This document shows, one piece after another, positions 1 through 64,000 of a stretch of DNA of 64,000 bases (position 1 is its first letter; each line of letters begins with the position of its first letter). The notes under the pieces were generated by a model. It was not told where the DNA came from. It did no database searches and worked only from the letters and a program-made list of their open reading frames with translations. Origin of the DNA: Synechococcus sp. BIOS-E4-1. Its GTDB lineage: Bacteria > Cyanobacteriota > Cyanobacteriia > PCC-6307 > Cyanobiaceae. A program made the position numbers and the translations under genes. The stretch is taken from NCBI RefSeq assembly GCF_014279995.1, contig NZ_CP047935.1, positions 469,243 to 533,242 on the forward strand. Direction: 5' to 3'.

Positions 1-893
1 TTCAGTTGCTAGAGCACTTCATGACGGCGATGCGCGATGACACGGCACGCCCTCAGATTGCGCAACTCACCGAGCTGGGCTTGGTTGAGATGACGCGCAA
101 GCGTCAGGGGCAGAACATTTACGAGCTGTTCGGTCGAGTCTCCCCTGGTTACGAGGCAGTGCTGCCTGGTAAGGATCTTCCTCAGCCTCAAGCTGCTGCC
201 ACAGGCCTTGTGAGGTCAGCAACATCGGTGCGTGCGGAAGTCCCTGCCTCCGCTGACTCAGGGGGAGGCCGCCGCCGTAGGGGTGGCCGCGGCCGGCCTA
301 ATGGATCCACTGAGCCCAAGTTGGTTGACTCGACCCTGGAGACCGCTGTTGCCGGTGAATCCACATCGGAGGCCATGGAGCCTGCGGGCGCCAACCGCCG
401 TCAGGATCCTGAACTGGTCGCTGTGCCGATGGACGACGACCAGGAAAGGGTTTTTGGCTGGTTGGGTCTGAATCCTGTGCTCCTGCTGGATCCACCTCCT
501 GAAAATGACAACCTGCTGGTGCGTGTGGTCCGACCGGGGGAAGATGCCGACTCGGTCCTGGAGGACGCGAGACAGCAGCTCGCTGCCAGTTCAGGTCGCC
601 GCCGTCGTCGCGGCTCCCGTGGAGGTCGAGGAGGTGGGCGCAATGGTTCAACCGCTCCGACAGATTCGCCCGTGTCTGCCTCGGGTCCCGCTGAAGAAGC
701 ACCATTGCTGGTTGAGATCACCCCGCTGGAGGTGACCCCCACCAACGACGTCCCGACACCGTCGCAAACGGCTGCTGGACCTGAGTCACAGCTTCCTGAA
801 CCCGTTGCAGCAGCAGTCGCTGAGCCTGAGAAGCCCGTTGAAGAGGCCCGTCCGGGCCGTCGCCGTCGACGGTCTTCCGCCATCGCCGAGTGA
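1..893 (+). CDS. rne: Ribonuclease E (C-terminal part, 5' truncated by window edge)
   Basis: This is the 3' part of a gene that begins before the window; the frame is open from base 1. The first ~60 residues look like the end of the catalytic part of RNase E/G ([19 protein letters not shown]). After it comes a low-complexity tail with Arg/Gly-rich patches near 95-100 and 195-215 of the visible part. The protein ends [12 protein letters not shown]. Cyanobacterial RNase E is known to carry a conserved Arg-rich nonapeptide of the form RRRRRRSSA that recruits polynucleotide phosphorylase, and this end matches it closely. RNase E makes the main endonucleolytic cuts in mRNA turnover and rRNA processing. 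The stop overlaps the rnhB start (GTGA), so the two are probably cotranscribed. Confidence 0.9.
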
Positions 894-1462
894 TTGTTGG
901 AGTTGATGAGGTTGGCCGTGGATGCTGGTTCGGCCCTGTCTTCGCTGCGGCGGTCAGCCTCACTGATGCCGCCGCGAATGAACTCTCCGATCTCGGCCTG
1001 ACCGACAGCAAAGCCCTCTCTCCCAAGCGCCGAGCTGCGCTGGTTCCCGAGATTGAAGCTCGAGCGACCAGCTGGGCACTTGGCCAGGCGGCCGCGCGTG
1101 ATGTGGATGCCAAGGGGATCAGGGTGGCGACGGAGCTTGCCATGCTTCGTGCTCTTCAAAAACTTTCCCAGGTCCCCGAGTTGGTTCTGGTGGATGGAGT
1201 GCTGCCCCTGCGTCTCTGGACAGGAGCTCAGCGCACCATCGTGCGTGGTGACAGCTGTGAGGCCTCGATTGCTGCCGCCAGCGTGCTGGCAAAGGAGGCG
1301 CGCGATGCCTTGATTCGTCGTCTGGCGCAACGTTTCCCTGGTTACGCACTGGAACGCCATGCCGGATATGGCACCGCTCAACATCGAGCGGCGCTGCTGG
1401 CTTCAGGTCCCACTCCGATGCATCGTCACACCTTCCTCACCAAGGTGTTTTCCGGGGTCTGA
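890..1462 (+). CDS. rnhB: Ribonuclease HII
   Basis: The enzyme cleaves the RNA strand of RNA-DNA hybrids, especially single ribonucleotides embedded in DNA. The 190-residue protein opens with the active-site block [13 protein letters not shown], equivalent to the usual DEAGRGxxAGPV. Other catalytic acids appear in LTDSKALS and LVDGVLPL, and the C-terminal block [11 protein letters not shown] is typical of the family. The GTG start at 890 overlaps the RNase E stop by four bases. The N-terminus is short, with the first catalytic Asp at about residue 5. The 3' end runs 60 bases into the convergent DUF1997 gene. Confidence 0.93.
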
Positions 1463-2008
1463 GCGCTGCTCCGCACTTGTGGTCTCCCCGGCCTCGGCCG
1501 GTTGCAGTGCCCAGTCTTCAAAATCTCGCACCAGCTGTCGCCCGACCCGACCTTTGATCGTCATCAGGATGCCGTTCAGGATTGACTCGCCGGTGCTTTC
1601 CAGCACTCGTCTTGGAATCAGCTTCAGCAGTGGTGGCTGGCTGACATGCACTCCGAGCTTGGCCTCGCCCTGCAAGCCGTGATCCGCCACTTCGAGTAAT
1701 GCTTCCAGGCTCAGCTGGAAGTCATCGACAAGGCCAAGTCCATCCAGAGTTGCATCGGTCGCCTGAATGGCGATCGTTCCATCACCCTGCTCGATCTTCA
1801 GCGAAACGACAGGACAGACCTGCAGCTGAAACACTTGCAGTGTGGTGACGGTGTATCGGTAACGGCCAGGCCCGATTCTGTCGAGCTGACGCGCATCCAG
1901 AAGAGCTTTAATCACCCGGTCTTCCTGTCGCAGGTAGCTGCGCAGGTGTTCACTCTGGTTGGCGACCGGCAGATCGAGATGCTGACTGGCGCGGAAGGCA
2001 AGGGTCAT
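1403..2008 (-). CDS. DUF1997 family protein
   Basis: A 201-residue protein of the DUF1997 family, widespread in cyanobacteria and plastid-bearing eukaryotes and of unknown function. It begins [15 protein letters not shown] and has the pattern of a lipid-binding-like beta fold (repeated hydrophobic strands such as [15 protein letters not shown]), followed by a helical segment ending [17 protein letters not shown]. No catalytic motif or membrane segment is visible. The last ~20 codons overlap the 3' end of rnhB on the other strand. It is divergent from pheA. Confidence 0.75.
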
Positions 2009-2058
2009 GCCCCTTGTGCTGACGCGGCATGATCCTATCGATGCAAGTGCTTGGATCC

Positions 2059-2898
2059 ATGCCGATTCGGATGGCGTTTCTTGGGCCGGAAGGCACCTAT
2101 GGAGAGCGAGCGGCTAAAGAGATGATCCGGCTTGAACAGATCAGTGATGCTGCGTTGGTGGCATGCACCGGGCTGCGTTCAGTGGTCGACCATGTTGCTG
2201 ATGGCCGTTGTCAGGCTGCTGTGGTGCCTGTTGAGAACTCGGTGGAGGGTGGTGTCACGGCCAGTCTTGATGCCCTCTGGTCTCATCCCGATCTGTGTAT
2301 TCGACGCGCTTTGGTTCTGCCGATCCGCCACGCCCTGCTCAGTAGTGGTTCGATTGAGAGCGTGACTGAGGTTCTGTCTCACCCTCAGGCGCTGGCACAA
2401 TGCAGCGGCTGGTTGTCAACCCATCTGCCGCAGGCGCTCCAACTACCGACCACATCCACGGCGGAAGCCGCTCGGATGGTCAAAGGCAGCCGTTTCAGAG
2501 CAGCGATTGCGGATCGCTCCGTTGGCGAACTGCAGGGTCTCGGGGAACTGGCGTTCCCGGTCAATGATGTTGTGGGCAACAGGACCCGCTTTCTGCTGCT
2601 GCATCGCGGAGAGCGTCTGCGCGATGGGCAGATCGCAAGCCTGGCCTTCTCTCTGCATCGCAATGCTCCTGGGGCCCTGATCGAAGCTCTTCAGGCGATT
2701 GCCGGCCTGGGGCTGAACATGAGCAGAATCGAGTCGAGACCGTCGAAACGCGAGTTGGGTGAATACGTGTTCTTTGTGGATGTGGAATTGCCAGCTTCCT
2801 GTGTGGATGACGTGCTGACCAAACTCGAGGCCCTTCTCAGCCCGCTGTGTGAGCATCTGGCCAATTTCGGCGCTTATCCCAGCTCGGAATTCAACTAA
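2059..2898 (+). CDS. pheA: Prephenate dehydratase
   Basis: The enzyme converts prephenate to phenylpyruvate in phenylalanine synthesis. The protein starts MPIRMAFLGPEGTYGERAA; the open frame extends ten codons further up to 2029, but the family N-terminus fits ATG 2059. The catalytic half carries VPVENSVEGGV and the conserved GNRTRFLLL block (NxTRF). The last ~80 residues form an ACT regulatory domain (GALIEALQAIAGLGLNMSRI, then ESRPSK), which in this family binds phenylalanine for feedback inhibition. It is monofunctional, with no chorismate mutase domain. Its stop overlaps the stop of the convergent methyltransferase. Confidence 0.95.
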   Translation: MPIRMAFLGPEGTYGERAAKEMIRLEQISDAALVACTGLRSVVDHVADGRCQAAVVPVENSVEGGVTASLDALWSHPDLCIRRALVLPIRHALLSSGSIESVTEVLSHPQALAQCSGWLSTHLPQALQLPTTSTAEAARMVKGSRFRAAIADRSVGELQGLGELAFPVNDVVGNRTRFLLLHRGERLRDGQIASLAFSLHRNAPGALIEALQAIAGLGLNMSRIESRPSKRELGEYVFFVDVELPASCVDDVLTKLEALLSPLCEHLANFGAYPSSEFN

Positions 2899-3839
2899 TC
2901 AGAGGCGAGGCGAAACACGCCGAACTGCATCATTCCCCGGGCGAATGCCCAGCGCATCAACAACATCGTTGGAGTTTCGCGCAGGCCTTGAAGCAGGGCG
3001 GGCGGGCCGAGTTTGAGCACGGCGGCGGGCCGTCGGAACCCTTCCAGGATCGATTCATTCCAGGAAGGGAGAGTCGCCCTGGTCCAGTCTGCTGTATCGA
3101 TCAGCCCCCTGCGTTGACAGCTGCTTTCCAGGTTGTGCTGGAACCCCGGGATGCTGGCGAATTCGGGATGAGCCCACTGAGTGAGCAGCTGGTGCATCAC
3201 CCAGCGTTCGCGGGCATCCAGCGCACCGTCGCGAGGATCGCGACGGTTCCAATCAGCGACAGCCAATGCTCCACCCGGTTTCAGAACCCTGAGGAGTTCA
3301 TCAGCAAACCGTTGCTTATCCGGCATGTGGGGGCCTGCCTCCACACTCCACACCGCGTCGAATTCGGCGTCCGCAAGATTCAGGTTCAGCGCGTCCATCA
3401 CGGCAAAGCGGCAGGACAGGTTGTCCGGCGTTAGATCCGTGGCCCGTTGGATCTGTGCGGGACTGATGCTGATGCCGAGTACGTCAAATCCATAGTCCCT
3501 GGCGAGAATCCTGGCGCTGCCGCCGATCCCACAGCCCACATCGAGCACCCTTGATCCGGGGGGCAGGCGATCCAACCCACTCCAATGCACGAGTTCGTGC
3601 ACGAAATCGGCTTTGGCACGGCGGAAATCCCGTCGAATCGGAGGATCTCCGTAATGTCCAAGATGCACGTGCTCCCCCCAGAGGGTCTCGAGCAGCCGGT
3701 CTTCGGTCCAGGCGTCATAGGCAGAAGCGACGCTTTCACTGGAGTGATAGGTCCGGCTACGTCGAGTCCAGAGTCCATAAGCCCCCGCAGCGGCGGCGAG
3801 ACCGATCACGGCCGGAGCCAAAAAAGTGGTGAGAGACAT
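2895..3839 (-). CDS. MPBQ/MSBQ methyltransferase (tocopherol/plastoquinone pathway)
   Basis: A SAM-dependent methyltransferase of ~314 residues, very like Synechocystis Sll0418, which methylates 2-methyl-6-phytyl- and solanesyl-benzoquinol. Shared features are an N-terminal hydrophobic segment (residues ~5-23), then YDAWTEDRLLE, WGEHVHLGHYGDPP, the SAM motif VLDVGCGIGGSARILA, the WSVEAGPHMPDK block and ELLRVLKPGG. The N-terminal helix suggests membrane attachment. ATG 3839 is chosen: its ATG overlaps the upstream TGA by one base (TGATG), which suggests translational coupling with the Lon-domain gene. A TTG one codon earlier is possible. Confidence 0.85.
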   Translation of the reverse strand: MSLTTFLAPAVIGLAAAAGAYGLWTRRSRTYHSSESVASAYDAWTEDRLLETLWGEHVHLGHYGDPPIRRDFRRAKADFVHELVHWSGLDRLPPGSRVLDVGCGIGGSARILARDYGFDVLGISISPAQIQRATDLTPDNLSCRFAVMDALNLNLADAEFDAVWSVEAGPHMPDKQRFADELLRVLKPGGALAVADWNRRDPRDGALDARERWVMHQLLTQWAHPEFASIPGFQHNLESSCQRRGLIDTADWTRATLPSWNESILEGFRRPAAVLKLGPPALLQGLRETPTMLLMRWAFARGMMQFGVFRLASD

Positions 3840-4501
3840 CAACCGTTGCCGGAATCGGCGGAGGAGAGGGTGTCGCGCAGCACGGTGCGTGCAGCCAGCT
3901 GACGACGGGTTTCATCGAGCATTTCGAACTCCTGTTCGAGACGGGTACGGGTACTCGTGAGCTCAAGAAGTTCCTGCTGTTGATCTGCCACGGGGCCACC
4001 CAGGTGAGCACCGATCCAGAACGACAGCTCTCTTGGCAGGTCGGGCAGATCGTCAGGAAGTGCGGTGGGGGAATCGGTGAGCTTGCCTGTCAGTTCCACC
4101 ACATCTCTGAGGGCTTTGGTGACGAAATCGCTGAGGGTGTGAAGCTGATCGAGATCGCTCTCAGGCTCATCCTCAATCCAGCTCACCATGGCCGTACGGA
4201 AAGGCGTCTCACGGGTCACATTCAGCACCCGAAAACGCTGTTGTCCGAGCGTCACGATGTTGCTGCGACCGTCCTCCCCCGTCTGATGCTGGATCACTTC
4301 GGCACAACAGCCGATGGTCGCCATGCTTTGGCTGCGGGGGTCCCAACGGACGACACCAAAGCGTCGATCGGTTTCCAGGACGCTCTGCAGCATCATCCGA
4401 TAGCGCGACTCAAAAATGTGCAGGGGCAGCACGTCGCTGGGGAACAGAACGACATCCGGCAGAGGAAATAACGGAAGCTCTCTGACGGACAGGTCAGCCA
4501 C
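3839..4501 (-). CDS. Lon N-terminal (substrate-binding) domain protein
   Basis: A 220-residue stand-alone LON substrate-binding (LAN) domain protein. It begins MADLSVRELPLFPLPDVVLFPSDVLPLHIFE, the classical Lon N-terminal strand pattern, with PLHIFESRYRMM following. It has no AAA+ ATPase or Ser-Lys protease domain, so it is not Lon itself. Such proteins are common in cyanobacteria and their biochemical role is not established. It lies 57 bases downstream of rpsJ on the same strand and overlaps the next gene, suggesting an rpsJ-LON-methyltransferase transcription unit. Confidence 0.85.
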   Translation of the reverse strand: MADLSVRELPLFPLPDVVLFPSDVLPLHIFESRYRMMLQSVLETDRRFGVVRWDPRSQSMATIGCCAEVIQHQTGEDGRSNIVTLGQQRFRVLNVTRETPFRTAMVSWIEDEPESDLDQLHTLSDFVTKALRDVVELTGKLTDSPTALPDDLPDLPRELSFWIGAHLGGPVADQQQELLELTSTRTRLEQEFEMLDETRRQLAARTVLRDTLSSADSGNG

Positions 4502-4558
4502 GCAGGAAATTCTCGAGGGCTCGAATCCTAGGCAGCTGACTGAATGAACGGGCTCGGC

Positions 4559-4879
4559 TCAGAGCTTGACCTCAATATCCACGCCGCTGGGCAGATCGAG
4601 CTTCATCAGAGCATCGATTGTCTTGGCGGAAGGGCTGTAGATATCGATGATTCGGCGGTGGGTCCTGGTCTCGAAATGTTCCCTGGAATCCTTGTCCACA
4701 TGGGGTGAGCGAAGAACACAGTAAATCTTGCGCTTGGTCGGAAGGGGAATGGGCCCGATCGCCGTTGCTGCAGTGTTATCGGCGGTTTCAATGATTTTGT
4801 CGCAGGACAGATCCAGCATGCGGCGGTCAAACGCCTTGAGGCGGATGCGGATCTTCTGTTGGGCGATTGCAGTGGACAT
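4559..4879 (-). CDS. rpsJ: 30S ribosomal protein S10
   Basis: S10 of the small subunit head, also the NusE antitermination partner. The protein is 106 residues with the family signatures [43 protein letters not shown] and the C-terminal [13 protein letters not shown]. In cyanobacteria rpsJ typically sits behind tuf instead of at the head of the S10 operon, and that is so here. A strong hairpin lies between tuf and rpsJ. Confidence 0.97.
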
Positions 4880-4975
4880 GAAGCGCGAAGAAATCTCCTG
4901 CGGAGATCACGAGAGGTGGATTGTCGAGGTGCAGATCGAACGTGTTTGAGCAACGTTCGAGTCGTTTGGAATGTT

Positions 4976-5009
4976 AAAGGATGGCCTGACAGCAGTCAGA
5001 CCATCCTTT
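4976..5009 (-). terminator. Strong hairpin between tuf and rpsJ
   Basis: An inverted repeat pairs AAAGGATGG (4976-4984) with CCATCCTTT (5001-5009), and after one mismatch CTGAC (4986-4990) with GTCAG (4995-4999), leaving loop AGCA. It starts 18 bases after the tuf stop on the minus strand. Only three U residues follow, so it may be a partial terminator or an mRNA-processing structure that lowers rpsJ relative to tuf. Confidence 0.6.
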
Positions 5010-5027
5010 TGATCATCCCGGTCTAGA

Positions 5028-6227
5028 TCACTCGATGATCTTGGAGACGACGCCTGCGCCGATGGTGCGACCACCCTCGCGGATAGCGAAGCGCATGCCC
5101 ATTTCCATGGCGACTGGGCAGATCAATTCGCCGGTCATCTTGATGTTGTCTCCAGGCATCACCATTTCCACGTTGCTGCCATCCTCTGCGGTGAAGGCGG
5201 TGATCTGACCGGTCACGTCCGTGGTGCGGATGTAGAACTGCGGGCGGTAGCCAGCAAAGAAAGGCGTATGGCGGCCACCTTCCTCTTTTTTGAGAACGTA
5301 AACCTGACCCTCAAATTTGGTGTGAGGGGTGATCGATCCGGGCTTCACGAGCACCATGCCGCGCTCGATGTCTTCCTTCTGAATGCCACGAAGCAGCAGA
5401 CCCACATTGTCACCAGCCATGCCCTCATCGAGCAGCTTGCGGAACATCTCCACACCGGTGACGGTGGTTTTGCGTGGCTCTCTGATGCCGACGATTTCCA
5501 CTTCTTCGCCAACCTTGACGATGCCTCGCTCAATACGACCTGTCGCCACGGTGCCACGGCCGGTGATGGAGAAGACATCCTCAACAGCCATGAGGAAAGG
5601 CTTGTCAACTTCGCGCTCTGGCTCAGGGATGTTGGCATCAACAGCCGCCATCAGCTCCTCGATCTTGGACTCCCATTCAGCGTCGCCTTCGATCGCCTTC
5701 AGGCCGGAGACCTGCACTACGGGAATATCGTCGCCGGGGAAGTCGTAGCTGGAGAGCAGTTCGCGGATCTCCATTTCCACCAGTTCGATGATCTCCTCGT
5801 CATCGACCATGTCGCACTTGTTCAGTGCAACCACCAGGGCCGGCACGCCAACCTGCTTGGCCAGCAGGATGTGCTCCTTGGTCTGGGCCATGGGACCGTC
5901 GGTTGCGGCACACACGAGGATGGCGCCATCCATCTGAGCGGCACCGGTGATCATGTTCTTCACATAGTCCGCGTGGCCAGGACAGTCGACGTGGGCGTAG
6001 TGACGCGAGTCGGTCTCGTATTCGACGTGAGCGGTATTGATGGTGATCCCGCGCTCGCGCTCTTCAGGAGCGCCGTCGATATCGGCATAGTCCTGAACCT
6101 CTGCTTGTCCCTTTTTGGCGAGCACGTTGGTAATCGCTGCGGTGAGGGTTGTCTTGCCGTGGTCAACGTGGCCGATCGTGCCGATGTTGACGTGGGGCTT
6201 GTTCCTTTCGAACTTCTCGCGTGCCAT
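5028..6227 (-). CDS. tuf: Elongation factor Tu
   Basis: EF-Tu delivers aminoacyl-tRNA to the ribosome as a GTP complex. The 399-residue protein has all the GTPase motifs: [10 protein letters not shown] (G1), the G2 block [21 protein letters not shown] (G3), NKCD (G4) and SGLKA (G5). Domain 2 and 3 signatures ([31 protein letters not shown]) follow and it ends VVSKIIE. It lies 42 bases after fusA in the str cluster. The long open frame on the opposite strand is a composition shadow. Confidence 0.98.
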
Positions 6228-6269
6228 TTTGGTTAAAGAATCGGGGGTGGAATTAAAAGGGGGTAGAGA

Positions 6270-8345
6270 TCAGGAATTGCCCTGATTCTTGGAGATGATG
6301 GCCTCGGCCACGTTGCGAGGAACATCCTCATAGTGGCTGAATTCCATCGAGAAAATACCCCGACCCTGGGTCATGGATCGGAGCTCGGTGGCATAGCCGA
6401 ACATCTCGGCCAAGGGCACCTTGGCCGAGACTTTTGACGTGCCATCGTCAATTGCCTGACCTTCGACCTGGCCCCTGCGGGAGGACAGGTCGCCGATGAT
6501 CGAGCCGAGGAAATCCTCGGGGACCTCGACCTCGACCTTCATCATCGGCTCAAGAAGCACTGGATTGCACTTCTTGACGGCGTCCTTGAAGGCCATCGAA
6601 CCGGCAATCTTGAATGCCATCTCCGACGAGTCCACATCGTGATATGAACCGTCGACCATGGTGACTTTGACGTCGATCATGGGGAATCCAGCAATCACGC
6701 CGGACTCACAGGTCTCCTTCATGCCCATTTCCGAAGGCTTGATGAATTCCTTGGGGACGACACCACCAACAATCTTGTTGATGAATTCAAAGCCGGATTC
6801 GGGTTCACCCGGCTCCATTTCGATCACCACATGGCCGTACTGACCCTTACCGCCGGTCTGACGAGAGAATTTGCCCTCGCCTCTTGATGCCGCGCGAATG
6901 GTTTCGCGATAGGAGACCTGAGGAGCACCGATATTGGCTTCCACCTTGAATTCGCGCAGCATCCTGTCGACCAGGATCTCCAGGTGGAGCTCACCCATGC
7001 CGGCAATCACGGTCTGACCAGTCTCTGAATCAGTTCTCACACGGAAGGTGGGATCTTCTTCAGCCAGTGCGACAAGAGCTTTGGAGAGTTTCTCCATATC
7101 ACCCTTTGTCTTGGGCTCAACCGCCACGGAAATGACCGGTTCCGGAACAAACAGTGTCTCAAGGACAATCGGATCCTCAACCGAGCACAGAGTGTCTCCG
7201 GTGGTTGTGTTCTTCAGACCTAGAACAGCGCCCAGATCGCCAGCTCGTAGTGCATCGACTTCCTCGCGGTCATCGGCCTTCAGCACTACCAGCCTGGAGA
7301 TACGCTCTTTGCTGTCCTTGGTTGAGTTGAGGACGTAGCTGCCCTTCTCGAGAACACCGGAGTACATCCGAACAAAGGTGAGCTTGCCGTAGGGATCGGC
7401 CATCACCTTGAAGGCCAGAGCACTGAAAGGCGCTTTGTCGTCGGAGGGGCGAACAGCTTCCTTGCCATCGGGCAGGACTCCCTGGATGGGAGGAACATCC
7501 ACTGGTGCCGGCAGATAGTCGACAACCGCATCGAGAACAAGCTGCACACCTTTGTTCTTGAAAGCGGAGCCACAAAGCACGGGCACAAGGCCATGCCTCA
7601 GAACTCCTTCGCGGATGCCGTTTTTGAGCTCCTCAATCGAAAGCTCACCGGTTTCCAGGAATTTCTCGATCAGGTTTTCGTCGTTCTCGGCAACGGTTTC
7701 CATCAGGACGTTGCGCCATTCATCCACCTGATCCTTCATCTCAGCCGGAACATCGGTGACTTCGATGTTCTGACCGAGATCGTCTTTATAGATGTGCGCC
7801 TGATTGGCCACGAGATCAATGATGCCGCTCAGCTCGCCTTCAGCGCCGATGGGCAGCTGAATCGGAACGGCATTCGCTTTGAGGCGATCCTTGATTTGAC
7901 CGTGGACCTTGAGGAAGTCGGCGCCGGTGCGATCCATCTTGTTGACGAACACCATTCGGGGAACGGAATAGCGGTCGGCCTGACGCCAGACGGTTTCTGA
8001 CTGAGGCTGGACGCCTCCAACCGCGCAGAACACCGCAATCACACCGTCAAGCACGCGCATGGAGCGCTCCACCTCGATGGTGAAGTCCACGTGGCCAGGC
8101 GTATCGATGATGTTGATGCGGTGATCCTTCCAGCTGGTGGAAATTGCCGCAGCAGTGATGGTGATGCCCCGCTCGCGCTCCTGGGCCATCCAGTCGGTCA
8201 CTGCCGCACCGTCGTGCACTTCACCGATCTTGTGAACCACGCCTGAATAGAACAGAATCCGTTCTGTCGTGGTGGTTTTGCCCGCATCAATGTGGGCAGC
8301 GATACCAATATTTCTGACGCGTTCCAGGGGAAAGGCGCGAGCCAC
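6270..8345 (-). CDS. fusA: Elongation factor G
   Basis: EF-G is the translocation GTPase. The GTG at 8345 gives a 691-residue protein beginning [20 protein letters not shown], the expected N-terminus; the open frame runs 60 codons further but that part is low-complexity non-family sequence. Motifs: [12 protein letters not shown] (G1), RGITITAAA (G2), DTPGHVDFT (G3), NKMDR (G4). The C-terminal domains show [23 protein letters not shown] and the [12 protein letters not shown] block. It lies between rpsG and tuf. Confidence 0.97.
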
Positions 8346-8430
8346 AGGAAACTCCGGGGTGGGGCGTAAAAAGGCGGGTGAGATCCTACAGGTCCGCCCT
8401 GAGCAATCGAGGCTTAAGGGCGGGCTTGGA

Positions 8431-8901
8431 TCAGTAGCGGTAGTGGGCGAATGCCTTGTTGGCTTCTGCCATCTTGTGGGTTTCTTCCCGCTTGCGAACG
8501 GCACTGCCGGCTTCATTGGCAGCATCCATCAGTTCACCAGCAAGCTTCTGAGCCATGCTGCGACCGTTGCGAGCGCGGGAGAAACTGACAAGCCAGCGCA
8601 GAGCCATGGCTGTGCCGCGCTCCTGGCGCACTTCCATGGGCACCTGATAGGTGGCACCCCCGACGCGTCGTGCACGGACCTCCACAAGAGGAGTCGCGTT
8701 CTTCACGGCCGTCTCGAAAAGCTCGATGGGATCACCACCAGTGCGGTCGCCGATCAGGCTGAAGGCATCGGACAGGATGCGCTGTGCCGTGGACTTCTTG
8801 CCGTGCTTCATCAGCCGAGCCACAAGCATGGTGGCAAGTCGGTTGTTGAACTGGGGATCAGGGAGGACCGGGCGTTTGACGGCGGCGTTACGGCGTGACA
8901 T
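8431..8901 (-). CDS. rpsG: 30S ribosomal protein S7
   Basis: S7 is a primary 16S rRNA-binding protein that nucleates assembly of the 30S head. The 156-residue protein begins [16 protein letters not shown] and contains the conserved [19 protein letters not shown] block and the C-terminal [20 protein letters not shown]. Position between rpsL and fusA is the standard str order. Confidence 0.97.
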
Positions 8902-8976
8902 GGACTGTCAGATGAAAAGGAACAGAAAGGGGTGAAGGGAATGGATGGAACGATCCTGAAGCTGGATCGTTGGCGA

Positions 8977-9351
8977 TCATTCCTTCGGTGACTTGGCGCC
9001 GTACTTCGAACGGGACTGACGGCGGTCCTTGACCCCTGCGGTGTCAAGAGTTCCGCGAATGATGTGATACCGAACACCGGGGAGATCCTTGACTCGACCA
9101 CCGCGGATCAGCACAACCGAGTGTTCCTGCAGGTTGTGGCCGATACCGCCGATATAGGCAGTGACCTCGAAACCGGAGGTGAGGCGCACACGGGCCACTT
9201 TGCGCAAAGCCGAATTGGGCTTCTTGGGCGTGGACGTGTACACACGGGTGCAAACACCACGGCGTTCGGGGCAGGCTTTCAGAGCTGGCGATTTGGTTTT
9301 CGCCTTTGTGCTCTGGCGCTCGGTCCGGATCAGTTGCTGAATGGTTGGCAT
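8977..9351 (-). CDS. rpsL: 30S ribosomal protein S12
   Basis: S12 sits at the decoding centre. The 124-residue protein begins [13 protein letters not shown] and has the family blocks [39 protein letters not shown] and [15 protein letters not shown], followed by [16 protein letters not shown]. The lysine in PKKPNS at the usual streptomycin-response site is wild type. It is the first gene of the minus-strand str cluster. Confidence 0.97.
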
Positions 9352-9427
9352 CGACGGTCGCGTAGCGGCCGGAGATCCGACCTGTTCGACAATCCATCAC
9401 AATACCGGTTCGACCTGCCTGAACTGA

Positions 9428-9754
9428 TCACAGGCGGCTGAAAGCGCTGCCGCAGGCACAGCAACGCACTGCATCGTTGCTCAGGATCAGAAATCCACCG
9501 CCACTGATGTCGCTGCGGTAATCCAGCGTCAGCCCTTCCAGCAATGCGTGCTGGGCATCGGGAACATGCAGGGTGACTCCCTCTGATCTGGCAACCGGTG
9601 TTCCGCTCAGCTGGCCTGGCTGTAAACGAATGACATTCCGTTCACAGTGACCTGCCGTGAGATCCAGATGCATCACTCCTGGGGTGCCTGCAATTGCCGC
9701 CTGTCGCCCCAGTTCGGCGGCTGCAGTGGCGGTGATTTGCAGCGTGGCGCCCAT
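9428..9754 (-). CDS. IscA/HesB-like iron-sulfur assembly protein
   Basis: A small A-type carrier-like protein. From ATG 9754 it starts MGATLQITATAAAELGRQA and ends CCACGSAFSRL. The C-terminal CxCG pair of the HesB/IscA family is present, and a third Cys occurs at the expected upstream place (TAGHCERNV), so the three usual ligands can be traced. The core is more divergent than in classical IscA. An ATG 15 codons upstream (9799) is also possible. The gene lies between the phosphodiester-glycosidase-like gene and rpsL on the same strand. Confidence 0.75.
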   Translation of the reverse strand: MGATLQITATAAAELGRQAAIAGTPGVMHLDLTAGHCERNVIRLQPGQLSGTPVARSEGVTLHVPDAQHALLEGLTLDYRSDISGGGFLILSNDAVRCCACGSAFSRL

Positions 9755-9806
9755 GGAGCAAAGCTCAGGAGAGAAACCAGTTTGCCAGCCGTTGTTCAAC
9801 GACCGT

Positions 9807-11501
9807 TCAACGACGAACCAGTCCCAGACCGTTCTGAACTCTGGGTGTCACACCGCGTCCGGTCATGACGGTTCGATTGGCGGCAAGCAGTGTGGTGGAG
9901 CTGCCACCGTCAAGATTGAGGGCGTCGAGCATTCCCAGCTGCTGAAGAGCCAGTGTCGTTTCCAGCAGCGTGGGATCAGTGCCTGTAGTGCCCTCGAGTG
10001 TCAACAGCCACACACGACTGCGGTCCTGGGCGACGACTGTACGTGGAGCTGAAAGGGACAGGAACCCGGCACTGAACCCTTCCTGGCGACCCCGCAGAAC
10101 CACCTGACCATTTTTCAGCAGGAGTGGACCACCCGCCAGCACCTGAGGTTGCTCTCCAACGGGAGTGGAGGGCCGCAGACTGATACTGACCCGATCACCG
10201 GGTTGGGCGGGAAGCGGCGCTCCAGCGCGCGAAACGATCAGCGAGACTCCGGGTGTCAGAGCAACCCCCCGACTCAGTTCGGCGCGATCGTGCTGGCTAA
10301 CGGTGACTCCTTCCCTCACAGTGATGGCCTTCTCCTCGCCGCTCAGGGCTTTGTAGACCGGACCCCATGCACGGGTGTAACGACTCAAGCCGCGCTGGAC
10401 GTAGCCACTGTTGAGAAAACCCAGGCCCCAGCGACGTCCTCCGTTGACCTGCATGGACTGGTCCAGGCGCAGACGATTGAACAGAAGCCTGTTCCCTGCT
10501 GTCCAGCCGATTGCTCCGCGGTTGAGTATCGGTCCGGAAAGCCAGGTCCCATCGACACGAAGGGCGCCCAGGGGAAGCTGACGAACCCGATTGAAGAATC
10601 CCCCATTGACGGCCAGCAAAGCCTGTTCAGGCTGGGCCAGTTGGCTCAGAAATCGAATCCCGGTTTGTGCTCCTCGAGCGGCCAGTGGTCGAAGCTGGAG
10701 AGATTGGCTGTTGAAAGGAACGCCTGCCCTGTAAATCTTCACCGGCTTGACCCCTACACGAAGCGTGCGGGTGTCCAGCACCAGTCCGTTGCCACTTTCC
10801 GCCTGGATCTCTGGATTGAGCAGAGCTGACCGCAACGCATTCCCTGTGGAACGGGCTCGGGTGGCGCGCGAGCTGCTCAACCCATCGATCACAAGCCGCC
10901 AGGGTGATGCAAGCGTGAGCGTCGGACGATCGGCACTGCCCTGGAGTCGCAGACCCTGCCTTTCGCGCTTGGTTTTCAAGCCGATCTCACGCAAACGGGC
11001 TTCCTGGGCTGCTGTGATCGAAACCCCGAGTAACAGGTCATCGTTCTGACGTTGAAGTAGTGCCGGACCGCTGAGATCGAGCACCAGCCGCCCTGCTGTG
11101 CTGCCGCGCCCCTGACGCAGATTCTGGACTCTGGGAGCTTGCAGTGAGATTGAGAGGACTCCGTTTCGACGGCTGGTCGAAACATTCAATGCCTTTAACC
11201 AAGGTGCTGCGTCAACCGCCACCTCATCGTCGAGGGAGCGCTTGGTCAGAGCCTTTAAAGGGACGCTTTGACCGAACCACTCCAGTGCCTCCCCCGCCTC
11301 AGTGGCCACCCGCTGGAAGCCGAGTCGTCCGATCAGCAGATCCAGTGGAATCCAGAGCTGCTCCGGTGAGCGTTGGTCGTTTCCGACCCACTGCCAGGCC
11401 CCCTTGGATAGGAAGCCTCCAACCTTGACTTCGGTACCGCTGTACCGACCGGCTGTGCGCACTTCGGCAACCGGGACTGGAGGAGGAGGCGGCAAGAACA
11501 T
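9807..11501 (-). CDS. Phosphodiester glycosidase (NAGPA-domain) family protein
   Basis: A 564-residue protein. The first ~90 residues include a segment resembling the copper-amine-oxidase N-like fold (LWIPLDLLIGRLGFQRV), which in such proteins usually binds cell-wall material. The C-terminal ~300 residues carry the NAGPA/phosphodiester glycosidase hallmarks AVNGGFFN, ALRVDGTWLSGP, a later LLTLEGT segment and the conserved LNLDGGSSTTLLA near the end. No signal peptide is visible at the chosen ATG, although a Pro-rich N-terminus is. Substrate is unknown; related enzymes act on exopolysaccharide or wall phosphodiesters. Confidence 0.82.
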   Translation of the reverse strand: MFLPPPPPVPVAEVRTAGRYSGTEVKVGGFLSKGAWQWVGNDQRSPEQLWIPLDLLIGRLGFQRVATEAGEALEWFGQSVPLKALTKRSLDDEVAVDAAPWLKALNVSTSRRNGVLSISLQAPRVQNLRQGRGSTAGRLVLDLSGPALLQRQNDDLLLGVSITAAQEARLREIGLKTKRERQGLRLQGSADRPTLTLASPWRLVIDGLSSSRATRARSTGNALRSALLNPEIQAESGNGLVLDTRTLRVGVKPVKIYRAGVPFNSQSLQLRPLAARGAQTGIRFLSQLAQPEQALLAVNGGFFNRVRQLPLGALRVDGTWLSGPILNRGAIGWTAGNRLLFNRLRLDQSMQVNGGRRWGLGFLNSGYVQRGLSRYTRAWGPVYKALSGEEKAITVREGVTVSQHDRAELSRGVALTPGVSLIVSRAGAPLPAQPGDRVSISLRPSTPVGEQPQVLAGGPLLLKNGQVVLRGRQEGFSAGFLSLSAPRTVVAQDRSRVWLLTLEGTTGTDPTLLETTLALQQLGMLDALNLDGGSSTTLLAANRTVMTGRGVTPRVQNGLGLVRR

Positions 11502-11599
11502 GCGTAGACGCTAGCCGGGGTGGCCAATCCTTAGGATCGAATTTGCTCCGTGCTGGATGTTGAATCCAGAGCGGCGTCAGCCCGACTCTTATCCAGGTC

Positions 11600-14500
11600 A
11601 TGACTCACCTCACCGGCGCCTCCTGGCCTTACAGCGACAGCGCTGCGCCCCAGGCGGTAGCTGGTGAGAAGGATGCCTGTGGAGTGGGATTCCTGGCCCA
11701 GATGCAGGGGCAACCCAGCCATTGGGTTCTGGAGCAGGCCCTGCGTGGCCTTGGCTGCATGGAACACCGCGGTGGCTGTGGCGGTGACGCTGACTCCGGA
11801 GATGGTGCAGGCGTTTTGTGTGAAATTCCATGGGCTTATCTCAGGGCGATCTGGCCTGAAGCTGCTGATGCCCGAGGGCTCGGAATGATGTTCCTGCCCA
11901 CAGATGCTGAACGACGTCAGCAGGCTCGCCAGTTTTTTGACGAGGAAGCCGCTGCGCTTGGCATGCAGTTCGCCGGATGGCGCGAGGTGCCTGTCGATTC
12001 GGCAGTGCTTGGGCCCATGGCTCGTGAAACGGCTCCGGTCATTGAGCAGTGGCTCGTCAAGGGGGAGGCTGAAGGCGATGCCTTCGAGGCGCTGCTGCTG
12101 CGTCTCAGGCGTCGCGTTGGTGCCAGAGCCAGAGAAGCATGGGGGTTTGAGGGATCACGCGACTTCTATGTCGCTTCGATGAGCAGTCGAACCGTCGTCT
12201 ACAAGGGCATGGTTCGTTCGGAAGTGCTCGCGCAGTACTACGCAGACCTGCGTGATTCCCGCTTTGAGGTGAGCTTCGCGGTGTATCACCGGCGCTTCAG
12301 CACCAATACCCTTCCTCGCTGGCCGCTGGCTCAGCCGATGCGGTTGTTGGGGCACAACGGTGAGATCAACACTCTGCTGGGCAATCTCAACTGGGCCAAG
12401 GCATCTGAAGCCAGCCTCGCTGGAGTTTGGGGAGACGCCGCGGACGATCTCAACCCCGTGGTCAATCCCGCTTTTAGTGATTCAGCCAACCTCGACGCCA
12501 CGCTCGAGCTGATGGTGCGCAGTGGTCGTTCCGTCACTGACAGCCTGATCACCCTTGTCCCTGAAGCATTCCGCAACCAGCCAGACCTCGATAGCCGTCC
12601 TGATGTGACGGCCATGTATGAATTCAACGCTGGCATCCAGGAGCCCTGGGACGGCCCTGCCCTGCTGGTGTTCGCCGACGGTAAACGTGTCGGAGCCACC
12701 CTGGATCGCAACGGCCTGCGTCCAGCGCGCTGGTGCTCCACAGAGGATGGCTTCGTGATCATGGGATCCGAGACTGGCGTCGTGGATCTCAGCGGCAAGA
12801 CCGTGGTCCAGAAAGGTCGGCTCGGTCCCGGTCAGATGCTGGCGGTTGATCTGCAGACCGGCCAGCTCCTCGACAACTGGTTGGTGAAAGAAGACGCCGC
12901 TGGTCGTTTCCCCTACGGCGATTGGCTGAAGCAACATCGCCGCAACGTGGGGCCGCAACCCTGGACCCAGTCTCAGCAGGTCGGAGAACTCGACCTGCTG
13001 AGACTGCAGACCGCCATGGGCTTCACCGCCGAGGATTTTGACCTGATCATCGGAGACATGGCTTCCCTTGGGAAGGAGCCCACCTTCTGCATGGGTGATG
13101 ACATCCCACTGGCGGTGCTGTCTGACAAGCCTCATCTGCTCTACGACTACTTCAAGCAGCGCTTCGCTCAGGTCACCAATCCGCCGATCGATCCCCTGCG
13201 GGAACAACTGGTGATGAGCCTTGAGATGCATCTGGGTGAGCGTCGTCCGGCGTTGAAGCCCCAGGCGGACGCCGCTTCGGTGATTCACCTCGATACCCCG
13301 GTTCTCAATGAGGCTGAGTTGGAAAAGATCAGCCAGCAAGGTCTTCCCGTTCAGTTCCTGTCCACGCAGGTGGCGGTTGAATCCTGCACCGGTGGATTCC
13401 GAACCGTCCTTGATGCCCTGTGTCAGGCGGCAGAGCAAGCCGTGCACGCTGGGGCCCAGGTTCTGGTGCTCTCCGACCGCTTCGATGCCAATGCTGAATC
13501 CACACCACTGACTGCCACCACGGTGGCGATGCCAGCGCTTCTCGCCGTTGGCTCCGTCCACCACCATTTGCTGCGCCGCAAGTTGCGGCTGCGCTGCTCA
13601 ATCGTGGTGGACACCGCTCAGTGTTGGAGCACCCATCACATGGCCTGCCTGATCGGCTATGGCGCCAGTGCCGTTTGTCCATGGTTGACCTGGGAGACCA
13701 CCCGCCACTGGCTTCAACACCCCAAAACAAGAAAACGCATCGAGCAGGGAAAGCTTCCCGACCTCAGTGCTGATCAGGTTCAGGCCAATGTGCGCATCTC
13801 TCTGGAAAACGGTCTCAGAAAAATTCTTTCCAAGATCGGCATTTCGCTGCTGGCGAGTTACCACGGTGCTCAGATTTTCGAGGCGATCGGGCTGGGTGCC
13901 GACGTGATCGAGACCGCCTTCAGTGGCACGACCAGCCGGGTTGCCGGCATGACTCTTGCGGAACTGGCAAACGAAACACTCTCGATGCATGCCAAGGCTT
14001 TCCCCGAGCTGAATCGCAGCAAGCTCGAGTTCATGGGCTTCGTTCAATACCGCAACGGTGCGGAGTACCACCGCAACAATCCTGAACTCTCCAAGGCCTT
14101 GCACAAGGCTCTGGCCCAGGGTCCCGGCTATGACCATTTCTCCACCTACAAGACGTTGCTGGAGAACCGTCCGGTGATGGCGCTGCGTGACCTGCTGGAG
14201 TTCAAGGTCGCCTCGACGCCCTTGCCCCTGGATCAGGTGGAAAGCGTTGAAAGCATCTGCACCCGTTTCTGTACCGGTGGCATGAGCCTTGGCGCTCTCT
14301 CTCGTGAAGCCCACGAGGTTCTGGCTGTGGCCATGAACCGCATCGGCGGTAAGAGCAACAGCGGTGAGGGTGGTGAGGATCCTGCCCGCTTTCAGGTGCT
14401 CACTGATGTGGATGACGACGGCAGATCCATCGCCTTCCCCAGCATCGGCGGGCTTCAGAACGGCGATACCGCCTGCTCTGCGATCAAGCAGATCGCCTCA

Positions 14501-16198
14501 GGCCGCTTCGGTGTGACGGCTGAATATTTGAGGAGCGGTAAACAGCTGGAAATCAAAGTGGCCCAGGGGGCCAAGCCAGGAGAGGGAGGACAGCTTCCAG
14601 GCCCGAAGGTGGACAAATACATCGCCTGGCTTCGCAACAGCAAGCCTGGAGTCGCTTTGATTTCACCGCCACCGCATCACGACATTTATTCGATCGAGGA
14701 TCTGGCCCAACTGATCCATGACCTGCATCAGGTGCATCCTTCGGCGCCGGTCAGCGTCAAGCTGGTTGCTGAGATCGGCATTGGCACTATCGCTGCCGGT
14801 GTGGCCAAAGCCAACGCGGACGTGATCCAGATCTCTGGCCATGACGGAGGCACAGGAGCTTCCCCGCTGAGTTCGATCAAGCACGCTGGCGGTCCATGGG
14901 AACTGGGCCTCACCGAGGTGCATCGCGCTTTGCTCGAAAACGGCCTTCGCGAAAGAGTTCTGCTCAGAGCCGATGGCGGTCTCAAGACCGGCTGGGATGT
15001 GGTGATTGCTGCGCTGCTCGGTGCTGAGGAATATGGCTTCGGTTCGATCGCCATGATCGCCGAAGGCTGCGTGATGGCTCGCGTCTGTCACCTCAACAGC
15101 TGCCCGGTTGGTGTGGCGACGCAGAAGGAGAACCTGCGTCAGCGCTTCACCGGAGTTCCTGAGCACGTCGTGAATTTTTTCTGGTATGTCGCCGAAGAGG
15201 TCCGTCAGCTGATGAGTCTGCTTGGTCTGGCTCGACTGGAGGATCTCATTGGTCGCAGCGACCTGCTGAAGCCAAGGGGTGTGTCTCTGGCCAAAACCAA
15301 GTGCGTGGATCTCTCCAGCCTGCTGGCACCGATCAGTGGTTCGGAAGATCGCTCATGGCTGATTCACAGTGCCGAAGCCCATGGCAATGGGCCGATTCTC
15401 GAAGACCAGCTGCTGGCTGATCCCGAGCTGATGGCTGCCATTGAGAGTCAGCGATCCATTCGTCGCACAGTGGAGATCATCAACACCGACCGGAGCGTTT
15501 GTGCACGTCTGGCCGGCGAGATTGCCCAGCGCTACGGCAATCGTGGCTTTCTGGGCCAGCTCGATCTCACCTTCCGCGGAGCTGCCGGCCAGAGCTTCGG
15601 TGCTTTTCTGGTTCAGGGTATGAATGTGCGCCTTGAAGGCGAAGCCAACGACTATGTCGGTAAGGGCATGAACAGCGGTCGCATCACGCTTGTGCCGTCT
15701 GATTCCACAGCGAATCCCGGTGAGCAGGTGATTCTCGGGAACACCTGTCTGTATGGAGCAACCGGTGGTGAGCTGTTCGCTCATGGGCGCGCCGGGGAGC
15801 GCTTCGGTGTGCGCAACAGCGGAGCCCGCACTGTTGTTGAGGGCGCTGGCGACCACTGCTGTGAATACATGACCGGTGGCGTAGTGGTGGTGCTCGGCAG
15901 CACCGGACGCAATGTGGGCGCCGGGATGACCGGCGGCGTCACATTCCTTCTGGATGAAGGCGACCGGGTCACTCCACGTGTGAACCCGGAGATCGTTGAG
16001 GTGTGCCCGGTCAGCACATCTGAGCAGGAGTCCACGCTCAAGGAGCTGCTCGAGCTTCATGTCGCTGCTACCGGCAGTGAGAAGGCTGTGGCTCTTCTGT
16101 CTGACTGGTCCGCCGCAAGAAGCCGTTTCAAGGTTCTGGTTCCGCCCAGCGAACGTGCTGCCATGGGGCTGGCCGATAAGCAGGCGGTTGCGGCCTGA
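11600..16198 (+). CDS. glsF: Ferredoxin-dependent glutamate synthase (Fd-GOGAT)
   Basis: The enzyme makes two glutamates from glutamine and 2-oxoglutarate with reduced ferredoxin, completing ammonium assimilation. The 1532-residue chain has a 26-residue propeptide before Cys27 (DACGVGFLAQ), the N-terminal nucleophile of the class II amidotransferase domain. The central and FMN domains follow (GEGGEDPARF, KPGEGGQLPG, QISGHDGGTGASPLSSIKHAG). The 3Fe-4S cluster cysteines are in GCVMARVCHLNSCPVG. The C-terminal GXGXG beta-helix is seen in GEANDYVGKGMNSG. No NADPH-binding small-subunit gene is adjacent, consistent with the ferredoxin type. No NtcA-like GTA-N8-TAC site was found in the short upstream region. 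Confidence 0.97.
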   Translation: MTHLTGASWPYSDSAAPQAVAGEKDACGVGFLAQMQGQPSHWVLEQALRGLGCMEHRGGCGGDADSGDGAGVLCEIPWAYLRAIWPEAADARGLGMMFLPTDAERRQQARQFFDEEAAALGMQFAGWREVPVDSAVLGPMARETAPVIEQWLVKGEAEGDAFEALLLRLRRRVGARAREAWGFEGSRDFYVASMSSRTVVYKGMVRSEVLAQYYADLRDSRFEVSFAVYHRRFSTNTLPRWPLAQPMRLLGHNGEINTLLGNLNWAKASEASLAGVWGDAADDLNPVVNPAFSDSANLDATLELMVRSGRSVTDSLITLVPEAFRNQPDLDSRPDVTAMYEFNAGIQEPWDGPALLVFADGKRVGATLDRNGLRPARWCSTEDGFVIMGSETGVVDLSGKTVVQKGRLGPGQMLAVDLQTGQLLDNWLVKEDAAGRFPYGDWLKQHRRNVGPQPWTQSQQVGELDLLRLQTAMGFTAEDFDLIIGDMASLGKEPTFCMGDDIPLAVLSDKPHLLYDYFKQRFAQVTNPPIDPLREQLVMSLEMHLGERRPALKPQADAASVIHLDTPVLNEAELEKISQQGLPVQFLSTQVAVESCTGGFRTVLDALCQAAEQAVHAGAQVLVLSDRFDANAESTPLTATTVAMPALLAVGSVHHHLLRRKLRLRCSIVVDTAQCWSTHHMACLIGYGASAVCPWLTWETTRHWLQHPKTRKRIEQGKLPDLSADQVQANVRISLENGLRKILSKIGISLLASYHGAQIFEAIGLGADVIETAFSGTTSRVAGMTLAELANETLSMHAKAFPELNRSKLEFMGFVQYRNGAEYHRNNPELSKALHKALAQGPGYDHFSTYKTLLENRPVMALRDLLEFKVASTPLPLDQVESVESICTRFCTGGMSLGALSREAHEVLAVAMNRIGGKSNSGEGGEDPARFQVLTDVDDDGRSIAFPSIGGLQNGDTACSAIKQIASGRFGVTAEYLRSGKQLEIKVAQGAKPGEGGQLPGPKVDKYIAWLRNSKPGVALISPPPHHDIYSIEDLAQLIHDLHQVHPSAPVSVKLVAEIGIGTIAAGVAKANADVIQISGHDGGTGASPLSSIKHAGGPWELGLTEVHRALLENGLRERVLLRADGGLKTGWDVVIAALLGAEEYGFGSIAMIAEGCVMARVCHLNSCPVGVATQKENLRQRFTGVPEHVVNFFWYVAEEVRQLMSLLGLARLEDLIGRSDLLKPRGVSLAKTKCVDLSSLLAPISGSEDRSWLIHSAEAHGNGPILEDQLLADPELMAAIESQRSIRRTVEIINTDRSVCARLAGEIAQRYGNRGFLGQLDLTFRGAAGQSFGAFLVQGMNVRLEGEANDYVGKGMNSGRITLVPSDSTANPGEQVILGNTCLYGATGGELFAHGRAGERFGVRNSGARTVVEGAGDHCCEYMTGGVVVVLGSTGRNVGAGMTGGVTFLLDEGDRVTPRVNPEIVEVCPVSTSEQESTLKELLELHVAATGSEKAVALLSDWSAARSRFKVLVPPSERAAMGLADKQAVAA

Positions 16199-16213
16199 TC
16201 GAGCTCTCGCACC

Positions 16214-16519
16214 GTGCCCTGGTTCATCAAGACCGAAACGTTCACTCAAGAGACGGCCGCCCTGCCCATTGAGCAAAAGCGGCCTCACCTCGAGGCTCAT
16301 CGCCGATGGGTGATGTCCCAGTGCGACTGTGGACGTCGTATCCACAGTGGATATCTGGTGGATGGCGAGAAGCGGCCCGGCGGCGGTGGACTGTTGATCT
16401 TTGAAGCCTGCAGCTTCGAGGACGCCTGCCGCTGGGTGCAGGCCGACCCGATGATTCAGTCCGGACTGGTGACCTGGCAGTTGCAGGAATGGATTCAGAT
16501 CGGCGGTGATCAGCTCTGA
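16214..16519 (+). CDS. YciI-like domain protein
   Basis: A 101-residue protein with the dimeric alpha-beta barrel pattern of the YciI family: a first strand MPWFIKTETF, the HLEAHRRWVM helix, a GYLVDGEKRPGGGGLLIFEA segment and the FEDACRWVQADPMIQSGLVTW end. In the family a conserved His and Asp lie in the same places, but catalysis is largely uncharacterised. It starts with GTG 15 bases after glsF, so cotranscription is likely. It is convergent with lipA, 4 bases apart. Confidence 0.75.
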   Translation: MPWFIKTETFTQETAALPIEQKRPHLEAHRRWVMSQCDCGRRIHSGYLVDGEKRPGGGGLLIFEACSFEDACRWVQADPMIQSGLVTWQLQEWIQIGGDQL

Positions 16520-16523
16520 ATCA

Positions 16524-17402
16524 TCAGCGTGGGTGGCTGATCATCAGGCGCTGCACTTCACCGGCGTGATAGCTGCTGCGCGTCAGTGGACTGCTCACCA
16601 CCTGCAGACAACCCATCTCGTCTTCCCCAATGCGCCGATAGCTGTCGAACTGTTCCGGAGTCACGAAGCGGTTCACCGGTAAGTGTCTCGGGCCTGGAGA
16701 GAGGTACTGGCCAATGGTGACAATGTCGACACGGTGGTCGCGCAGGTCGCGCAGCACCCCGATCACCTCCTCATCGTTTTCGCCGAGACCCACCATCAGA
16801 CCTGATTTGCTGTATGACCTGGGCCATCCATCCCTGACCCTTTTCAGCAGTGTCAGAGAACGTTCGTAATTGCCCTGAGGTCTGGCTCTTCTGTAGAGCC
16901 TTGGCACCGTCTCAATGTTGTGGTTGAGCACATGCGGGGCAGCGTCCATCACCGTTGCTAGTGCATCCCAGTTCCCACAGAGGTCGGGGATCAGCAGTTC
17001 GATCGTGGTGAAGGGGGAGCGTTGTTTCACCTGTTCGATGCAGGCAACGAACTGACTGGCTCCGCCATCGCTGAGGTCATCACGGTTTACCGAGGTGATC
17101 ACCACATGCTTCAGCTTCAACCTTGACACCGCTTCACCAAGACGCTCCGGTTCGGTGGGATCCAGCGCTCGAACGCTCTTGTCGAAGTCAATGTCGCAGT
17201 AGGGACAGGCTCGCGTGCAGCCCGGACCCATGATCAGAAATGTGGCCGTTCCCCCGGCGAAGCATTCACCGATGTTTGGACAGCTCGCTTCCTGGCAGAC
17301 CGTGTTGAGCTTGAGGTCAAGAAGCAGGTCGGCAACAGCTCCGATGCGTTCCCGCTGAGGGGCTTTGACGCGTAACCAGTCAGGTTTCAGAACTGAGGTC
17401 AT
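16524..17402 (-). CDS. lipA: Lipoyl synthase
   Basis: A radical-SAM enzyme that inserts two sulfurs into octanoyl groups on lipoyl domains. The 292-residue protein carries both cluster motifs: [12 protein letters not shown] (auxiliary 4Fe-4S, sacrificial sulfur source) and CTRACPYC (radical SAM CxxxCxxC). [18 protein letters not shown] and [14 protein letters not shown] are further family blocks. It ends with the Ser-Ser-Tyr-like RSSYHAGE region. The start is only 18 bases from the divergent tRNA-Pro gene. Confidence 0.95.
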
Positions 17403-17420
17403 CTTCTACAGTCGGGCCAT

Positions 17421-17494
17421 CGGGATGTGGCGCAGCTTGGTAGCGCACTTCGTTCGGGACGAAGGGGCCGCAGGTTCGAATCCTGTCATCCCGA
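17421..17494 (+). tRNA. tRNA-Pro (anticodon CGG)
   Basis: A 74-base cloverleaf. The acceptor stem is CGGGATG paired with CATCCCG (17487-17493), with discriminator A. The anticodon stem CTTCG/CGAAG holds loop TTCGGGA, giving anticodon CGG, and the T arm contains GGTTCGAATCC. The C1-G72 pair is typical of bacterial tRNA-Pro. CCA is not encoded. Confidence 0.95.
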
Positions 17495-17510
17495 CTGCAC
17501 TAAGTCGTCA

Positions 17511-19400
17511 TCAGCTCAGAGCGGCACCTGGGTAACCCCTGGGGGTCACCATGCGGCCGTCCTGAACGCGGCTGCTGCTGTTTCCTATTACCAGCACCGT
17601 AAGCATGTCCACGTCTTCAGGCCGCAGGTTGCCCAGGTTGTTGATGCTCACTTGCTCATCGCTGCGACCGAGCTGGCGAGCCATCACCACAGGGGTGGTC
17701 AGTGGACGAGCGCAGAGCAGAATCTCGATGGCCTTTGCCAACTGCCAGTCACGTTCTCTGGACCGTGGGTTGTAGAGCGCCACCACAAAATCTCCGGCGG
17801 CAGCTGCCTCGATGCGTCGTTCGATCACCTCCCAGGGTGTGAGGCGGTCGCTGAGAGAGATGGTGCAGAAGTCATGCATCAGTGGTGCCCCTGCCCTGGC
17901 GGCAGCCAGCTGCAGTGCGGAGAGACCGGGATGCACTTGAAACTGAGGACGTTCTGTCTGAGGCAGGTCCAGCCAAAGCTCCAGCGCCAGCCCTGCCATG
18001 CCATAGATGCCGCTGTCTCCCGAGGAGATCAGAGCAACACGGGTGCCCTGGCGGGCCAGATTCAGTGCCCGCAAGCAGCGATCCCGTTCCCGGGTGAGTT
18101 GCCCGTCTAAGCGGACCTGATCACAGCGACGCAGCGGTTCAAGCAGATCCAGGTAAAGGCCATATCCCACCCAGATGATGCAGCGGCTGAGCGCTTCGCG
18201 GGCATCGGCCGTGAGCAGTTGCAGTGACCCGGGCCCACTGCCGATCAGATGCAGTTCTCCTTTCCTGGGTGCGAGGGCGTGGGCAGCCTCTGCGATCGCC
18301 ACCGTCACGGCGCCCTTCTCGCCGCCCTCGGCATGGAAGATCTGTTTGGCCTGCAAGAGCTGTGCTCCTTCTCCTGAGGCCAGCAGTGCTGAGGCTTCCG
18401 CAACCGATGCTGTGCCCATCTCCGCTTTCACCACTTCCGATGGTGTGGGCACGGCAACATCGGCGAGGGCAGTCGCGCCGAACAGCCGCAGAGGCCAACC
18501 ACGCTGCTCAGAGAGTTGCAGCAAGGCCGGCTCGTCACCCTTGGCTTCAATGCTGCTGATGCCTGCCACGGCCTCCTTGGCCATTCCTGCGGATTCAAGA
18601 GAACAATCCACGGCTCTTTCAATCAGTTCAAGGCTGCTCAAGCGTTCGCAGCCGATGCCGATCCAGATCGTGGCTGGGTGCCAGCGGCACGGAGCCCCAT
18701 CGGTGCGCGGTCCGATGGCGAGCCCCAATCCATGCTCGCTTTCTGCGGCAACTCCGAAGCCCTGCCCGGCGGCACTCCTCCGCCAGAGGTCTGATCCTGT
18801 CTGTTGAAGAACATTGATCTGATGTCCAGAGGCCTGGGAGAGCATGAGCTCATGCCAGTCATTCGGCGTGCCGCCACGCACCCATCCCCAGCCTTCACCG
18901 AAGGCGTCGAGAGCCAGTCGCTGCTGGCTCGCTCCATCACCGGTCAGCACGACCTGCCCCCCCAGTGCAGCTGCCAGCGCATGGGCAAGCTGTTCAGCTC
19001 CTGCCGCATGACCACCAATCAGGGGCACGATGTTCTGACCGTGTGCATCCATCACAACCACGGCTGGGTCGTTCTGCTTGTCGCTCAGCAAAGGAGCGAT
19101 CAGGCGTGTGACTGCACCCAAGGCTCCGACCACGATCGTGGGCCCTCCACGCAGCCATTGGTCAGTGAGAAGTTGCGCAGCCGGTGCGACCAGCAAGTCG
19201 CTGGGAGGAGTCTGCAGTGCTGCGGCCGCCAGCGGTGTCAGTCCCACCCGATCAGCCTGGCCGGTCTGTCGCAGCTGCTGAAGCAGGGGCCAGGCACTCA
19301 CTGACAGTCCCAATGCAAGTGAGGCTCCCATCGGCTGGATGGTGGTGGTGTTGACAGCGTTCAGGGCAAGCGGCCTCAGTGAATCAGCGCTGGGTGCCAT
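17511..19400 (-). CDS. cobJ: CbiG-CobJ fusion (cobalt-precorrin-5A hydrolase-like + precorrin-3B C17-methyltransferase)
   Basis: A 629-residue two-domain cobalamin enzyme. Residues 1 to ~370 are CbiG-like: the N-terminal part has [15 protein letters not shown] and the [15 protein letters not shown]-type block, followed by the C-terminal CbiG module (WIGIGCERL...[14 protein letters not shown]). From about residue 385 a complete CobJ/CbiH methyltransferase domain follows, with [55 protein letters not shown] and VVMARQLGR. This combined gene order is known in cyanobacteria. The start overlaps the end of the upstream gene by 17 bases. It ends 16 bases from tRNA-Pro. Confidence 0.92.
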
Positions 19401-20766
19401 CCTCGTTCACCAGCTCCCTGGCTGATCCTCCAAGGCTGCTGGTGATCCGCAGCTTTTCTGGTTCGGCTGCCGGTTCGGTCTTCCGGATCTCTGCTTCGGG
19501 AACAGCCTTTTCGGCTTTGCTGGTCTCCAGCGGCTCTTCTGCTTCAGCCTCTGCCCGATCAGGCACCACAGGCAGCTCATCGTCAGCTTTGATTGCCGCA
19601 GAGGAGTCGATCTGATGCTGGCTTGGATCAAGCATCAAGTCCGCAGCGCCGTCTGCGTCTGTATCCATGGTTTGTCCAACAATTGTTTGTCCATCAACGG
19701 TTTGTCCCTCTGCTGTCTGGATCTCCGCTGAAGGGTCGTCCTGAATGGACGCTTCAGGTTCAGAGTCAGTGTCGAGCGCAGTCTGTGGCGGTATTGCTTC
19801 TTCCTCAGGTGACTGTTCTGTTGCAGGACTGGCGACGCCGAGCAGGCGTGCCATCTGTTCATCGCTGAGCCTCGAGTGCATCCAGATCGGACGGGTGCCG
19901 GGGAGCGCCACCGTGGCACGCAGTTGATTGTTGAAGACCGGTGTGATCGGATCACCAAGACCATCAAGCAGTTCCATCTGCACGCTGCCGTTTCTATTGC
20001 CCGCAGCTTTCAGCCAAAGGGCCTCCTGGCGATCAACAAGAAAACTGTCGCCATCCACGCTGATCCTCAGCCTCCAGCGGCCATCACCCTCCCGCAGGTT
20101 CTGCAGCGGGGCGTTCCAGATCAGCCAGTCGATCAGCAGGGGATCACCGCTGCTGAGTTCGGCGGGGCTGACCACTGCAAGCCAGGGAGCATCCTGATCC
20201 GGCTGCGTTCCTGAAAGCTTCTGCAAGAGATTCAGTCGCCACTGAAGGCTGGCCCCCTGAGATTTCACAGCTTCACCCCAGGGCATGGCGGCGTAGGCCG
20301 TCAATCGATGACTCCCCGGGCTGAGAGCAGGAAGCGTGATCTGAATTTGATCATTGTCGGCGTGGCTGAAACGCAGTGGTGGACCGTCGTCGATCTGGAC
20401 TGCCACATGCGCACCAAGCCCCAGTTGTGGATCCATGGCCAGCGGCCAATCCTCGATCCGTAACGAGAGCTGCACCTCCCCGTTCTTCAGCACACTGCCA
20501 TCCGAGGGGCTGATCAGTTCAATACGGGGGGTATGGCTGCTCAGGGCTGCTTGTAGCTGCTGCACAGCACCTGGGGGACTGACTTCCTGAAGTCGCCCGG
20601 AAGGAGAAGAAACACTGATGATCTCTGCAGAGCGTTCTCCATTGACTGAGCCGTCTGCTCCCCAGGGCCAGGCCTGCGCGGCTGCGGCGGGGAGCACCAT
20701 GATCCAAAGGACAAGCAGAGCCTGAAGCCAGTGATGAAAGTGGTCCGTCCGGCCTGATGCCGCCAT
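19384..20766 (-). CDS. Secreted hypothetical protein with acidic C-terminal tail
   Basis: A protein of ~460 residues not recognised by name. From ATG 20766 it begins with a signal-peptide-like stretch (HHWLQALLVLWIMVLPAAAAQA). The middle shows beta-rich Ig-like segments (RIELISPSDGSVLKNGEVQLSLRI, PALSPGSHRLTAYA). The last ~180 residues are low-complexity, rich in Glu/Asp/Ala/Pro, with tandem EGQTVDGQTIVGQTMD-like repeats. Alternative ATGs lie at 20790 and 20835, and the frame stays open to 21150, but those N-termini would bury the signal peptide. It overlaps the cobJ start. A periplasmic or surface location is inferred. Confidence 0.6.
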   Translation of the reverse strand: MAASGRTDHFHHWLQALLVLWIMVLPAAAAQAWPWGADGSVNGERSAEIISVSSPSGRLQEVSPPGAVQQLQAALSSHTPRIELISPSDGSVLKNGEVQLSLRIEDWPLAMDPQLGLGAHVAVQIDDGPPLRFSHADNDQIQITLPALSPGSHRLTAYAAMPWGEAVKSQGASLQWRLNLLQKLSGTQPDQDAPWLAVVSPAELSSGDPLLIDWLIWNAPLQNLREGDGRWRLRISVDGDSFLVDRQEALWLKAAGNRNGSVQMELLDGLGDPITPVFNNQLRATVALPGTRPIWMHSRLSDEQMARLLGVASPATEQSPEEEAIPPQTALDTDSEPEASIQDDPSAEIQTAEGQTVDGQTIVGQTMDTDADGAADLMLDPSQHQIDSSAAIKADDELPVVPDRAEAEAEEPLETSKAEKAVPEAEIRKTEPAAEPEKLRITSSLGGSARELVNEDGTQR

Positions 20767-21179
20767 GGGGCAAAGCTTGAGTCGACCCATTCTGGGCACC
20801 GATCGAAGCGGCGCACTATTGGGAATGGTTTGCATTAAATAGATCGCTATCTGCGGCTTGTTTGTGTTGCACAACGTGCCTAATCGGGAGCATCTCGCTG
20901 ATGCTCGGGCTGAAGTAGACCCCTGGCCTGGACAGGCCCGCGGCCGGATTGAACCTTTGTAACTCCCTGTCGTGTGATGCCCGCTCCCCCTCCTATGCTT
21001 TCGCCAGCGGTCCCCTCTTTGGGGCTCTAGCTCCAGTGAGAGACAGAGGTCTACTCTGAATACCACTGGCGCCCGGTCGCGGTGAGGCTTTGCTGAACCG
21101 CGACCGGGGCCCCGGCAGTCCACAAGATTTCCGGAGGGGTGTCCCACCACCTCGATCCCGTCCCTCGAGGAACGACTCG
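20767..21179 (+). promoter_or_regulatory. psaA upstream region and structured 5' leader
   Basis: About 410 gene-free bases between the divergent secreted protein and psaA. Three inverted repeats are visible: GAGCAT/ATGCTC (20888-20893 with 20901-20906), GGCCT/AGGCC around 20925-20938, and a perfect 12-base CCCGGTCGCGGT/ACCGCGACCGGG (21072-21083 with 21097-21108). The last lies about 70 bases before the psaA ATG and lacks a U-run. A GAGGA ribosome-binding site is seen about 10 bases before the ATG. No promoter boxes could be assigned with confidence. Confidence 0.5.
21072..21108 (+). other. 12-bp hairpin in the psaA leader
   Basis: A perfect 12-base stem, with 10 G-C pairs, around a 13-base loop (GAGGCTTTGCTGA). 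No T-run follows, so an intrinsic terminator is unlikely. It is placed in the probable psaA 5' untranslated region. Confidence 0.6.
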
Positions 21180-23486
21180 ATGACCATCAGCCCACCAGAG
21201 CGTGGGAGCACCGCGAAGACTCAGGTCGAAAAGGTCGACAATCCAGCGACCTTCGAACTGTTCGGTAAGCCCGGACATTTCGACCGAGCCCTCGCGAAAG
21301 GTCCCAAAACCACTACCTGGGTTTGGAATCTCCACGCCAACGCTCACGATTTCGACAGCCACACGAGTGACCTTGAGGAGGTTTCTCGGAAGATCTTTAG
21401 TGCTCACTTCGGCCATCTGGCCGTGATCTTCATCTGGCTGAGTGGTGCCTTTTTCCACGGCGCCCACTTCTCCAACTTTTCCGGCTGGCTCGCCGATCCC
21501 ACCCATGTGAAGCCAAGCGCTCAGGTGGTTTGGCCGATCTTTGGCCAGGAAATCCTCAACGGCGATATGGGTGCCGGCTTCCAAGGCATCCAGATCACCT
21601 CCGGTCTCTTCCATGTCTGGAGAGCCTGGGGCATCACCAATGAGACGCAGTTGATGTCTCTGGCCATTGGCGCTCTGGTGATGGCCGGCCTGATGCTGAA
21701 TGCAGGGGTTTTTCACTACCACAAGGCAGCTCCGAAGCTTGAGTGGTTCCAGAACGTTGAGTCGATGCTCAACCACCACTTGGCTGGTCTGCTCGGCCTG
21801 GGCTCACTCTCCTGGACCGGTCACCTGCTGCATGTCTCCCTGCCCACCACGAAGTTGATGGATGCCATCGATGCCGGCCAGCCGCTGGTGTTGAACGGCA
21901 AGACCATTGCTTCCATGGCGGATATTCCTCTTCCCCACGAATTCCTCAATCAGGATTTGTTGGCTCAGCTCTATCCGGGATTCGGTGCCGGCGTCGGTGC
22001 GTTTTTCAATGGCAACTGGGCTGCATACAGCGATTTCCTCACCTTCAAGGGTGGGATTAATCCTGTGACCGGAAGCATGTGGATGACCGATATCGCTCAT
22101 CACCACCTGGCCATCGCGGTGCTGTTCATCGTGGCCGGTCACATGTACCGGACCAACTGGGGAATCGGGCACTCCATCAAGGAGATTCTCGAGGGCCAGA
22201 AAGGCGATCCTCTGCTTTTCCCTGCAACGAAGGGCCATGACGGCCTGTTCGAGTTCATGATCAACAGCTGGCATGCCCAGCTGGCTCTGAACCTTGCAAT
22301 GCTCGGCTCCCTGAGCATCATCGTTGCCCAGCACATGTACGCGATGCCTCCTTATCCGTACATGTCGATTGACTATCCGACTCAGATCGGTCTGTTCACC
22401 CATCACATGTGGATTGGTGGCTTCCTGATCGTCGGTGCTTCAGCGCATGCCGCCATAGCGATGATTCGCGATTACGACCCTGCCAAGCACGTTGACAACG
22501 TTCTTGACCGGGTGCTCAAGGCCCGTGACGCTCTGATCAGCCACCTCAACTGGGTGTGCATCTGGCTTGGCTTCCACAGCTTCGGCCTGTACATCCATAA
22601 CGACACCATGCGTGCTCTGGGTCGCCCCCAGGACATGTTCAGCGATTCGGCGATTCAGCTCAGACCTGTTTTCGCACAGTGGATTCAGAGTCTGCACGCT
22701 GCAGCTGCCGGCAGCACCGCACCCAACGCTCTCGCTGGCGTCAGTGAAGTGTTCAACGGTTCGGTCGTGGCCGTTGGCGGCAAGGTTGCAGCTGCTCCGA
22801 TTCCTCTGGGCACGGCGGACTTCATGGTCCACCACATTCACGCCTTCACGATTCACGTGACGGTGTTGATCCTGCTCAAGGGTGTTCTCTATGCCCGTAA
22901 TTCCCGCCTGATTCCAGACAAAGCCAACCTCGGTTTCCGCTTCTCCTGCGATGGCCCTGGTCGCGGCGGCACCTGTCAGGTGTCTGCTTGGGACCATGTC
23001 TTCCTGGGTCTGTTCTGGATGTACAACTCCCTGTCGGTTGTCATTTTCCACTTCTCCTGGAAAATGCAGAGCGATGTCTGGGGTGCCGTGAGGCCTGATG
23101 GTTCAGTCCAATACCTCACCAACGGCAATTTCGCCAACAGCGCCATCACCATCAACGGTTGGTTGCGTGATTTCCTGTGGGCTCAGGCCGTTCAGGTGAT
23201 CAACAGCTACGGCTCCAACACAGCTGGCTACGGAATCATGTTCCTTGGTGGTCACTTCATCTGGGCCTTCAGCCTGATGTTCCTCTTCAGTGGCCGCGGC
23301 TACTGGCAGGAGCTGATTGAGTCCATCGTCTGGGCTCACAACAAGCTGAAGGTGGCTCCTGGCATCCAGCCTCGTGCTCTGTCCATCATCCAGGGCCGTG
23401 CTGTCGGTGTTGCTCACTATCTGCTGGGCGGCATCACAGTCACGTGGTCCTTCTTCCATGCCCACATCCTTGTGGTGGGCGGCTGA
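21180..23486 (+). CDS. psaA: Photosystem I P700 apoprotein A1
   Basis: One of the two large PSI core subunits, binding P700, the A-branch chlorophylls and one half of the 4Fe-4S cluster Fx. ATG 21180 gives 768 residues starting [18 protein letters not shown], preceded by a GAGGA site; upstream in-frame codons are leader sequence. The Fx-binding loop [10 protein letters not shown] is present, as are the family blocks [17 protein letters not shown] and [25 protein letters not shown]. It has eleven transmembrane helices by family. It is 22 bases upstream of psaB. Confidence 0.98.
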
Positions 23487-23508
23487 CCTTTCCTGAACTT
23501 TCCCTCTA

Positions 23509-25716
23509 ATGGCAACGAAATTTCCTTCGTTCAGCCAGGGTCTGGCACAGGACCCGACAACCCGCCGCATCTGGTACGGGATCGCCACGGCTCACGACTT
23601 CGAGAGCCATGACGGAATGACGGAGGAGAGGCTTTACCAAAAGCTCTTCTCCACCCATTTCGGGCATCTCGCAATCATCGGTCTCTGGGTTTCGGGAAAC
23701 CTGTTCCATATCGCCTGGCAGGGCAACTTTGAACAGTGGGTCGCCGACCCTCTGCACGTGAAGCCCATTGCTCACGCAATCTGGGATCCCCATTTCGGTC
23801 AAGGCGCCATTACCGCCTTCACCCAAGCGGGAGCCACATCGCCAGTGAACATCGCCTACTCAGGCCTGTACCACTGGTTCTACACAATCGGCATGACGAA
23901 GAACGCCGAGCTGTATCAGGGATCCATCTTCATGATGATCCTGTCGGCCTGGGCATTGTTCGCCGGTTGGCTGCACCTGCAGCCCAAGTTCCGCCCGTCA
24001 CTTGCATGGTTCAAAAATGCTGAGTCACGTCTGAACCATCACCTGGCAGTCCTCTTCGGTTTCAGCTCCATCGCCTGGACAGGTCACCTGGTGCACGTGG
24101 CGATTCCTGAATCCAGGGGTCAGCACGTCGGGTGGGACAACTTCCTGAGCGTGATGCCTCACCCCGCCGGTCTTGGACCTTTCTTCACCGGCAACTGGGG
24201 TGTGTATGCACAGAATCCTGATTCCGCGGGTCAAATCTTCGGTACGGCCGAAGGCTCTGGAACTGCGATTCTCACCTTCCTCGGTGGCTTCCATCCTCAG
24301 ACAGAAGCTCTCTGGCTCACTGACATCGCCCATCACCACCTGGCGATTGGTTGCCTGTTTGTGATCGCTGGTCACATGTACAGGACCAACTTCGGTATCG
24401 GACACTCCATCAAGGAGATCCTCGAAGCTCATAACCCTCCCAAGGGCACTCCCGGTGATCTCGGCGCTGGCCACAAGGGTCTTTACGACACCTTGAACAA
24501 CAGCCTGCACATGCAGCTCGGCCTTGCTCTTGCTTCCCTGGGTGTGGTCACCTCCCTGGTGGCACAACACATGTATGCGATGCCGTCGTATGCCTTCATC
24601 GCCAAGGCCTATACGACACAGGCTGCTCTATACACGCACCACCAGTACATCGCCATCTTCCTGATGTGCGGTGCCTTTGCTCACGGAGCGATCTTCTTCA
24701 TCCGTGACTACGACCCCGAAGCCAACAAGGACAATGTCCTGGCCAGGATGCTGGAGCACAAGGAAGCGATCATCAGCCACCTGAGCTGGATCACCCTCTT
24801 CCTTGGCTTCCATACGCTTGGTCTCTACGTTCACAACGATGTTGTTGTGGCGTTCGGAACACCTGAGAAGCAGATTCTGGTTGAGCCCGTCTTTGCCCAG
24901 TTCGTTCAAGCCGCTTCCGGTAAGGCGATCTACGGTTTCGACGTTCTTCTCTCCAATTCCGCTGGTGCTGCAGCCAATGCCAACGCTGCCTACATGGGTG
25001 GCTGGATGGATGCCATCAACGGCAACACCGACGTGTTCTTGCCGATCGGTCCTGGTGACTTCATGGTTCACCACGCCATCGCTCTGGGTCTGCACACCAC
25101 CACTCTGATCCTGGTCAAAGGCGCGCTGGATGCTCGTGGCTCCAAGCTGATGCCTGACAAAAAGGACTTCGGTTACTCCTTCCCCTGTGACGGCCCTGGC
25201 CGAGGCGGTACTTGTGACATCTCTGCCTGGGACGCCTTCTATCTGGCCGTCTTCTGGGCCCTGAACACAATCGGTTGGGTCACCTTCTACTGGCATTGGA
25301 AGCACCTGGCCATCTGGCAGGGCAACGTCGCTCAGTTCAATGAGTCCAGCACCTACCTGATGGGCTGGTTCCGTGACTACCTGTGGCTGAATTCCTCCCA
25401 GCTGATCAACGGTTACAACCCCTTCGGCAGCAACAACCTCGCCGTCTGGGCCTGGATGTTCCTGTTCGGCCACCTCGTCTGGGCGACTGGATTCATGTTC
25501 CTGATCTCCTGGCGTGGTTACTGGCAGGAGCTGATCGAGACCATCGTCTGGGCTCATCAGCGCACACCGCTCGCCAACCTTGTTGGCTGGCGCGACAAGC
25601 CAGTGGCTCTGTCCATCGTTCAGGCTCGTGTTGTGGGTCTCGCCCACTTCACGATCGGCTACATCCTCACGTATGCAGCCTTCCTGATCGCATCGACATC
25701 CGGCAAGTTCGGCTGA
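23509..25716 (+). CDS. psaB: Photosystem I P700 apoprotein A2
   Basis: The partner of PsaA in the PSI heterodimer. The 735-residue protein starts [20 protein letters not shown] and has the Fx loop [31 protein letters not shown] and [25 protein letters not shown]. It ends with [21 protein letters not shown] terminator follows at 25757, so psaA-psaB is a bicistronic unit. Confidence 0.98.
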
Positions 25717-25756
25717 TCAATCCTGATTGCCCTGACCACAGGGCAAGATTTCAATT

Positions 25757-25789
25757 ACCCCTGTCCAGTACATCTGGCGGGGGTTTTTT
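25757..25789 (+). terminator. Intrinsic terminator after psaB
   Basis: ACCCC (25757-25761) and CCAG (25765-25768) pair with CTGG (25774-25777) and GGGGT (25780-25784), with small internal bulges and a TACAT loop, followed by a run of six T. It lies 40 bases after the psaB stop. Confidence 0.8.
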
Positions 25790-25830
25790 GTTGGCTGAAG
25801 CTGAATGGTGCAGAACAATTCAGCCGTTCA

Positions 25831-26757
25831 TCAGCCGCTAAAAAGAATGTCCAGCGTCCGCAGATAGGTGTGCAGTCCTGCGTCCTGAATCGGCAGCACA
25901 TAGGCATCCTCACCTGACTCGTTGTGGTGCGAATGCCAGTAGCCCGGTGGGGTCACGAATGCGGCACCAGCTGTCCAGTCTTCCCTGTGTGGGTTTCGGA
26001 TTCTTCCCTGATCATCGAGCTCAGTGCCAATCAGGGTGTAGCAACCTGGCCTGCAATCCACGGCGAAATCCAGGGCGATCGATTGGTGGCGATGGGGCTT
26101 CTGTTCCTGCCCCGCGGGAAGAATGCCGAGCATGGCCCAAAGGGTGTGGCTCACCGTTCTTGTTTGGGGAAACGCAGAGTTGCCCAGCAGCACGCTGACC
26201 CGGTTGGCACGGGCGCCGCTGGGGCTGGCTGCGATCTCAGCCAGTCGCCCCTGGCTGTCGCGATGGCTGTAAAACGTTGGCTTAAAACGGGCTTCATTGG
26301 GAGTCACACCCAGAAAACGCAGCAGTGGCGCGTCGTGCACCCAGTAGAGAGACGCTTTGCCAGAGCAGCTGTGAATGGCGTCTCCTCCGGCGGGCAGAAC
26401 GAGCATGTCGCCCTTCGTCCACTGGAAGTGTTCTCCGCAGGCTTCAGTGTCACCTTGGCCATCGGCCACGAAGAACAACTGGCTTGTTGCCACAGCGGCA
26501 GTGCGCAGTCCGTCGCCATCCAGTCGGATGAAGTTGGCGCATAACGATGGGCCGCTGGCAGGTCCACTGCACTGCAGTTCATCGCTCAGATCCAGAGGCA
26601 TCACAGCACTGCCGCTCTGGGAAAAGAAAGCCGGGGAAAAGGAGCGATAGGGAACGGCGCCGGTCAGTCCGCTGCGGATTGGGTTGGCCGCTTCGCCGTA
26701 GGAGAAATACTGAGCCTGGGACGATGACGCTTGGCGATTCGTTGCGCTGCTCAGCAT
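25831..26757 (-). CDS. Bicupin protein, gentisate dioxygenase-like
   Basis: A 308-residue protein with two cupin modules. The N-terminal module shows TKGDMLVLPAGGDAIHSC. The C-terminal module shows GQEQKPHRHQSIALDFAVDC, with the metal-ligand-like HRH, and later GAAFVTPPGYWHSHHNESGE. The arrangement resembles gentisate 1,2-dioxygenase and related ring-cleaving or sugar-binding cupins. No neighbouring aromatic-degradation genes are present, so a substrate cannot be given. The gene is alone on its strand, convergent with psaB. Confidence 0.7.
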   Translation of the reverse strand: MLSSATNRQASSSQAQYFSYGEAANPIRSGLTGAVPYRSFSPAFFSQSGSAVMPLDLSDELQCSGPASGPSLCANFIRLDGDGLRTAAVATSQLFFVADGQGDTEACGEHFQWTKGDMLVLPAGGDAIHSCSGKASLYWVHDAPLLRFLGVTPNEARFKPTFYSHRDSQGRLAEIAASPSGARANRVSVLLGNSAFPQTRTVSHTLWAMLGILPAGQEQKPHRHQSIALDFAVDCRPGCYTLIGTELDDQGRIRNPHREDWTAGAAFVTPPGYWHSHHNESGEDAYVLPIQDAGLHTYLRTLDILFSG

Positions 26758-26910
26758 GCCGTGACGTCTCAGCGCTTAAAGGAGCACACACCTTACAAAT
26801 CGCTGGACCCTGACTTCGTATGCAAAGCGTCATTGTTTCGACCGATCTCAGTCACGTTTTGACCCTGCCGTTCGTGTCTACTGGTCCATCACCGATTGGT
26901 TGAGTCCTTG

Positions 26911-27219
26911 ATGTCGCTTCCTTCCCTGCCCCCCAAACTGGAGCTCGTGGTGCTGCTGGTTGGCGTCGCGGCCGGTTACAACCTCACCATGCAGATCCTG
27001 CCAAGAGAGCGAATCGACCTGGCTCAGCTTGAGGCGGAGGAACGTACCCAGAGGCCTGCGGTTTTTCCTGCACCCCTTCGATCGCCTCAATTAAATGCGA
27101 CTCAGCAGACCGTCCCTGTTCAGTCTGTAGAGAAGAGGTCTATGTTTGCCTCCGGCGAGTCCTGTGCGATTCCTCCAGGTGGAGGTCCTGCACTCAACCA
27201 ACGCTTCGAGCCTTGTTGA
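26911..27219 (+). CDS. Small single-pass membrane protein, unknown
   Basis: A 102-residue protein not recognised. From ATG 26911 it starts MSLPSLPPKLELVVLLVGVAAGYNLTM, with one hydrophobic helix at about residues 10-25. A charged stretch RERIDLAQLEAEERTQ follows, then a Pro/Ser-rich tail with two cysteines. A TTG five codons earlier is possible. It is convergent with the lanthipeptide synthetase gene, 10 bases apart. Whether it belongs to that cluster cannot be told. Confidence 0.55.
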   Translation: MSLPSLPPKLELVVLLVGVAAGYNLTMQILPRERIDLAQLEAEERTQRPAVFPAPLRSPQLNATQQTVPVQSVEKRSMFASGESCAIPPGGGPALNQRFEPC

Positions 27220-27229
27220 ACGAAAGCAC

Positions 27230-30200
27230 TTAGTTCGGCCATAGCCCTGCAGTTAGCAGGCTGTTGAGCATGCGCTCCGACCGTTCATTGCCGAGCAGTG
27301 CCATCCCCATGCCGCTGAGACCGTTGAAGAAACCTGGGAGTGTGAGGTTTCCCTCGGGTGTCCCGAGGCAGATCAAATCGGGTGGGTCTTGCCCCACCCT
27401 GTTCAGCACATCCGTTTCGATGGCCTTGATGCTTTGTTGGCAATGCTCACTTAAGGCTGTGGGGATCGGCCAGGGACCTGACAGAAGCATTCGCATGATG
27501 GCAATGAGACCTAAGGATCCACAGCACAGATGGTCCGCATGGGTGAGTTGACTCTGAGCGGTGTTTCTGATTGCTGTGTGTAGCTCGTTCTCGCAGTCCT
27601 CATCCCACAGAGGTGTTCCCCAGAGGCAGGCTCGGCCCAGAGCAATCCCGGGAGCTCCATGGCACCAGGTGCTGGTACAGACCTGCTTGGGCTGACCGGT
27701 TTGGTCGGTTTGGTCCCGGCGCAGGTCGAGCCAGTTCCCTTGGTCAGGCACGAAGTGCCGTCGCTCATAGCCCAGTGCACGGCATGCCGCGTCCAGCAGT
27801 CGGGTGTCACCGTTGTGAGCGTGCAACCGAGTTAGTGATGCCGCAATTCCAGCAGTTCCATGGGAGAAGCCGAGCATGCCCGGCCGCATCGGTATATCCC
27901 TCCAGCTGCCATCAGGATCCTGCGCTTCCAACAGTCGCTCACCGCAGACGCTGGCCAGTCCCAGGCTCTGATCACTCTGGATGGCGAGCAAGGGGCCGAT
28001 TAGGCCGGCGACACCTCCAATTAGATCAAACTGACGATCGCGCCTGAGGTAGTCCGCGCGAGCTTCGCTCATGAGTCCATCGAGGATCCGCGTCGCGTTG
28101 CTTTGACCCTGTTCACCCATCAGTTGCAGAGCTAGGAGCATCCCACCGCAGCCCATCAGCCCTTTGGCCTGATCACGCCACCAGCGCAAACGACCATCCC
28201 GACGATTCTGGTCACAGAGCGTTTGCAACGGTTTGAGCACTGCTCGTTCAAAAGAGTTCTCCTGGCCGTCGCCTCGCCAGGCTCGCAGCAGACAGCCGAT
28301 GCCGATCGAACCGCCGTACAGCTCGGATCCCACGGGACCGAAGGTGAAGCCTTCACCATCCTCACCAATGTTCATCCCCAGCCACTCGGAGCTGCCGTCT
28401 GGATCGGTGATGGCGCTGTTTTTTAATTGCTCAATGAGCCGTTCCACCGCTGCTTCTTGAGTCAGGCTTGGGCTTTGATCCGATAGCGATTTGGATGTGT
28501 CTCCCGCCGTGATCAGCTGCGATTCGCTGAATTCAGGTGTTTGTTCTCCCAGGAAGCGGGCTTCGCAGGCGCCTCGGATCAACTTCAGCTGAAACTCCAG
28601 TTCCTGCTCTTCCATCTGCTTGAGCCGAATCCGTGCCGCATTGAGTCCACTGGTGCGGATGAACCCCTGTAGTTCGGATCCCTGTTGATCCAGGATCAGA
28701 TCACAGCTATCGATGCGATGCTCGAAGTAGGGAACATCCAGTTGTTCCAGCTGGCGCACCTCCGCGGCAAAGATTGGCCAGTGCTGAGGAACCTGGTCGG
28801 CGAGCAGGAAACTTCTGGCCAGTTGTTCCTGCTTCATGGCCTGCTGAATCGGTGAGCGCAAGGCATCGGCTTGAAGCTGCTGGCGGAGGATCGTGGCGTA
28901 AACAGCCGTGGCTCGCAGCACGATTCGACGAGGCAGTCCGGTGAAACGTTGCAGAATCCCATCGTTTTGCAGCCATCGTTTTCGGCACTCGATCACGACA
29001 TGCCACTGATCAGTGAAGCCTTGAGTGAAGACATCCAGATGACGCGTGAAAGGATTGCGTTCTCCTATCCCCACCGGGAGACTTGTCGGCAACGTTGCTG
29101 GACGCATTAGTTGTCCTGGCATCATTCCGTCACTATTGAGCTCGACCCAGCCGGGCACCATGTGCTCCGCTGTTATGGGAGGAGTGGCCCCGAGCGCACT
29201 GATGTCTTGAGCACCATCACCGGTGAAGATCCAGCGTGGTAGTACACCTGTTCGGAGTACTGAATCGGCGATGCGATGCCTCAGGCTGCCGCGCTCGATC
29301 TGGGGCTCGCTGCGTGCTTCAGCAATGTGGTTTGGCAGCTCCGGTTCAAACAGTGTTTCGGTATCGATCAGCAGCAGCTGATCGCCTTCGGCGATCAGAT
29401 TCTCCTCATGGCAATCGGTGCAGCCAAGCAAATGGAGCATGGCCGTTATCCGGCCAGCATTGTGGTAAAAGCGATTCAGTTCATCGGGCGTGCGGCAGAG
29501 ACGGTGCTGCACCGCTTCCATCCAGCCATAGTTCTCACGACATAGCAGTTGGAGCGTACGTAGAGGCGGGAGCTTGCTGTGTTGGTTGAGGTCAGCCAGA
29601 GCCTCCTGCCAGGTGGCATCCAGGCGAAGATCCTTGGGCTTGTAAATCAGATGTTGCTCAGATGTTTCGTCGCCAAAGCTCAGCCGGATGACGCCGCGCC
29701 CTCCCCGGTGGGGATCGCTGAGTCCGGCCCTCAACCGGCTCAGTGGTGCCCCAATGCTGATTCCGAAGCGATTGGCAAGATCAGGTCGGTCGCCTTGAAG
29801 CCGGTTCAGCATTTCAAGAATGTTGGTTGGCCAGCGTTCAAGCAGATCGGCAAGGAGCTTTCCGAATACTGGATGCTGCTGCAGCAAAGACTTCAGTCCG
29901 TCTTGGCGTAAGTCCTGGATGAAACTCTGGTAGTACTCGCGCACTGGACCGTGCTGGCCGCTGCCGTCTGGGCCAAGCTGTGCAAGAAGCATGGTTCCCG
30001 ACCGACGTCCTTCCATGAACGGCTTCCAGAGCAGTTGCTCTCCGAGAAAAGACAGTCGGGCAATAAGGTTCCGCTCGAGATCGGCCCATGCGCTGTCTTG
30101 CAGGATCAGCTGAGGAAGAGTGCTTGATACCTGCTGACGCAGGTCGCTCATTATGAGCAGAGCGGCCGGATGCCAGAGGTCAACGAAGGGAAAGGCAAGT

Positions 30201-30550
30201 TGATGGAGTTGATCTCCCTCTAACAGGGGCTGATCCCAGCACTGTTGGAGTGATTTCTGGAGCCGTTTCAGTCGTTCAGTCCAGAGTGGGTGACAGGTGG
30301 AGGGGGACTCGCAGCTTTGGATCTGTGCGGCAATTCGTTCAGTCGCTAGACGATCCCATTGCAAACGCCGCTCGAGTTTGTGCGGTTCCTCCGGGCCCAG
30401 GGCTGCTTGCCAACTCATCCTGAGAGATTCAGGCAAGTCCTTCAAGTTGATGGTCGACGCGTTGCCATCAATTTCTCGGCATTCTTCAAGCAGAGTGTGG
30501 AAAGAAAGGCCTGGATCAGGATCCTTCCAATCAGTTGAGGCATCTGTCAT
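27230..30550 (-). CDS. lanM: Class II lanthipeptide synthetase LanM, ProcM-like
   Basis: A 1106-residue bifunctional enzyme that dehydrates Ser/Thr in a precursor core and then cyclises Cys onto the dehydro residues. The N-terminal dehydratase domain (to about 650) has the kinase-like blocks YKPKDLRLD (303-311), CTDCHEENLI (377-386) and LLIDTETLF (393-401). The C-terminal cyclase domain has FSHGTAGIA (His897), WCHGAPGIA (Cys963) and LCCGSLG (Cys1009, Cys1010). A CCG instead of CHG at the third site means three Cys zinc ligands, the signature of ProcM and its relatives, which have relaxed substrate specificity. Its start lies 45 bases after a precursor-like frame, and an intact precursor lies further upstream on the same strand. 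No LanT transporter/protease is nearby. Confidence 0.93.
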   Translation of the reverse strand: MTDASTDWKDPDPGLSFHTLLEECREIDGNASTINLKDLPESLRMSWQAALGPEEPHKLERRLQWDRLATERIAAQIQSCESPSTCHPLWTERLKRLQKSLQQCWDQPLLEGDQLHQLAFPFVDLWHPAALLIMSDLRQQVSSTLPQLILQDSAWADLERNLIARLSFLGEQLLWKPFMEGRRSGTMLLAQLGPDGSGQHGPVREYYQSFIQDLRQDGLKSLLQQHPVFGKLLADLLERWPTNILEMLNRLQGDRPDLANRFGISIGAPLSRLRAGLSDPHRGGRGVIRLSFGDETSEQHLIYKPKDLRLDATWQEALADLNQHSKLPPLRTLQLLCRENYGWMEAVQHRLCRTPDELNRFYHNAGRITAMLHLLGCTDCHEENLIAEGDQLLLIDTETLFEPELPNHIAEARSEPQIERGSLRHRIADSVLRTGVLPRWIFTGDGAQDISALGATPPITAEHMVPGWVELNSDGMMPGQLMRPATLPTSLPVGIGERNPFTRHLDVFTQGFTDQWHVVIECRKRWLQNDGILQRFTGLPRRIVLRATAVYATILRQQLQADALRSPIQQAMKQEQLARSFLLADQVPQHWPIFAAEVRQLEQLDVPYFEHRIDSCDLILDQQGSELQGFIRTSGLNAARIRLKQMEEQELEFQLKLIRGACEARFLGEQTPEFSESQLITAGDTSKSLSDQSPSLTQEAAVERLIEQLKNSAITDPDGSSEWLGMNIGEDGEGFTFGPVGSELYGGSIGIGCLLRAWRGDGQENSFERAVLKPLQTLCDQNRRDGRLRWWRDQAKGLMGCGGMLLALQLMGEQGQSNATRILDGLMSEARADYLRRDRQFDLIGGVAGLIGPLLAIQSDQSLGLASVCGERLLEAQDPDGSWRDIPMRPGMLGFSHGTAGIAASLTRLHAHNGDTRLLDAACRALGYERRHFVPDQGNWLDLRRDQTDQTGQPKQVCTSTWCHGAPGIALGRACLWGTPLWDEDCENELHTAIRNTAQSQLTHADHLCCGSLGLIAIMRMLLSGPWPIPTALSEHCQQSIKAIETDVLNRVGQDPPDLICLGTPEGNLTLPGFFNGLSGMGMALLGNERSERMLNSLLTAGLWPN

Positions 30551-30595
30551 CTCTCTAGGTTGATCAGCCCTGAGAATGCTGTCAATTTGTTGTTG

Positions 30596-30898
30596 TTAAC
30601 AACAACTGGGATATTGCTCGTAAATGTACGTTGCATGAAAAGCCGTGTGATGTTCTGTGTTGGCCGGGCGGTTACCAGAATCGTTCGCGGGGTTGCGCAT
30701 TCCGCTGCCATCGAGGGCTTCCAGTCCATGCTCCTCAAGTCTTGAGGTGTTGAGGTCTTGCAACTCCTGTTCTGTGGTTGCGAAGCCAGCTGTTGCTGCA
30801 AGCCTCGCAATCGCTGCATCGGTTGCATCATCGATCTTGGTTGGAATGTCTTGGCTACATGCGGCTTGAATTAAGAATTCTTCTCGTTGATCAATAAT
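30596..30898 (-). pseudogene. Second lanthipeptide precursor (NHLP leader) with ATT at the start position
   Basis: A 100-codon open frame read by hand on the minus strand and not reported by standard start-codon rules. It aligns without gaps to the intact precursor over its first ~66 residues (31 of 66 identical by my count), including LAATAGF versus LAAAAGF and TEQELQDLN versus TEKELRDLN. The position matching the initiator Met is ATT at 30898; no ATG, GTG or TTG lies in frame above the conserved part. The leader end reads LEALDGSG instead of LEALAGGAG. The ~35-residue core has Ser/Thr at 74, 81, 85, 90 and 98 and Cys only at 99-100, directly before TAA. It is either a decayed precursor that lost its start codon or one initiated at ATT. 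It lies directly upstream of lanM. Confidence 0.7.
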
Positions 30899-31164
30899 CC
30901 TGAGAGAATTTAAGCCTTTTTGTGAACATCAGCTGTTTGCTGCATGACGCTTGCATGTTGTCATTGTTCTTTTCACGTGGGCTGTTGGGGATGCAACCAT
31001 GTCGCAAAAAAAATTGAATTGTATTTTTTCTGTATCCTTGCTTTTTGTATTCAAAGCTTGGAAAGCCGATGTTACATTAAGCCAATCATGTGGCTACGTT
31101 GTTGAATGATTAACATCGGCCGGTATCTTATTGCTTTATTGATCGGCGGTCGCCGTTTGGCGCG
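30899..31164. other. AT-rich spacer between the two precursor frames
   Basis: This 266-base spacer is visibly richer in A/T than its surroundings. I found no further leader-like frame on either strand. It contains the inverted repeat listed at 31065-31120 and an A8 run at 31006-31013. Confidence 0.5.
31065..31120 (-). other. Long-loop inverted repeat downstream of the lanthipeptide precursor
   Basis: GCCGATGTTA (31065-31074) is exactly reverse-complementary to TAACATCGGC (31111-31120). Inside the 36-base loop, AGCC (31080-31083) can pair with GGCT (31092-31095). It begins 45 bases after the precursor stop. No strong U-run follows on the minus strand, so it could be an attenuator or mRNA-end structure that separates precursor from lanM expression. 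Confidence 0.5.
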
Positions 31165-31434
31165 TCACCCGCCACAGCCAGACCAGCATGCACACTTGGT
31201 ATAGCAGGTTGTGTGGTACTTGGTGTAATCATCACCAGCACCGCCAGCCAAAGCTTCCAATTCTTTCTCGCTCAGATTGGAAGCATTCAGATCCCTTAAT
31301 TCCTTCTCTGTGATTGTGAAGCCTGCGGCAGCTGCCAATGAGATGATCTCTGCGTCGCTGGCATTTTGGATCTTGGACCGCAACGTTGCGTCTGAGGCGA
31401 CCTTGGCCTTAAAGCCTTCGATTTGGCTGCTCAT
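31165..31434 (-). CDS. Lanthipeptide precursor, NHLP-type leader (prochlorosin-like)
   Basis: An 89-residue precursor peptide. Residues 1-65 form a nitrile-hydratase-like leader (MSSQIEGFKAKV..., LAAAAGFTITEKELRDLN, SEKELEALAGG) ending in the Gly-Gly cleavage site at 64-65. The 24-residue core has Thr/Ser at 71, 75, 76, 79 and 85 and Cys at 77, 81, 83 and 87, so up to four thioether rings are possible. This design is that of the prochlorosins of marine picocyanobacteria, modified by ProcM-like LanM. The cognate enzyme is encoded ~600 bases downstream on the same strand. The peptide's role is unknown. Confidence 0.9.
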   Translation of the reverse strand: MSSQIEGFKAKVASDATLRSKIQNASDAEIISLAAAAGFTITEKELRDLNASNLSEKELEALAGGAGDDYTKYHTTCYTKCACWSGCGG

Positions 31435-31573
31435 TTTGGAGAAGTTGTATCGATGAACCTTTAATTCTTAGCTGAGATGGCCGTGAGATTGTTCATAACT
31501 CTGGGTTTTTTAAGGGATGAAGCCATTGACCTGAGACGCATTGATGAGGCCTTGAATCCGGTCACGCCGCCTT

Positions 31574-34500
31574 TCAGCCATCCAGTTCAAGGATCGCAGG
31601 ACCGACGCCTCTCCAGCGTTTGAACAGCAGATAGGTGGCCGGCACGATGAACAGCGAGAGCAGCGTTGACACCAGCAGTCCGCTGAAGACAACGGTGCCG
31701 ATGCTGATGCGGCTGGCGGAACCTGTTCCGGTGGCAAGCAGCAATGGCAGAAATCCCGCCAGCGATGTCACCGCTGTCAGCAGAATCGGCCTCATTCTGT
31801 TGATCGCCGCTTCCTCGATGGCATCGATCAGGGCGGTGCCCTGGGCAAGCCGTTGGTTGGCGAATTCAACAATCAGGATTCCATTCTTTGCGGCCAGGCT
31901 GACCAGCACCAGCAAGCCCATCTGGGCGAAGACGTCGAGCGTGAGACTGCGCAGCTTCAGGCCGATCAAGGCTCCCAGCAGTGCCATCGGCACTGTGAGC
32001 AGGATGATCAGCGGATCCACAAAGCTTTCATAGAGGCCCGCCAGCAACAGATACACCACCGTGACGCCAAGGCCGAACAGCACCCAGGTCACGGATTCCG
32101 CTCGGGTCTCCTCTCTGGCAAGACCGGTGAAGGCCAGGCCCAGGTTGTTGCCTCCGGTCCGATCACTGATCGCCTGAAGGAGATCGATGGCCTGGCCACT
32201 GCTGAACCCATCTGAAGGGATGGCCGTGATGCTGATCGATCGCTTCTGGTTGTAATGGGTGATTCGATTCGCTCCTGAATCACGTTTCAGTTGCGCAACG
32301 TTCGCCAATGAGACCAGGTCGCCGCTGCGGTTGCGCACCATCAGGCTCGTGAGATCTCCAGGCTTGCTGCGGTCAGTTCCCTCAAGCTGGATGTAGATGC
32401 TGCGGATTTCCCCCCCTGAGAAGGTGTCATCGATGAAACGGCCTCCAATGGCGGTTCCGATGTCCCTGAGAGTCGGACCCACCGGTAGGTCCAGCGCTGC
32501 CATCTGGCTGCGGTCAAGCTCCAGTCTCCAGCGCGGTGAGTTTGCATCGAAGCGCGTGCTCACGCGCTGGAACTGCCTGGAGTTCTGAGCAGCCAGGATG
32601 AACTGCTGGGCCTGATTCTCGAAATCCTGCAGGCTGAGCTGGCCGCCACTGCGATCCAGCAGTTCCATCTGCAGGCCTGATTCGCTGCTGAAACCCTGCA
32701 CCGTGGGCGGCGTGGTCACAATCACCTGGGCGTCGGTGATGCGTCGTCTCAGTTCGCTGTTCAGACGCTGCTTCACGGCTTGACTGCTGTTCTGCCGCCC
32801 TGGGCGTTCTTTCAGGGGTGAGAGGCGTAGATAGAAAGACCCGGTGTCCTCGCCGCTCTGTCCGAATGAGCTTCCGGCATAAAAATTGCCGCTGCGGATC
32901 AGGGGCTCTTCAGCGACGACCTCGCGGATGCGTTCCATCACAGCCTCGGTACGTTCCAGGCTTGCCCCTTCCGGCAGCGTGAAATAACCGCGCACCTGCC
33001 CCTGATCTTCGTCGGGGATGAAGGAGGTGGGGATCGTCGCCAGACCAATGCCGGTGAGCATCAGTCCTGCCAGCACCAGCGCGATCACGGTTCTACCCCG
33101 TGCCAGCCAGACCGCCAGCATCCTTGCGTAAAGACGTTGCAACCGGGCCATGCCCGCACGCAGACTTCGACTGATCAATCTGAACGGTGCTGGCAATCGT
33201 CCGTCGCCTTTTCCCAGCACACGGGCGCAGGCCATCGGAGTGAACGTGAGGGCATTGAACGTTGAGAACAGAATTGCGCCGCTGATGGCCAGTGCAATCG
33301 GTTGATACAGGCGGCCGATGGAGCCAGGGATCAGCAGAACAGGCAGAAAGACAGCAGCCAGAACCAGAGATGTGGCTAAAACTGCGCCCGCAAGCTCTGC
33401 CATCGCATCTTCCGCAGCCCCCTGTGGCTCTTCGCCCCGTTCGATCCGGCCTGCGATGTCTTCGCTGACAACGATGGCATCGTCGACAACGATGCCCGTG
33501 GCCAGCACGAGGCCGAACAGGATCAGGCTGTTGAGATTCGACCCGCTCAGGCGCACCACCACCAGACTGCCGATCAACGCCACAGGCACCGCCAGGCCAG
33601 GAATCAAGGCCAGACGCCAGCGTCCCAGAAACAGCACCAGCACCACCAGCACCAGCAGCACCGCGTCCCGGAGGGTGTCTCTGGTGCGATCGAGATTGGC
33701 CTGGACGTTTTCGGCCACATCAAAGATCATCTGCACGTCCAACCCAGGGGGAAAGCTGCTTTCCAGGCTTTTCAGCCTCTCCCGAACCGCACGACTGACC
33801 TCCAGAGCGTTCGATCCATCCCGCTGGAAGATGCCGACAGCCACTGAGCTTTCGCCCTGAAGATTGAGCGCGCTGCTGCCGTAGTTGCGTTGGCCCAGCT
33901 CAACGCGACCTACATCCTTCAGACGAACCAGGCCTCCGTTGCTGGTGCGTTTCACCACCATGGCTTCAAAGTCGGCCTTGCTGCGCAGACGCCCTTCGGC
34001 ATCCACCGGCAGGCTGAACAGCTGTCCCGCCGGAGCCGGCGCCTCGCCCAGGTTTCCCACTGCGGCAAGAACGTTCTGCTCTGCCAGAGCGGCGGTGATG
34101 TCGTTGGTGGACAGACTGAATTGCTCCAGGAGACTCGGATCCAGCCAGAGGCGGTAGGCGAGCTCGCTACTGCCGAACACACGGATGTCGCCAACCCCAG
34201 GCGTGGTTCGCAGGCCTTCACTGAGGCGTTGGTCGAGCCAGCCACCGATGAAGATCGGCTCATACATCCCGGGAGGAGCGCTGAAGCCGAGGATCAGCAG
34301 CAGGTCATTGCTGGAGCGGTTCACATTCAGCCCCTGTCTGGTGACTGACTGGGGCAGTCGACGGCTGGCCAGGTTGACTTCGTTCTGAACCTTGATCGCG
34401 TTGAGCTCTGGATCGCCTGACTCGAAGCGCAGGCTGAGGCTGGCTCCGCCCTGCCTGCTGCTGGAGGTCATGCTCTCCAGGCCATCCAGGCCACTGAGCT

Positions 34501-34711
34501 GTTTTTCCAGCACTGATGTGACGCTTTGCTCCACCACTTCAGGGCCTGCGGCAGGAAAACTGGCGCTCACGCTCACGCGGGTGGGTGCCAGTTGAGGCAG
34601 GTCTTCAAGGCCGAGGCCCACCAGAGACACCACCCCAGCCAACAGCACCAACAAGCTGCAGACGATGGTGAAGACGGGCCGTCTCAGAAATGGCTGGGAG
34701 ATGGACCGCAA
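31574..34711 (-). CDS. RND efflux transporter, AcrB/HAE1 family
   Basis: A 1045-residue proton-driven inner-membrane pump. It begins RSISQPFLRRPVFTIVCSLLVLLAGVVSLVGLGLEDLP, the typical first helix. The periplasmic porter regions follow. The central helices have VVLVLFLGRWRLALIPGLAVP, the LATGIVVDDAIVVSED proton-relay segment with paired Asp, and the C-terminal half has MGLLVLVSLAAKNGILIVEFANQ and EAAINRMRPILLTAVTSL. The start is TTG 34711. No membrane-fusion adaptor or outer-membrane gene is adjacent. It is upstream of, and on the same strand as, the lanthipeptide precursor (139 bases between). Confidence 0.93.
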   Translation of the reverse strand: MRSISQPFLRRPVFTIVCSLLVLLAGVVSLVGLGLEDLPQLAPTRVSVSASFPAAGPEVVEQSVTSVLEKQLSGLDGLESMTSSSRQGGASLSLRFESGDPELNAIKVQNEVNLASRRLPQSVTRQGLNVNRSSNDLLLILGFSAPPGMYEPIFIGGWLDQRLSEGLRTTPGVGDIRVFGSSELAYRLWLDPSLLEQFSLSTNDITAALAEQNVLAAVGNLGEAPAPAGQLFSLPVDAEGRLRSKADFEAMVVKRTSNGGLVRLKDVGRVELGQRNYGSSALNLQGESSVAVGIFQRDGSNALEVSRAVRERLKSLESSFPPGLDVQMIFDVAENVQANLDRTRDTLRDAVLLVLVVLVLFLGRWRLALIPGLAVPVALIGSLVVVRLSGSNLNSLILFGLVLATGIVVDDAIVVSEDIAGRIERGEEPQGAAEDAMAELAGAVLATSLVLAAVFLPVLLIPGSIGRLYQPIALAISGAILFSTFNALTFTPMACARVLGKGDGRLPAPFRLISRSLRAGMARLQRLYARMLAVWLARGRTVIALVLAGLMLTGIGLATIPTSFIPDEDQGQVRGYFTLPEGASLERTEAVMERIREVVAEEPLIRSGNFYAGSSFGQSGEDTGSFYLRLSPLKERPGRQNSSQAVKQRLNSELRRRITDAQVIVTTPPTVQGFSSESGLQMELLDRSGGQLSLQDFENQAQQFILAAQNSRQFQRVSTRFDANSPRWRLELDRSQMAALDLPVGPTLRDIGTAIGGRFIDDTFSGGEIRSIYIQLEGTDRSKPGDLTSLMVRNRSGDLVSLANVAQLKRDSGANRITHYNQKRSISITAIPSDGFSSGQAIDLLQAISDRTGGNNLGLAFTGLAREETRAESVTWVLFGLGVTVVYLLLAGLYESFVDPLIILLTVPMALLGALIGLKLRSLTLDVFAQMGLLVLVSLAAKNGILIVEFANQRLAQGTALIDAIEEAAINRMRPILLTAVTSLAGFLPLLLATGTGSASRISIGTVVFSGLLVSTLLSLFIVPATYLLFKRWRGVGPAILELDG

Positions 34712-34771
34712 GTCGGCGACCGCTCAGCAAGGGCCCAGATCCTGGCAGCAGAAAGCCCCGAATGAGTCATT

Positions 34772-34783
34772 GATGACGTCATC
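34772..34783. promoter_or_regulatory. Palindrome upstream of the RND pump gene
   Basis: GATGACGTCATC is a perfect 12-base palindrome 60 bases before the RND start and 56 bases after the psaL stop. RND pumps are often controlled by TetR- or MarR-type repressors that bind such sites; no regulator gene is nearby. The operator role is inference only. Confidence 0.35.
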
Positions 34784-34839
34784 CAGGGCATCTTCAACAG
34801 TGATCTGAAACTGCCTCGTTGAAGCTTGGAGTGAGTGGA

Positions 34840-35331
34840 TCAGCCTGCGGGCGCTACACCACCAGCGATCTTGGCCAGATAGAGCAATGGAGTTGCGCTG
34901 ACCAGGAACCATGCAAAAGCCGCTCCTCCGCAACCACCCAGCCAGAAGCCACTGGCAAATTCAGACCAGCCTTCCTTGGTGAAGAGGTCTGACGGTGGAT
35001 TGTTGATGGTGGCGTCAGCCGGTTGCACCTTGGGTCCGTTGCCAGCGGTGCCGTAGATCGACAGACACACAGTCAGGATCGACACCAATCCGATGGAGGC
35101 CAGCAATCCTGCCGTTGATGCGTAATCGCTGTTTCGGAGAGGACCACAGACGGCGAAAGGGCCATACAGCAAATACCCATGGGTCATGCCAATCTCCAGG
35201 CCGCGTCTGTTCGGCGAGAGAGAAGGTCGATAGATCGGTAGCGCGTTGAGAAACGCCTTGGTGAAGTAGTTGCTGTTCACCGGGGTGGCGAGGTTGCCAA
35301 CCGTTGGATCAGCGACGGGGGAAACAGACAT
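34840..35331 (-). CDS. psaL: Photosystem I subunit XI
   Basis: PsaL holds PSI trimers together in cyanobacteria. The 163-residue protein begins [23 protein letters not shown] and contains the family blocks [33 protein letters not shown] and [21 protein letters not shown]. Hydrophobic helices lie in the [20 protein letters not shown] and [21 protein letters not shown] regions. It lies 58 bases after psaI on the same strand. Confidence 0.96.
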
Positions 35332-35389
35332 GGATAGGAAAGCGGTGGGTGGGCGGTGCGCTTGATCGTTGGCCGGAGCCTGAGAGCGA

Positions 35390-35509
35390 TCAGTCAGCAG
35401 TGGTTTCGATCAGGTTGAACATCAGAACCATCACGACAGCTGGACCCAGAACCCCAGCCAATGGAATGAAAACCGAAGGCATCCAGGAAGCGACGAAATC
35501 TCCTGTCAT
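35390..35509 (-). CDS. psaI: Photosystem I subunit VIII
   Basis: A 39-residue single-helix PSI subunit, too short for usual length cut-offs. Reading the minus strand from ATG 35509 gives [19 protein letters not shown], then [20 protein letters not shown] before TGA. The [17 protein letters not shown] core and the position immediately upstream of psaL fit PsaI, which supports PsaL binding and trimerisation. Confidence 0.93.
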
Positions 35510-35563
35510 GGCAGCGACCCAAATGTCTGCGGTTACTGTAAAGACTGCCTTTCTAGTGGTCTT

Positions 35564-35578
35564 CGACCGATCCGGTCG
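35564..35578. promoter_or_regulatory. Inverted repeat in the psaI / HEAT-protein divergent region
   Basis: CGACCG-ATC-CGGTCG is a perfect 6-base inverted repeat in the 114-base region between divergent psaI and the HEAT-like gene. It may be an operator or a short hairpin; nothing more can be shown. Confidence 0.3.
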
Positions 35579-35623
35579 GTGACATAAAAGTTCAATCCAT
35601 TCGGCCTCCGCCGCTCTGAACCC

Positions 35624-36118
35624 ATGAATCAGCTGCTTGCAGGCGGTGCCGCCCTTGTCCTAGTGGTCGTGCTCTGGGGTCTTGGCCGTCGACCTGGAAA
35701 AACGTTGTTGCGCAGCACTGATGCGACATCTGTGGCAGCCATCAACAGAGCTCAGCTGGGGCTGGTGCAGGCTTCATTGCCGCAGAAAGATGATGAGAAT
35801 CAGACAGGGTCTCTTGCCGACGCCTTGGATTCGGCCCCGTTTGCGCCTCCGGTCAGCATCGCCGAGCGGATTTCGCTTGAGCGCCGGTTACGCGAGACGA
35901 TGGATCAAGGCAACCCAGACCAGAGACTTGAGGCCGTGAGGGTGGCCGGTCAATGGGGGCATCGGTCCGTTCTGCCGCTTCTGAGGCGCGGACTGCGTGA
36001 CGCTGACAGTCTGGTTGTCGAGGCCGCTGCATCAGCAATCGAGCGACACCGTGGAGCAACCCGACCGTCTCCGGTTCAGCTGGCCCGTCCCCCTCGCAAC
36101 ATTGCCCGGATGCGATAG
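35624..36118 (+). CDS. HEAT-repeat-like membrane-anchored protein
   Basis: A 164-residue protein. It starts with one hydrophobic helix (LLAGGAALVLVVVLWGLG). The C-terminal half has HEAT-like helix pairs with DQRLEAVRVAGQWGHRSVLPLLRRGLRDADSLVVEAAASAIER, the usual pattern of such repeats in phycobilisome lyase-like and scaffold proteins. No enzyme signature is seen. Its last 43 bases overlap the convergent glycosyltransferase gene. Confidence 0.7.
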   Translation: MNQLLAGGAALVLVVVLWGLGRRPGKTLLRSTDATSVAAINRAQLGLVQASLPQKDDENQTGSLADALDSAPFAPPVSIAERISLERRLRETMDQGNPDQRLEAVRVAGQWGHRSVLPLLRRGLRDADSLVVEAAASAIERHRGATRPSPVQLARPPRNIARMR

Positions 36119-37038
36119 ATCGGGCGCCCCTGGCTCTCGTGATAGGTCCTGATCAGCAGTTCTCCCAACAGTCCGAAACAGAACAGCTGGATCCCGGCCA
36201 GGCCGAGCACGACCGCCATGGTGAGCAGTGGCCTGTTACCGATGTCTTCTCCTTTCAGCTTGATCACCAGCAAGTAGGCGCTTGCCACCAGGCTTGTTGC
36301 GATGGCGACGAGGCCGCCAAACCCAAACACATACATCGGCCGGGTCAGGAAGCGTTTCATGAACCACACCGTGAGCAGGTCCATCAGCACTCGAAAGGTG
36401 CGATCAATGCCGTATTTGCTGGTTCCGTACTGACGCGCACGGTGATTCACCTTCACTTCGGTGATGCGTGCTCCTTCGATGAAGGCCAGCGCAGGCAGAA
36501 AGCGATGCAGTTCGCCGTATAAGCGCATGTCGGAAAGCACATCGCGGTCATAGGCCTTGAGAGAACAGCCGTAGTCATGCAGACGAACTCCGGTGACGTT
36601 CCCGATCAGGCGGTTGGCCAGCCTGGAGGGAAGCTTTCTTTGCAGCTCGGCATCCTGGCGATCAAAACGCCAACCGCTCACCAGGTCATAACCCTCGCGC
36701 AACTTGTGGAGCAGCAGGGGGATGTCGGCGGGATCGTTCTGCAAATCACCATCTAGGCTCACGATCACCTGCCCTTCGGCCACATCGAAACCTGCCGCCA
36801 TGGCAGCGGTCTGACCGTAGTTCTTGCGCAGCAGAACACCCACCAGCTCAGGCACTTGTCCGCTGATGCTCTCCAGCACTGATGCGGTGTCGTCCGTTGA
36901 ACCGTCATTGACCAGCACCAGCTCAAACCGCTCTCCTGTGGGTCGCAGCGCGTTGAGCAGCTGGTCCACCAGCTCAGGCAGGCTTTCCTCTTCGTTGTAC
37001 AGCGGCACCACAACCGAAAGGTCCAGCCCAGCCGTCAT
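36076..37038 (-). CDS. Membrane GT2 glycosyltransferase (GtrB/DPM1-like)
   Basis: A family 2 glycosyltransferase of ~320 residues that probably transfers sugar to a polyprenyl phosphate. It starts at ATG 37038, MTAGLDLSVVVPLYNEEESLPELV. The donor-binding block VNDGSTDDT and the metal-binding SLDGDLQNDPADIP are present, with the later GCSLKAYDRDV and RARQYGTSKYG. Two transmembrane helices lie in the C-terminal quarter (GFGGLVAIATSLVASAYLLVI and TMAVVLGLAGIQLFCFGLLG). The frame opens 21 codons earlier, but the fold begins at this Met. Confidence 0.88.
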   Translation of the reverse strand: MTAGLDLSVVVPLYNEEESLPELVDQLLNALRPTGERFELVLVNDGSTDDTASVLESISGQVPELVGVLLRKNYGQTAAMAAGFDVAEGQVIVSLDGDLQNDPADIPLLLHKLREGYDLVSGWRFDRQDAELQRKLPSRLANRLIGNVTGVRLHDYGCSLKAYDRDVLSDMRLYGELHRFLPALAFIEGARITEVKVNHRARQYGTSKYGIDRTFRVLMDLLTVWFMKRFLTRPMYVFGFGGLVAIATSLVASAYLLVIKLKGEDIGNRPLLTMAVVLGLAGIQLFCFGLLGELLIRTYHESQGRPIYRIRAMLRGGRAS

Positions 37039-37135
37039 CGGGATCCGATCGATGTCAATGCAACCTAATCGGCACCTGTTGGGCCAAATCTGAGAGCACA
37101 ACTCAGGCAGACCGTGAGCTCATCAACAGGGGCAG

Positions 37136-37876
37136 TCAGGGCAGGGTGCTGCCGTCATGGCAGCGCATCACCCTGCCGGCACCTCGCAGTTCAGCTCTGT
37201 AGTGACTGGCCACAGGATGGAGATCCTGGGGATTCAGGCTGTCGATGCCGATTCCATTGCGGCCGTGTTCAATCCCCGAGCTGTGCATGTAGCGCCCCTC
37301 TCCCAGATGGATGCCGACATGGGTGCAGCGCTCAGGGGTGCCGAAGAAGATCAGATCGCCGGCGCGCAATTCGTCGATGTTGTCCGGCTGCACCGCTACA
37401 GGCTGGCAGAACCGTTCCTGCTGATAAGCATCTCTGGGCAGCCAGATCCCAGCGTTGGCAAAGGCTGTCTGCACAAGGCCGGAACAGTCAAGATCGGGCC
37501 CGATGGTGCCTCCCCACAGGTAGGTGTTGTCGCGCTCGGCGGCCGCTTTCAGCCACTCCAGAACCGCATGCAGCCGGCTGCTGATGTCTGAGCTTGAGAG
37601 CAGACAGGGTTGCCAGGTTTCACAGGCCACAGCCTGACCGGCCAGAGCATCCATGGACAGCCAGCAGGGATAGCCATCCTCGAGAAGCACAACGTGCAGA
37701 CGCCCGTGATCTTCGGGACGCAAGGGTGCGGCGACCTTGAAGCCTCGCCCGGCAGCGGCCTGGGTGGCGAGTCCCTTCTCCGTGGGCCTGGCGTAACCGT
37801 TCTGTCCATTAAGCAGTTTCCAGCAGCTCCCTGGGCTGATCAGGTCCGGAGCTATCGGTGTGCCTAGGGTCGGCAT
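37136..37876 (-). CDS. NlpC/P60 peptidase (C40, cell-wall gamma-D-Glu endopeptidase-like)
   Basis: A 246-residue peptidoglycan endopeptidase-like protein. The N-terminal ~100 residues resemble the SH3b-like domain of cyanobacterial NlpC/P60 proteins. The C-terminal catalytic domain has LDCSGLVQTAF (nucleophile Cys131) and THVGIHLGEGRYMHSSG (His186). Such enzymes cut between D-Glu and diamino acid in recycled or remodelled wall peptides. No signal peptide is visible, which agrees with a cytoplasmic recycling role. It is divergent from the beta-lactamase-like gene. Confidence 0.85.
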   Translation of the reverse strand: MPTLGTPIAPDLISPGSCWKLLNGQNGYARPTEKGLATQAAAGRGFKVAAPLRPEDHGRLHVVLLEDGYPCWLSMDALAGQAVACETWQPCLLSSSDISSRLHAVLEWLKAAAERDNTYLWGGTIGPDLDCSGLVQTAFANAGIWLPRDAYQQERFCQPVAVQPDNIDELRAGDLIFFGTPERCTHVGIHLGEGRYMHSSGIEHGRNGIGIDSLNPQDLHPVASHYRAELRGAGRVMRCHDGSTLP

Positions 37877-37893
37877 TGCCAGTAGCCAGTGCC

Positions 37894-38790
37894 ATGGCGT
37901 TCTACCGTCCCGAGCCGGCGATGCAGCAACGTCTGATCGACCTGATCGATCAGCTTGCAGCGGATGGCCGTCCTGGCCTGCATGATCAGGTCGCGGTGAG
38001 CTGGGTGCGTTACGACACCACTTCGCCGACCAACGGCAGCGGTAGCGGTGCTGCCTGGGCTGACCAGAAGCTGCTGTATCCCGCCAGCGTGGTGAAGCTG
38101 TTGTATGCCGTGGCGGCCGAGCACTGGTTGCAGCGGGATCTGATCCCAGACAGCGAAGAACTTCGTCGAGCGCTCCTCGACATGCTGGCTGACTCCAGCA
38201 ACGACGCCACGGGTTTGATCGTGGATCTGCTCACCGGCACCACCAGTGGTCCGCCGTTGCGCTCCCCTGCATGGGAGCGGTGGCAGCAGCAACGCCGCCT
38301 GGTGAATGACTGGTTTCATGGTTTCGGCTGGCCTGAGCTGGAGCGCGTCAATTGCTGCCAGAAAACCTGGGGCGATGGTCCCTATGGACGCGAGCGCGTG
38401 TTCTACGGGGAAGACAACAACAATCGCAATGCTCTCAGCACGGCCGCTGTCGCCAGAGTTCTCGAGGCGGTCATGACCGATGGCCTGCTTTCACCACCGG
38501 CCTGTCAGAGACTTCGAACCCGGTTGGCTCGCTCACTCAGCAAGTCAGACAGACTGGATAATCCGGAGAATCAAGTGGATGGCTTCCTCGGTGAGGGTTT
38601 GCCGGAAGGCAGTCAGCTCTGGAGTAAAGCCGGGTGGATGAGTCAGGCCCGCCATGACGCAGCGTGGTGGTGCATCGATGGGCAGGCGCCTTGTCTGCTG
38701 GTGGTCTTCAGCGAAGGCCAGGAACGTGCTGATGATGAACATCTGCTGCCGCGGATAGCGACGGAACTCGCGGCCTATGGAGCCGATTAA
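37894..38790 (+). CDS. Class A beta-lactamase/PBP-like serine hydrolase
   Basis: A ~298-residue protein from ATG 37894 (MAFYRPEPAMQQRLIDLI). It carries three motifs of the penicillin-recognising fold: SVVK at 65-68 (SxxK), SND at 102-104 (SDN-like) and KAG near the C-terminus (KTG-like, SKAGWMSQARHD). There is no obvious signal peptide. It might be a beta-lactamase, a D,D-peptidase or a recycling esterase. It starts 17 bases from the divergent NlpC/P60 gene, and the pairing suggests wall peptide metabolism. Confidence 0.8.
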   Translation: MAFYRPEPAMQQRLIDLIDQLAADGRPGLHDQVAVSWVRYDTTSPTNGSGSGAAWADQKLLYPASVVKLLYAVAAEHWLQRDLIPDSEELRRALLDMLADSSNDATGLIVDLLTGTTSGPPLRSPAWERWQQQRRLVNDWFHGFGWPELERVNCCQKTWGDGPYGRERVFYGEDNNNRNALSTAAVARVLEAVMTDGLLSPPACQRLRTRLARSLSKSDRLDNPENQVDGFLGEGLPEGSQLWSKAGWMSQARHDAAWWCIDGQAPCLLVVFSEGQERADDEHLLPRIATELAAYGAD

Positions 38791-38811
38791 CGACTCGCTG
38801 TTTCAGTTCAA

Positions 38812-38900
38812 CGGAGAGGGAGGGATTCGAACCCTCGACAGAAGTTGCCTCCTGTAACTCCTTAGCAGGGAGCCGCTTTCAACCACTCAGCCACCTCTCC
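38812..38900 (-). tRNA. tRNA-Ser (anticodon GCT)
   Basis: An 89-base class II tRNA on the minus strand. The acceptor stem GGAGAGG pairs with CCTCTCC, with discriminator G. The anticodon loop CTGCTAA gives GCT (Ser AGC/AGU). A long variable arm follows and the T arm is GGGTTCGAATCCC. CCA is not encoded. Confidence 0.95.
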
Positions 38901-38934
38901 AGCGGCCCGCCCACCCTATCAAGAGGGTGACCGT

Positions 38935-40116
38935 TCAGACCACCAGTCGCGGCAGGCGGTGCTTGAAGCCGCACAACACTTCCCAGGGGATGGAACCCGA
39001 CAGTTCCGCCCAGTCCTGAGGGCGGATCACCTGCTGATCATCCTGTCCAAGCAGCGTGACGACATCACCGCTCTCAAGATCGGGATGGTCAGTGACATCC
39101 AGCATCAGTTGATCCATGGTGATGGCACCAACCTGAGGAAGGGTTTGACCTCGATGCAGAGCGTGGATTTGCCCGGACAGGCAGCGGCTGACCCCATCGG
39201 CGTAGCCGATACCGATCACGGCCAGCCGACTGGGCCGACTGGTGACAAAGCGGTGCCCATAGCTCACCCCCACACCTGCTGCGACCTCACGGATCAGGCT
39301 GACCCGAGCTTTCACGGTCATCGCCGGCTGAAGATCCAGGCTCTTCTCCAGATGGGCACTGGGGGCATGGCCGTAGAGAGCCAATCCCACTCGCACCTGA
39401 TCGTGATGCAGTGACGGGTCCCGCAGGGTGCCTGCCGAATTGGCCAGATGTCGCTGTAAACCCTGCTGTCGGTGCTTGCGGGTCACGGCCTCGAAACGTT
39501 CCTGCTGTTGGCGAGTGATCCGTTCGGCATGGCCTTCAAGTTCGCCATCGGCCAGAGCGAGATGGCTGTAGACCCCTCCCAGATTCAATTGATCGAGCTG
39601 CAGGATCGCCTCGGTCAGGCGTTCCCCGTCCTGCCAGTCGCACCCGAGCCGAGTCATGCCGGTGTCGAGCTTGAGCTGGACTGTGAACTGACGGCCACTG
39701 CCATTGGCAAGGTTCTGACAGAGCAGAGCCTCGCGCATGCTGCTCAGCGTGGGCATCAGCTGCCAGTGCAGGCAGGCGCGCAGTTCCTCAGGTTGGGTGA
39801 GATTGCCCAGCACCAGCACCGGCAGCTCCAGTCCCGCGCGACGCAGTTCGATTCCCTCCTGCAGGGTGGCGACTCCAAGGCTGGTCGCTCCTCCGCAGAT
39901 GGCTGCCCGGGCAACGGTTTCGGCCCCATGGCCGTAGCCATCAGCCTTGACGACCGCCATCAGGGCGCAGTTTGTTGCCAGCAAACGTTTCAACGCTCTG
40001 GCGTTGTGTTCAACAGCGGAGGCCGACACCTCCATCCAGGCTCGCTGTCGCGGGTCAGCTCCAGCAGCCATCTCAATGCCGGAGGGACTGTTGCGATCGG
40101 CGGACAGGTCGGGCAT
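38935..40116 (-). CDS. alr: Alanine racemase
   Basis: A PLP enzyme that makes D-alanine for peptidoglycan. The start at ATG 40116 (MPDLSADRNSPSG) gives 393 residues; a longer frame to 40167 lacks family support. The PLP lysine lies in AVVKADGYGHGAETVA and the second catalytic Tyr in VIGIGYADGVSR. The PLP-fold blocks LKLDTGMTRLG and AITMDQLMLDV also match. It is divergent from the HNH nuclease gene. Confidence 0.95.
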   Translation of the reverse strand: MPDLSADRNSPSGIEMAAGADPRQRAWMEVSASAVEHNARALKRLLATNCALMAVVKADGYGHGAETVARAAICGGATSLGVATLQEGIELRRAGLELPVLVLGNLTQPEELRACLHWQLMPTLSSMREALLCQNLANGSGRQFTVQLKLDTGMTRLGCDWQDGERLTEAILQLDQLNLGGVYSHLALADGELEGHAERITRQQQERFEAVTRKHRQQGLQRHLANSAGTLRDPSLHHDQVRVGLALYGHAPSAHLEKSLDLQPAMTVKARVSLIREVAAGVGVSYGHRFVTSRPSRLAVIGIGYADGVSRCLSGQIHALHRGQTLPQVGAITMDQLMLDVTDHPDLESGDVVTLLGQDDQQVIRPQDWAELSGSIPWEVLCGFKHRLPRLVV

Positions 40117-40189
40117 CGGGACTGGGTAGTGAAGGTCACAAGGCTGCCCTTGTGACCCCGATAGCATGCCGTGTAATCAGGGAGCTGGC

Positions 40190-40687
40190 ATGGGCCAGGT
40201 TCTCGTTCTCAATGCGTCCTACGAGCCGTTGAACATCACCACCTGGCGTCGAGCCGTCGTGATGATGATCAAGGGGAAAGCCGAGAGTCTCGAACACGAT
40301 TCCAAGCATCTTGTTCGCAGTGACATGCATCTGCCGACAGTCATCCGTCTGCGTCAGTTCGTACGAGTGCCTTTTCGCCAGGTTCCGATGACGCGCCGCA
40401 ACGTGTTTCAGCGGGACAATCACACCTGTCAGTACTGCGGCAGCCGCGAACTCCTGTCGATCGACCATGTGATCCCCCGCAGCCGTGGGGGAACGGATGC
40501 CTGGGACAACGTGACCACGGCCTGTACGAGTTGCAATGTCCGCAAGGCCAGCCGCACTCCTTCAGAAGCGGATATGCCTCTCAAACGGGTTCCGCGACGT
40601 CCCCTCAGCAGCCTCAGTTTCGAGGCCGTTCGTCAGATTGATTCAGGTCGCCACAGCGAGTGGGCCAAATACGTCATCGGCGTCTGA
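40190..40687 (+). CDS. HNH endonuclease family protein
   Basis: A 165-residue protein from ATG 40190 (MGQVLVLNASYEPLNITTWR). Residues ~75-125 form an HNH domain with two zinc CxxC pairs (CQYCG and CTSCN) around LSIDHVIPRSRGGTDAWDNVT. Proteins of this form are near universal in cyanobacteria, but their natural target is not established. It is convergent with prfA. Confidence 0.88.
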   Translation: MGQVLVLNASYEPLNITTWRRAVVMMIKGKAESLEHDSKHLVRSDMHLPTVIRLRQFVRVPFRQVPMTRRNVFQRDNHTCQYCGSRELLSIDHVIPRSRGGTDAWDNVTTACTSCNVRKASRTPSEADMPLKRVPRRPLSSLSFEAVRQIDSGRHSEWAKYVIGV

Positions 40688-40697
40688 CCCATTCGGA

Positions 40698-41795
<1,098 letters not shown>

Positions 41796-41844
41796 GGCCT
41801 CAGAAGCACGGTCGGGAAAGGACCTGACGGTTCTGCCCTTTCAG

Positions 41845-41883
41845 AAAAAAGCCCCGAAGGCAGAGCAGTGTCTGCATTCGGGG
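41845..41883 (-). terminator. Strong intrinsic terminator ending the ribosomal protein cluster
   Basis: On the minus strand the stem pairs CCCCGAA with TTCGGGG (41877-41883 and 41852-41858) and GCAGA with TCTGC inside. It is followed by a C and a run of six T (41845-41850). It lies 47 bases after the rpmE stop and before prfA. Confidence 0.9.
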
Positions 41884-41930
41884 ACAAAAGTCGTGGAGAT
41901 CGATCGCTTGTGCGTCGATTGCAGAGCGCA

Positions 41931-42200
41931 TCAGGCTTCAGCCTTTTTCTCGTCCTTGGCGGGAGCTTTCTTGTCTTCGTTGACACTGGCGGTGCTGCCC
42001 ATGCCGTACTTGCGCATGAAGCGGTCCACGCGTCCTTCGGTGTCGAGAATCTTCTGGGTGCCAGTGAAGAAAGGATGGTTACCACTCCAGACGTCCACAT
42101 GGATTTCGGGCTGCGTGGAGCCTGTGGTCATCACCACTTCTCCGTTGCAGATCACCTTGGCGTCGGGGTACCAGGTGGGATGAATGTCGGGCTTGGGCAT
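41931..42200 (-). CDS. rpmE: 50S ribosomal protein L31 (form lacking zinc cysteines)
   Basis: An 89-residue L31 beginning MPKPDIHPTWYPDAKVICNGEVV, with VWSGNHPFFTGTQKILDTEGRVDRF. The zinc cysteines of the C+ form are missing: only one Cys remains. It ends with a Lys/Glu/Ala-rich extension. It is the last gene of the long ribosomal cluster. Confidence 0.95.
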   Translation of the reverse strand: MPKPDIHPTWYPDAKVICNGEVVMTTGSTQPEIHVDVWSGNHPFFTGTQKILDTEGRVDRFMRKYGMGSTASVNEDKKAPAKDEKKAEA

Positions 42201-42208
42201 GACAGGGA

Positions 42209-42613
42209 TCAGCGCTTGGAGAACTGGGGAGCTTTGCGGGCTTTCTTGAGGCCGTACTTGCGACGCTCCTTGGCCCGTGGGTCACGACTGAGGTGACCTT
42301 CGGTTTTGAGAGGCTTGCGATTATCGGAGGAGAGCTCGCACAGAGCTCTGGCGGCACCCTGCTTGATGGCATCAGCCTGTCCGGTGAGCCCACCACCTCT
42401 CACGTTGACGAGCACGTCATATTCAGTGGTCAGACCCAGCGTCTGCAATGGCGCCTTGACGGCAGCGATGTAGGCAGGGTTGTAATTGAGATAGTTATCT
42501 CCAGGACGACCGTTGATGGTGATCGTGCCGTTGCCGGGGATCAGGCGAACGCGGGCGACGGAGGTCTTACTGCGACCGGTGCCCCAATAGACGACGGAAT
42601 TGGACGTGCTCAT
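42209..42613 (-). CDS. rpsI: 30S ribosomal protein S9
   Basis: A 134-residue protein with [16 protein letters not shown] and the conserved [24 protein letters not shown] end, whose C-terminal Lys-Arg tail reaches the P-site tRNA. Its start overlaps the rplM stop by four bases (ATGA). Confidence 0.97.
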
Positions 42614-43062
42614 TTGGCGGAAGCGGCGGGATCGAGCTGCAGGGGCTGAGGCTGCTGGGCGGAATGCGGATGATCGGCACCCTTGTAAACCTTCAGTTTG
42701 CGGAACATCTGGCGACCCAGGGCGTTGTGGGGAAGCATGCCCTTGATGGCTTTTTCCACGATTCGCTCAGGAAGTCGCTCCTGGAGATGAGCGAAGGTCT
42801 CTACCTTCATGCCTCCTGGGCGTCCGGAATGACGGCGGTACAGCTTCTGTTGCGGCTTGCTGCCACTGACCTTCACCTTTTCGGCATTGACGACAACGAC
42901 AAAATCGCCGGTGTCGAGGTGAGGGGTGTAGCTGGCTTTGTTCTTGCCGCGGAGCACGGAAGCCACCTCGGTCGCCAGGCGACCGAGAGTTTGATTCTCA
43001 GCGTCCACCAGATACCACTGGCGGTCGATTGAATCGATGGAAGGGACGGAGGTCTTGTTCAT
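42610..43062 (-). CDS. rplM: 50S ribosomal protein L13
   Basis: A 150-residue L13, an early 23S assembly protein. Visible blocks are [40 protein letters not shown] and [21 protein letters not shown]13-S9 pairing is conserved in bacteria. A 156-base spacer with a CGTCG/CGACG hairpin separates it from truA. Confidence 0.97.
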
Positions 43063-43218
43063 CGCGCCGGCATGCCGGTTCGGTTATGCCTCGTCGCGAG
43101 CGACGAAGCTGGGCAGGGAGCTTCAGTCACGCCGTGGCGTGCTGTTCAGAGCTCAAAGATCGACTGTACCTGTCGGTGGTTCCCTCACTGATCGAGTCAG
43201 TTGAGTGGAAGCGACCGC
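43063..43218 (-). promoter_or_regulatory. rplM upstream spacer with short hairpin
   Basis: 156 bases between truA and rplM. CGTCG-CGAG-CGACG at about 43090-43105 forms a short perfect hairpin close to the rplM start. Autoregulatory leaders of L13-S9 transcripts are known in some bacteria; here this is only a possibility. Confidence 0.25.
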
Positions 43219-44064
43219 TCAGGCACTGATTGGCCATGGTGGAGGATCCGGTGGCGGGTCCTCTGAGGCCAGAAAAAACGTCGGTTGACAATCGTACCAG
43301 CCGCCCTTGCTGAAGATGGTTTCCGGATAACCAGCGCGCAGCAGGCATAGTCCCTGCGCCGGTGCTCCGTCTTTCACTTCACCGCGGCGACGTTCTCGCC
43401 AACGGCGTTCAAAGTGATCCGGGGTCAGTCGGTGCTCTCCCACAGCCACGAGCTGACCCGTCAGCAGACGCACCATTCCATACAGAAAACCGCTGGCCTG
43501 AATTTCAAATTGAATCAGGTCTCCATGCCGCTGGATGGACACGTCCTGGATCGTTGTGCGCGAGTGGGATCGTCGGCTTCCTGCGCGTTGGAACGCTGCG
43601 AAGTCGTGACTTCCCAGCAGGCCATGAAGAGCCTCTTCCATCGCCTGTTCATCCAGCCTTGTCTGGTAGCGATGCCAGCTCCAGGGCGCAAGAAACAGGT
43701 TTGGCCTTCGACCGTTGTAGAGGGTATAGCGGTAGCGCCGGTAGCTGGCGGAGTAGCAGGCGTGCCATTCAAGTGGACGTTCCACCGCTTCTCGCACCCT
43801 GATCGACGAGGGCAAGCGGCCATTGAGAGCCGGCGCCCAGCGCCTGGCTGGTATTGGGCCGCAGCTGTCGAAATGCACCACCTGACCAGAGGCATGGACG
43901 CCTGCATCCGTTCGCCCTGCAGCCACGGTCTGTATCGGTCGATGGGGATCGAGCTCTGAGATGGCATCGTCGAGCACCGATTGCACGCTGGTGCCGTTGG
44001 GTTGACGTTGCCATCCACAAAATGAAGACCCCTCGTACTGAAGACTGAGAGCAATCCGTTTAAT
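43219..44064 (-). CDS. truA: tRNA pseudouridine synthase A, non-canonical start
   Basis: TruA makes pseudouridine at positions 38-40 of tRNA anticodon stems. The catalytic Asp is in [17 protein letters not shown] and the [10 protein letters not shown] block follows. The only GTG start (43986) would remove the first conserved strand. Reading above it gives [20 protein letters not shown], clearly homologous, but the frame has no ATG, GTG or TTG back into the end of rplQ. ATT at 44064 ([12 protein letters not shown]) is given here as the likely start; ATC codons nearer 44100 are alternatives. About 281 residues. Confidence 0.8.
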
Positions 44065-44129
44065 GCGGATGCCGACAGAATCAGCCGAGGGGTTTGGGAT
44101 GGTGATTTGCGTGATGCTGACGCCGAACC

Positions 44130-44480
44130 TCAGACCAGTTCGATGATCGCCATCTCGGCATTGTCTCCGCGACGACGCACGGTGCGGGTGATGCGGGTGT
44201 AGCCGCCCTTGCGGTCGCTGTAGCGATCGGGAGCTTTCTCGAACAGGGCATGCACAAGCTGCTTGTCGTACACGTACCCCAGAACCCTGCGCCGGGAGGC
44301 AAGGCTGCCCTCTTTGGCAAGAGTGATCATCCGTTCGGTTTCGTCACGCAGTGCCTTGGCACGGGCTTTGGTGGTGGTGACGCGACCTTCGCGGATCAGC
44401 TGTGTTGTGAGGCCGCGAAGCATGGCTTTGCGTTGGTCAGCGGGACGTCCCAGCTGGGGAACTCGACATTGGTGACGCAT
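44130..44480 (-). CDS. rplQ: 50S ribosomal protein L17
   Basis: A 116-residue L17 from ATG 44480, [33 protein letters not shown]; the frame extends 31 codons above without family sequence. The C-terminal [27 protein letters not shown] is typical. It follows rpoA as in the alpha operon. Confidence 0.97.
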
Positions 44481-44517
44481 GGTTCTGGAGGGGCTGGAGT
44501 AAGGAGGTAGGTAAGAG

Positions 44518-45456
<939 letters not shown>

Positions 45457-45501
45457 GGTCTGAGGCGGGGGAGAGAGGGACCTGAACGGGGACGCGTTGG
45501 C

Positions 45502-45894
45502 TCAGACGCGCCGACGCTTGGCACGGCGGCAGCCGTTGTGAGGCAAGGGAGTGACGTCGCGGATCAGAGTGATTTCCAGGCCGGCAACCTGCAAGGCCCT
45601 GATCGCGGTTTCACGGCCTGAGCCGGGACCGCGAACAAGCACTTCGATCTGGCGCATGCCCTGCTCAAGAGCTCTGCGGGCTGCTGCTTCGGCTGCGGTC
45701 TGCGCTGCAAATGGGGTGCCTTTGCGAGCACCCTTGAAGCCGCTGGCACCTGCCGAGGACCAGGAGATGACTTCTCCAGTGGTATCGGTGATCGAAACGA
45801 TCGTGTTGTTGAAGGTGCTTTGGATATGGGCAACGCCATTGGGAACGTTGCGTTTGGCCTTCTTGGGACCTGATTTCTTGACTGTTTTGGCCAT
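45502..45894 (-). CDS. rpsK: 30S ribosomal protein S11
   Basis: A 130-residue S11 with [42 protein letters not shown] and the terminal [16 protein letters not shown]. It binds the 30S platform near the mRNA exit. Confidence 0.97.
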
Positions 45895-45950
45895 GGGCCT
45901 GGAGATGGAGGGGGCTTAAGGAACTGAAGGATCCGATGGGCCGAAGCGGC

Positions 45951-46316
45951 TTATTTCTTCTTGCCGGCCACGGTCTTGCGAGCTCCGCGACGGGTTCGCG
46001 CATTGGTGCGGGTTCGTTGTCCGCGCACCGGGAGGCTCATGCGATGGCGACGACCGCGCACGCAGCCGATGTCCTGGAGGCGCTTGAGGGCCATCCCCTC
46101 CTGCCTGCGCAGGTCACCCTCAATCGTGAAGGTCTCGGTGGCACCGCGCAGTTTCTGCACATCACCGTCTTCGAGATCCTTCACCCTGATGTCGGGATTG
46201 ACACCGGTCTTGGAAAGGATGGTTCTGGCCCGTGTCGGGCCAATTCCGTAGATGTAGGTGAGGGCGACTTCGATCCGCTTGTCGCGGGGAATGTCGACAC
46301 CAGCAATCCGTGCCAC
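45951..46316 (-). CDS. rpsM: 30S ribosomal protein S13
   Basis: A 121-residue S13 from GTG 46316 ([26 protein letters not shown]). The upstream codons in the open frame are not part of the family. The C-terminal [24 protein letters not shown] contacts P-site tRNA. Located between rpmJ and rpsK. Confidence 0.96.
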
Positions 46317-46417
46317 TGAGCAATTAATCGAGGTGGACAATGACTTCCTATGCCTGGGAAGTCTTCAATTCAGGGTGCAGGGAAAGGACCCCCGCCTTGA
46401 GACGGCAGACCGAGGCT

Positions 46418-46534
46418 TCAGCCCTGGCGTTGCTTGTTGCGAGGGCGCTTCTTGTTGATCACGTAGATGCGACCTCTGCGCTTGACGATTTGATCGTCAG
46501 GGCTGATTTTTTTAACCGAGGAACGCACCTTCAT
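46418..46534 (-). CDS. rpmJ: 50S ribosomal protein L36 (form lacking zinc cysteines)
   Basis: A 38-residue protein too short for usual cut-offs. From ATG 46534 it reads [20 protein letters not shown], then [18 protein letters not shown]. Cysteines of the zinc (C+) form are replaced by Ser/Asp. Position between adk and rpsM is standard. Confidence 0.95.
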
Positions 46535-46581
46535 GGGGCGAAGCTCTCCATTGTTGCAAACAGCTACCGTACCACAGAGGG

Positions 46582-47133
46582 TCAAGCAACAACCTTTTCG
46601 ATTCGCTCAGCAATGGCTTCAACACTGCCGTTGGCCTGCACTCTGACCAACAGGTTCTGACTGCTGTAGTGATCGATCAGCGGAGCTGTCTGCTGTTTGT
46701 AGACCTCAAGACGGTTGCGGATCACCTGCTCGTTGTCGTCTGCTCGACCGCGACCGAGCAGTCGCTCGATCAGAACGGAGTCATCAAGCTCCAGCAACAC
46801 GACGCTTTCAATCGCTTGATTGAGTTCCTGGAGTAGCGGCGCCAGTGCCTCGGCCTGCGCCACGTTGCGTGGAAAGCCATCCATCAGCCAGCCCTGGCCA
46901 TTGAGAGCAGACAGTTGCGCTTTGACGATGGCCAGTACCAGGCTGTCTGTGACCAGTTCGCCCCGGTTCATCACGGCTTCCGCTTCCTTGCCGAGGTCGC
47001 TGCCTGCGGCCACCTCAGCTCTGAGCAGATCGCCGGTGGACAAGTGCCGAAGTCCATGGTTTTCGCAGAGGAGCGCAGCTTGCGTGCCCTTCCCGGCACC
47101 GGGCGGGCCCACGAACAGAAGACGTTGTTTCAT
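46582..47133 (-). CDS. adk: Adenylate kinase
   Basis: Interconverts AMP+ATP and 2 ADP. ATG 47133 ([22 protein letters not shown]) gives 183 residues; the frame runs 22 codons further without family sequence. The P-loop is [34 protein letters not shown] and the short LID region [16 protein letters not shown] follow. The short LID has no zinc motif. It sits between secY and rpmJ as in most bacteria. Confidence 0.96.
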
Positions 47134-47227
47134 GGCGATTCTGGGTGGTTGGGTTGGAGGGGATGAAAGGTGTGGAGGATCCGCCGAGGTTGCGTTCATT
47201 CCGAGCGGCTGCCCGAACCGTGACTCG

Positions 47228-48547
47228 TTACTGGCGCACCATTCCCTCGTAGCGCTGTGAGATCACGTAGGTCTGGACCTGCTTGGCAGTGTCAATGGCA
47301 ACACCCACCAGAATCAGTAGCGAGGTGGCTCCGAGGCCCTGGAAGGTCTGCACATTGGTGGCCCGTTCCACGGCGGAAGGAATGATTGCGACGGCCCCGA
47401 GGAAAAGACCACCCAGCAGGGTGAGTCTGTTTTTCACCCCTTCGAGGTAATTCGCTGTTGCCGTTCCAGGTCTGACTCCTGGTATGGCCACCCCTCCGCG
47501 CTTGAGATTGCTGGCGACGTCCACCGGGTTAAAGGTCAGGGATGCATAGAAATAGGAGAAGCCAAGAATCAGGGAGAAGAACACCAGGGCATAAGGCCAT
47601 GGATTCGAGCTGCCTGGGTTCAGGGCGGTGGCTGCTCTGATCAGAAACGGATTCTGGCTGAAGTTGGCAATGGTGATCGGCAGAAAAATCAGGGCCGAGG
47701 CGAAAATGATCGGCATCACGCCGCCGGCATTGAGCTTCAGGGGCAGGTAGCTCTGGCGATTGGGTAAAACGGCTCCGCCGCCCACCTGCCTCTTTGCACT
47801 GACGATCGGAAGCCGGCGCTGTCCCTCCTGCACGAAGATGATCCCCACGATCGTGACCAGGAACACCAGAACAAGAATCACGATCCCGAACACATCATTG
47901 CGATCGCCTGTCTGGGCTTTCTCAATGGTTGAACCGAGTGCCTGAGGCAGGGTAGCCACGATGTTCAGGAAGATCACCAGTGAGGCTCCCTGGCCGATGC
48001 CTCGCTCCGTGATCACTTCGCTCAGCCACATCACGATCATCGATCCGGTGACCAGCGCCAGGGCTGTCTGCACCACGAAAACGCCAACGGGAAGGCCCTC
48101 CACTGCGTAGGGGCGCAGGATCATCGCGAAGACCACGCTCTGAATCAGCCCCCAGCCAAGTGCGACGTAGCGAGTGATCTGAGCCAGTTTGCGACGGCCC
48201 GCTTCTCCTTCATTTTTCTGCAGATCCTCCAGTTGCGGAAGGGATGCTGTGAGCAGCTGAAGGATGATCGAGGCATTGATGAACGGCAGGATCCCGAGGG
48301 CGAAGATGCCCAGAGTGGAGATGCCGCCACCGGTGAAGATGTCGAGGAAACCGATCAGCTGACCACCCTGTTGGATGAATTGCTCAAAAGCGACACGGTC
48401 AATGCCTGGCATCGGGATGTAGATGCCGAGACGCACCAGCATCAACAGCCCCAGAGTGGTGAGAACCCTGCCTCGCAGCTCAGGGTTTTGAACCAGCTGG
48501 GTGATGACTTCAGTGGCGCTGGGATTTCGTCCCCGACTGACGAGCAT
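47228..48547 (-). CDS. secY: Protein translocase subunit SecY
   Basis: The ~439-residue channel of the Sec translocon, serving plasma and thylakoid membranes. From ATG 48547 it starts MLVSRGRNPSATEVITQLVQ. Visible blocks include LGIYIPMPGIDR, FALGILPFINASIILQLLT, LPLKLNAGGVMPIIFASALI and KRGGVAIPGVRPGTAT, with about ten hydrophobic helices. It lies between rplO and adk. Confidence 0.97.
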   Translation of the reverse strand: MLVSRGRNPSATEVITQLVQNPELRGRVLTTLGLLMLVRLGIYIPMPGIDRVAFEQFIQQGGQLIGFLDIFTGGGISTLGIFALGILPFINASIILQLLTASLPQLEDLQKNEGEAGRRKLAQITRYVALGWGLIQSVVFAMILRPYAVEGLPVGVFVVQTALALVTGSMIVMWLSEVITERGIGQGASLVIFLNIVATLPQALGSTIEKAQTGDRNDVFGIVILVLVFLVTIVGIIFVQEGQRRLPIVSAKRQVGGGAVLPNRQSYLPLKLNAGGVMPIIFASALIFLPITIANFSQNPFLIRAATALNPGSSNPWPYALVFFSLILGFSYFYASLTFNPVDVASNLKRGGVAIPGVRPGTATANYLEGVKNRLTLLGGLFLGAVAIIPSAVERATNVQTFQGLGATSLLILVGVAIDTAKQVQTYVISQRYEGMVRQ

Positions 48548-48651
48548 GGAACAGAGATTGGATGATTGAGGTTGATGCAGCAAAGCCGTCCGCGGATGTC
48601 AATCCGGCGGACGGCTCAGACGTTAGATCTGTAGAAGTCGATCGACGGATC

Positions 48652-49104
48652 TCAGTCCAACAGTTCGCAGGTGCCACCGGCCGCTTCGATTTTGGTTCGT
48701 GCTGATGCCGTGAAAGCAGCGGCCTGAACCGTGAGCTTGGCCTTGAGTTCCCCGTTGCCGAGGATTTTCAGCGGGTGCTTGGGGCTGGTGACAACACCAT
48801 CCTTGACCAGTGAGTCGAGGTTGACGGTGCTGCCGGCCTTGAGCTCATTGAGCGCTGAGACATTGACAACGGTGAAGTGTTTGGGATTCACCAATGTGAA
48901 GTGCTTCAGCTTGGGCACGCGCCTGTAAAGAGGCATCTGGCCACCCTCGAAACCGGGGCGGGTGGGCCGTCCGGAACGGGATTTCTGGCCGCGCATGCCG
49001 AAGCCGCAGCTCGCACCCTGGCCAGCGGCGATGCCGCGACCCTTGCGCAGTTTGCGGCGTCGGGCGCCTTTGTTGGGCTTTAGGGAATCAAGTCGGAGAG
49101 TCAT
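48652..49104 (-). CDS. rplO: 50S ribosomal protein L15
   Basis: A 150-residue L15 with [39 protein letters not shown] and [19 protein letters not shown]. The C-terminal [22 protein letters not shown] is typical. No rpmD (L30) lies before it, as is usual in cyanobacteria. Confidence 0.97.
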
Positions 49105-49110
49105 GGGGAA

Positions 49111-49758
49111 TCAGGAATAGATCTGCTCGAGGGAGATCCCCCGTTCCTTGGCGGTCTCCTTATGTGTGCGGAGACTATCGAGAGCCACCATGGCAGCCCG
49201 GGCATTGTTCAGAGGAGTCTTGCTGCCCAGTCGCTTGGCCAGCACGTTTTTAATGCCGGCAAGCTCGAGAACTGTGCGAATGGAGCCTCCTGCAATGACC
49301 CCGGTACCGGGGGCTGCGGGGCGAATCAACACGTTGGCTGCGCCATCGCGACCGTTGGACAGGGTCGGAATTGAGTTGTGACGTGTCAGAGGCACTTTGA
49401 CGAGATGCTTCTTGCCGTCAGCAACACCTTTGCGGACTGCACCGATCACGTCGCCGGCCTTGCCGACGCCGACGCCGACCTGACCGCGCTCGTTTCCGAC
49501 AACAACAATGGCCCGGAAGCTCATCTTCTTGCCGCCTTTCACGGTTTTGGACACACGGCGGATCTGGACAACCCGCTCTTGCCACTCGGAGTCACGCTCC
49601 TGGTTGCGTCGGTCACCACGGCGTCCGCCACGGCGATCACCGCGGTCGCGACCTCCTCCACGGCGTTGCTCCTGCTGCTGCTGGCCTTCAGCTGCAGCGG
49701 GAACATCGGCCGCCGAGGGCACGTCGTTGGGATTGGTCTGGGGGTTGGAATCGGTCAT
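49111..49758 (-). CDS. rpsE: 30S ribosomal protein S5
   Basis: A 215-residue S5 from ATG 49758 ([20 protein letters not shown]). The first ~55 residues are a cyanobacterial extension rich in Gln, Arg and Gly ([20 protein letters not shown]). The core begins [20 protein letters not shown], with [21 protein letters not shown]5 affects decoding fidelity. Confidence 0.96.
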
Positions 49759-49771
49759 GTTGAGAGCAGGA

Positions 49772-50140
49772 TCAGAACTGAAGGCCCGCTTCCCGGGCGG
49801 CGTCGGCAAGGGCTTTCACCCGGCCGTGATACAGGTTGCCGCCGCGATCGAAGACCACCTGTTGGATGCCCTTGGCAAGGGCGCGTTTGGCCACCAGTTC
49901 ACCGACGGCTACCGAAGCATTGCAGTCGTTGCCGTTGGCCTTGAGGCTAGTGCGCAGGTCCTTGTCAACGGTCGATGCTGAGCAGAGTGTGCTCTGGGCG
50001 TCATCGTCAATGACCTGCGCATAGATGTGGCTGTTAGAGCGGAACACAGCCAGGCGGGGTTTGCCGGCGGTGCCGCTGAGGTGACGACGCAGGCGTCGAT
50101 GACGCTTCTGGGTCTGTTGTTTACGGGAGAGGGTCGACAT
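49772..50140 (-). CDS. rplR: 50S ribosomal protein L18
   Basis: A 122-residue L18, a 5S rRNA-binding protein: [34 protein letters not shown] and the terminal [21 protein letters not shown]. Located between rplF and rpsE. Confidence 0.97.
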
Positions 50141-50173
50141 GGTGGGTAAAGAAGAACGGCGTCTATTAGTGGA

Positions 50174-50713
50174 TTACTTTTTGCCCGACTTGCCTGCCTT
50201 GCGGAGGATCCATTCGCCCTCGTACCGGATCCCTTTGCCCTTGTAGGGCTCGGGCGGACGGATGGAGCGAATTTTGGCGGCTTCATTACCGACCAATTCC
50301 TTGTCGATCCCGGACACCGTCACCTTGGTGTTGTTCTCAACTTTGAAGGTGATGCCGTCAGGAGCTGCAACCTCGACGGGGTGGCTGTAACCGGCGGAGA
50401 CGACCAGGGTGGTGCCTTTCACCTGAGCCCTGGAGCCAACTCCGATGATTTCCAGGCTTTTGCTGAAACCGCTTTCGACGCCAACAATCATGTTGTTGAC
50501 GAGAGCGCGGCACAGGCCATGGCGTTCACGGGAGGTGCGCTTGCTGCTGGTGGGGGACAACACGATGGTGTTCTCCACCTGATCGATGCTCACGCCCTCA
50601 GGCAGTGTGCGTTTGAGTTCTCCCTTCGGTCCCTTCACGGTGACAGCGAGGCCGTTGAGGCTCACGGTCACCTTCTCAGGAATGGGGATGGGGGCTTTAC
50701 CGATACGTGACAT
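50174..50713 (-). CDS. rplF: 50S ribosomal protein L6
   Basis: A 179-residue L6: [48 protein letters not shown] and the terminal [20 protein letters not shown]. It lies near the factor-binding site. Confidence 0.97.
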
Positions 50714-50728
50714 GGTTTTGGCTCCAGA

Positions 50729-51130
50729 TCAAAGGACGTAGCAGAGCACTTCACCGCCCACGCCCTGCTTTCGGGCATCGCGGTCGCTCATGACACCCTT
50801 GGAGGTGGAGATGATCGCCACCCCCAGTCCGCCGAGGACCTTGGGAAGGCCGCGGGTGTTCTTGTAGATGCGCAGACCAGGCTTGCTCACCCGCTGCATG
50901 GAGCGGATGGTGGGTTGGCGGTTCTTGCCGCTGTACTTCAGTTCAAGCACCAGGTTGGTGTGAACTCCCTCGCCTTCCTCGCTGATCTCGGCGATGAAGC
51001 CTTCCTGCTGCAGCACTTTGGCGATGCTGCGAGACATGCGGGAGGCAGGTACTTTCGTGCTCTGGTGACGTTTCTCACTCGCATTGCGAATGCGGGTGAG
51101 CATGTCGGAAATAGGGTCGTGATTGGCCAT
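50729..51130 (-). CDS. rpsH: 30S ribosomal protein S8
   Basis: A 133-residue S8 from ATG 51130 ([19 protein letters not shown]). The C-terminal half has [33 protein letters not shown] and [11 protein letters not shown]. In many bacteria S8 represses its own operon through its mRNA. No rpsN (S14) precedes it. Confidence 0.97.
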
Positions 51131-51149
51131 AGTGGTTTCCGAGGAGGGC

Positions 51150-51689
51150 TCAGTTGCTGCGGAACGGCATTCCCATCTCGCGGAGGAGGGAGCGGCCCTC
51201 TTCATCCGAACGGGCAGTGGTCACGATGGTGATGTCCATGCCCCTGATGGCGTCGATCTTGTCGAAGGAGATCTCAGGGAAGATGATCTGCTCTCTCACC
51301 CCCAGGGTGTAATTGCCACGTCCGTCGAAGCTTTTGGGGCTGACGCCACGGAAGTCACGGATGCGGGGCAGTGCCAGGTTGATCAGTCGCTCGAGAAAGG
51401 CGTACATGCGATCACCGCGCAGAGTCACGGCACAGCCGATCGGCATGCCCTCGCGGATCTTGAAGCTCGCAATGGCTTTCTTGGCTCGGGTCACCACCAC
51501 TTTCTGGCCGGTGATCTGAGCAAGTTCGTTCACAGAGGCCTCAAGGGCCTTGGCATTAGCGGCAGCTTCGCCAAGTCCTCGATTCACGGTGACTTTGACC
51601 ACCTTGGGGACTTCATGGACGTTGGAGAGACTGAGATCTTTCAGCAATTTGGGCTGAATGGTCTCCCTGTAGCGCTGTTTCAGTGACAT
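51150..51689 (-). CDS. rplE: 50S ribosomal protein L5
   Basis: A 179-residue L5, contacting 5S rRNA and the P-site t[57 protein letters not shown] and [23 protein letters not shown]. Confidence 0.97.
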
Positions 51690-51738
51690 GGCTGGGGAAT
51701 GGGACTTCTGGACTTGGTCAGAAGGCGGATCGGGGTGA

Positions 51739-52095
51739 TCAGTCGATCACCTCGCCGGTTTTCTTGAGGCGGCGCTTTTTGCTGCCGTCCTTCTCAGTGA
51801 TCAGCTCGACTCGGCTGGTCACCTTCTTGTCTGTGGAGTAGATCATCACGTTGGAGGCATGCAGTGAAGCCTCTTCAGTGACGATCCGACCGCTTTCACC
51901 CTCCTGGGTGGGTTTGACGTGGCGGGTGCGCATATTGATGCCCTCCACGATCACGCGGTTTTCATTGGGCAGGGTGCGCAAGACCTCTCCGGTCTTGCCC
52001 TTGTCCTTGCCGGTGATCACTTGAACGGTGTCGCCTTTGCGCAGACGCATCTTGATGCGCTTCGCTGCGGCGGATTTCGGTGTTGCGGTAGCCAT
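51739..52095 (-). CDS. rplX: 50S ribosomal protein L24
   Basis: A 118-residue L24: [28 protein letters not shown] (KOW motif), [24 protein letters not shown] and the terminal [17 protein letters not shown]. An assembly initiator of the 50S subunit. One base after rplN. Confidence 0.97.
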
Positions 52096-52096
52096 C

Positions 52097-52462
52097 TCAG
52101 ATCACCTCCGGAGCGAGGGAGACGATTTTGGTGAAGTTCCGGTCGCGCAGTTCGCGGGCCACAGGTCCAAAGACACGAGTGCCCTTGGGGTTTTTGTCGT
52201 CGTTAATGATGACGGCTGCGTTGTCGTCAAACCGGATGGAGTTGCCGGTGTCACGACGAAGTGTGGCTTTGGTGCGGACCACCACGGCCTTGATCACATC
52301 GGACTTTTTCACGCCCATGTTGGGCATGGCGTCCTTGACGGTGGCCACGATCACGTCGCCGACATGGGCGTAGCGACGGTTGCTTCCCAGTACGCGGATG
52401 CACTGGATGCGCTTGGCGCCGCTGTTGTCAGCAACGGTGAGAAAGGATTCCTGCTGAATCAT
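52097..52462 (-). CDS. rplN: 50S ribosomal protein L14
   Basis: A 121-residue L14: [42 protein letters not shown] and [20 protein letters not shown]. Its ATG overlaps the rpsQ stop (ATGA). Confidence 0.97.
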
Positions 52463-52725
52463 TTGTTGACCTCCTCAGCCTTCGGGCTGTGGCTGAGCAC
52501 CTCTGCGATGGCCCAGCGCTTGTGACGGCTGAGCGGACGGGTCTCGGTGATGCGAACACGGTCACCAACGCGAACAGTGTTGTTCTCGTCGTGAGCTTTG
52601 TAGCGGGTGGTACGGCTGACCGTCTTCTGGTAGATGGGGTGGGGAAAGCGGTTTTCCACCGCAACCACCACCGTTTTGTCCATCTTGTCGCTGACGACGG
52701 TGCCGACCCTTTCCTTGAGTGCCAT
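52459..52725 (-). CDS. rpsQ: 30S ribosomal protein S17
   Basis: An 88-residue S17 from ATG 52725: [45 protein letters not shown]. The open frame extends far upstream over rpmC, but the start is set by the family and by position. Confidence 0.96.
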
Positions 52726-52742
52726 GGGTATGAAGCGAAGGA

Positions 52743-52952
52743 TCAGGAGGCGGTGGAGCTCAGGCGCTCCTTCTGCACCGTCAGCAGTTGGGCCAGCTTG
52801 GTGCGGCTCTGCTTGAAGCGGTGGGTGTTGGCCAGCTGCCTGGTGGCTTGCTGGAAGCGCAGATCGAACAGCTCTCGACGGAGACCGGCGATTTGCTCTG
52901 TGAGGTCTGCGTCGGAGAGCTGACGCAGTTCGGAGGCATTGGGACGGGCCAT
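52743..52952 (-). CDS. rpmC: 50S ribosomal protein L29
   Basis: A 69-residue two-helix protein at the polypeptide exit: [42 protein letters not shown]. It lies between rplP and rpsQ. Confidence 0.96.
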
Positions 52953-52954
52953 GG

Positions 52955-53428
52955 TCAGGACTCGACGGTGGCGGCAGCAGCAGCCGGAGCTTGCGCACCG
53001 GATGTCTGCTCCTGTTCATCGAGAGTGATGAACTTGGTCTTCACAGGAAGCTTGTACTGCGCGAGGCGCATGGCTTCCTTGGCGATTTCGGGGGTGATTT
53101 CGTCACCACCCATCTCGAACAGGATCCTGCCCGGCTTGATCACCGCCACCCAGAATTCCGGGTTGCCCTTACCTGAACCCATTCGGGTTTCGGCAGCGCG
53201 CATGGTGACCGGCTTGTCAGGGAAAATCCTGATCCAGATTTTGCCGCCACGCTTGACGTAGCGGGTCATGGCACGACGACTGGCCTCGATCTGGCGGGAG
53301 GTGATCCAGCCACACTCCTGTGCCTGCAGAGCGAACTGGCCGAAGGCGATGGTGTTGCCACGAGTGGCAACACCGCGCATGCGGCCGCGTTGCTGCTTAC
53401 GGAATTTGACGCGTTTTGGACTCAGCAT
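52955..53428 (-). CDS. rplP: 50S ribosomal protein L16
   Basis: A 157-residue L16: [46 protein letters not shown] and [24 protein letters not shown]-terminal Ala-rich extension follows the core. Located between rpsC and rpmC. Confidence 0.97.
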
Positions 53429-53444
53429 GGTTCAGGCCTCCTGT

Positions 53445-54176
53445 TCAACCCTCGTTGGAGCGGTCTTCGAACTGTTGGGGCCTGCGACCGGCCCGACGCC
53501 GCGGGGTTGCCCCCACAGGCAGCTGTTGCTGGGCTTCATCACCCAGCACTTCGCCCTTAAACACCCAGACCTTGATGCCGAGTACCCCGTAGGTGGTACT
53601 GGCGACCTTGGTGGCGTAGTCGATGTCAGCGCGAAGGGTGTGCAGAGGCACCCGACCTTCTCGCGTCCACTCGGTGCGAGCGATCTCAGCACCATTGAGA
53701 CGGCCTGAAACCTGGATTTTCAGGCCCAGAACGCCAGCTCGCTGTGCCCGCTGCACGGCCATGCGAATCGTGCGACGGAACGCCACACGCTTCTCAAGTT
53801 GCTGAGCGATGTATTCGGCAAGCAGGAAAGCATCGGCGTCGACACGCTCGACTTCGACCACATTGATCCGAACCTGACGGTTCAGATCACCGACGGTTTT
53901 CTGGATGCCGGAGCGCAGCTCTTCGATGCCGCTGCCCTGGCGTCCAACCAACACGCCAGGACGTGCGGTTTTCAGCTCAACTTCCAGCTGATCGGCCTTG
54001 CGGGCGATCAGCACATCACTGATACCGGCTGAGCCGTATTTCTTGTGGATGAACTTGCGAATCCGATCGTCCTCCTGAAGGAGGCTCGGATAACTCTTGC
54101 TGGGTGCGTACCAGCGTGACCGGTGCTCCTGGGTGATCCCCAGGCGTAAGCCGGTTGGATGGATTTTGTGTCCCAT
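53445..54176 (-). CDS. rpsC: 30S ribosomal protein S3
   Basis: A 243-residue S3 from ATG 54176 ([20 protein letters not shown]). The KH RNA-binding region has [55 protein letters not shown] follows. It ends with a basic tail of ~30 residues. Located between rplV and rplP. Confidence 0.97.
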
Positions 54177-54195
54177 CAGTTGGGGTGCTCGGGGG

Positions 54196-54561
54196 TCAGG
54201 AGTCGGTCTGGGCTGCCACAGCAATGCTGATATGGCAGGTCTGCTTTTTGATCGCGAAAGCGCGACCTTGAGCGCGGGGTCGGTAGCGCTTCATGGAGGG
54301 ACCCATGTCTGCGCTGGCCTGGGAGATCACCAGGGTTGAAGGGTCAAGTCCGAGGTTGTGCTCGGCATTGGCCACTGCAGAACGCAGAACCTTGGTGATG
54401 GGACCCGTGGAGCGGTACGGCATGAACTCGAGCATGATCAGCGCATCGCGATAACTGCGACCGCGGATCTGATCGAGCACCCGCCGGACCTTGGACACGG
54501 AGCCGCGGATGAAGCGACCGTGGGCTTGGGCGGTAGTTGCCGTTGGGGATGACGTTGTCAT
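54196..54561 (-). CDS. rplV: 50S ribosomal protein L22
   Basis: A 121-residue L22: [43 protein letters not shown] and the exit-tunnel hairpin [22 protein letters not shown]. Confidence 0.97.
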
Positions 54562-54565
54562 GGTC

Positions 54566-54841
54566 TCAGCGGCCTCCTTTCTTGTCTTTGATGTGGCCTT
54601 TGAAGGTGCGGGTGGGGGCGAATTCGCCGAGCTTGTGGCCCACCATCTGTTCGGTCACGAAGACCGGCACGTGGGTGCGGCCGTTGTGAACCGCGATTGT
54701 GTGGCCGATCATCATCGGCAGGATCGTGGAAGCCCTCGACCACGTTTTGATCACCGACTTGTCATCGGCGGCGTTTTGCTTTTCAACCTTGCGAAGCAGG
54801 CTGTCGGCAATGAAGGGGCCTTTTTTAAGTGAACGTCCCAT
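54566..54841 (-). CDS. rpsS: 30S ribosomal protein S19
   Basis: A 91-residue S19: [53 protein letters not shown] and [20 protein letters not shown]. It sits in the 30S head. Confidence 0.97.
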
Positions 54842-54876
54842 GGCGGATTAAGCGAACGACAGAATGGTGGGCAGCA

Positions 54877-55740
54877 TCATGAGTCGCGTCCGCCACGGCT
54901 CCGCTTGGACGTCTTGCGACGTTTGCGGAGGACGAACTTGTTACTCGGCTTGTTGCGCTTGCGGGTCTTGAGCCCCAGCGCAGGCTTGCCCCACGGGGTT
55001 ACGGGACCGGAGCGGCCGATCGGAGCTCGGCCCTCACCACCACCATGGGGGTGGTCGCAGGGGTTCATCACACTGCCTCGCACCTGAGGTCGGCGTCCGA
55101 GCCAGCGCCGGCGCCCTGCCTTGCCCAGGCTGGTGTTACGGATCTCCGAGTTGCCGACTTCGCCGATGGTGGCGTAGCACTCACGGCGCACCAGGCGAAC
55201 CTCAGTGGATGGCAGCTTCAGAGCGACGTAATCGCCCTCCTTGGCCATCACCTGAGCGCTGGCTCCGGCAGTTCGGACCATTTGTCCACCGCGCCCGGCG
55301 TAAAGCTCGACACAGTGAACGCTGGAACCGAGCGGAATGTCAGAGAGCGGCATGGCGTTGCCGATCTCGATGGGAGATTCAGGCCCTGACACTACGGTCT
55401 GACCGATGCTGACCCCGGCTGGCGCGAGGATGTATCGCTTCTCACCATCGGTGTAGAAGAGAAGAGCGAGCCGCGCATTGCGGTGCGGGTCGTAGTGAAT
55501 GGCGGCCACCTTGGCGGGGACGCCATGCTTGTTGCGTCGGAAATCGACGATGCGGTATTGCCGCTTGTGGCCACCGCCACGATGGCGACAGGTGATCACA
55601 CCGCGGTTGTTGCGTCCCTTGCGGCGGTGCTTGGACACCACAAGCGAACGCTCCGGCTTGCGGCCGGTGACTTCACTGAAGTCGGTGACGACCCGGGTGC
55701 GGGTACCGGGTGTGTAGGGGCGGAAGGTACGGATTGCCAT
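54877..55740 (-). CDS. rplB: 50S ribosomal protein L2
   Basis: A 287-residue L2, near the peptidyl transferase centre: [64 protein letters not shown] (with the conserved His in HPHGGGEG) and [20 protein letters not shown]. Confidence 0.97.
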
Positions 55741-55755
55741 GACGTTTCAGACCCC

Positions 55756-56058
55756 TCAGGACTCAGGGAAGAGTTGGATGGAGTTGCCCTCAGCGAGGCG
55801 CACCACAGCCTTCTTCACCTGCGAGCGCTTGCCGGCAAATTTGCCGACCCGACGACTGCGGCGGGGAGGGTTCATGGTGCTCACGCCGGTGACCTTGACA
55901 TCAAACAGCTGCTCAACAGCGGCTTTGATGTCGGGCTTGGCAGCTCTGTGATCCACCTCGAAGGTGTACTGGTTGAATTCCAGCGCTCGGGTGGCTTTTT
56001 CAGTGATCAGGGGCCTGCGGATCACGTCCGCCAGGCGTCCTGTGAAGCGCTCAGTCAT
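55756..56058 (-). CDS. rplW: 50S ribosomal protein L23
   Basis: A 100-residue L23, docking site for trigger factor and [49 protein letters not shown]. Its start overlaps the rplD end by eight bases. Confidence 0.96.
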
Positions 56059-56686
56059 CTCCGTAGACCTCCTGGATGGTTGCGACTGCCTCTTCGCCCA
56101 AGACCAGTGAATTGGCGTTGAGCAGATCGAAGACGTTGAGCTGGTCAGCCGTGATCAGCTTCACCTTCTCGAGGTTGCGAACGGAACGCCGCACAACCTC
56201 ACTGGGGGCGCTGAGCACGATCAACACCTTGGCGTCGGCAGCAACTCCGAGGCGCCCGAGTGCGTCAACGACTTCACGAGTTTTTGGCGCTTCGAGGGCT
56301 GCTCCGAAGTCCTTCACCACAATCACGTCGTCGATGCGGGCCATCAGCGCGGTGCGCAGGGCCAGACGACGCTCCTTGCGATTCATCGCAAGGTTGTAGG
56401 TGCGGGGCTTTGGACCAAACACGATGCCGCCGCCTGGACGCAGAGGCGTACGGATCGACCCCTGACGGGCGCGACCGGTCCCTTTCTGTTTGTAAGGCTT
56501 GCGACCTCCACCACGTACTTCCGCACGGGTGAGGGTGCTGGCGGTTCCCTGACGGCTGTGGGCCTGCTGGCGCAGCACTGCTCGGTGCATCAGGTCGACG
56601 GCGGTGGTTTCCTTGGCCACCTTCAGGTCCAGGGAGGCTTTGCCGGCTTCCTTGCCCTGCCAGTCACGAACGACACAATTGGCCAT
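56051..56686 (-). CDS. rplD: 50S ribosomal protein L4
   Basis: A 211-residue L4: [61 protein letters not shown] and [13 protein letters not shown] 56686 overlaps the rplC stop by one base (TGATG). In several bacteria L4 represses the S10 operon. Confidence 0.97.
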
Positions 56687-57342
56687 CACTTACCTCCTTT
56701 GGCGGGCTTGGAACCCACGCGATTGGCGGGCCGGATGTTCAAAAGCGATCCAGGCTTGCCAGGAACAGAGCCCTTGACCACAAGCAGGTTCCGCTCACTG
56801 TCCACCTTGAGAATGGTGAGAGCCCGCGTGGTGATTTTCTTGCCGCCGTAGCGACCAGCCATCCGCTTGCCGGGATAGATCCGACCAGGTGTGGTGCCGG
56901 CACCGGTTGAACCGGGCTCACGATGGTTCTTCGAGCCGTGGGTCATCGGACCTCGGCTGAAGCCATGACGCTTCTGATAACCGGCGAAGCCACGACCCAT
57001 GGTGTCGCCGCTGACGTCGACCTTCTGGCCTGCTTCAAAATCACCCACGGTGATGGCTCCACCCAGCTCGAGACCCTTGAGGTCGTCGACGCGATATTCA
57101 CGCAGGTGGCGGAGGATCCCTTTGCCGGATTTAGCGAGGTGACCCTTGGCGGGCTTGTTGATCAGCTTTTCGCGTGTTTCGCCAAAGCCGATCTGTACGG
57201 CTTCATAGCCGTCAGTTTCAGTGGTCTTGAGTTGGGTGATCCGGCAAGGCCCCGCCTCGATCAAGGTGACCGGGACGGCTTTGCCTTGCTCGTCGAAGAA
57301 CTGGGACATACCCAGTTTCTTCCCAAGGATGCCGATGGACAT
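56686..57342 (-). CDS. rplC: 50S ribosomal protein L3
   Basis: A 218-residue L3 from ATG 57342 ([20 protein letters not shown]), the first gene of the long ribosomal cluster. [46 protein letters not shown] is the conserved loop region. A GGAGG-like site precedes it on the minus strand (CCTCC just after 57343). Confidence 0.97.
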
Positions 57343-57737
57343 GGGAGGTAATAACGCCAGCGTGGACAACCTCAGCTGTTGCAACTTGACGCTGCTTGAG
57401 CCGTGGCCTGAAGGGCGCTGATTGAGATGACGCAGTCATGGCCGAAAGCATCAACGGAAACCGCTGGGGCAATTCGGATTGGGGCTAGCGAGCGAATCAG
57501 CTGGCTGGGACTTGATCGACCGGGGGGTCGGTAGTTTCCCGGCAATGCAACGAATGAAATCGCAGAATTGCACTGGCCTGAAGATCCGGCGCACACGCCG
57601 GACCTGCTCTTGGAACTGGAGGCCCGGCTAGCGGACGGGCACAGATCGGCAGAGCAAACGAAAACCCTACACCACTGCCTTCCGGCTTCCATTCATCCCT
57701 GATCAGCTGCCAGACTCGGTTCATCTGGACTGATTTC
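57343..57737 (-). promoter_or_regulatory. Upstream region of the ribosomal protein cluster, shared with ndhN
   Basis: About 395 gene-free bases between divergent rplC and ndhN. TCCGGCG-CACA-CGCCGGA at 57585-57602 is a perfect 7-base hairpin without a T-run on either side. No other supported element is seen. It must hold the main promoter of the 25-plus-gene minus-strand cluster and the ndhN promoter. Confidence 0.45.
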
Positions 57738-58199
57738 ATGCCGTTGCTGCTTTCAGGTCGGGGTTTCCGCCGTGAACTGGAATCTGCCGGTGTCATGGCA
57801 GTCCATGCTCCGCTTGAAGGCGGCGCAGAGACTCGCCTGCTGAGGCGTCTGCGTGCTGCCGGTTACCGCACCCATATCACCTCGGCACGAGGTCTCGGAG
57901 ATCCTGAGGTGTTCCTCTTTCAGAAACATGGCGTGCGCCCTCCACATCTCGGACATCAAAGTGTCGGACGTGGCGCAGCAGTTGGTGAGGTGCAGGAGGT
58001 CATGCCCCAGCTCGGAGAGATGTTGCTGGGTAATAAACCTGTTGTTCTCTGGTTGATCGAGGGGCAGGTGTTGTCTCGATCTGAGTTGCTTTCCCTGTGT
58101 GATCTTTGTCGGCGTGAGCCGCGTTTGAAGCTGGTTGTGGAAATGGGTGGTGCCCGCAGCCTCCGCTGGCAGCCGATGACACGGCTGCTGGGAGCCTGA
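57738..58199 (+). CDS. ndhN: NAD(P)H-quinone oxidoreductase subunit N
   Basis: A 153-residue subunit of the cyanobacterial NDH-1 complex, used in respiration and cyclic electron flow. It begins [33 protein letters not shown] and has [20 protein letters not shown] and the [20 protein letters not shown] block. NdhN belongs to the oxygenic-phototroph-specific part. It is 32 bases upstream of ldpA. Confidence 0.93.
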
Positions 58200-58231
58200 A
58201 CGCCTGTCTTCTGCCGGTCACCGGACCATTG

Positions 58232-59245
58232 ATGGCCGGTGACGATGCCCTTGGCGAGGGGCGTTGGGTCAAGTTGATCTGTGGGGCCAGCAATCAGGAC
58301 CTGGCTGCGGTGGCTGATCTCTGCGCGCTTTATGCGGTTGCGGGTGTTCAGTGTGTTGATGTGGCAGCCGATGCGGCTGTTGTGAATGCTGCTCGAACGG
58401 GTCTCAGCTGGGCCCGTGAACGCACCGGTCATGCTCCCTGGTTGATGGTCAGCGTCAGCGATGGTCGCGATGCCCATTTCCGCAAGGCTGTCTTTGACCC
58501 TTCCCGCTGCCCGCCGGATTGTCCCCGGCCCTGCGAGCGAGTTTGTCCGGCTGATGCCATTCACGCCGGTCCGGGTGTCGACCCAAGCCGTTGTTATGGC
58601 TGTGGGCGCTGTTTGCCGGCTTGTCCGCTTGGACTGATTGAAACCTCCGATCATCGGGTGGGGCTCGATAATCTCGCCCCTCTGCTCGCAGAGCTGCAAC
58701 CCGATGCGCTTGAGGTGCACACCGCGCCGGATCGTTTCGAGGAATTTGAACGCACGCTTGATCAGGTTGTTGCGTCCTCAGTTTCGCTGCGCAGGCTTGC
58801 GGTGAGCTGCGGACTGGAGGGGCATGGACTGCGCGCAGCGGATCTGGTTACGGAGCTCTGGGGGCGCCACGAGGCTTTGCGAAAGCGCGGGTTTCGTCCT
58901 CTCTGGCAGCTGGATGGACGTCCGATGAGTGGCGATGTCGGTGCAGGCACGGCCCGCGCGGCTCTGCGTCTCTGGCAGCAGGTCCGGACCAGCGCACCTC
59001 CCGGGCCGTTGCAGCTGGCGGGAGGCACCAACGGCGCGACAATTGGTTTGCTGGAGGGCCTGGGGCTGCCGCGTTCCAGTGGTCCTGCCGGCGTCGCCTT
59101 CGGTGGCATGGCCCGTTCGATTGTGCAACCGCTTCTGCAGGAGGCGGAATGCCGCCGGACCACATTGCGTGACTGGCCTTTTGGCTGGGAGCAGGCTCTG
59201 GCGCTGGCCCGTGATCTTGTAACCCCCTGGCTTTCACGCCCCTGA
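58232..59245 (+). CDS. ldpA: Light-dependent period protein LdpA (Fe-S)
   Basis: A 337-residue iron-sulfur protein. Its two ferredoxin-like cluster motifs are CPPDCPRPCERVCPADAI and CYGCGRCLPACPLGLIE. In Synechococcus elongatus LdpA links redox state to circadian period and associates with clock components; the same role here is by family. The C-terminal half has GHGLRAADLVTELWGRHEALRKRGFRPLWQLDGRPMSGD. ATG 58232 is the first in-frame ATG after ndhN. Confidence 0.9.
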   Translation: MAGDDALGEGRWVKLICGASNQDLAAVADLCALYAVAGVQCVDVAADAAVVNAARTGLSWARERTGHAPWLMVSVSDGRDAHFRKAVFDPSRCPPDCPRPCERVCPADAIHAGPGVDPSRCYGCGRCLPACPLGLIETSDHRVGLDNLAPLLAELQPDALEVHTAPDRFEEFERTLDQVVASSVSLRRLAVSCGLEGHGLRAADLVTELWGRHEALRKRGFRPLWQLDGRPMSGDVGAGTARAALRLWQQVRTSAPPGPLQLAGGTNGATIGLLEGLGLPRSSGPAGVAFGGMARSIVQPLLQEAECRRTTLRDWPFGWEQALALARDLVTPWLSRP

Positions 59246-59314
59246 CTGTCCCGATTGGGGACACAGTCCTGCTAGAAGGCGTTCAGCTCCTGATGAGCAC
59301 TGGGAGCCTGGGCC

Positions 59315-60949
59315 ATGGGTACTGAGCGCATCACCGATGATCTGCAGCGGCTGCTCGCGCTGTTGCCAACTGCAGTTCAGGAAGCTCTTGCGCCTGCTGA
59401 CCGTCGTGATCAGCTGCTTGAGGTCGTGCTCGATCTCGGTCGGATTCCTGAGGCGCGTTATCCAGGTCGCTCGGTAGAACTCGGCGAGAGCTGCCTCGAG
59501 CGCCAGGATCTTGTTGAGATGGTGGGCAGGATTGGCCAATTCGGCGCCGACAATCGTGCCGGCATCGAGCGAACCCTGCATCGCATCAGTGCCGTCCGTA
59601 ATCGGAGAGGTGATGTGGTGGGCCTCACCTGTCGTGTGGGACGTGCCGTTTTCGGAACAGTCGCCATCGTTCGTGATCTGCTCGACAGCGGTGAGTCACT
59701 CCTGCTGATGGGACGCCCCGGTGTGGGCAAGACCACAGCCCTAAGGGAAATTGCCCGTGTTCTGGCAGATGATCTGCACAAACGGGTCGTTGTGATCGAC
59801 ACCAGCAATGAAATTGCCGGTGACGGAGACATTCCACATCCAGCGATTGGTCGTGCCAGGCGTATGCAGGTGTCCAAGCCTGAACTCCAGCATCAGGTGA
59901 TGATCGAGGCGGTCGAAAATCACATGCCTGAGGTCATCGTGATTGATGAGATCGGCACAGAGCTGGAAGCTCAGGCGGCACGAACAATCGCAGAGCGGGG
60001 CGTGATGCTCGTGGCCACCGCCCACGGCAATGCTCTTGCCAATCTGATCAAGAATCCAACGCTCTGCGATCTGGTGGGCGGGATTGAGTCCGTCACCCTG
60101 GGTGACGATGAGGCTCGACGTCGCCGAACCCAGAAAACGGTTCTGGAGCGTGCCGCTGAACCCACATTCCCGCTCGCTGTGGAGATGCACAGCCGTCATC
60201 GCTGGGCCGTTCACGATGATGTTGGGCGCACGGTGGATCTGTTGCTGCGTGGACAAAGTCCCAGGCCTCAGGAGCGTGAGCTGATGGCGGATGGAGGTGT
60301 CAGGCTGGTCGATCCCGAACCATCAGTGCCGCAGCCTCCTCAGCGTCGGCCTGCCCTGGCCGTTGTTCCATTGCCCGACCCCAGGCGTTCCGGTCCCAGC
60401 AACCGTGGTTCCGAAAAGTCCCCCGCTGATGTGGCCTTGCGCGAGGTGAAGCTGCAGGTGCTCTGTTGTGGACTCAGTCGGCAGCGACTTGAAGAGGCTG
60501 TCCGCTGCCATGGCTGGCCCGTCAGTGCCGTTGACGATCTGGCGTGTGCTGATGTGCTGCTGAGCGTGCGTCAAGGGTTGGGACGCCAGCCCGAGCTGCG
60601 CCGACAGGCAAGGGAGGCCGGGGTGCCGATTCTTGTGATCAAGTCGGACTCTCTGGCCCAGGTTGAGCGAGCTCTTGAGCGCCTGCTCAACCGCCAGACC
60701 CTGCCGAGGAAGGATCACGAGCCTGAGGCGTCATCAGACGAGCCTGACCGAGATGACGCCTTGGCTGCTCTTGAGGAATGTCGTCTTGCGGTGGAGCAGA
60801 TTGTGATGCCGCAGGGTCGTCCGGTTGAACTCCTGCCCCGTAATGAGAACGTCCTCCAGATGCAGGCGGATCTTGTGGCGCGTTACAGCCTCAAGAGCGA
60901 TGTCTATGGATCCAGTGACCAACGCCGGCTCAGGGTTTTCCCCCCATGA
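59315..60949 (+). CDS. Ycf45-type AAA ATPase with degenerate R3H domain
   Basis: A 544-residue cytoplasmic ATPase of the Ycf45 / SpoIIIAA-like family found in cyanobacteria and plastids, function unsettled. Walker A is GRPGVGKTT (133-141), Walker B is VIVIDEIG (207-214) and ATAHGNALANLIKNPTL follows. The C-terminal ~60 residues align with an R3H nucleic-acid-binding domain (GSSDQRRLRVFP end), but the signature Arg and His appear to be replaced (LQMQADL). A linker of ~130 residues separates the two domains. Confidence 0.85.
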   Translation: MGTERITDDLQRLLALLPTAVQEALAPADRRDQLLEVVLDLGRIPEARYPGRSVELGESCLERQDLVEMVGRIGQFGADNRAGIERTLHRISAVRNRRGDVVGLTCRVGRAVFGTVAIVRDLLDSGESLLLMGRPGVGKTTALREIARVLADDLHKRVVVIDTSNEIAGDGDIPHPAIGRARRMQVSKPELQHQVMIEAVENHMPEVIVIDEIGTELEAQAARTIAERGVMLVATAHGNALANLIKNPTLCDLVGGIESVTLGDDEARRRRTQKTVLERAAEPTFPLAVEMHSRHRWAVHDDVGRTVDLLLRGQSPRPQERELMADGGVRLVDPEPSVPQPPQRRPALAVVPLPDPRRSGPSNRGSEKSPADVALREVKLQVLCCGLSRQRLEEAVRCHGWPVSAVDDLACADVLLSVRQGLGRQPELRRQAREAGVPILVIKSDSLAQVERALERLLNRQTLPRKDHEPEASSDEPDRDDALAALEECRLAVEQIVMPQGRPVELLPRNENVLQMQADLVARYSLKSDVYGSSDQRRLRVFPP

Positions 60950-61054
60950 TCAACGATCTAGTGGCCCCAATGCATTGACGAAGGTCACTCCATTGTGAGT
61001 AACTATTTAAACCCCAGAGTTGACCTCCGTAGGGAGTCTCATAACTGGAGTCAA

Positions 61055-61126
61055 TGGGCCGTCGCCAAGCGGTAAGGCAGCGGGTTTTGGTCTCGCCATT
61101 CCTAGGTTCGAATCCTAGCGGCCCAG
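61055..61126 (+). tRNA. tRNA-Gln (anticodon TTG)
   Basis: A 72-base cloverleaf. The acceptor stem TGGGCCG pairs with CGGCCCA (61119-61125) and the discriminator is G. The anticodon stem GCGGG/CTCGC holds loop TTTTGGT, giving TTG. The T arm contains GGTTCGAATCC. A run of eight T (61127-61134) follows at once. CCA is not encoded. Confidence 0.95.
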
Positions 61127-61142
61127 TTTTTTTTGAACTTCG

Positions 61143-61907
61143 GTGCTTTCCCCCAGTCTGCTGGTCTTTGATTTTGACGGCGTGATTGTGGATGGGATGA
61201 ATGAGTACTGGTGGAGTGCTCGTCGTGCCTGCCTGCGTCTGCATCCTGCTGTCGATCTTCCTGAGTCCACACCTCCAGAGTTCAGGCAGCTCAGGCCTTG
61301 GATTCATCACGGTTGGGAGATGGTGCTGATCGCGGCATTGATCTCTGAGCAATGCGGCCCTCTCGAGCAGCTCGGGGTCCACGAGTTTGTGCATGATTAC
61401 GCGGCGCATTGCACAGCTGCACTGAAACGTTTCAGCTGGACGCCTGCCTTGCTGCAGCAAGCACTGGAGGCGGTGCGGGCCGATGCGGTGCGGACCGATC
61501 GTGATGCCTGGCTGGCTCTGCATCAGCCCTATCCGGGCGTGCCTGAACGTTTGAATGCTTTTTCGGAAGAGAACATGGCCTGGGCTGTGCTGACCACAAA
61601 GGCACGTGATTTCACGGCCGAGCTGCTCGCCTCGATGGGGCTCAAACCTGAACGGCTGGATGGCCATGAGTCGGGATCGAAGCCTGAGGTGCTGCGCCGC
61701 CTCGCCTGCGACTGGACCTTGAGCGGTTTTGTTGAGGACCGTCGCCCCACTCTGGAAACCGTTCGTGCCACCCCAGGTCTTGAATCCCTGCCCTGCTGGC
61801 TGGTCAGCTGGGGATACCTGAGACCTACTGATTTCACTGATCCCTCCGGTGCCATTCGCCTGCTGCGACCAGAGCAGTTCGCAGCCCCCTTGGCGGACTG
61901 GCCCTGA
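61143..61907 (+). CDS. HAD superfamily hydrolase
   Basis: A 254-residue phosphatase-like protein. HAD motif I is FDFDGVIVDGM with the nucleophile Asp, motif II VLTTKARDF, a Lys in GSKPEVLRRL and motif IV FVEDRRPTLE. The cap between motifs I and II is about 120 residues. The GTG start at 61143 comes just 16 bases after the tRNA-Gln. Substrate unknown. Confidence 0.85.
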   Translation: MLSPSLLVFDFDGVIVDGMNEYWWSARRACLRLHPAVDLPESTPPEFRQLRPWIHHGWEMVLIAALISEQCGPLEQLGVHEFVHDYAAHCTAALKRFSWTPALLQQALEAVRADAVRTDRDAWLALHQPYPGVPERLNAFSEENMAWAVLTTKARDFTAELLASMGLKPERLDGHESGSKPEVLRRLACDWTLSGFVEDRRPTLETVRATPGLESLPCWLVSWGYLRPTDFTDPSGAIRLLRPEQFAAPLADWP

Positions 61908-61915
61908 TTCGATAA

Positions 61916-61929
61916 CGTACATCTGTACT
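61916..61929 (+). promoter_or_regulatory. LexA-box-like palindrome upstream of recA
   Basis: CGTACATCTGTACT contains GTAC-ATCT-GTAC. The cyanobacterial LexA-binding consensus RGTAC-NNN-DGTWCB is matched at all but the first base. It lies 132 bases before the recA start and just after the HAD gene. Confidence 0.6.
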
Positions 61930-62060
61930 ACGTGAGACGGATGGCCTGGATCGGGGCACTGGATGATCTGTCCGGTCTCTGAATCCCACCGAGGCGTCGG
62001 TTCATCCGCCGTCCCGATCAGCTGCCTGCGGCGTTCTTCTGCTCTTTAACTGTTTCAGCC

Positions 62061-63203
62061 ATGCCAGCCGATGTGAAAGCCTCCCAGTCCCCCGGTGGAG
62101 ATGTCCGCCCAGGTGAGCGCGATAAAGCGCTCAATCTCGTGCTCGGTCAGATCGAGCGCAACTTCGGCAAGGGATCGATCATGCGTCTTGGAGACGCATC
62201 CCGAATGAGGGTGGAAACAATCTCCACCGGAGCCCTCACTCTTGATCTCGCTTTGGGTGGTGGATATCCCAAGGGACGTGTCGTTGAGGTCTATGGGCCC
62301 GAAAGTTCTGGTAAGACCACGTTGACCTTGCATGCCATTGCCGAGGTTCAGCGCAATGGAGGCGTCGCAGCCTTTGTGGATGCCGAGCATGCTCTCGACC
62401 CGGTTTATGCCGCGTCACTGGGAGTGGATGTGGAAAATCTGCTGGTATCGCAGCCGGATACAGGCGAGATGGCGCTGGAGATTGTGGATCAGCTGGTCCG
62501 TTCCGCGGCTGTCGACATCGTGGTGGTTGATTCCGTCGCCGCTCTCACGCCCCGTGCCGAGATCGAGGGTGAGATGGGAGACCTTGCGGTGGGCAGTCAG
62601 GCCCGCCTGATGAGCCAGGCGATGCGCAAGATCACCGGCAACATCGGCAAGTCCGGTTGCACGGTGATTTTCCTCAATCAGCTGCGTCTCAAGATCGGCG
62701 TCACCTATGGCAATCCAGAAACCACCACCGGTGGTAACGCCCTCAAGTTCTATGCCTCAGTGCGGCTTGATATCCGCCGTATTCAAACGCTGAAGCGCGG
62801 TACCGAGGAGTACGGTATCCGCGCCAAGGTGAAGGTGGCTAAGAACAAGGTGGCTCCCCCTTTCCGCATTGCGGAATTCGACATTCTCTTCGGTCGGGGG
62901 ATCAGCACGCTGGGTTGTCTGCTGGATCTGGCTGAGGAGACGGGTGTGGTCACTCGCAAGGGTGCCTGGTACAGCTATGAGGGCGACAACATCGGTCAGG
63001 GTCGTGACAACACCATTGGTTGGCTGGAACAAAATCCGGAGGCCAAGGATGCCATTGAAGTGTTGGTGCGGCAGAAGCTGACGGAAGGTTCAGAAGTGAC
63101 GTCCAATTCCATGCGTCCTCTCGCGGCTGCGGCACGTTCGGCTGCTGCCAAGCCTCTCGCCAAGTCCGCTGAAGTTGCTGCTCCGTCGAAGGACGCAGCC
63201 TGA
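62061..63203 (+). CDS. recA: Recombinase RecA
   Basis: The 380-residue strand-exchange ATPase of recombination and DNA damage response. Core begins [24 protein letters not shown]. Walker A is GPESSGKTT (79-87); DAEHALDP, Walker [11 protein letters not shown] and the loop L2 region [20 protein letters not shown] follow. The C-terminus is Ala/Lys-rich. An upstream LexA-like box suggests control by LexA. Confidence 0.98.
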
Positions 63204-63560
63204 TCATCCCTGCTGGATCTGTGAGGAGCTGCATTCACTGCGGCTTCTCTGCAGATTGCCTGCGATGCGTTGAAGCTCCTGAATGGCTTCTGCGCCTTCA
63301 AATTTCACCAGTTCGCGCCCATTGCGGGATTCGACCCAGCTGATCCCGAAGTCAGAGACCAGAAAGCGCACCATGTGCTGCTCGCCCAGTTCGGCCATGA
63401 ATGAGGCTCCACTTCCGTCCTGACCGTCATCGCAGACATAGCAGGTTGCGGTGATGCCCTGTTTCCTGAGATTTGCTGCCAGAGCCTGCAGACTCATCAC
63501 CAGATCGTGGACGACCGAGCGGTATTGCTCGGAAAGTCTGAGGAACACGAAGAACACCAT
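63204..63560 (-). CDS. DUF1815 family protein
   Basis: A 118-residue protein of the cyanobacterial DUF1815 family, function unknown. It shows RLSEQYRSVVHDLVMSLQALAANL, YVCDDGQDGSGASFMAELGEQHMVRFLVSDFGISW and LVKFEGAEAIQELQRIA. It ends immediately next to the recA stop, convergent with it. The exact start is uncertain because Met occurs at residues 1 and 22. Confidence 0.75.
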   Translation of the reverse strand: MVFFVFLRLSEQYRSVVHDLVMSLQALAANLRKQGITATCYVCDDGQDGSGASFMAELGEQHMVRFLVSDFGISWVESRNGRELVKFEGAEAIQELQRIAGNLQRSRSECSSSQIQQG

Positions 63561-63624
63561 CCAGGTTCAAATGACCCTAAAGGTTTTCTTCCGAATTCAG
63601 GGCGCCTGGTGTGCTTTCCCGGTT

Positions 63625-63864
63625 TTAAGGGCTGTCGGCCAGTGTCCAGAATCCGGCGGCAGGGCCGATGAAGCGCACCACCACCCAGAACAGCACCAGG
63701 GCTGCGATTCCGATCCAGGCGCCTCGTGTGGTGATCGACACGAATTGCGTGGCCTGGGCGCGAGTCAGCGGTAACCAGGCGATAAACCGCTCAGCATCCT
63801 TGGGGTCTGGTTTGCGCTGGCGAGGTGGCAGTCCCTGACTGGCACGGCGTCGTGCTTCTCCCAT
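63625..63864 (-). CDS. DUF2839 family membrane protein
   Basis: A ~79-residue cyanobacterial protein from ATG 63864 (MGEARRRASQGLPPRQRK). The N-terminal MGEARRRxxxGLPPR block and the C-terminal helix TRGAWIGIAALVLFWVVVRFIGPAAGFWTLAD are typical. One or two membrane helices; function unknown. An ATG four codons earlier is possible. Confidence 0.8.
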   Translation of the reverse strand: MGEARRRASQGLPPRQRKPDPKDAERFIAWLPLTRAQATQFVSITTRGAWIGIAALVLFWVVVRFIGPAAGFWTLADSP

Positions 63865-63904
63865 CCCAGGCCTCACAAGCTGTTGATCAGCCTAGAAGTG
63901 ATTG

Positions 63905-64000
63905 TCAGTCTGGACGAAGTCTCTGCAACGAGTCCCAGGGTTCAAGGGCTCGCAGCACCTGCTCTCCCCAGCTGCGTCCGCGCACCCTGCCGTCGAGGAT
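63905..64000 (-). CDS. 3' end of a probable DinG/XPD-like helicase (truncated by window edge)
   Basis: Only the last 31 codons are in the window: the visible end is ILDGRVRGRSWGEQVLRALE, then PWDSLQRLRPD. The LDGRVRGRSWG pattern resembles the C-terminal helicase block of DinG-like proteins. The rest lies beyond the window, so the family is tentative. Confidence 0.4.
   Translation of the reverse strand: MLDGRVRGRSWGEQVLRALEPWDSLQRLRPD

Follow-up and report, generated by a model that had tools for sequence, protein, structure and literature searches.

An accessory locus with a ProcM-type lanthipeptide synthetase and a divergent Nif11-type precursor gene between photosystem I genes of Synechococcus sp. 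BIOS-E4-1

What does a lanthipeptide synthetase (LanM) gene with a precursor gene beside it do between photosystem I genes, in a cell whose peptide genes number well over a hundred and for which two ProcM-like enzymes have already been published? Two ProcM-type enzymes of different lineages in one cell offer a natural test of substrate choice set by the leader, one of them here comes with a local, divergent precursor, and an orthogonal enzyme-leader pair, if this is one, would be useful for producing ringed peptides side by side. The role of the prochlorosins is described as unknown (PMC10783134). The locus was analysed within a stretch of 64,000 nucleotides (positions 469,243 to 533,242 of contig NZ_CP047935.1), called the window below, and its features are collected in Table 1.

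Table 1. Coordinates, within the window, of the lanthipeptide locus and its neighbours.
Feature	Position	Strand	Basis or remark
psaB, psaA just upstream	23509..25716	+	present in 24/24 relatives examined
orf107, left neighbour of insertion	26896..27219	+	45-63% identity in 11/24 other genomes
Inserted block, 4,354 bp	27220..31573	.	between stop codons of convergent orf107 and AcrB gene
lanM, class II lanthipeptide synthetase, ProcM-type (CCG), 1106 aa	27230..30550	-	TIGR03897; Pfam DUF4135 and LANC_like
Cys963 codon, putative zinc ligand (WCHG)	27662..27664	-	role by homology
CCG motif, codons of Cys1009-Cys1010	27521..27526	-	zinc motif, mark of ProcM-like enzymes (PMC10783134)
Second precursor, probably decayed, Nif11-type leader	30596..30898	-	open frame; 21.9 bits, below cut-off
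Intact precursor gene, 89 aa (Nif11 leader of 65 aa with terminal GG, core of 24 aa)	31165..31434	-	sequence, family models
Core peptide codons (5 Ser/Thr, 4 Cys)	31168..31239	-	sequence
AcrB/RND transporter gene, right neighbour	31574..34711	-	block-free in 24/24 other genomes
psaL	34840..35331	-	Pfam PsaL match

The initial annotation had placed the system on the minus strand between psaAB and psaIL, around an AT-rich spacer, and had considered it accessory, all of which agrees with what was found. Specifically, psaAB and psaL/psaI flank the locus, and the spacer between LanM and precursor (30551-31164) has 46.1% GC, against 59.5% for the whole window. The psaB-psaL synteny comparison that had been proposed, with the presence of the block in every relative as the refuting outcome, was run on 24 of the 30 other genomes of the genus (the six left out are G300, G301 and G302, in which no psaL passed the threshold, and G304, G305 and G306, in which one did). 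The block is absent from all 24, and the order psaA, psaB, AcrB, psaL is kept there. In near relatives the homology of the flanks stops around the stop codon of orf107 and restarts at that of the AcrB gene, and the stop-to-stop spacer is a mere 2 bp in G283 and G303 and 3 bp in G271; in 13 of these 24 genomes tblastn gave no orf107 match, so that the exact junction is comparable in the other 11. Since the block lies between two convergent stop codons and is missing from all 24 genomes with their gene order kept, its accessory nature is strongly supported, and the uninterrupted site of the near relatives gives a with/without comparison for the insertion.

How the block arrived was sought in several directions. 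A mobile element was rejected as carrier, as the block's ends are not matched by any repeat, the insertion site is free of tRNA genes (the nearest is at 38811-38901) and no second copy of 30551-31573 was found in the genome. A virus was likewise set aside, since searches of viral contigs with the window LanM, and of phages with the local precursor, found no relative. The searches for relatives of LanM and precursor yielded no donor, and a scan of genome contigs with the enzyme, whose reach is limited to near relatives, gave no match.

The enzyme class is settled by sequence. A single protein combines a DUF4135 dehydratase with a LanC-like cyclase domain, as in class II LanMs, it matches TIGR03897 at 723 bits (E 4.1e-217; cut-off 304), and its zinc site reads WCHG...CCG, in keeping with the ProcM-type LanM originally proposed. 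Cys963 is a putative zinc ligand by homology with ProcM. The kinase and elimination residues of CylM, as given in PMC4550811, have counterparts in the alignment throughout: Lys274, Asp347, His349, Asn352 and Asp364 correspond to K304, D379, H381, N384 and D396, and Asp252, His254, Arg506 and Thr512 to D279, H281, R542 and T548. Every dehydration and zinc residue checked is thus kept. The CCG motif alone cannot single out ProcM, since it is also present in all seven LanMs checked from other cyanobacterial families.

Within its class, the enzyme is a separate and highly diverged lineage as judged from sequence comparison. No sequence found exceeds 51% identity to it; the closest comes from genome G071, which we take to be Prochlorococcus MIT9313, its enzyme being presumably ProcM. 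Relatives occur in 26 of 400 family genomes (E <= 1e-60) at 40-51% identity. The tree places the window LanM as sister to a nine-row clade that includes the presumed ProcM (bootstrap/SH-aLRT 91/97; SH-aLRT 97 in a second tree), a grouping to be read with caution as to exact position because of the long branch. The other LanM of the genome (G000:2203102-2205987), which we presume to be the SyncM of CRD1 Synechococcus, is 43-44% identical to the window enzyme and 88-90% identical to the LanMs of G271 and G277. That the window enzyme is a duplicate of it was ruled out by the tree and by an AU test of a constraint grouping it with the other LanM's clade (p-AU 0.0095), the group having been chosen after the trees were seen.

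The leader of the intact precursor had been described as NHLP, an assignment that has to be replaced: it matches the Nif11 model TIGR03798 at 56.9 bits (E 1.8e-15; cut-off 32.3) and Pfam Nif11 at 38.4 bits (cut-off 23.8) and ends in GG, and no NHLP model, TIGR03793 included, is matched up to E 0.1. NHLP-like precursors, below cut-off, are present elsewhere in this genome. The core after the GG, AGDDYTKYHTTCYTKCACWSGCGG, has 24 residues with five Ser/Thr and four Cys, which can be read directly in 31165-31434 and bears out the original description; this composition would allow four rings at most. The LanM and this precursor are genuine, but the initial inventory missed the genome's wider repertoire and a second precursor frame at 30596-30898. 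The latter aligns to the intact precursor at 43.8 bits, yet it has ATT at the expected start and DGSG at the expected GG site and falls short of the family cut-off, failing as a prochlorosin precursor on all three counts; it is probably a decayed one.

The wider repertoire is large. Elsewhere in the genome lie at least 150 further matches to the Nif11 leader, all above cut-off (a lower bound, from the scored leaders listed among 276 candidates). A census was made over the window and 51 loci of the same genome, counting distinct open frames (genes cut at stretch ends may be counted twice or shortened); it gave 173 matches, 159 of them reaching the end of the leader and 139 with the leader nearly complete. 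Among the 159 cores, 25 have four Cys, the window's own counted, and four have five. The core is therefore not the novel part that it had been thought to be, nor an exceptional type or a new family. A Cys-spacing pattern recurs in 5/159 cores; shuffling the 29 cores that have at least four Cys 1,000 times gave a mean of 0.3 and a maximum of 3. The pattern was given little weight because it was picked after the cores had been seen. Core alignment does not establish relatedness either, since shuffles reach the observed scores: the best single score was equalled by 15/300 full shuffles and 52/300 that keep Cys positions, the top-five sum by 2/300 and 18/300, and a conserved core family was rejected. 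When the core and seven leader residues were searched in 400 family genomes, three weak matches appeared (E 0.008, with in-frame stops, 0.08 and 0.09), none of them a convincing relative; similarity among cores within the genome is weak. Of 200 other family genomes, 8 contain a match to the whole precursor (E <= 1e-8), the best at 41% identity. These matches are of the same order as those within its own genome.

Less ordinary are the separate lineage of the enzyme and its local leader, which is among the most divergent of the census. Its TIGR03798 score lies under those of all 150 listed genome leaders (68.7 to 97.5), and a profile built from leaders of this genome puts it 138th of 139, at 43 bits against a median of 102, although low scores of divergent leaders are due in part to the 42 seed frames of that profile being restricted to canonical starts. 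The leader of the decayed neighbour scores 132 to the local leader and no more than 81 to any of the 138 others. However, the local leader's best remote counterpart scores 128 against that 132, and some remote leaders are equally isolated (best-hit minimum 106), so that the sequences do not require the pairing to be exclusive.

The likeliest reading is that enzyme and substrate form a pair that diverged together and may be private. Set out in full, and given about even chances, it is that of an accessory prochlorosin-type locus gained in this lineage by horizontal transfer or recombination, into the gap between the two convergent stop codons, whose LanM, guided by a leader that would have diverged together with it, would act on the local precursor, dehydrating Ser/Thr and closing (methyl)lanthionine rings. 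The initial remark that no export protease is nearby stands for the window, where no C39 peptidase was found. Three lie elsewhere in the genome (E <= 0.001), and the C39-bearing one (G000:2210303) among the ABC transporters beside the other LanM could cut after the GG and export the product in trans. A stricter version is rather doubtful: enzyme and leader would have diverged so far that neither system accepts the other's substrates, and the four-Cys peptide would serve a single fixed function and not be a member of a hypervariable set. Gain itself has to be read from the distribution, because a single strain carries the locus. This, and the LanM relatives across the family, would also suit an ancestral locus lost from other members of the genus; but absence from 24/24 genomes, the nearest with spacers of 2-3 bp, would then need many losses, several of them exact, and we regard such a history as very improbable.

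The window enzyme might instead be a second promiscuous ProcM-type enzyme that modifies many, or even all, of the 100-plus precursors, adding to or altering the products of the other LanM, with the local peptide as one substrate among them. Promiscuity has been described for CCG enzymes (PMC10783134), the genome has its 150 or more Nif11 leader matches, and remote precursors align with the local one at 44% identity or less. The low score of the local leader on the profile of canonical leaders and the distance between the two enzymes fit separate specificity better, and we hold promiscuity as a tentative alternative only. An acquired locus of no present use, now being lost, with one precursor dead and the enzyme drifting, is unlikely. 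It would account for the second precursor without its usual start codon and GG site, for a locus found in 1 of 25 genomes (window and 24), for the long branch, and for departures of the enzyme at 12 of the 192 columns that never vary among the other 22 enzymes (only L072, with 44, deviates more), which could reflect relaxed selection; but the departures are mostly conservative, the frame of 1106 aa is free of stops with all checked catalytic residues kept, and the intact precursor scores above the family cut-off.

Compared with known systems, the putative co-diverged pair shares with NHLP (nitrile hydratase leader) RiPP precursors a long leader followed by a cleavage site of the GG type, but its leader fits Nif11 models and not NHLP ones. 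LicM2 and CylM, the solved LanM structures, belong to the same class, and their catalytic residues align with those of the window enzyme, although LicM2 has CHG where the latter carries CCG; each serves one or two substrates. The presumed SyncM and its synechococsins share the cell, enzyme class and leader family, but that LanM adjoins ABC transporters, one of them with C39, is 43% identical to the window enzyme, and does not group with it. Closest are ProcM and the prochlorosins of G071, with a class II LanM bearing CCG, 51% identity and Nif11 leaders ending in GG; the window system differs in that its single intact local precursor has a divergent leader, the window lacks a C39 exporter, and the enzyme forms a long branch of its own, apart from the clade of the G071 enzyme.

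The window (bases 469243-533242 of a genome that is a single contig of 3,314,220 bases) carries a real, accessory prochlorosin-type system, which is probably functional. Its leader is of the Nif11 type (TIGR03798, 56.9 bits against a cut-off of 32.3) and not of the NHLP type named by the initial annotation, as the NHLP models gave no match to the precursor up to an E of 0.1 in a profile search. The older term may stem from looser usage such as that of PMC10783134, which calls the GG motif closing prochlorosin leaders NHLP.

Genes and gene-like frames of the lanthipeptide locus
Feature	Position	Strand	Description
LanM gene	27230-30550	-	1106 aa; TIGR03897 723 bits against a cut-off of 304; Pfam DUF4135 and LANC_like
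Nif11-leader open frame	30596-30898	-	between the LanM and precursor genes; overlooked by the initial annotation
Precursor gene	31165-31434	-	89 aa; 65-residue leader with GG end and 24-residue core

By its sequence context, the 4,354-base block containing these features (27220-31573) is an insertion at the junction of orf107 and the AcrB gene. Specifically, of the 30 further genomes in the genus, 27 gave a psaL match, and the psaL region of 24 of these was compared, presence or absence being called by tblastn at E <= 1e-3. Neither the LanM nor either of the two precursors was detected in any of the 24 regions, while the order psaA, psaB, AcrB, psaL was kept in all of them, the cupin gene being detected in 22 and orf107 in 11. 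In G283 and G303, two genomes with PsaL 97-98% identical to that of the window, the stop codons of orf107 and AcrB face each other across a 2-base spacer, and in a third (G271) the spacer is 3 bases. The initial annotation had already called the block accessory, in agreement with its absence from these 24 genomes, and we infer a gain in this lineage rather than many losses elsewhere. The block has a GC content of 55.2%, against 57.7% and 61.0% in its two neighbours; neither a repeat pairing its ends nor a tRNA at the site was found. The end of the AcrB gene (31574-32400) is 96% identical at the DNA level in another genome, G277 (locus L083), and 87-88% in G283 and G303, whereas PsaL is closer to the window's in the latter two than in G277 (89%), the left flank being about equal; this pattern hints at recombination here.

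The window LanM is of a different lineage from the cell's other LanM (2203102-2205987), to which it is 43% identical. Its best match, at 51%, was the enzyme of G071 (together with G120 in the second sample) in two overlapping samples of 386 phylum and 400 family genomes; partly from zinc-ligand numbering and relatives, we take G071 to be Prochlorococcus MIT9313. The tree places the window LanM on a long branch as sister of a nine-row clade with the inferred ProcM (support 91/97), and rooting on other cyanobacteria gives the same placement (SH-aLRT 97). Forcing it into one group with the other LanM's clade was rejected (p-AU 0.0095), this group having been named after the trees had been seen. 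That other enzyme, presumably of the SyncM type judging from zinc-ligand numbering and its relatives, is 88-90% identical to enzymes of G277 and G271 and lies next to a pair of ABC transporter genes, of which one includes a C39 peptidase; by eye, two further genes there look like export partners. The patchy distribution of LanM proposed initially holds, with 22 of 300 family genomes above the family cut-off. Genome G213, which also encodes an enzyme from the clade of the other LanM, has a LanM (C1:2313968-2316766, L077) that is 24-25% identical over ~420-440 residues to three enzymes compared and reads WCRG instead of WCHG.

The window LanM is predicted to be able to work. In the alignment, the CylM residues that PMC4550811 assigns to phosphorylation (Lys274, Asp347, His349, Asn352 and Asp364) correspond to K304, D379, H381, N384 and D396, and those assigned to elimination (Asp252, His254, Arg506 and Thr512) to D279, H281, R542 and T548. 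The zinc site (C963, C1009 and C1010) includes the CCG motif, which PMC10783134 treats as the mark of ProcM-like enzymes; CCG was also present in seven of seven LanMs sampled from other families of cyanobacteria. Of 192 columns invariant among 22 other enzymes compared, the window LanM deviates at 12, against 0 to 4 in the others (L072, with 44, excepted). These deviations would count against its full health; they are mostly conservative and leave the catalytic and zinc residues untouched.

The second precursor-like frame scores 21.9 bits against the Nif11 leader model, below cut-off, and 43.8 bits, with 50% identity, against the intact local precursor. It has ATT at the expected start codon position, DGSG at that of the GG site and a C-terminal YPSCC, and we read it as a putative decaying precursor, with ATT as an unusual start codon being possible.

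The local leader has diverged, as has the window LanM: its family-model score lies below the 68.7 to 97.5 bits of the 150 genome leaders listed, and on a profile of 42 own-genome frames with canonical leaders it reaches 43.2 bits, 138th among the 139 near-complete leaders, whose median is 102. The decayed frame scores 132 against the local leader, but no more than 81 against any of the other 138; the local leader in turn scores 128 against its best remote leader, and for the other leaders the best score against one another is 255 in the median and 106 at the lowest. As 132 against 128 is no sharp gap, the proposed pairing of enzyme and precursor rests on the decayed frame and the overall divergence.

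The core (five Ser/Thr, four Cys) had been presented as the novel part, but a compact core of four Cys is ordinary in this genome: of the 159 census frames that extend to the leader end, counting the window's own, 25 carry four Cys and 4 carry five. Its likeness to the genome's other cores is no more than suggestive: 2 of 300 full shuffles and 18 of 300 Cys-keeping ones reach the sum of its five top scores, and 15 and 52 of 300, respectively, reach its highest single score. Some remote precursor pairs (L009/L111, L019/L115 and L008/L114) have clearly similar cores, e.g. YISLEAGCLPPCCTRGACSTSRPL and YFSLEAGCKAPCCTIGACSTSRPL, departing from the usual view that cores are unrelated.

At least 150 Nif11 leader matches exceed the family cut-off in this 3.3-Mb genome, many of them clustered and several with internal stop codons. 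A separate RiPP system lies at C1 ~1539826-1545941 (L107:5827-11942), with an 832-aa LanM-like protein that has a DUF4135 dehydratase domain and for which a domain search listed no LanC-like domain; this enzyme may possibly dehydrate without ring closure. G277 encodes a similar enzyme (C12:385824-386948, L079). Next to the gene are four frames resembling precursors, whose weak NHLP-type leaders all score below cut-off and whose cores are rich in Ser, Gly, Ala and Cys; one of the frames matches a thiocillin-family model just above its cut-off (26.1 against 25 bits).

The genome is very probably that of Synechococcus BIOS-E4-1: a protein taken for DnaN starts near base 174, and PMC7522525 states that the numbering of its closed genomes starts 174 bp ahead of dnaN. 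In that paper BIOS-E4-1 has the largest gene number of the set. PMC10783134, where a strain is spelled BIOS-E1-4, credits it with two ProcM-like enzymes along with 143 putative precursors and a pair of YcaO clusters, and the second enzyme is therefore already published; searches of open-licence papers turned up no description of where it lies, of its lineage or of its leader. The question posed by the locus is whether it forms a private enzyme-substrate pair alongside the cell's other, presumably promiscuous LanM. The locus is new in its lineage and place; the kind of system is already known.
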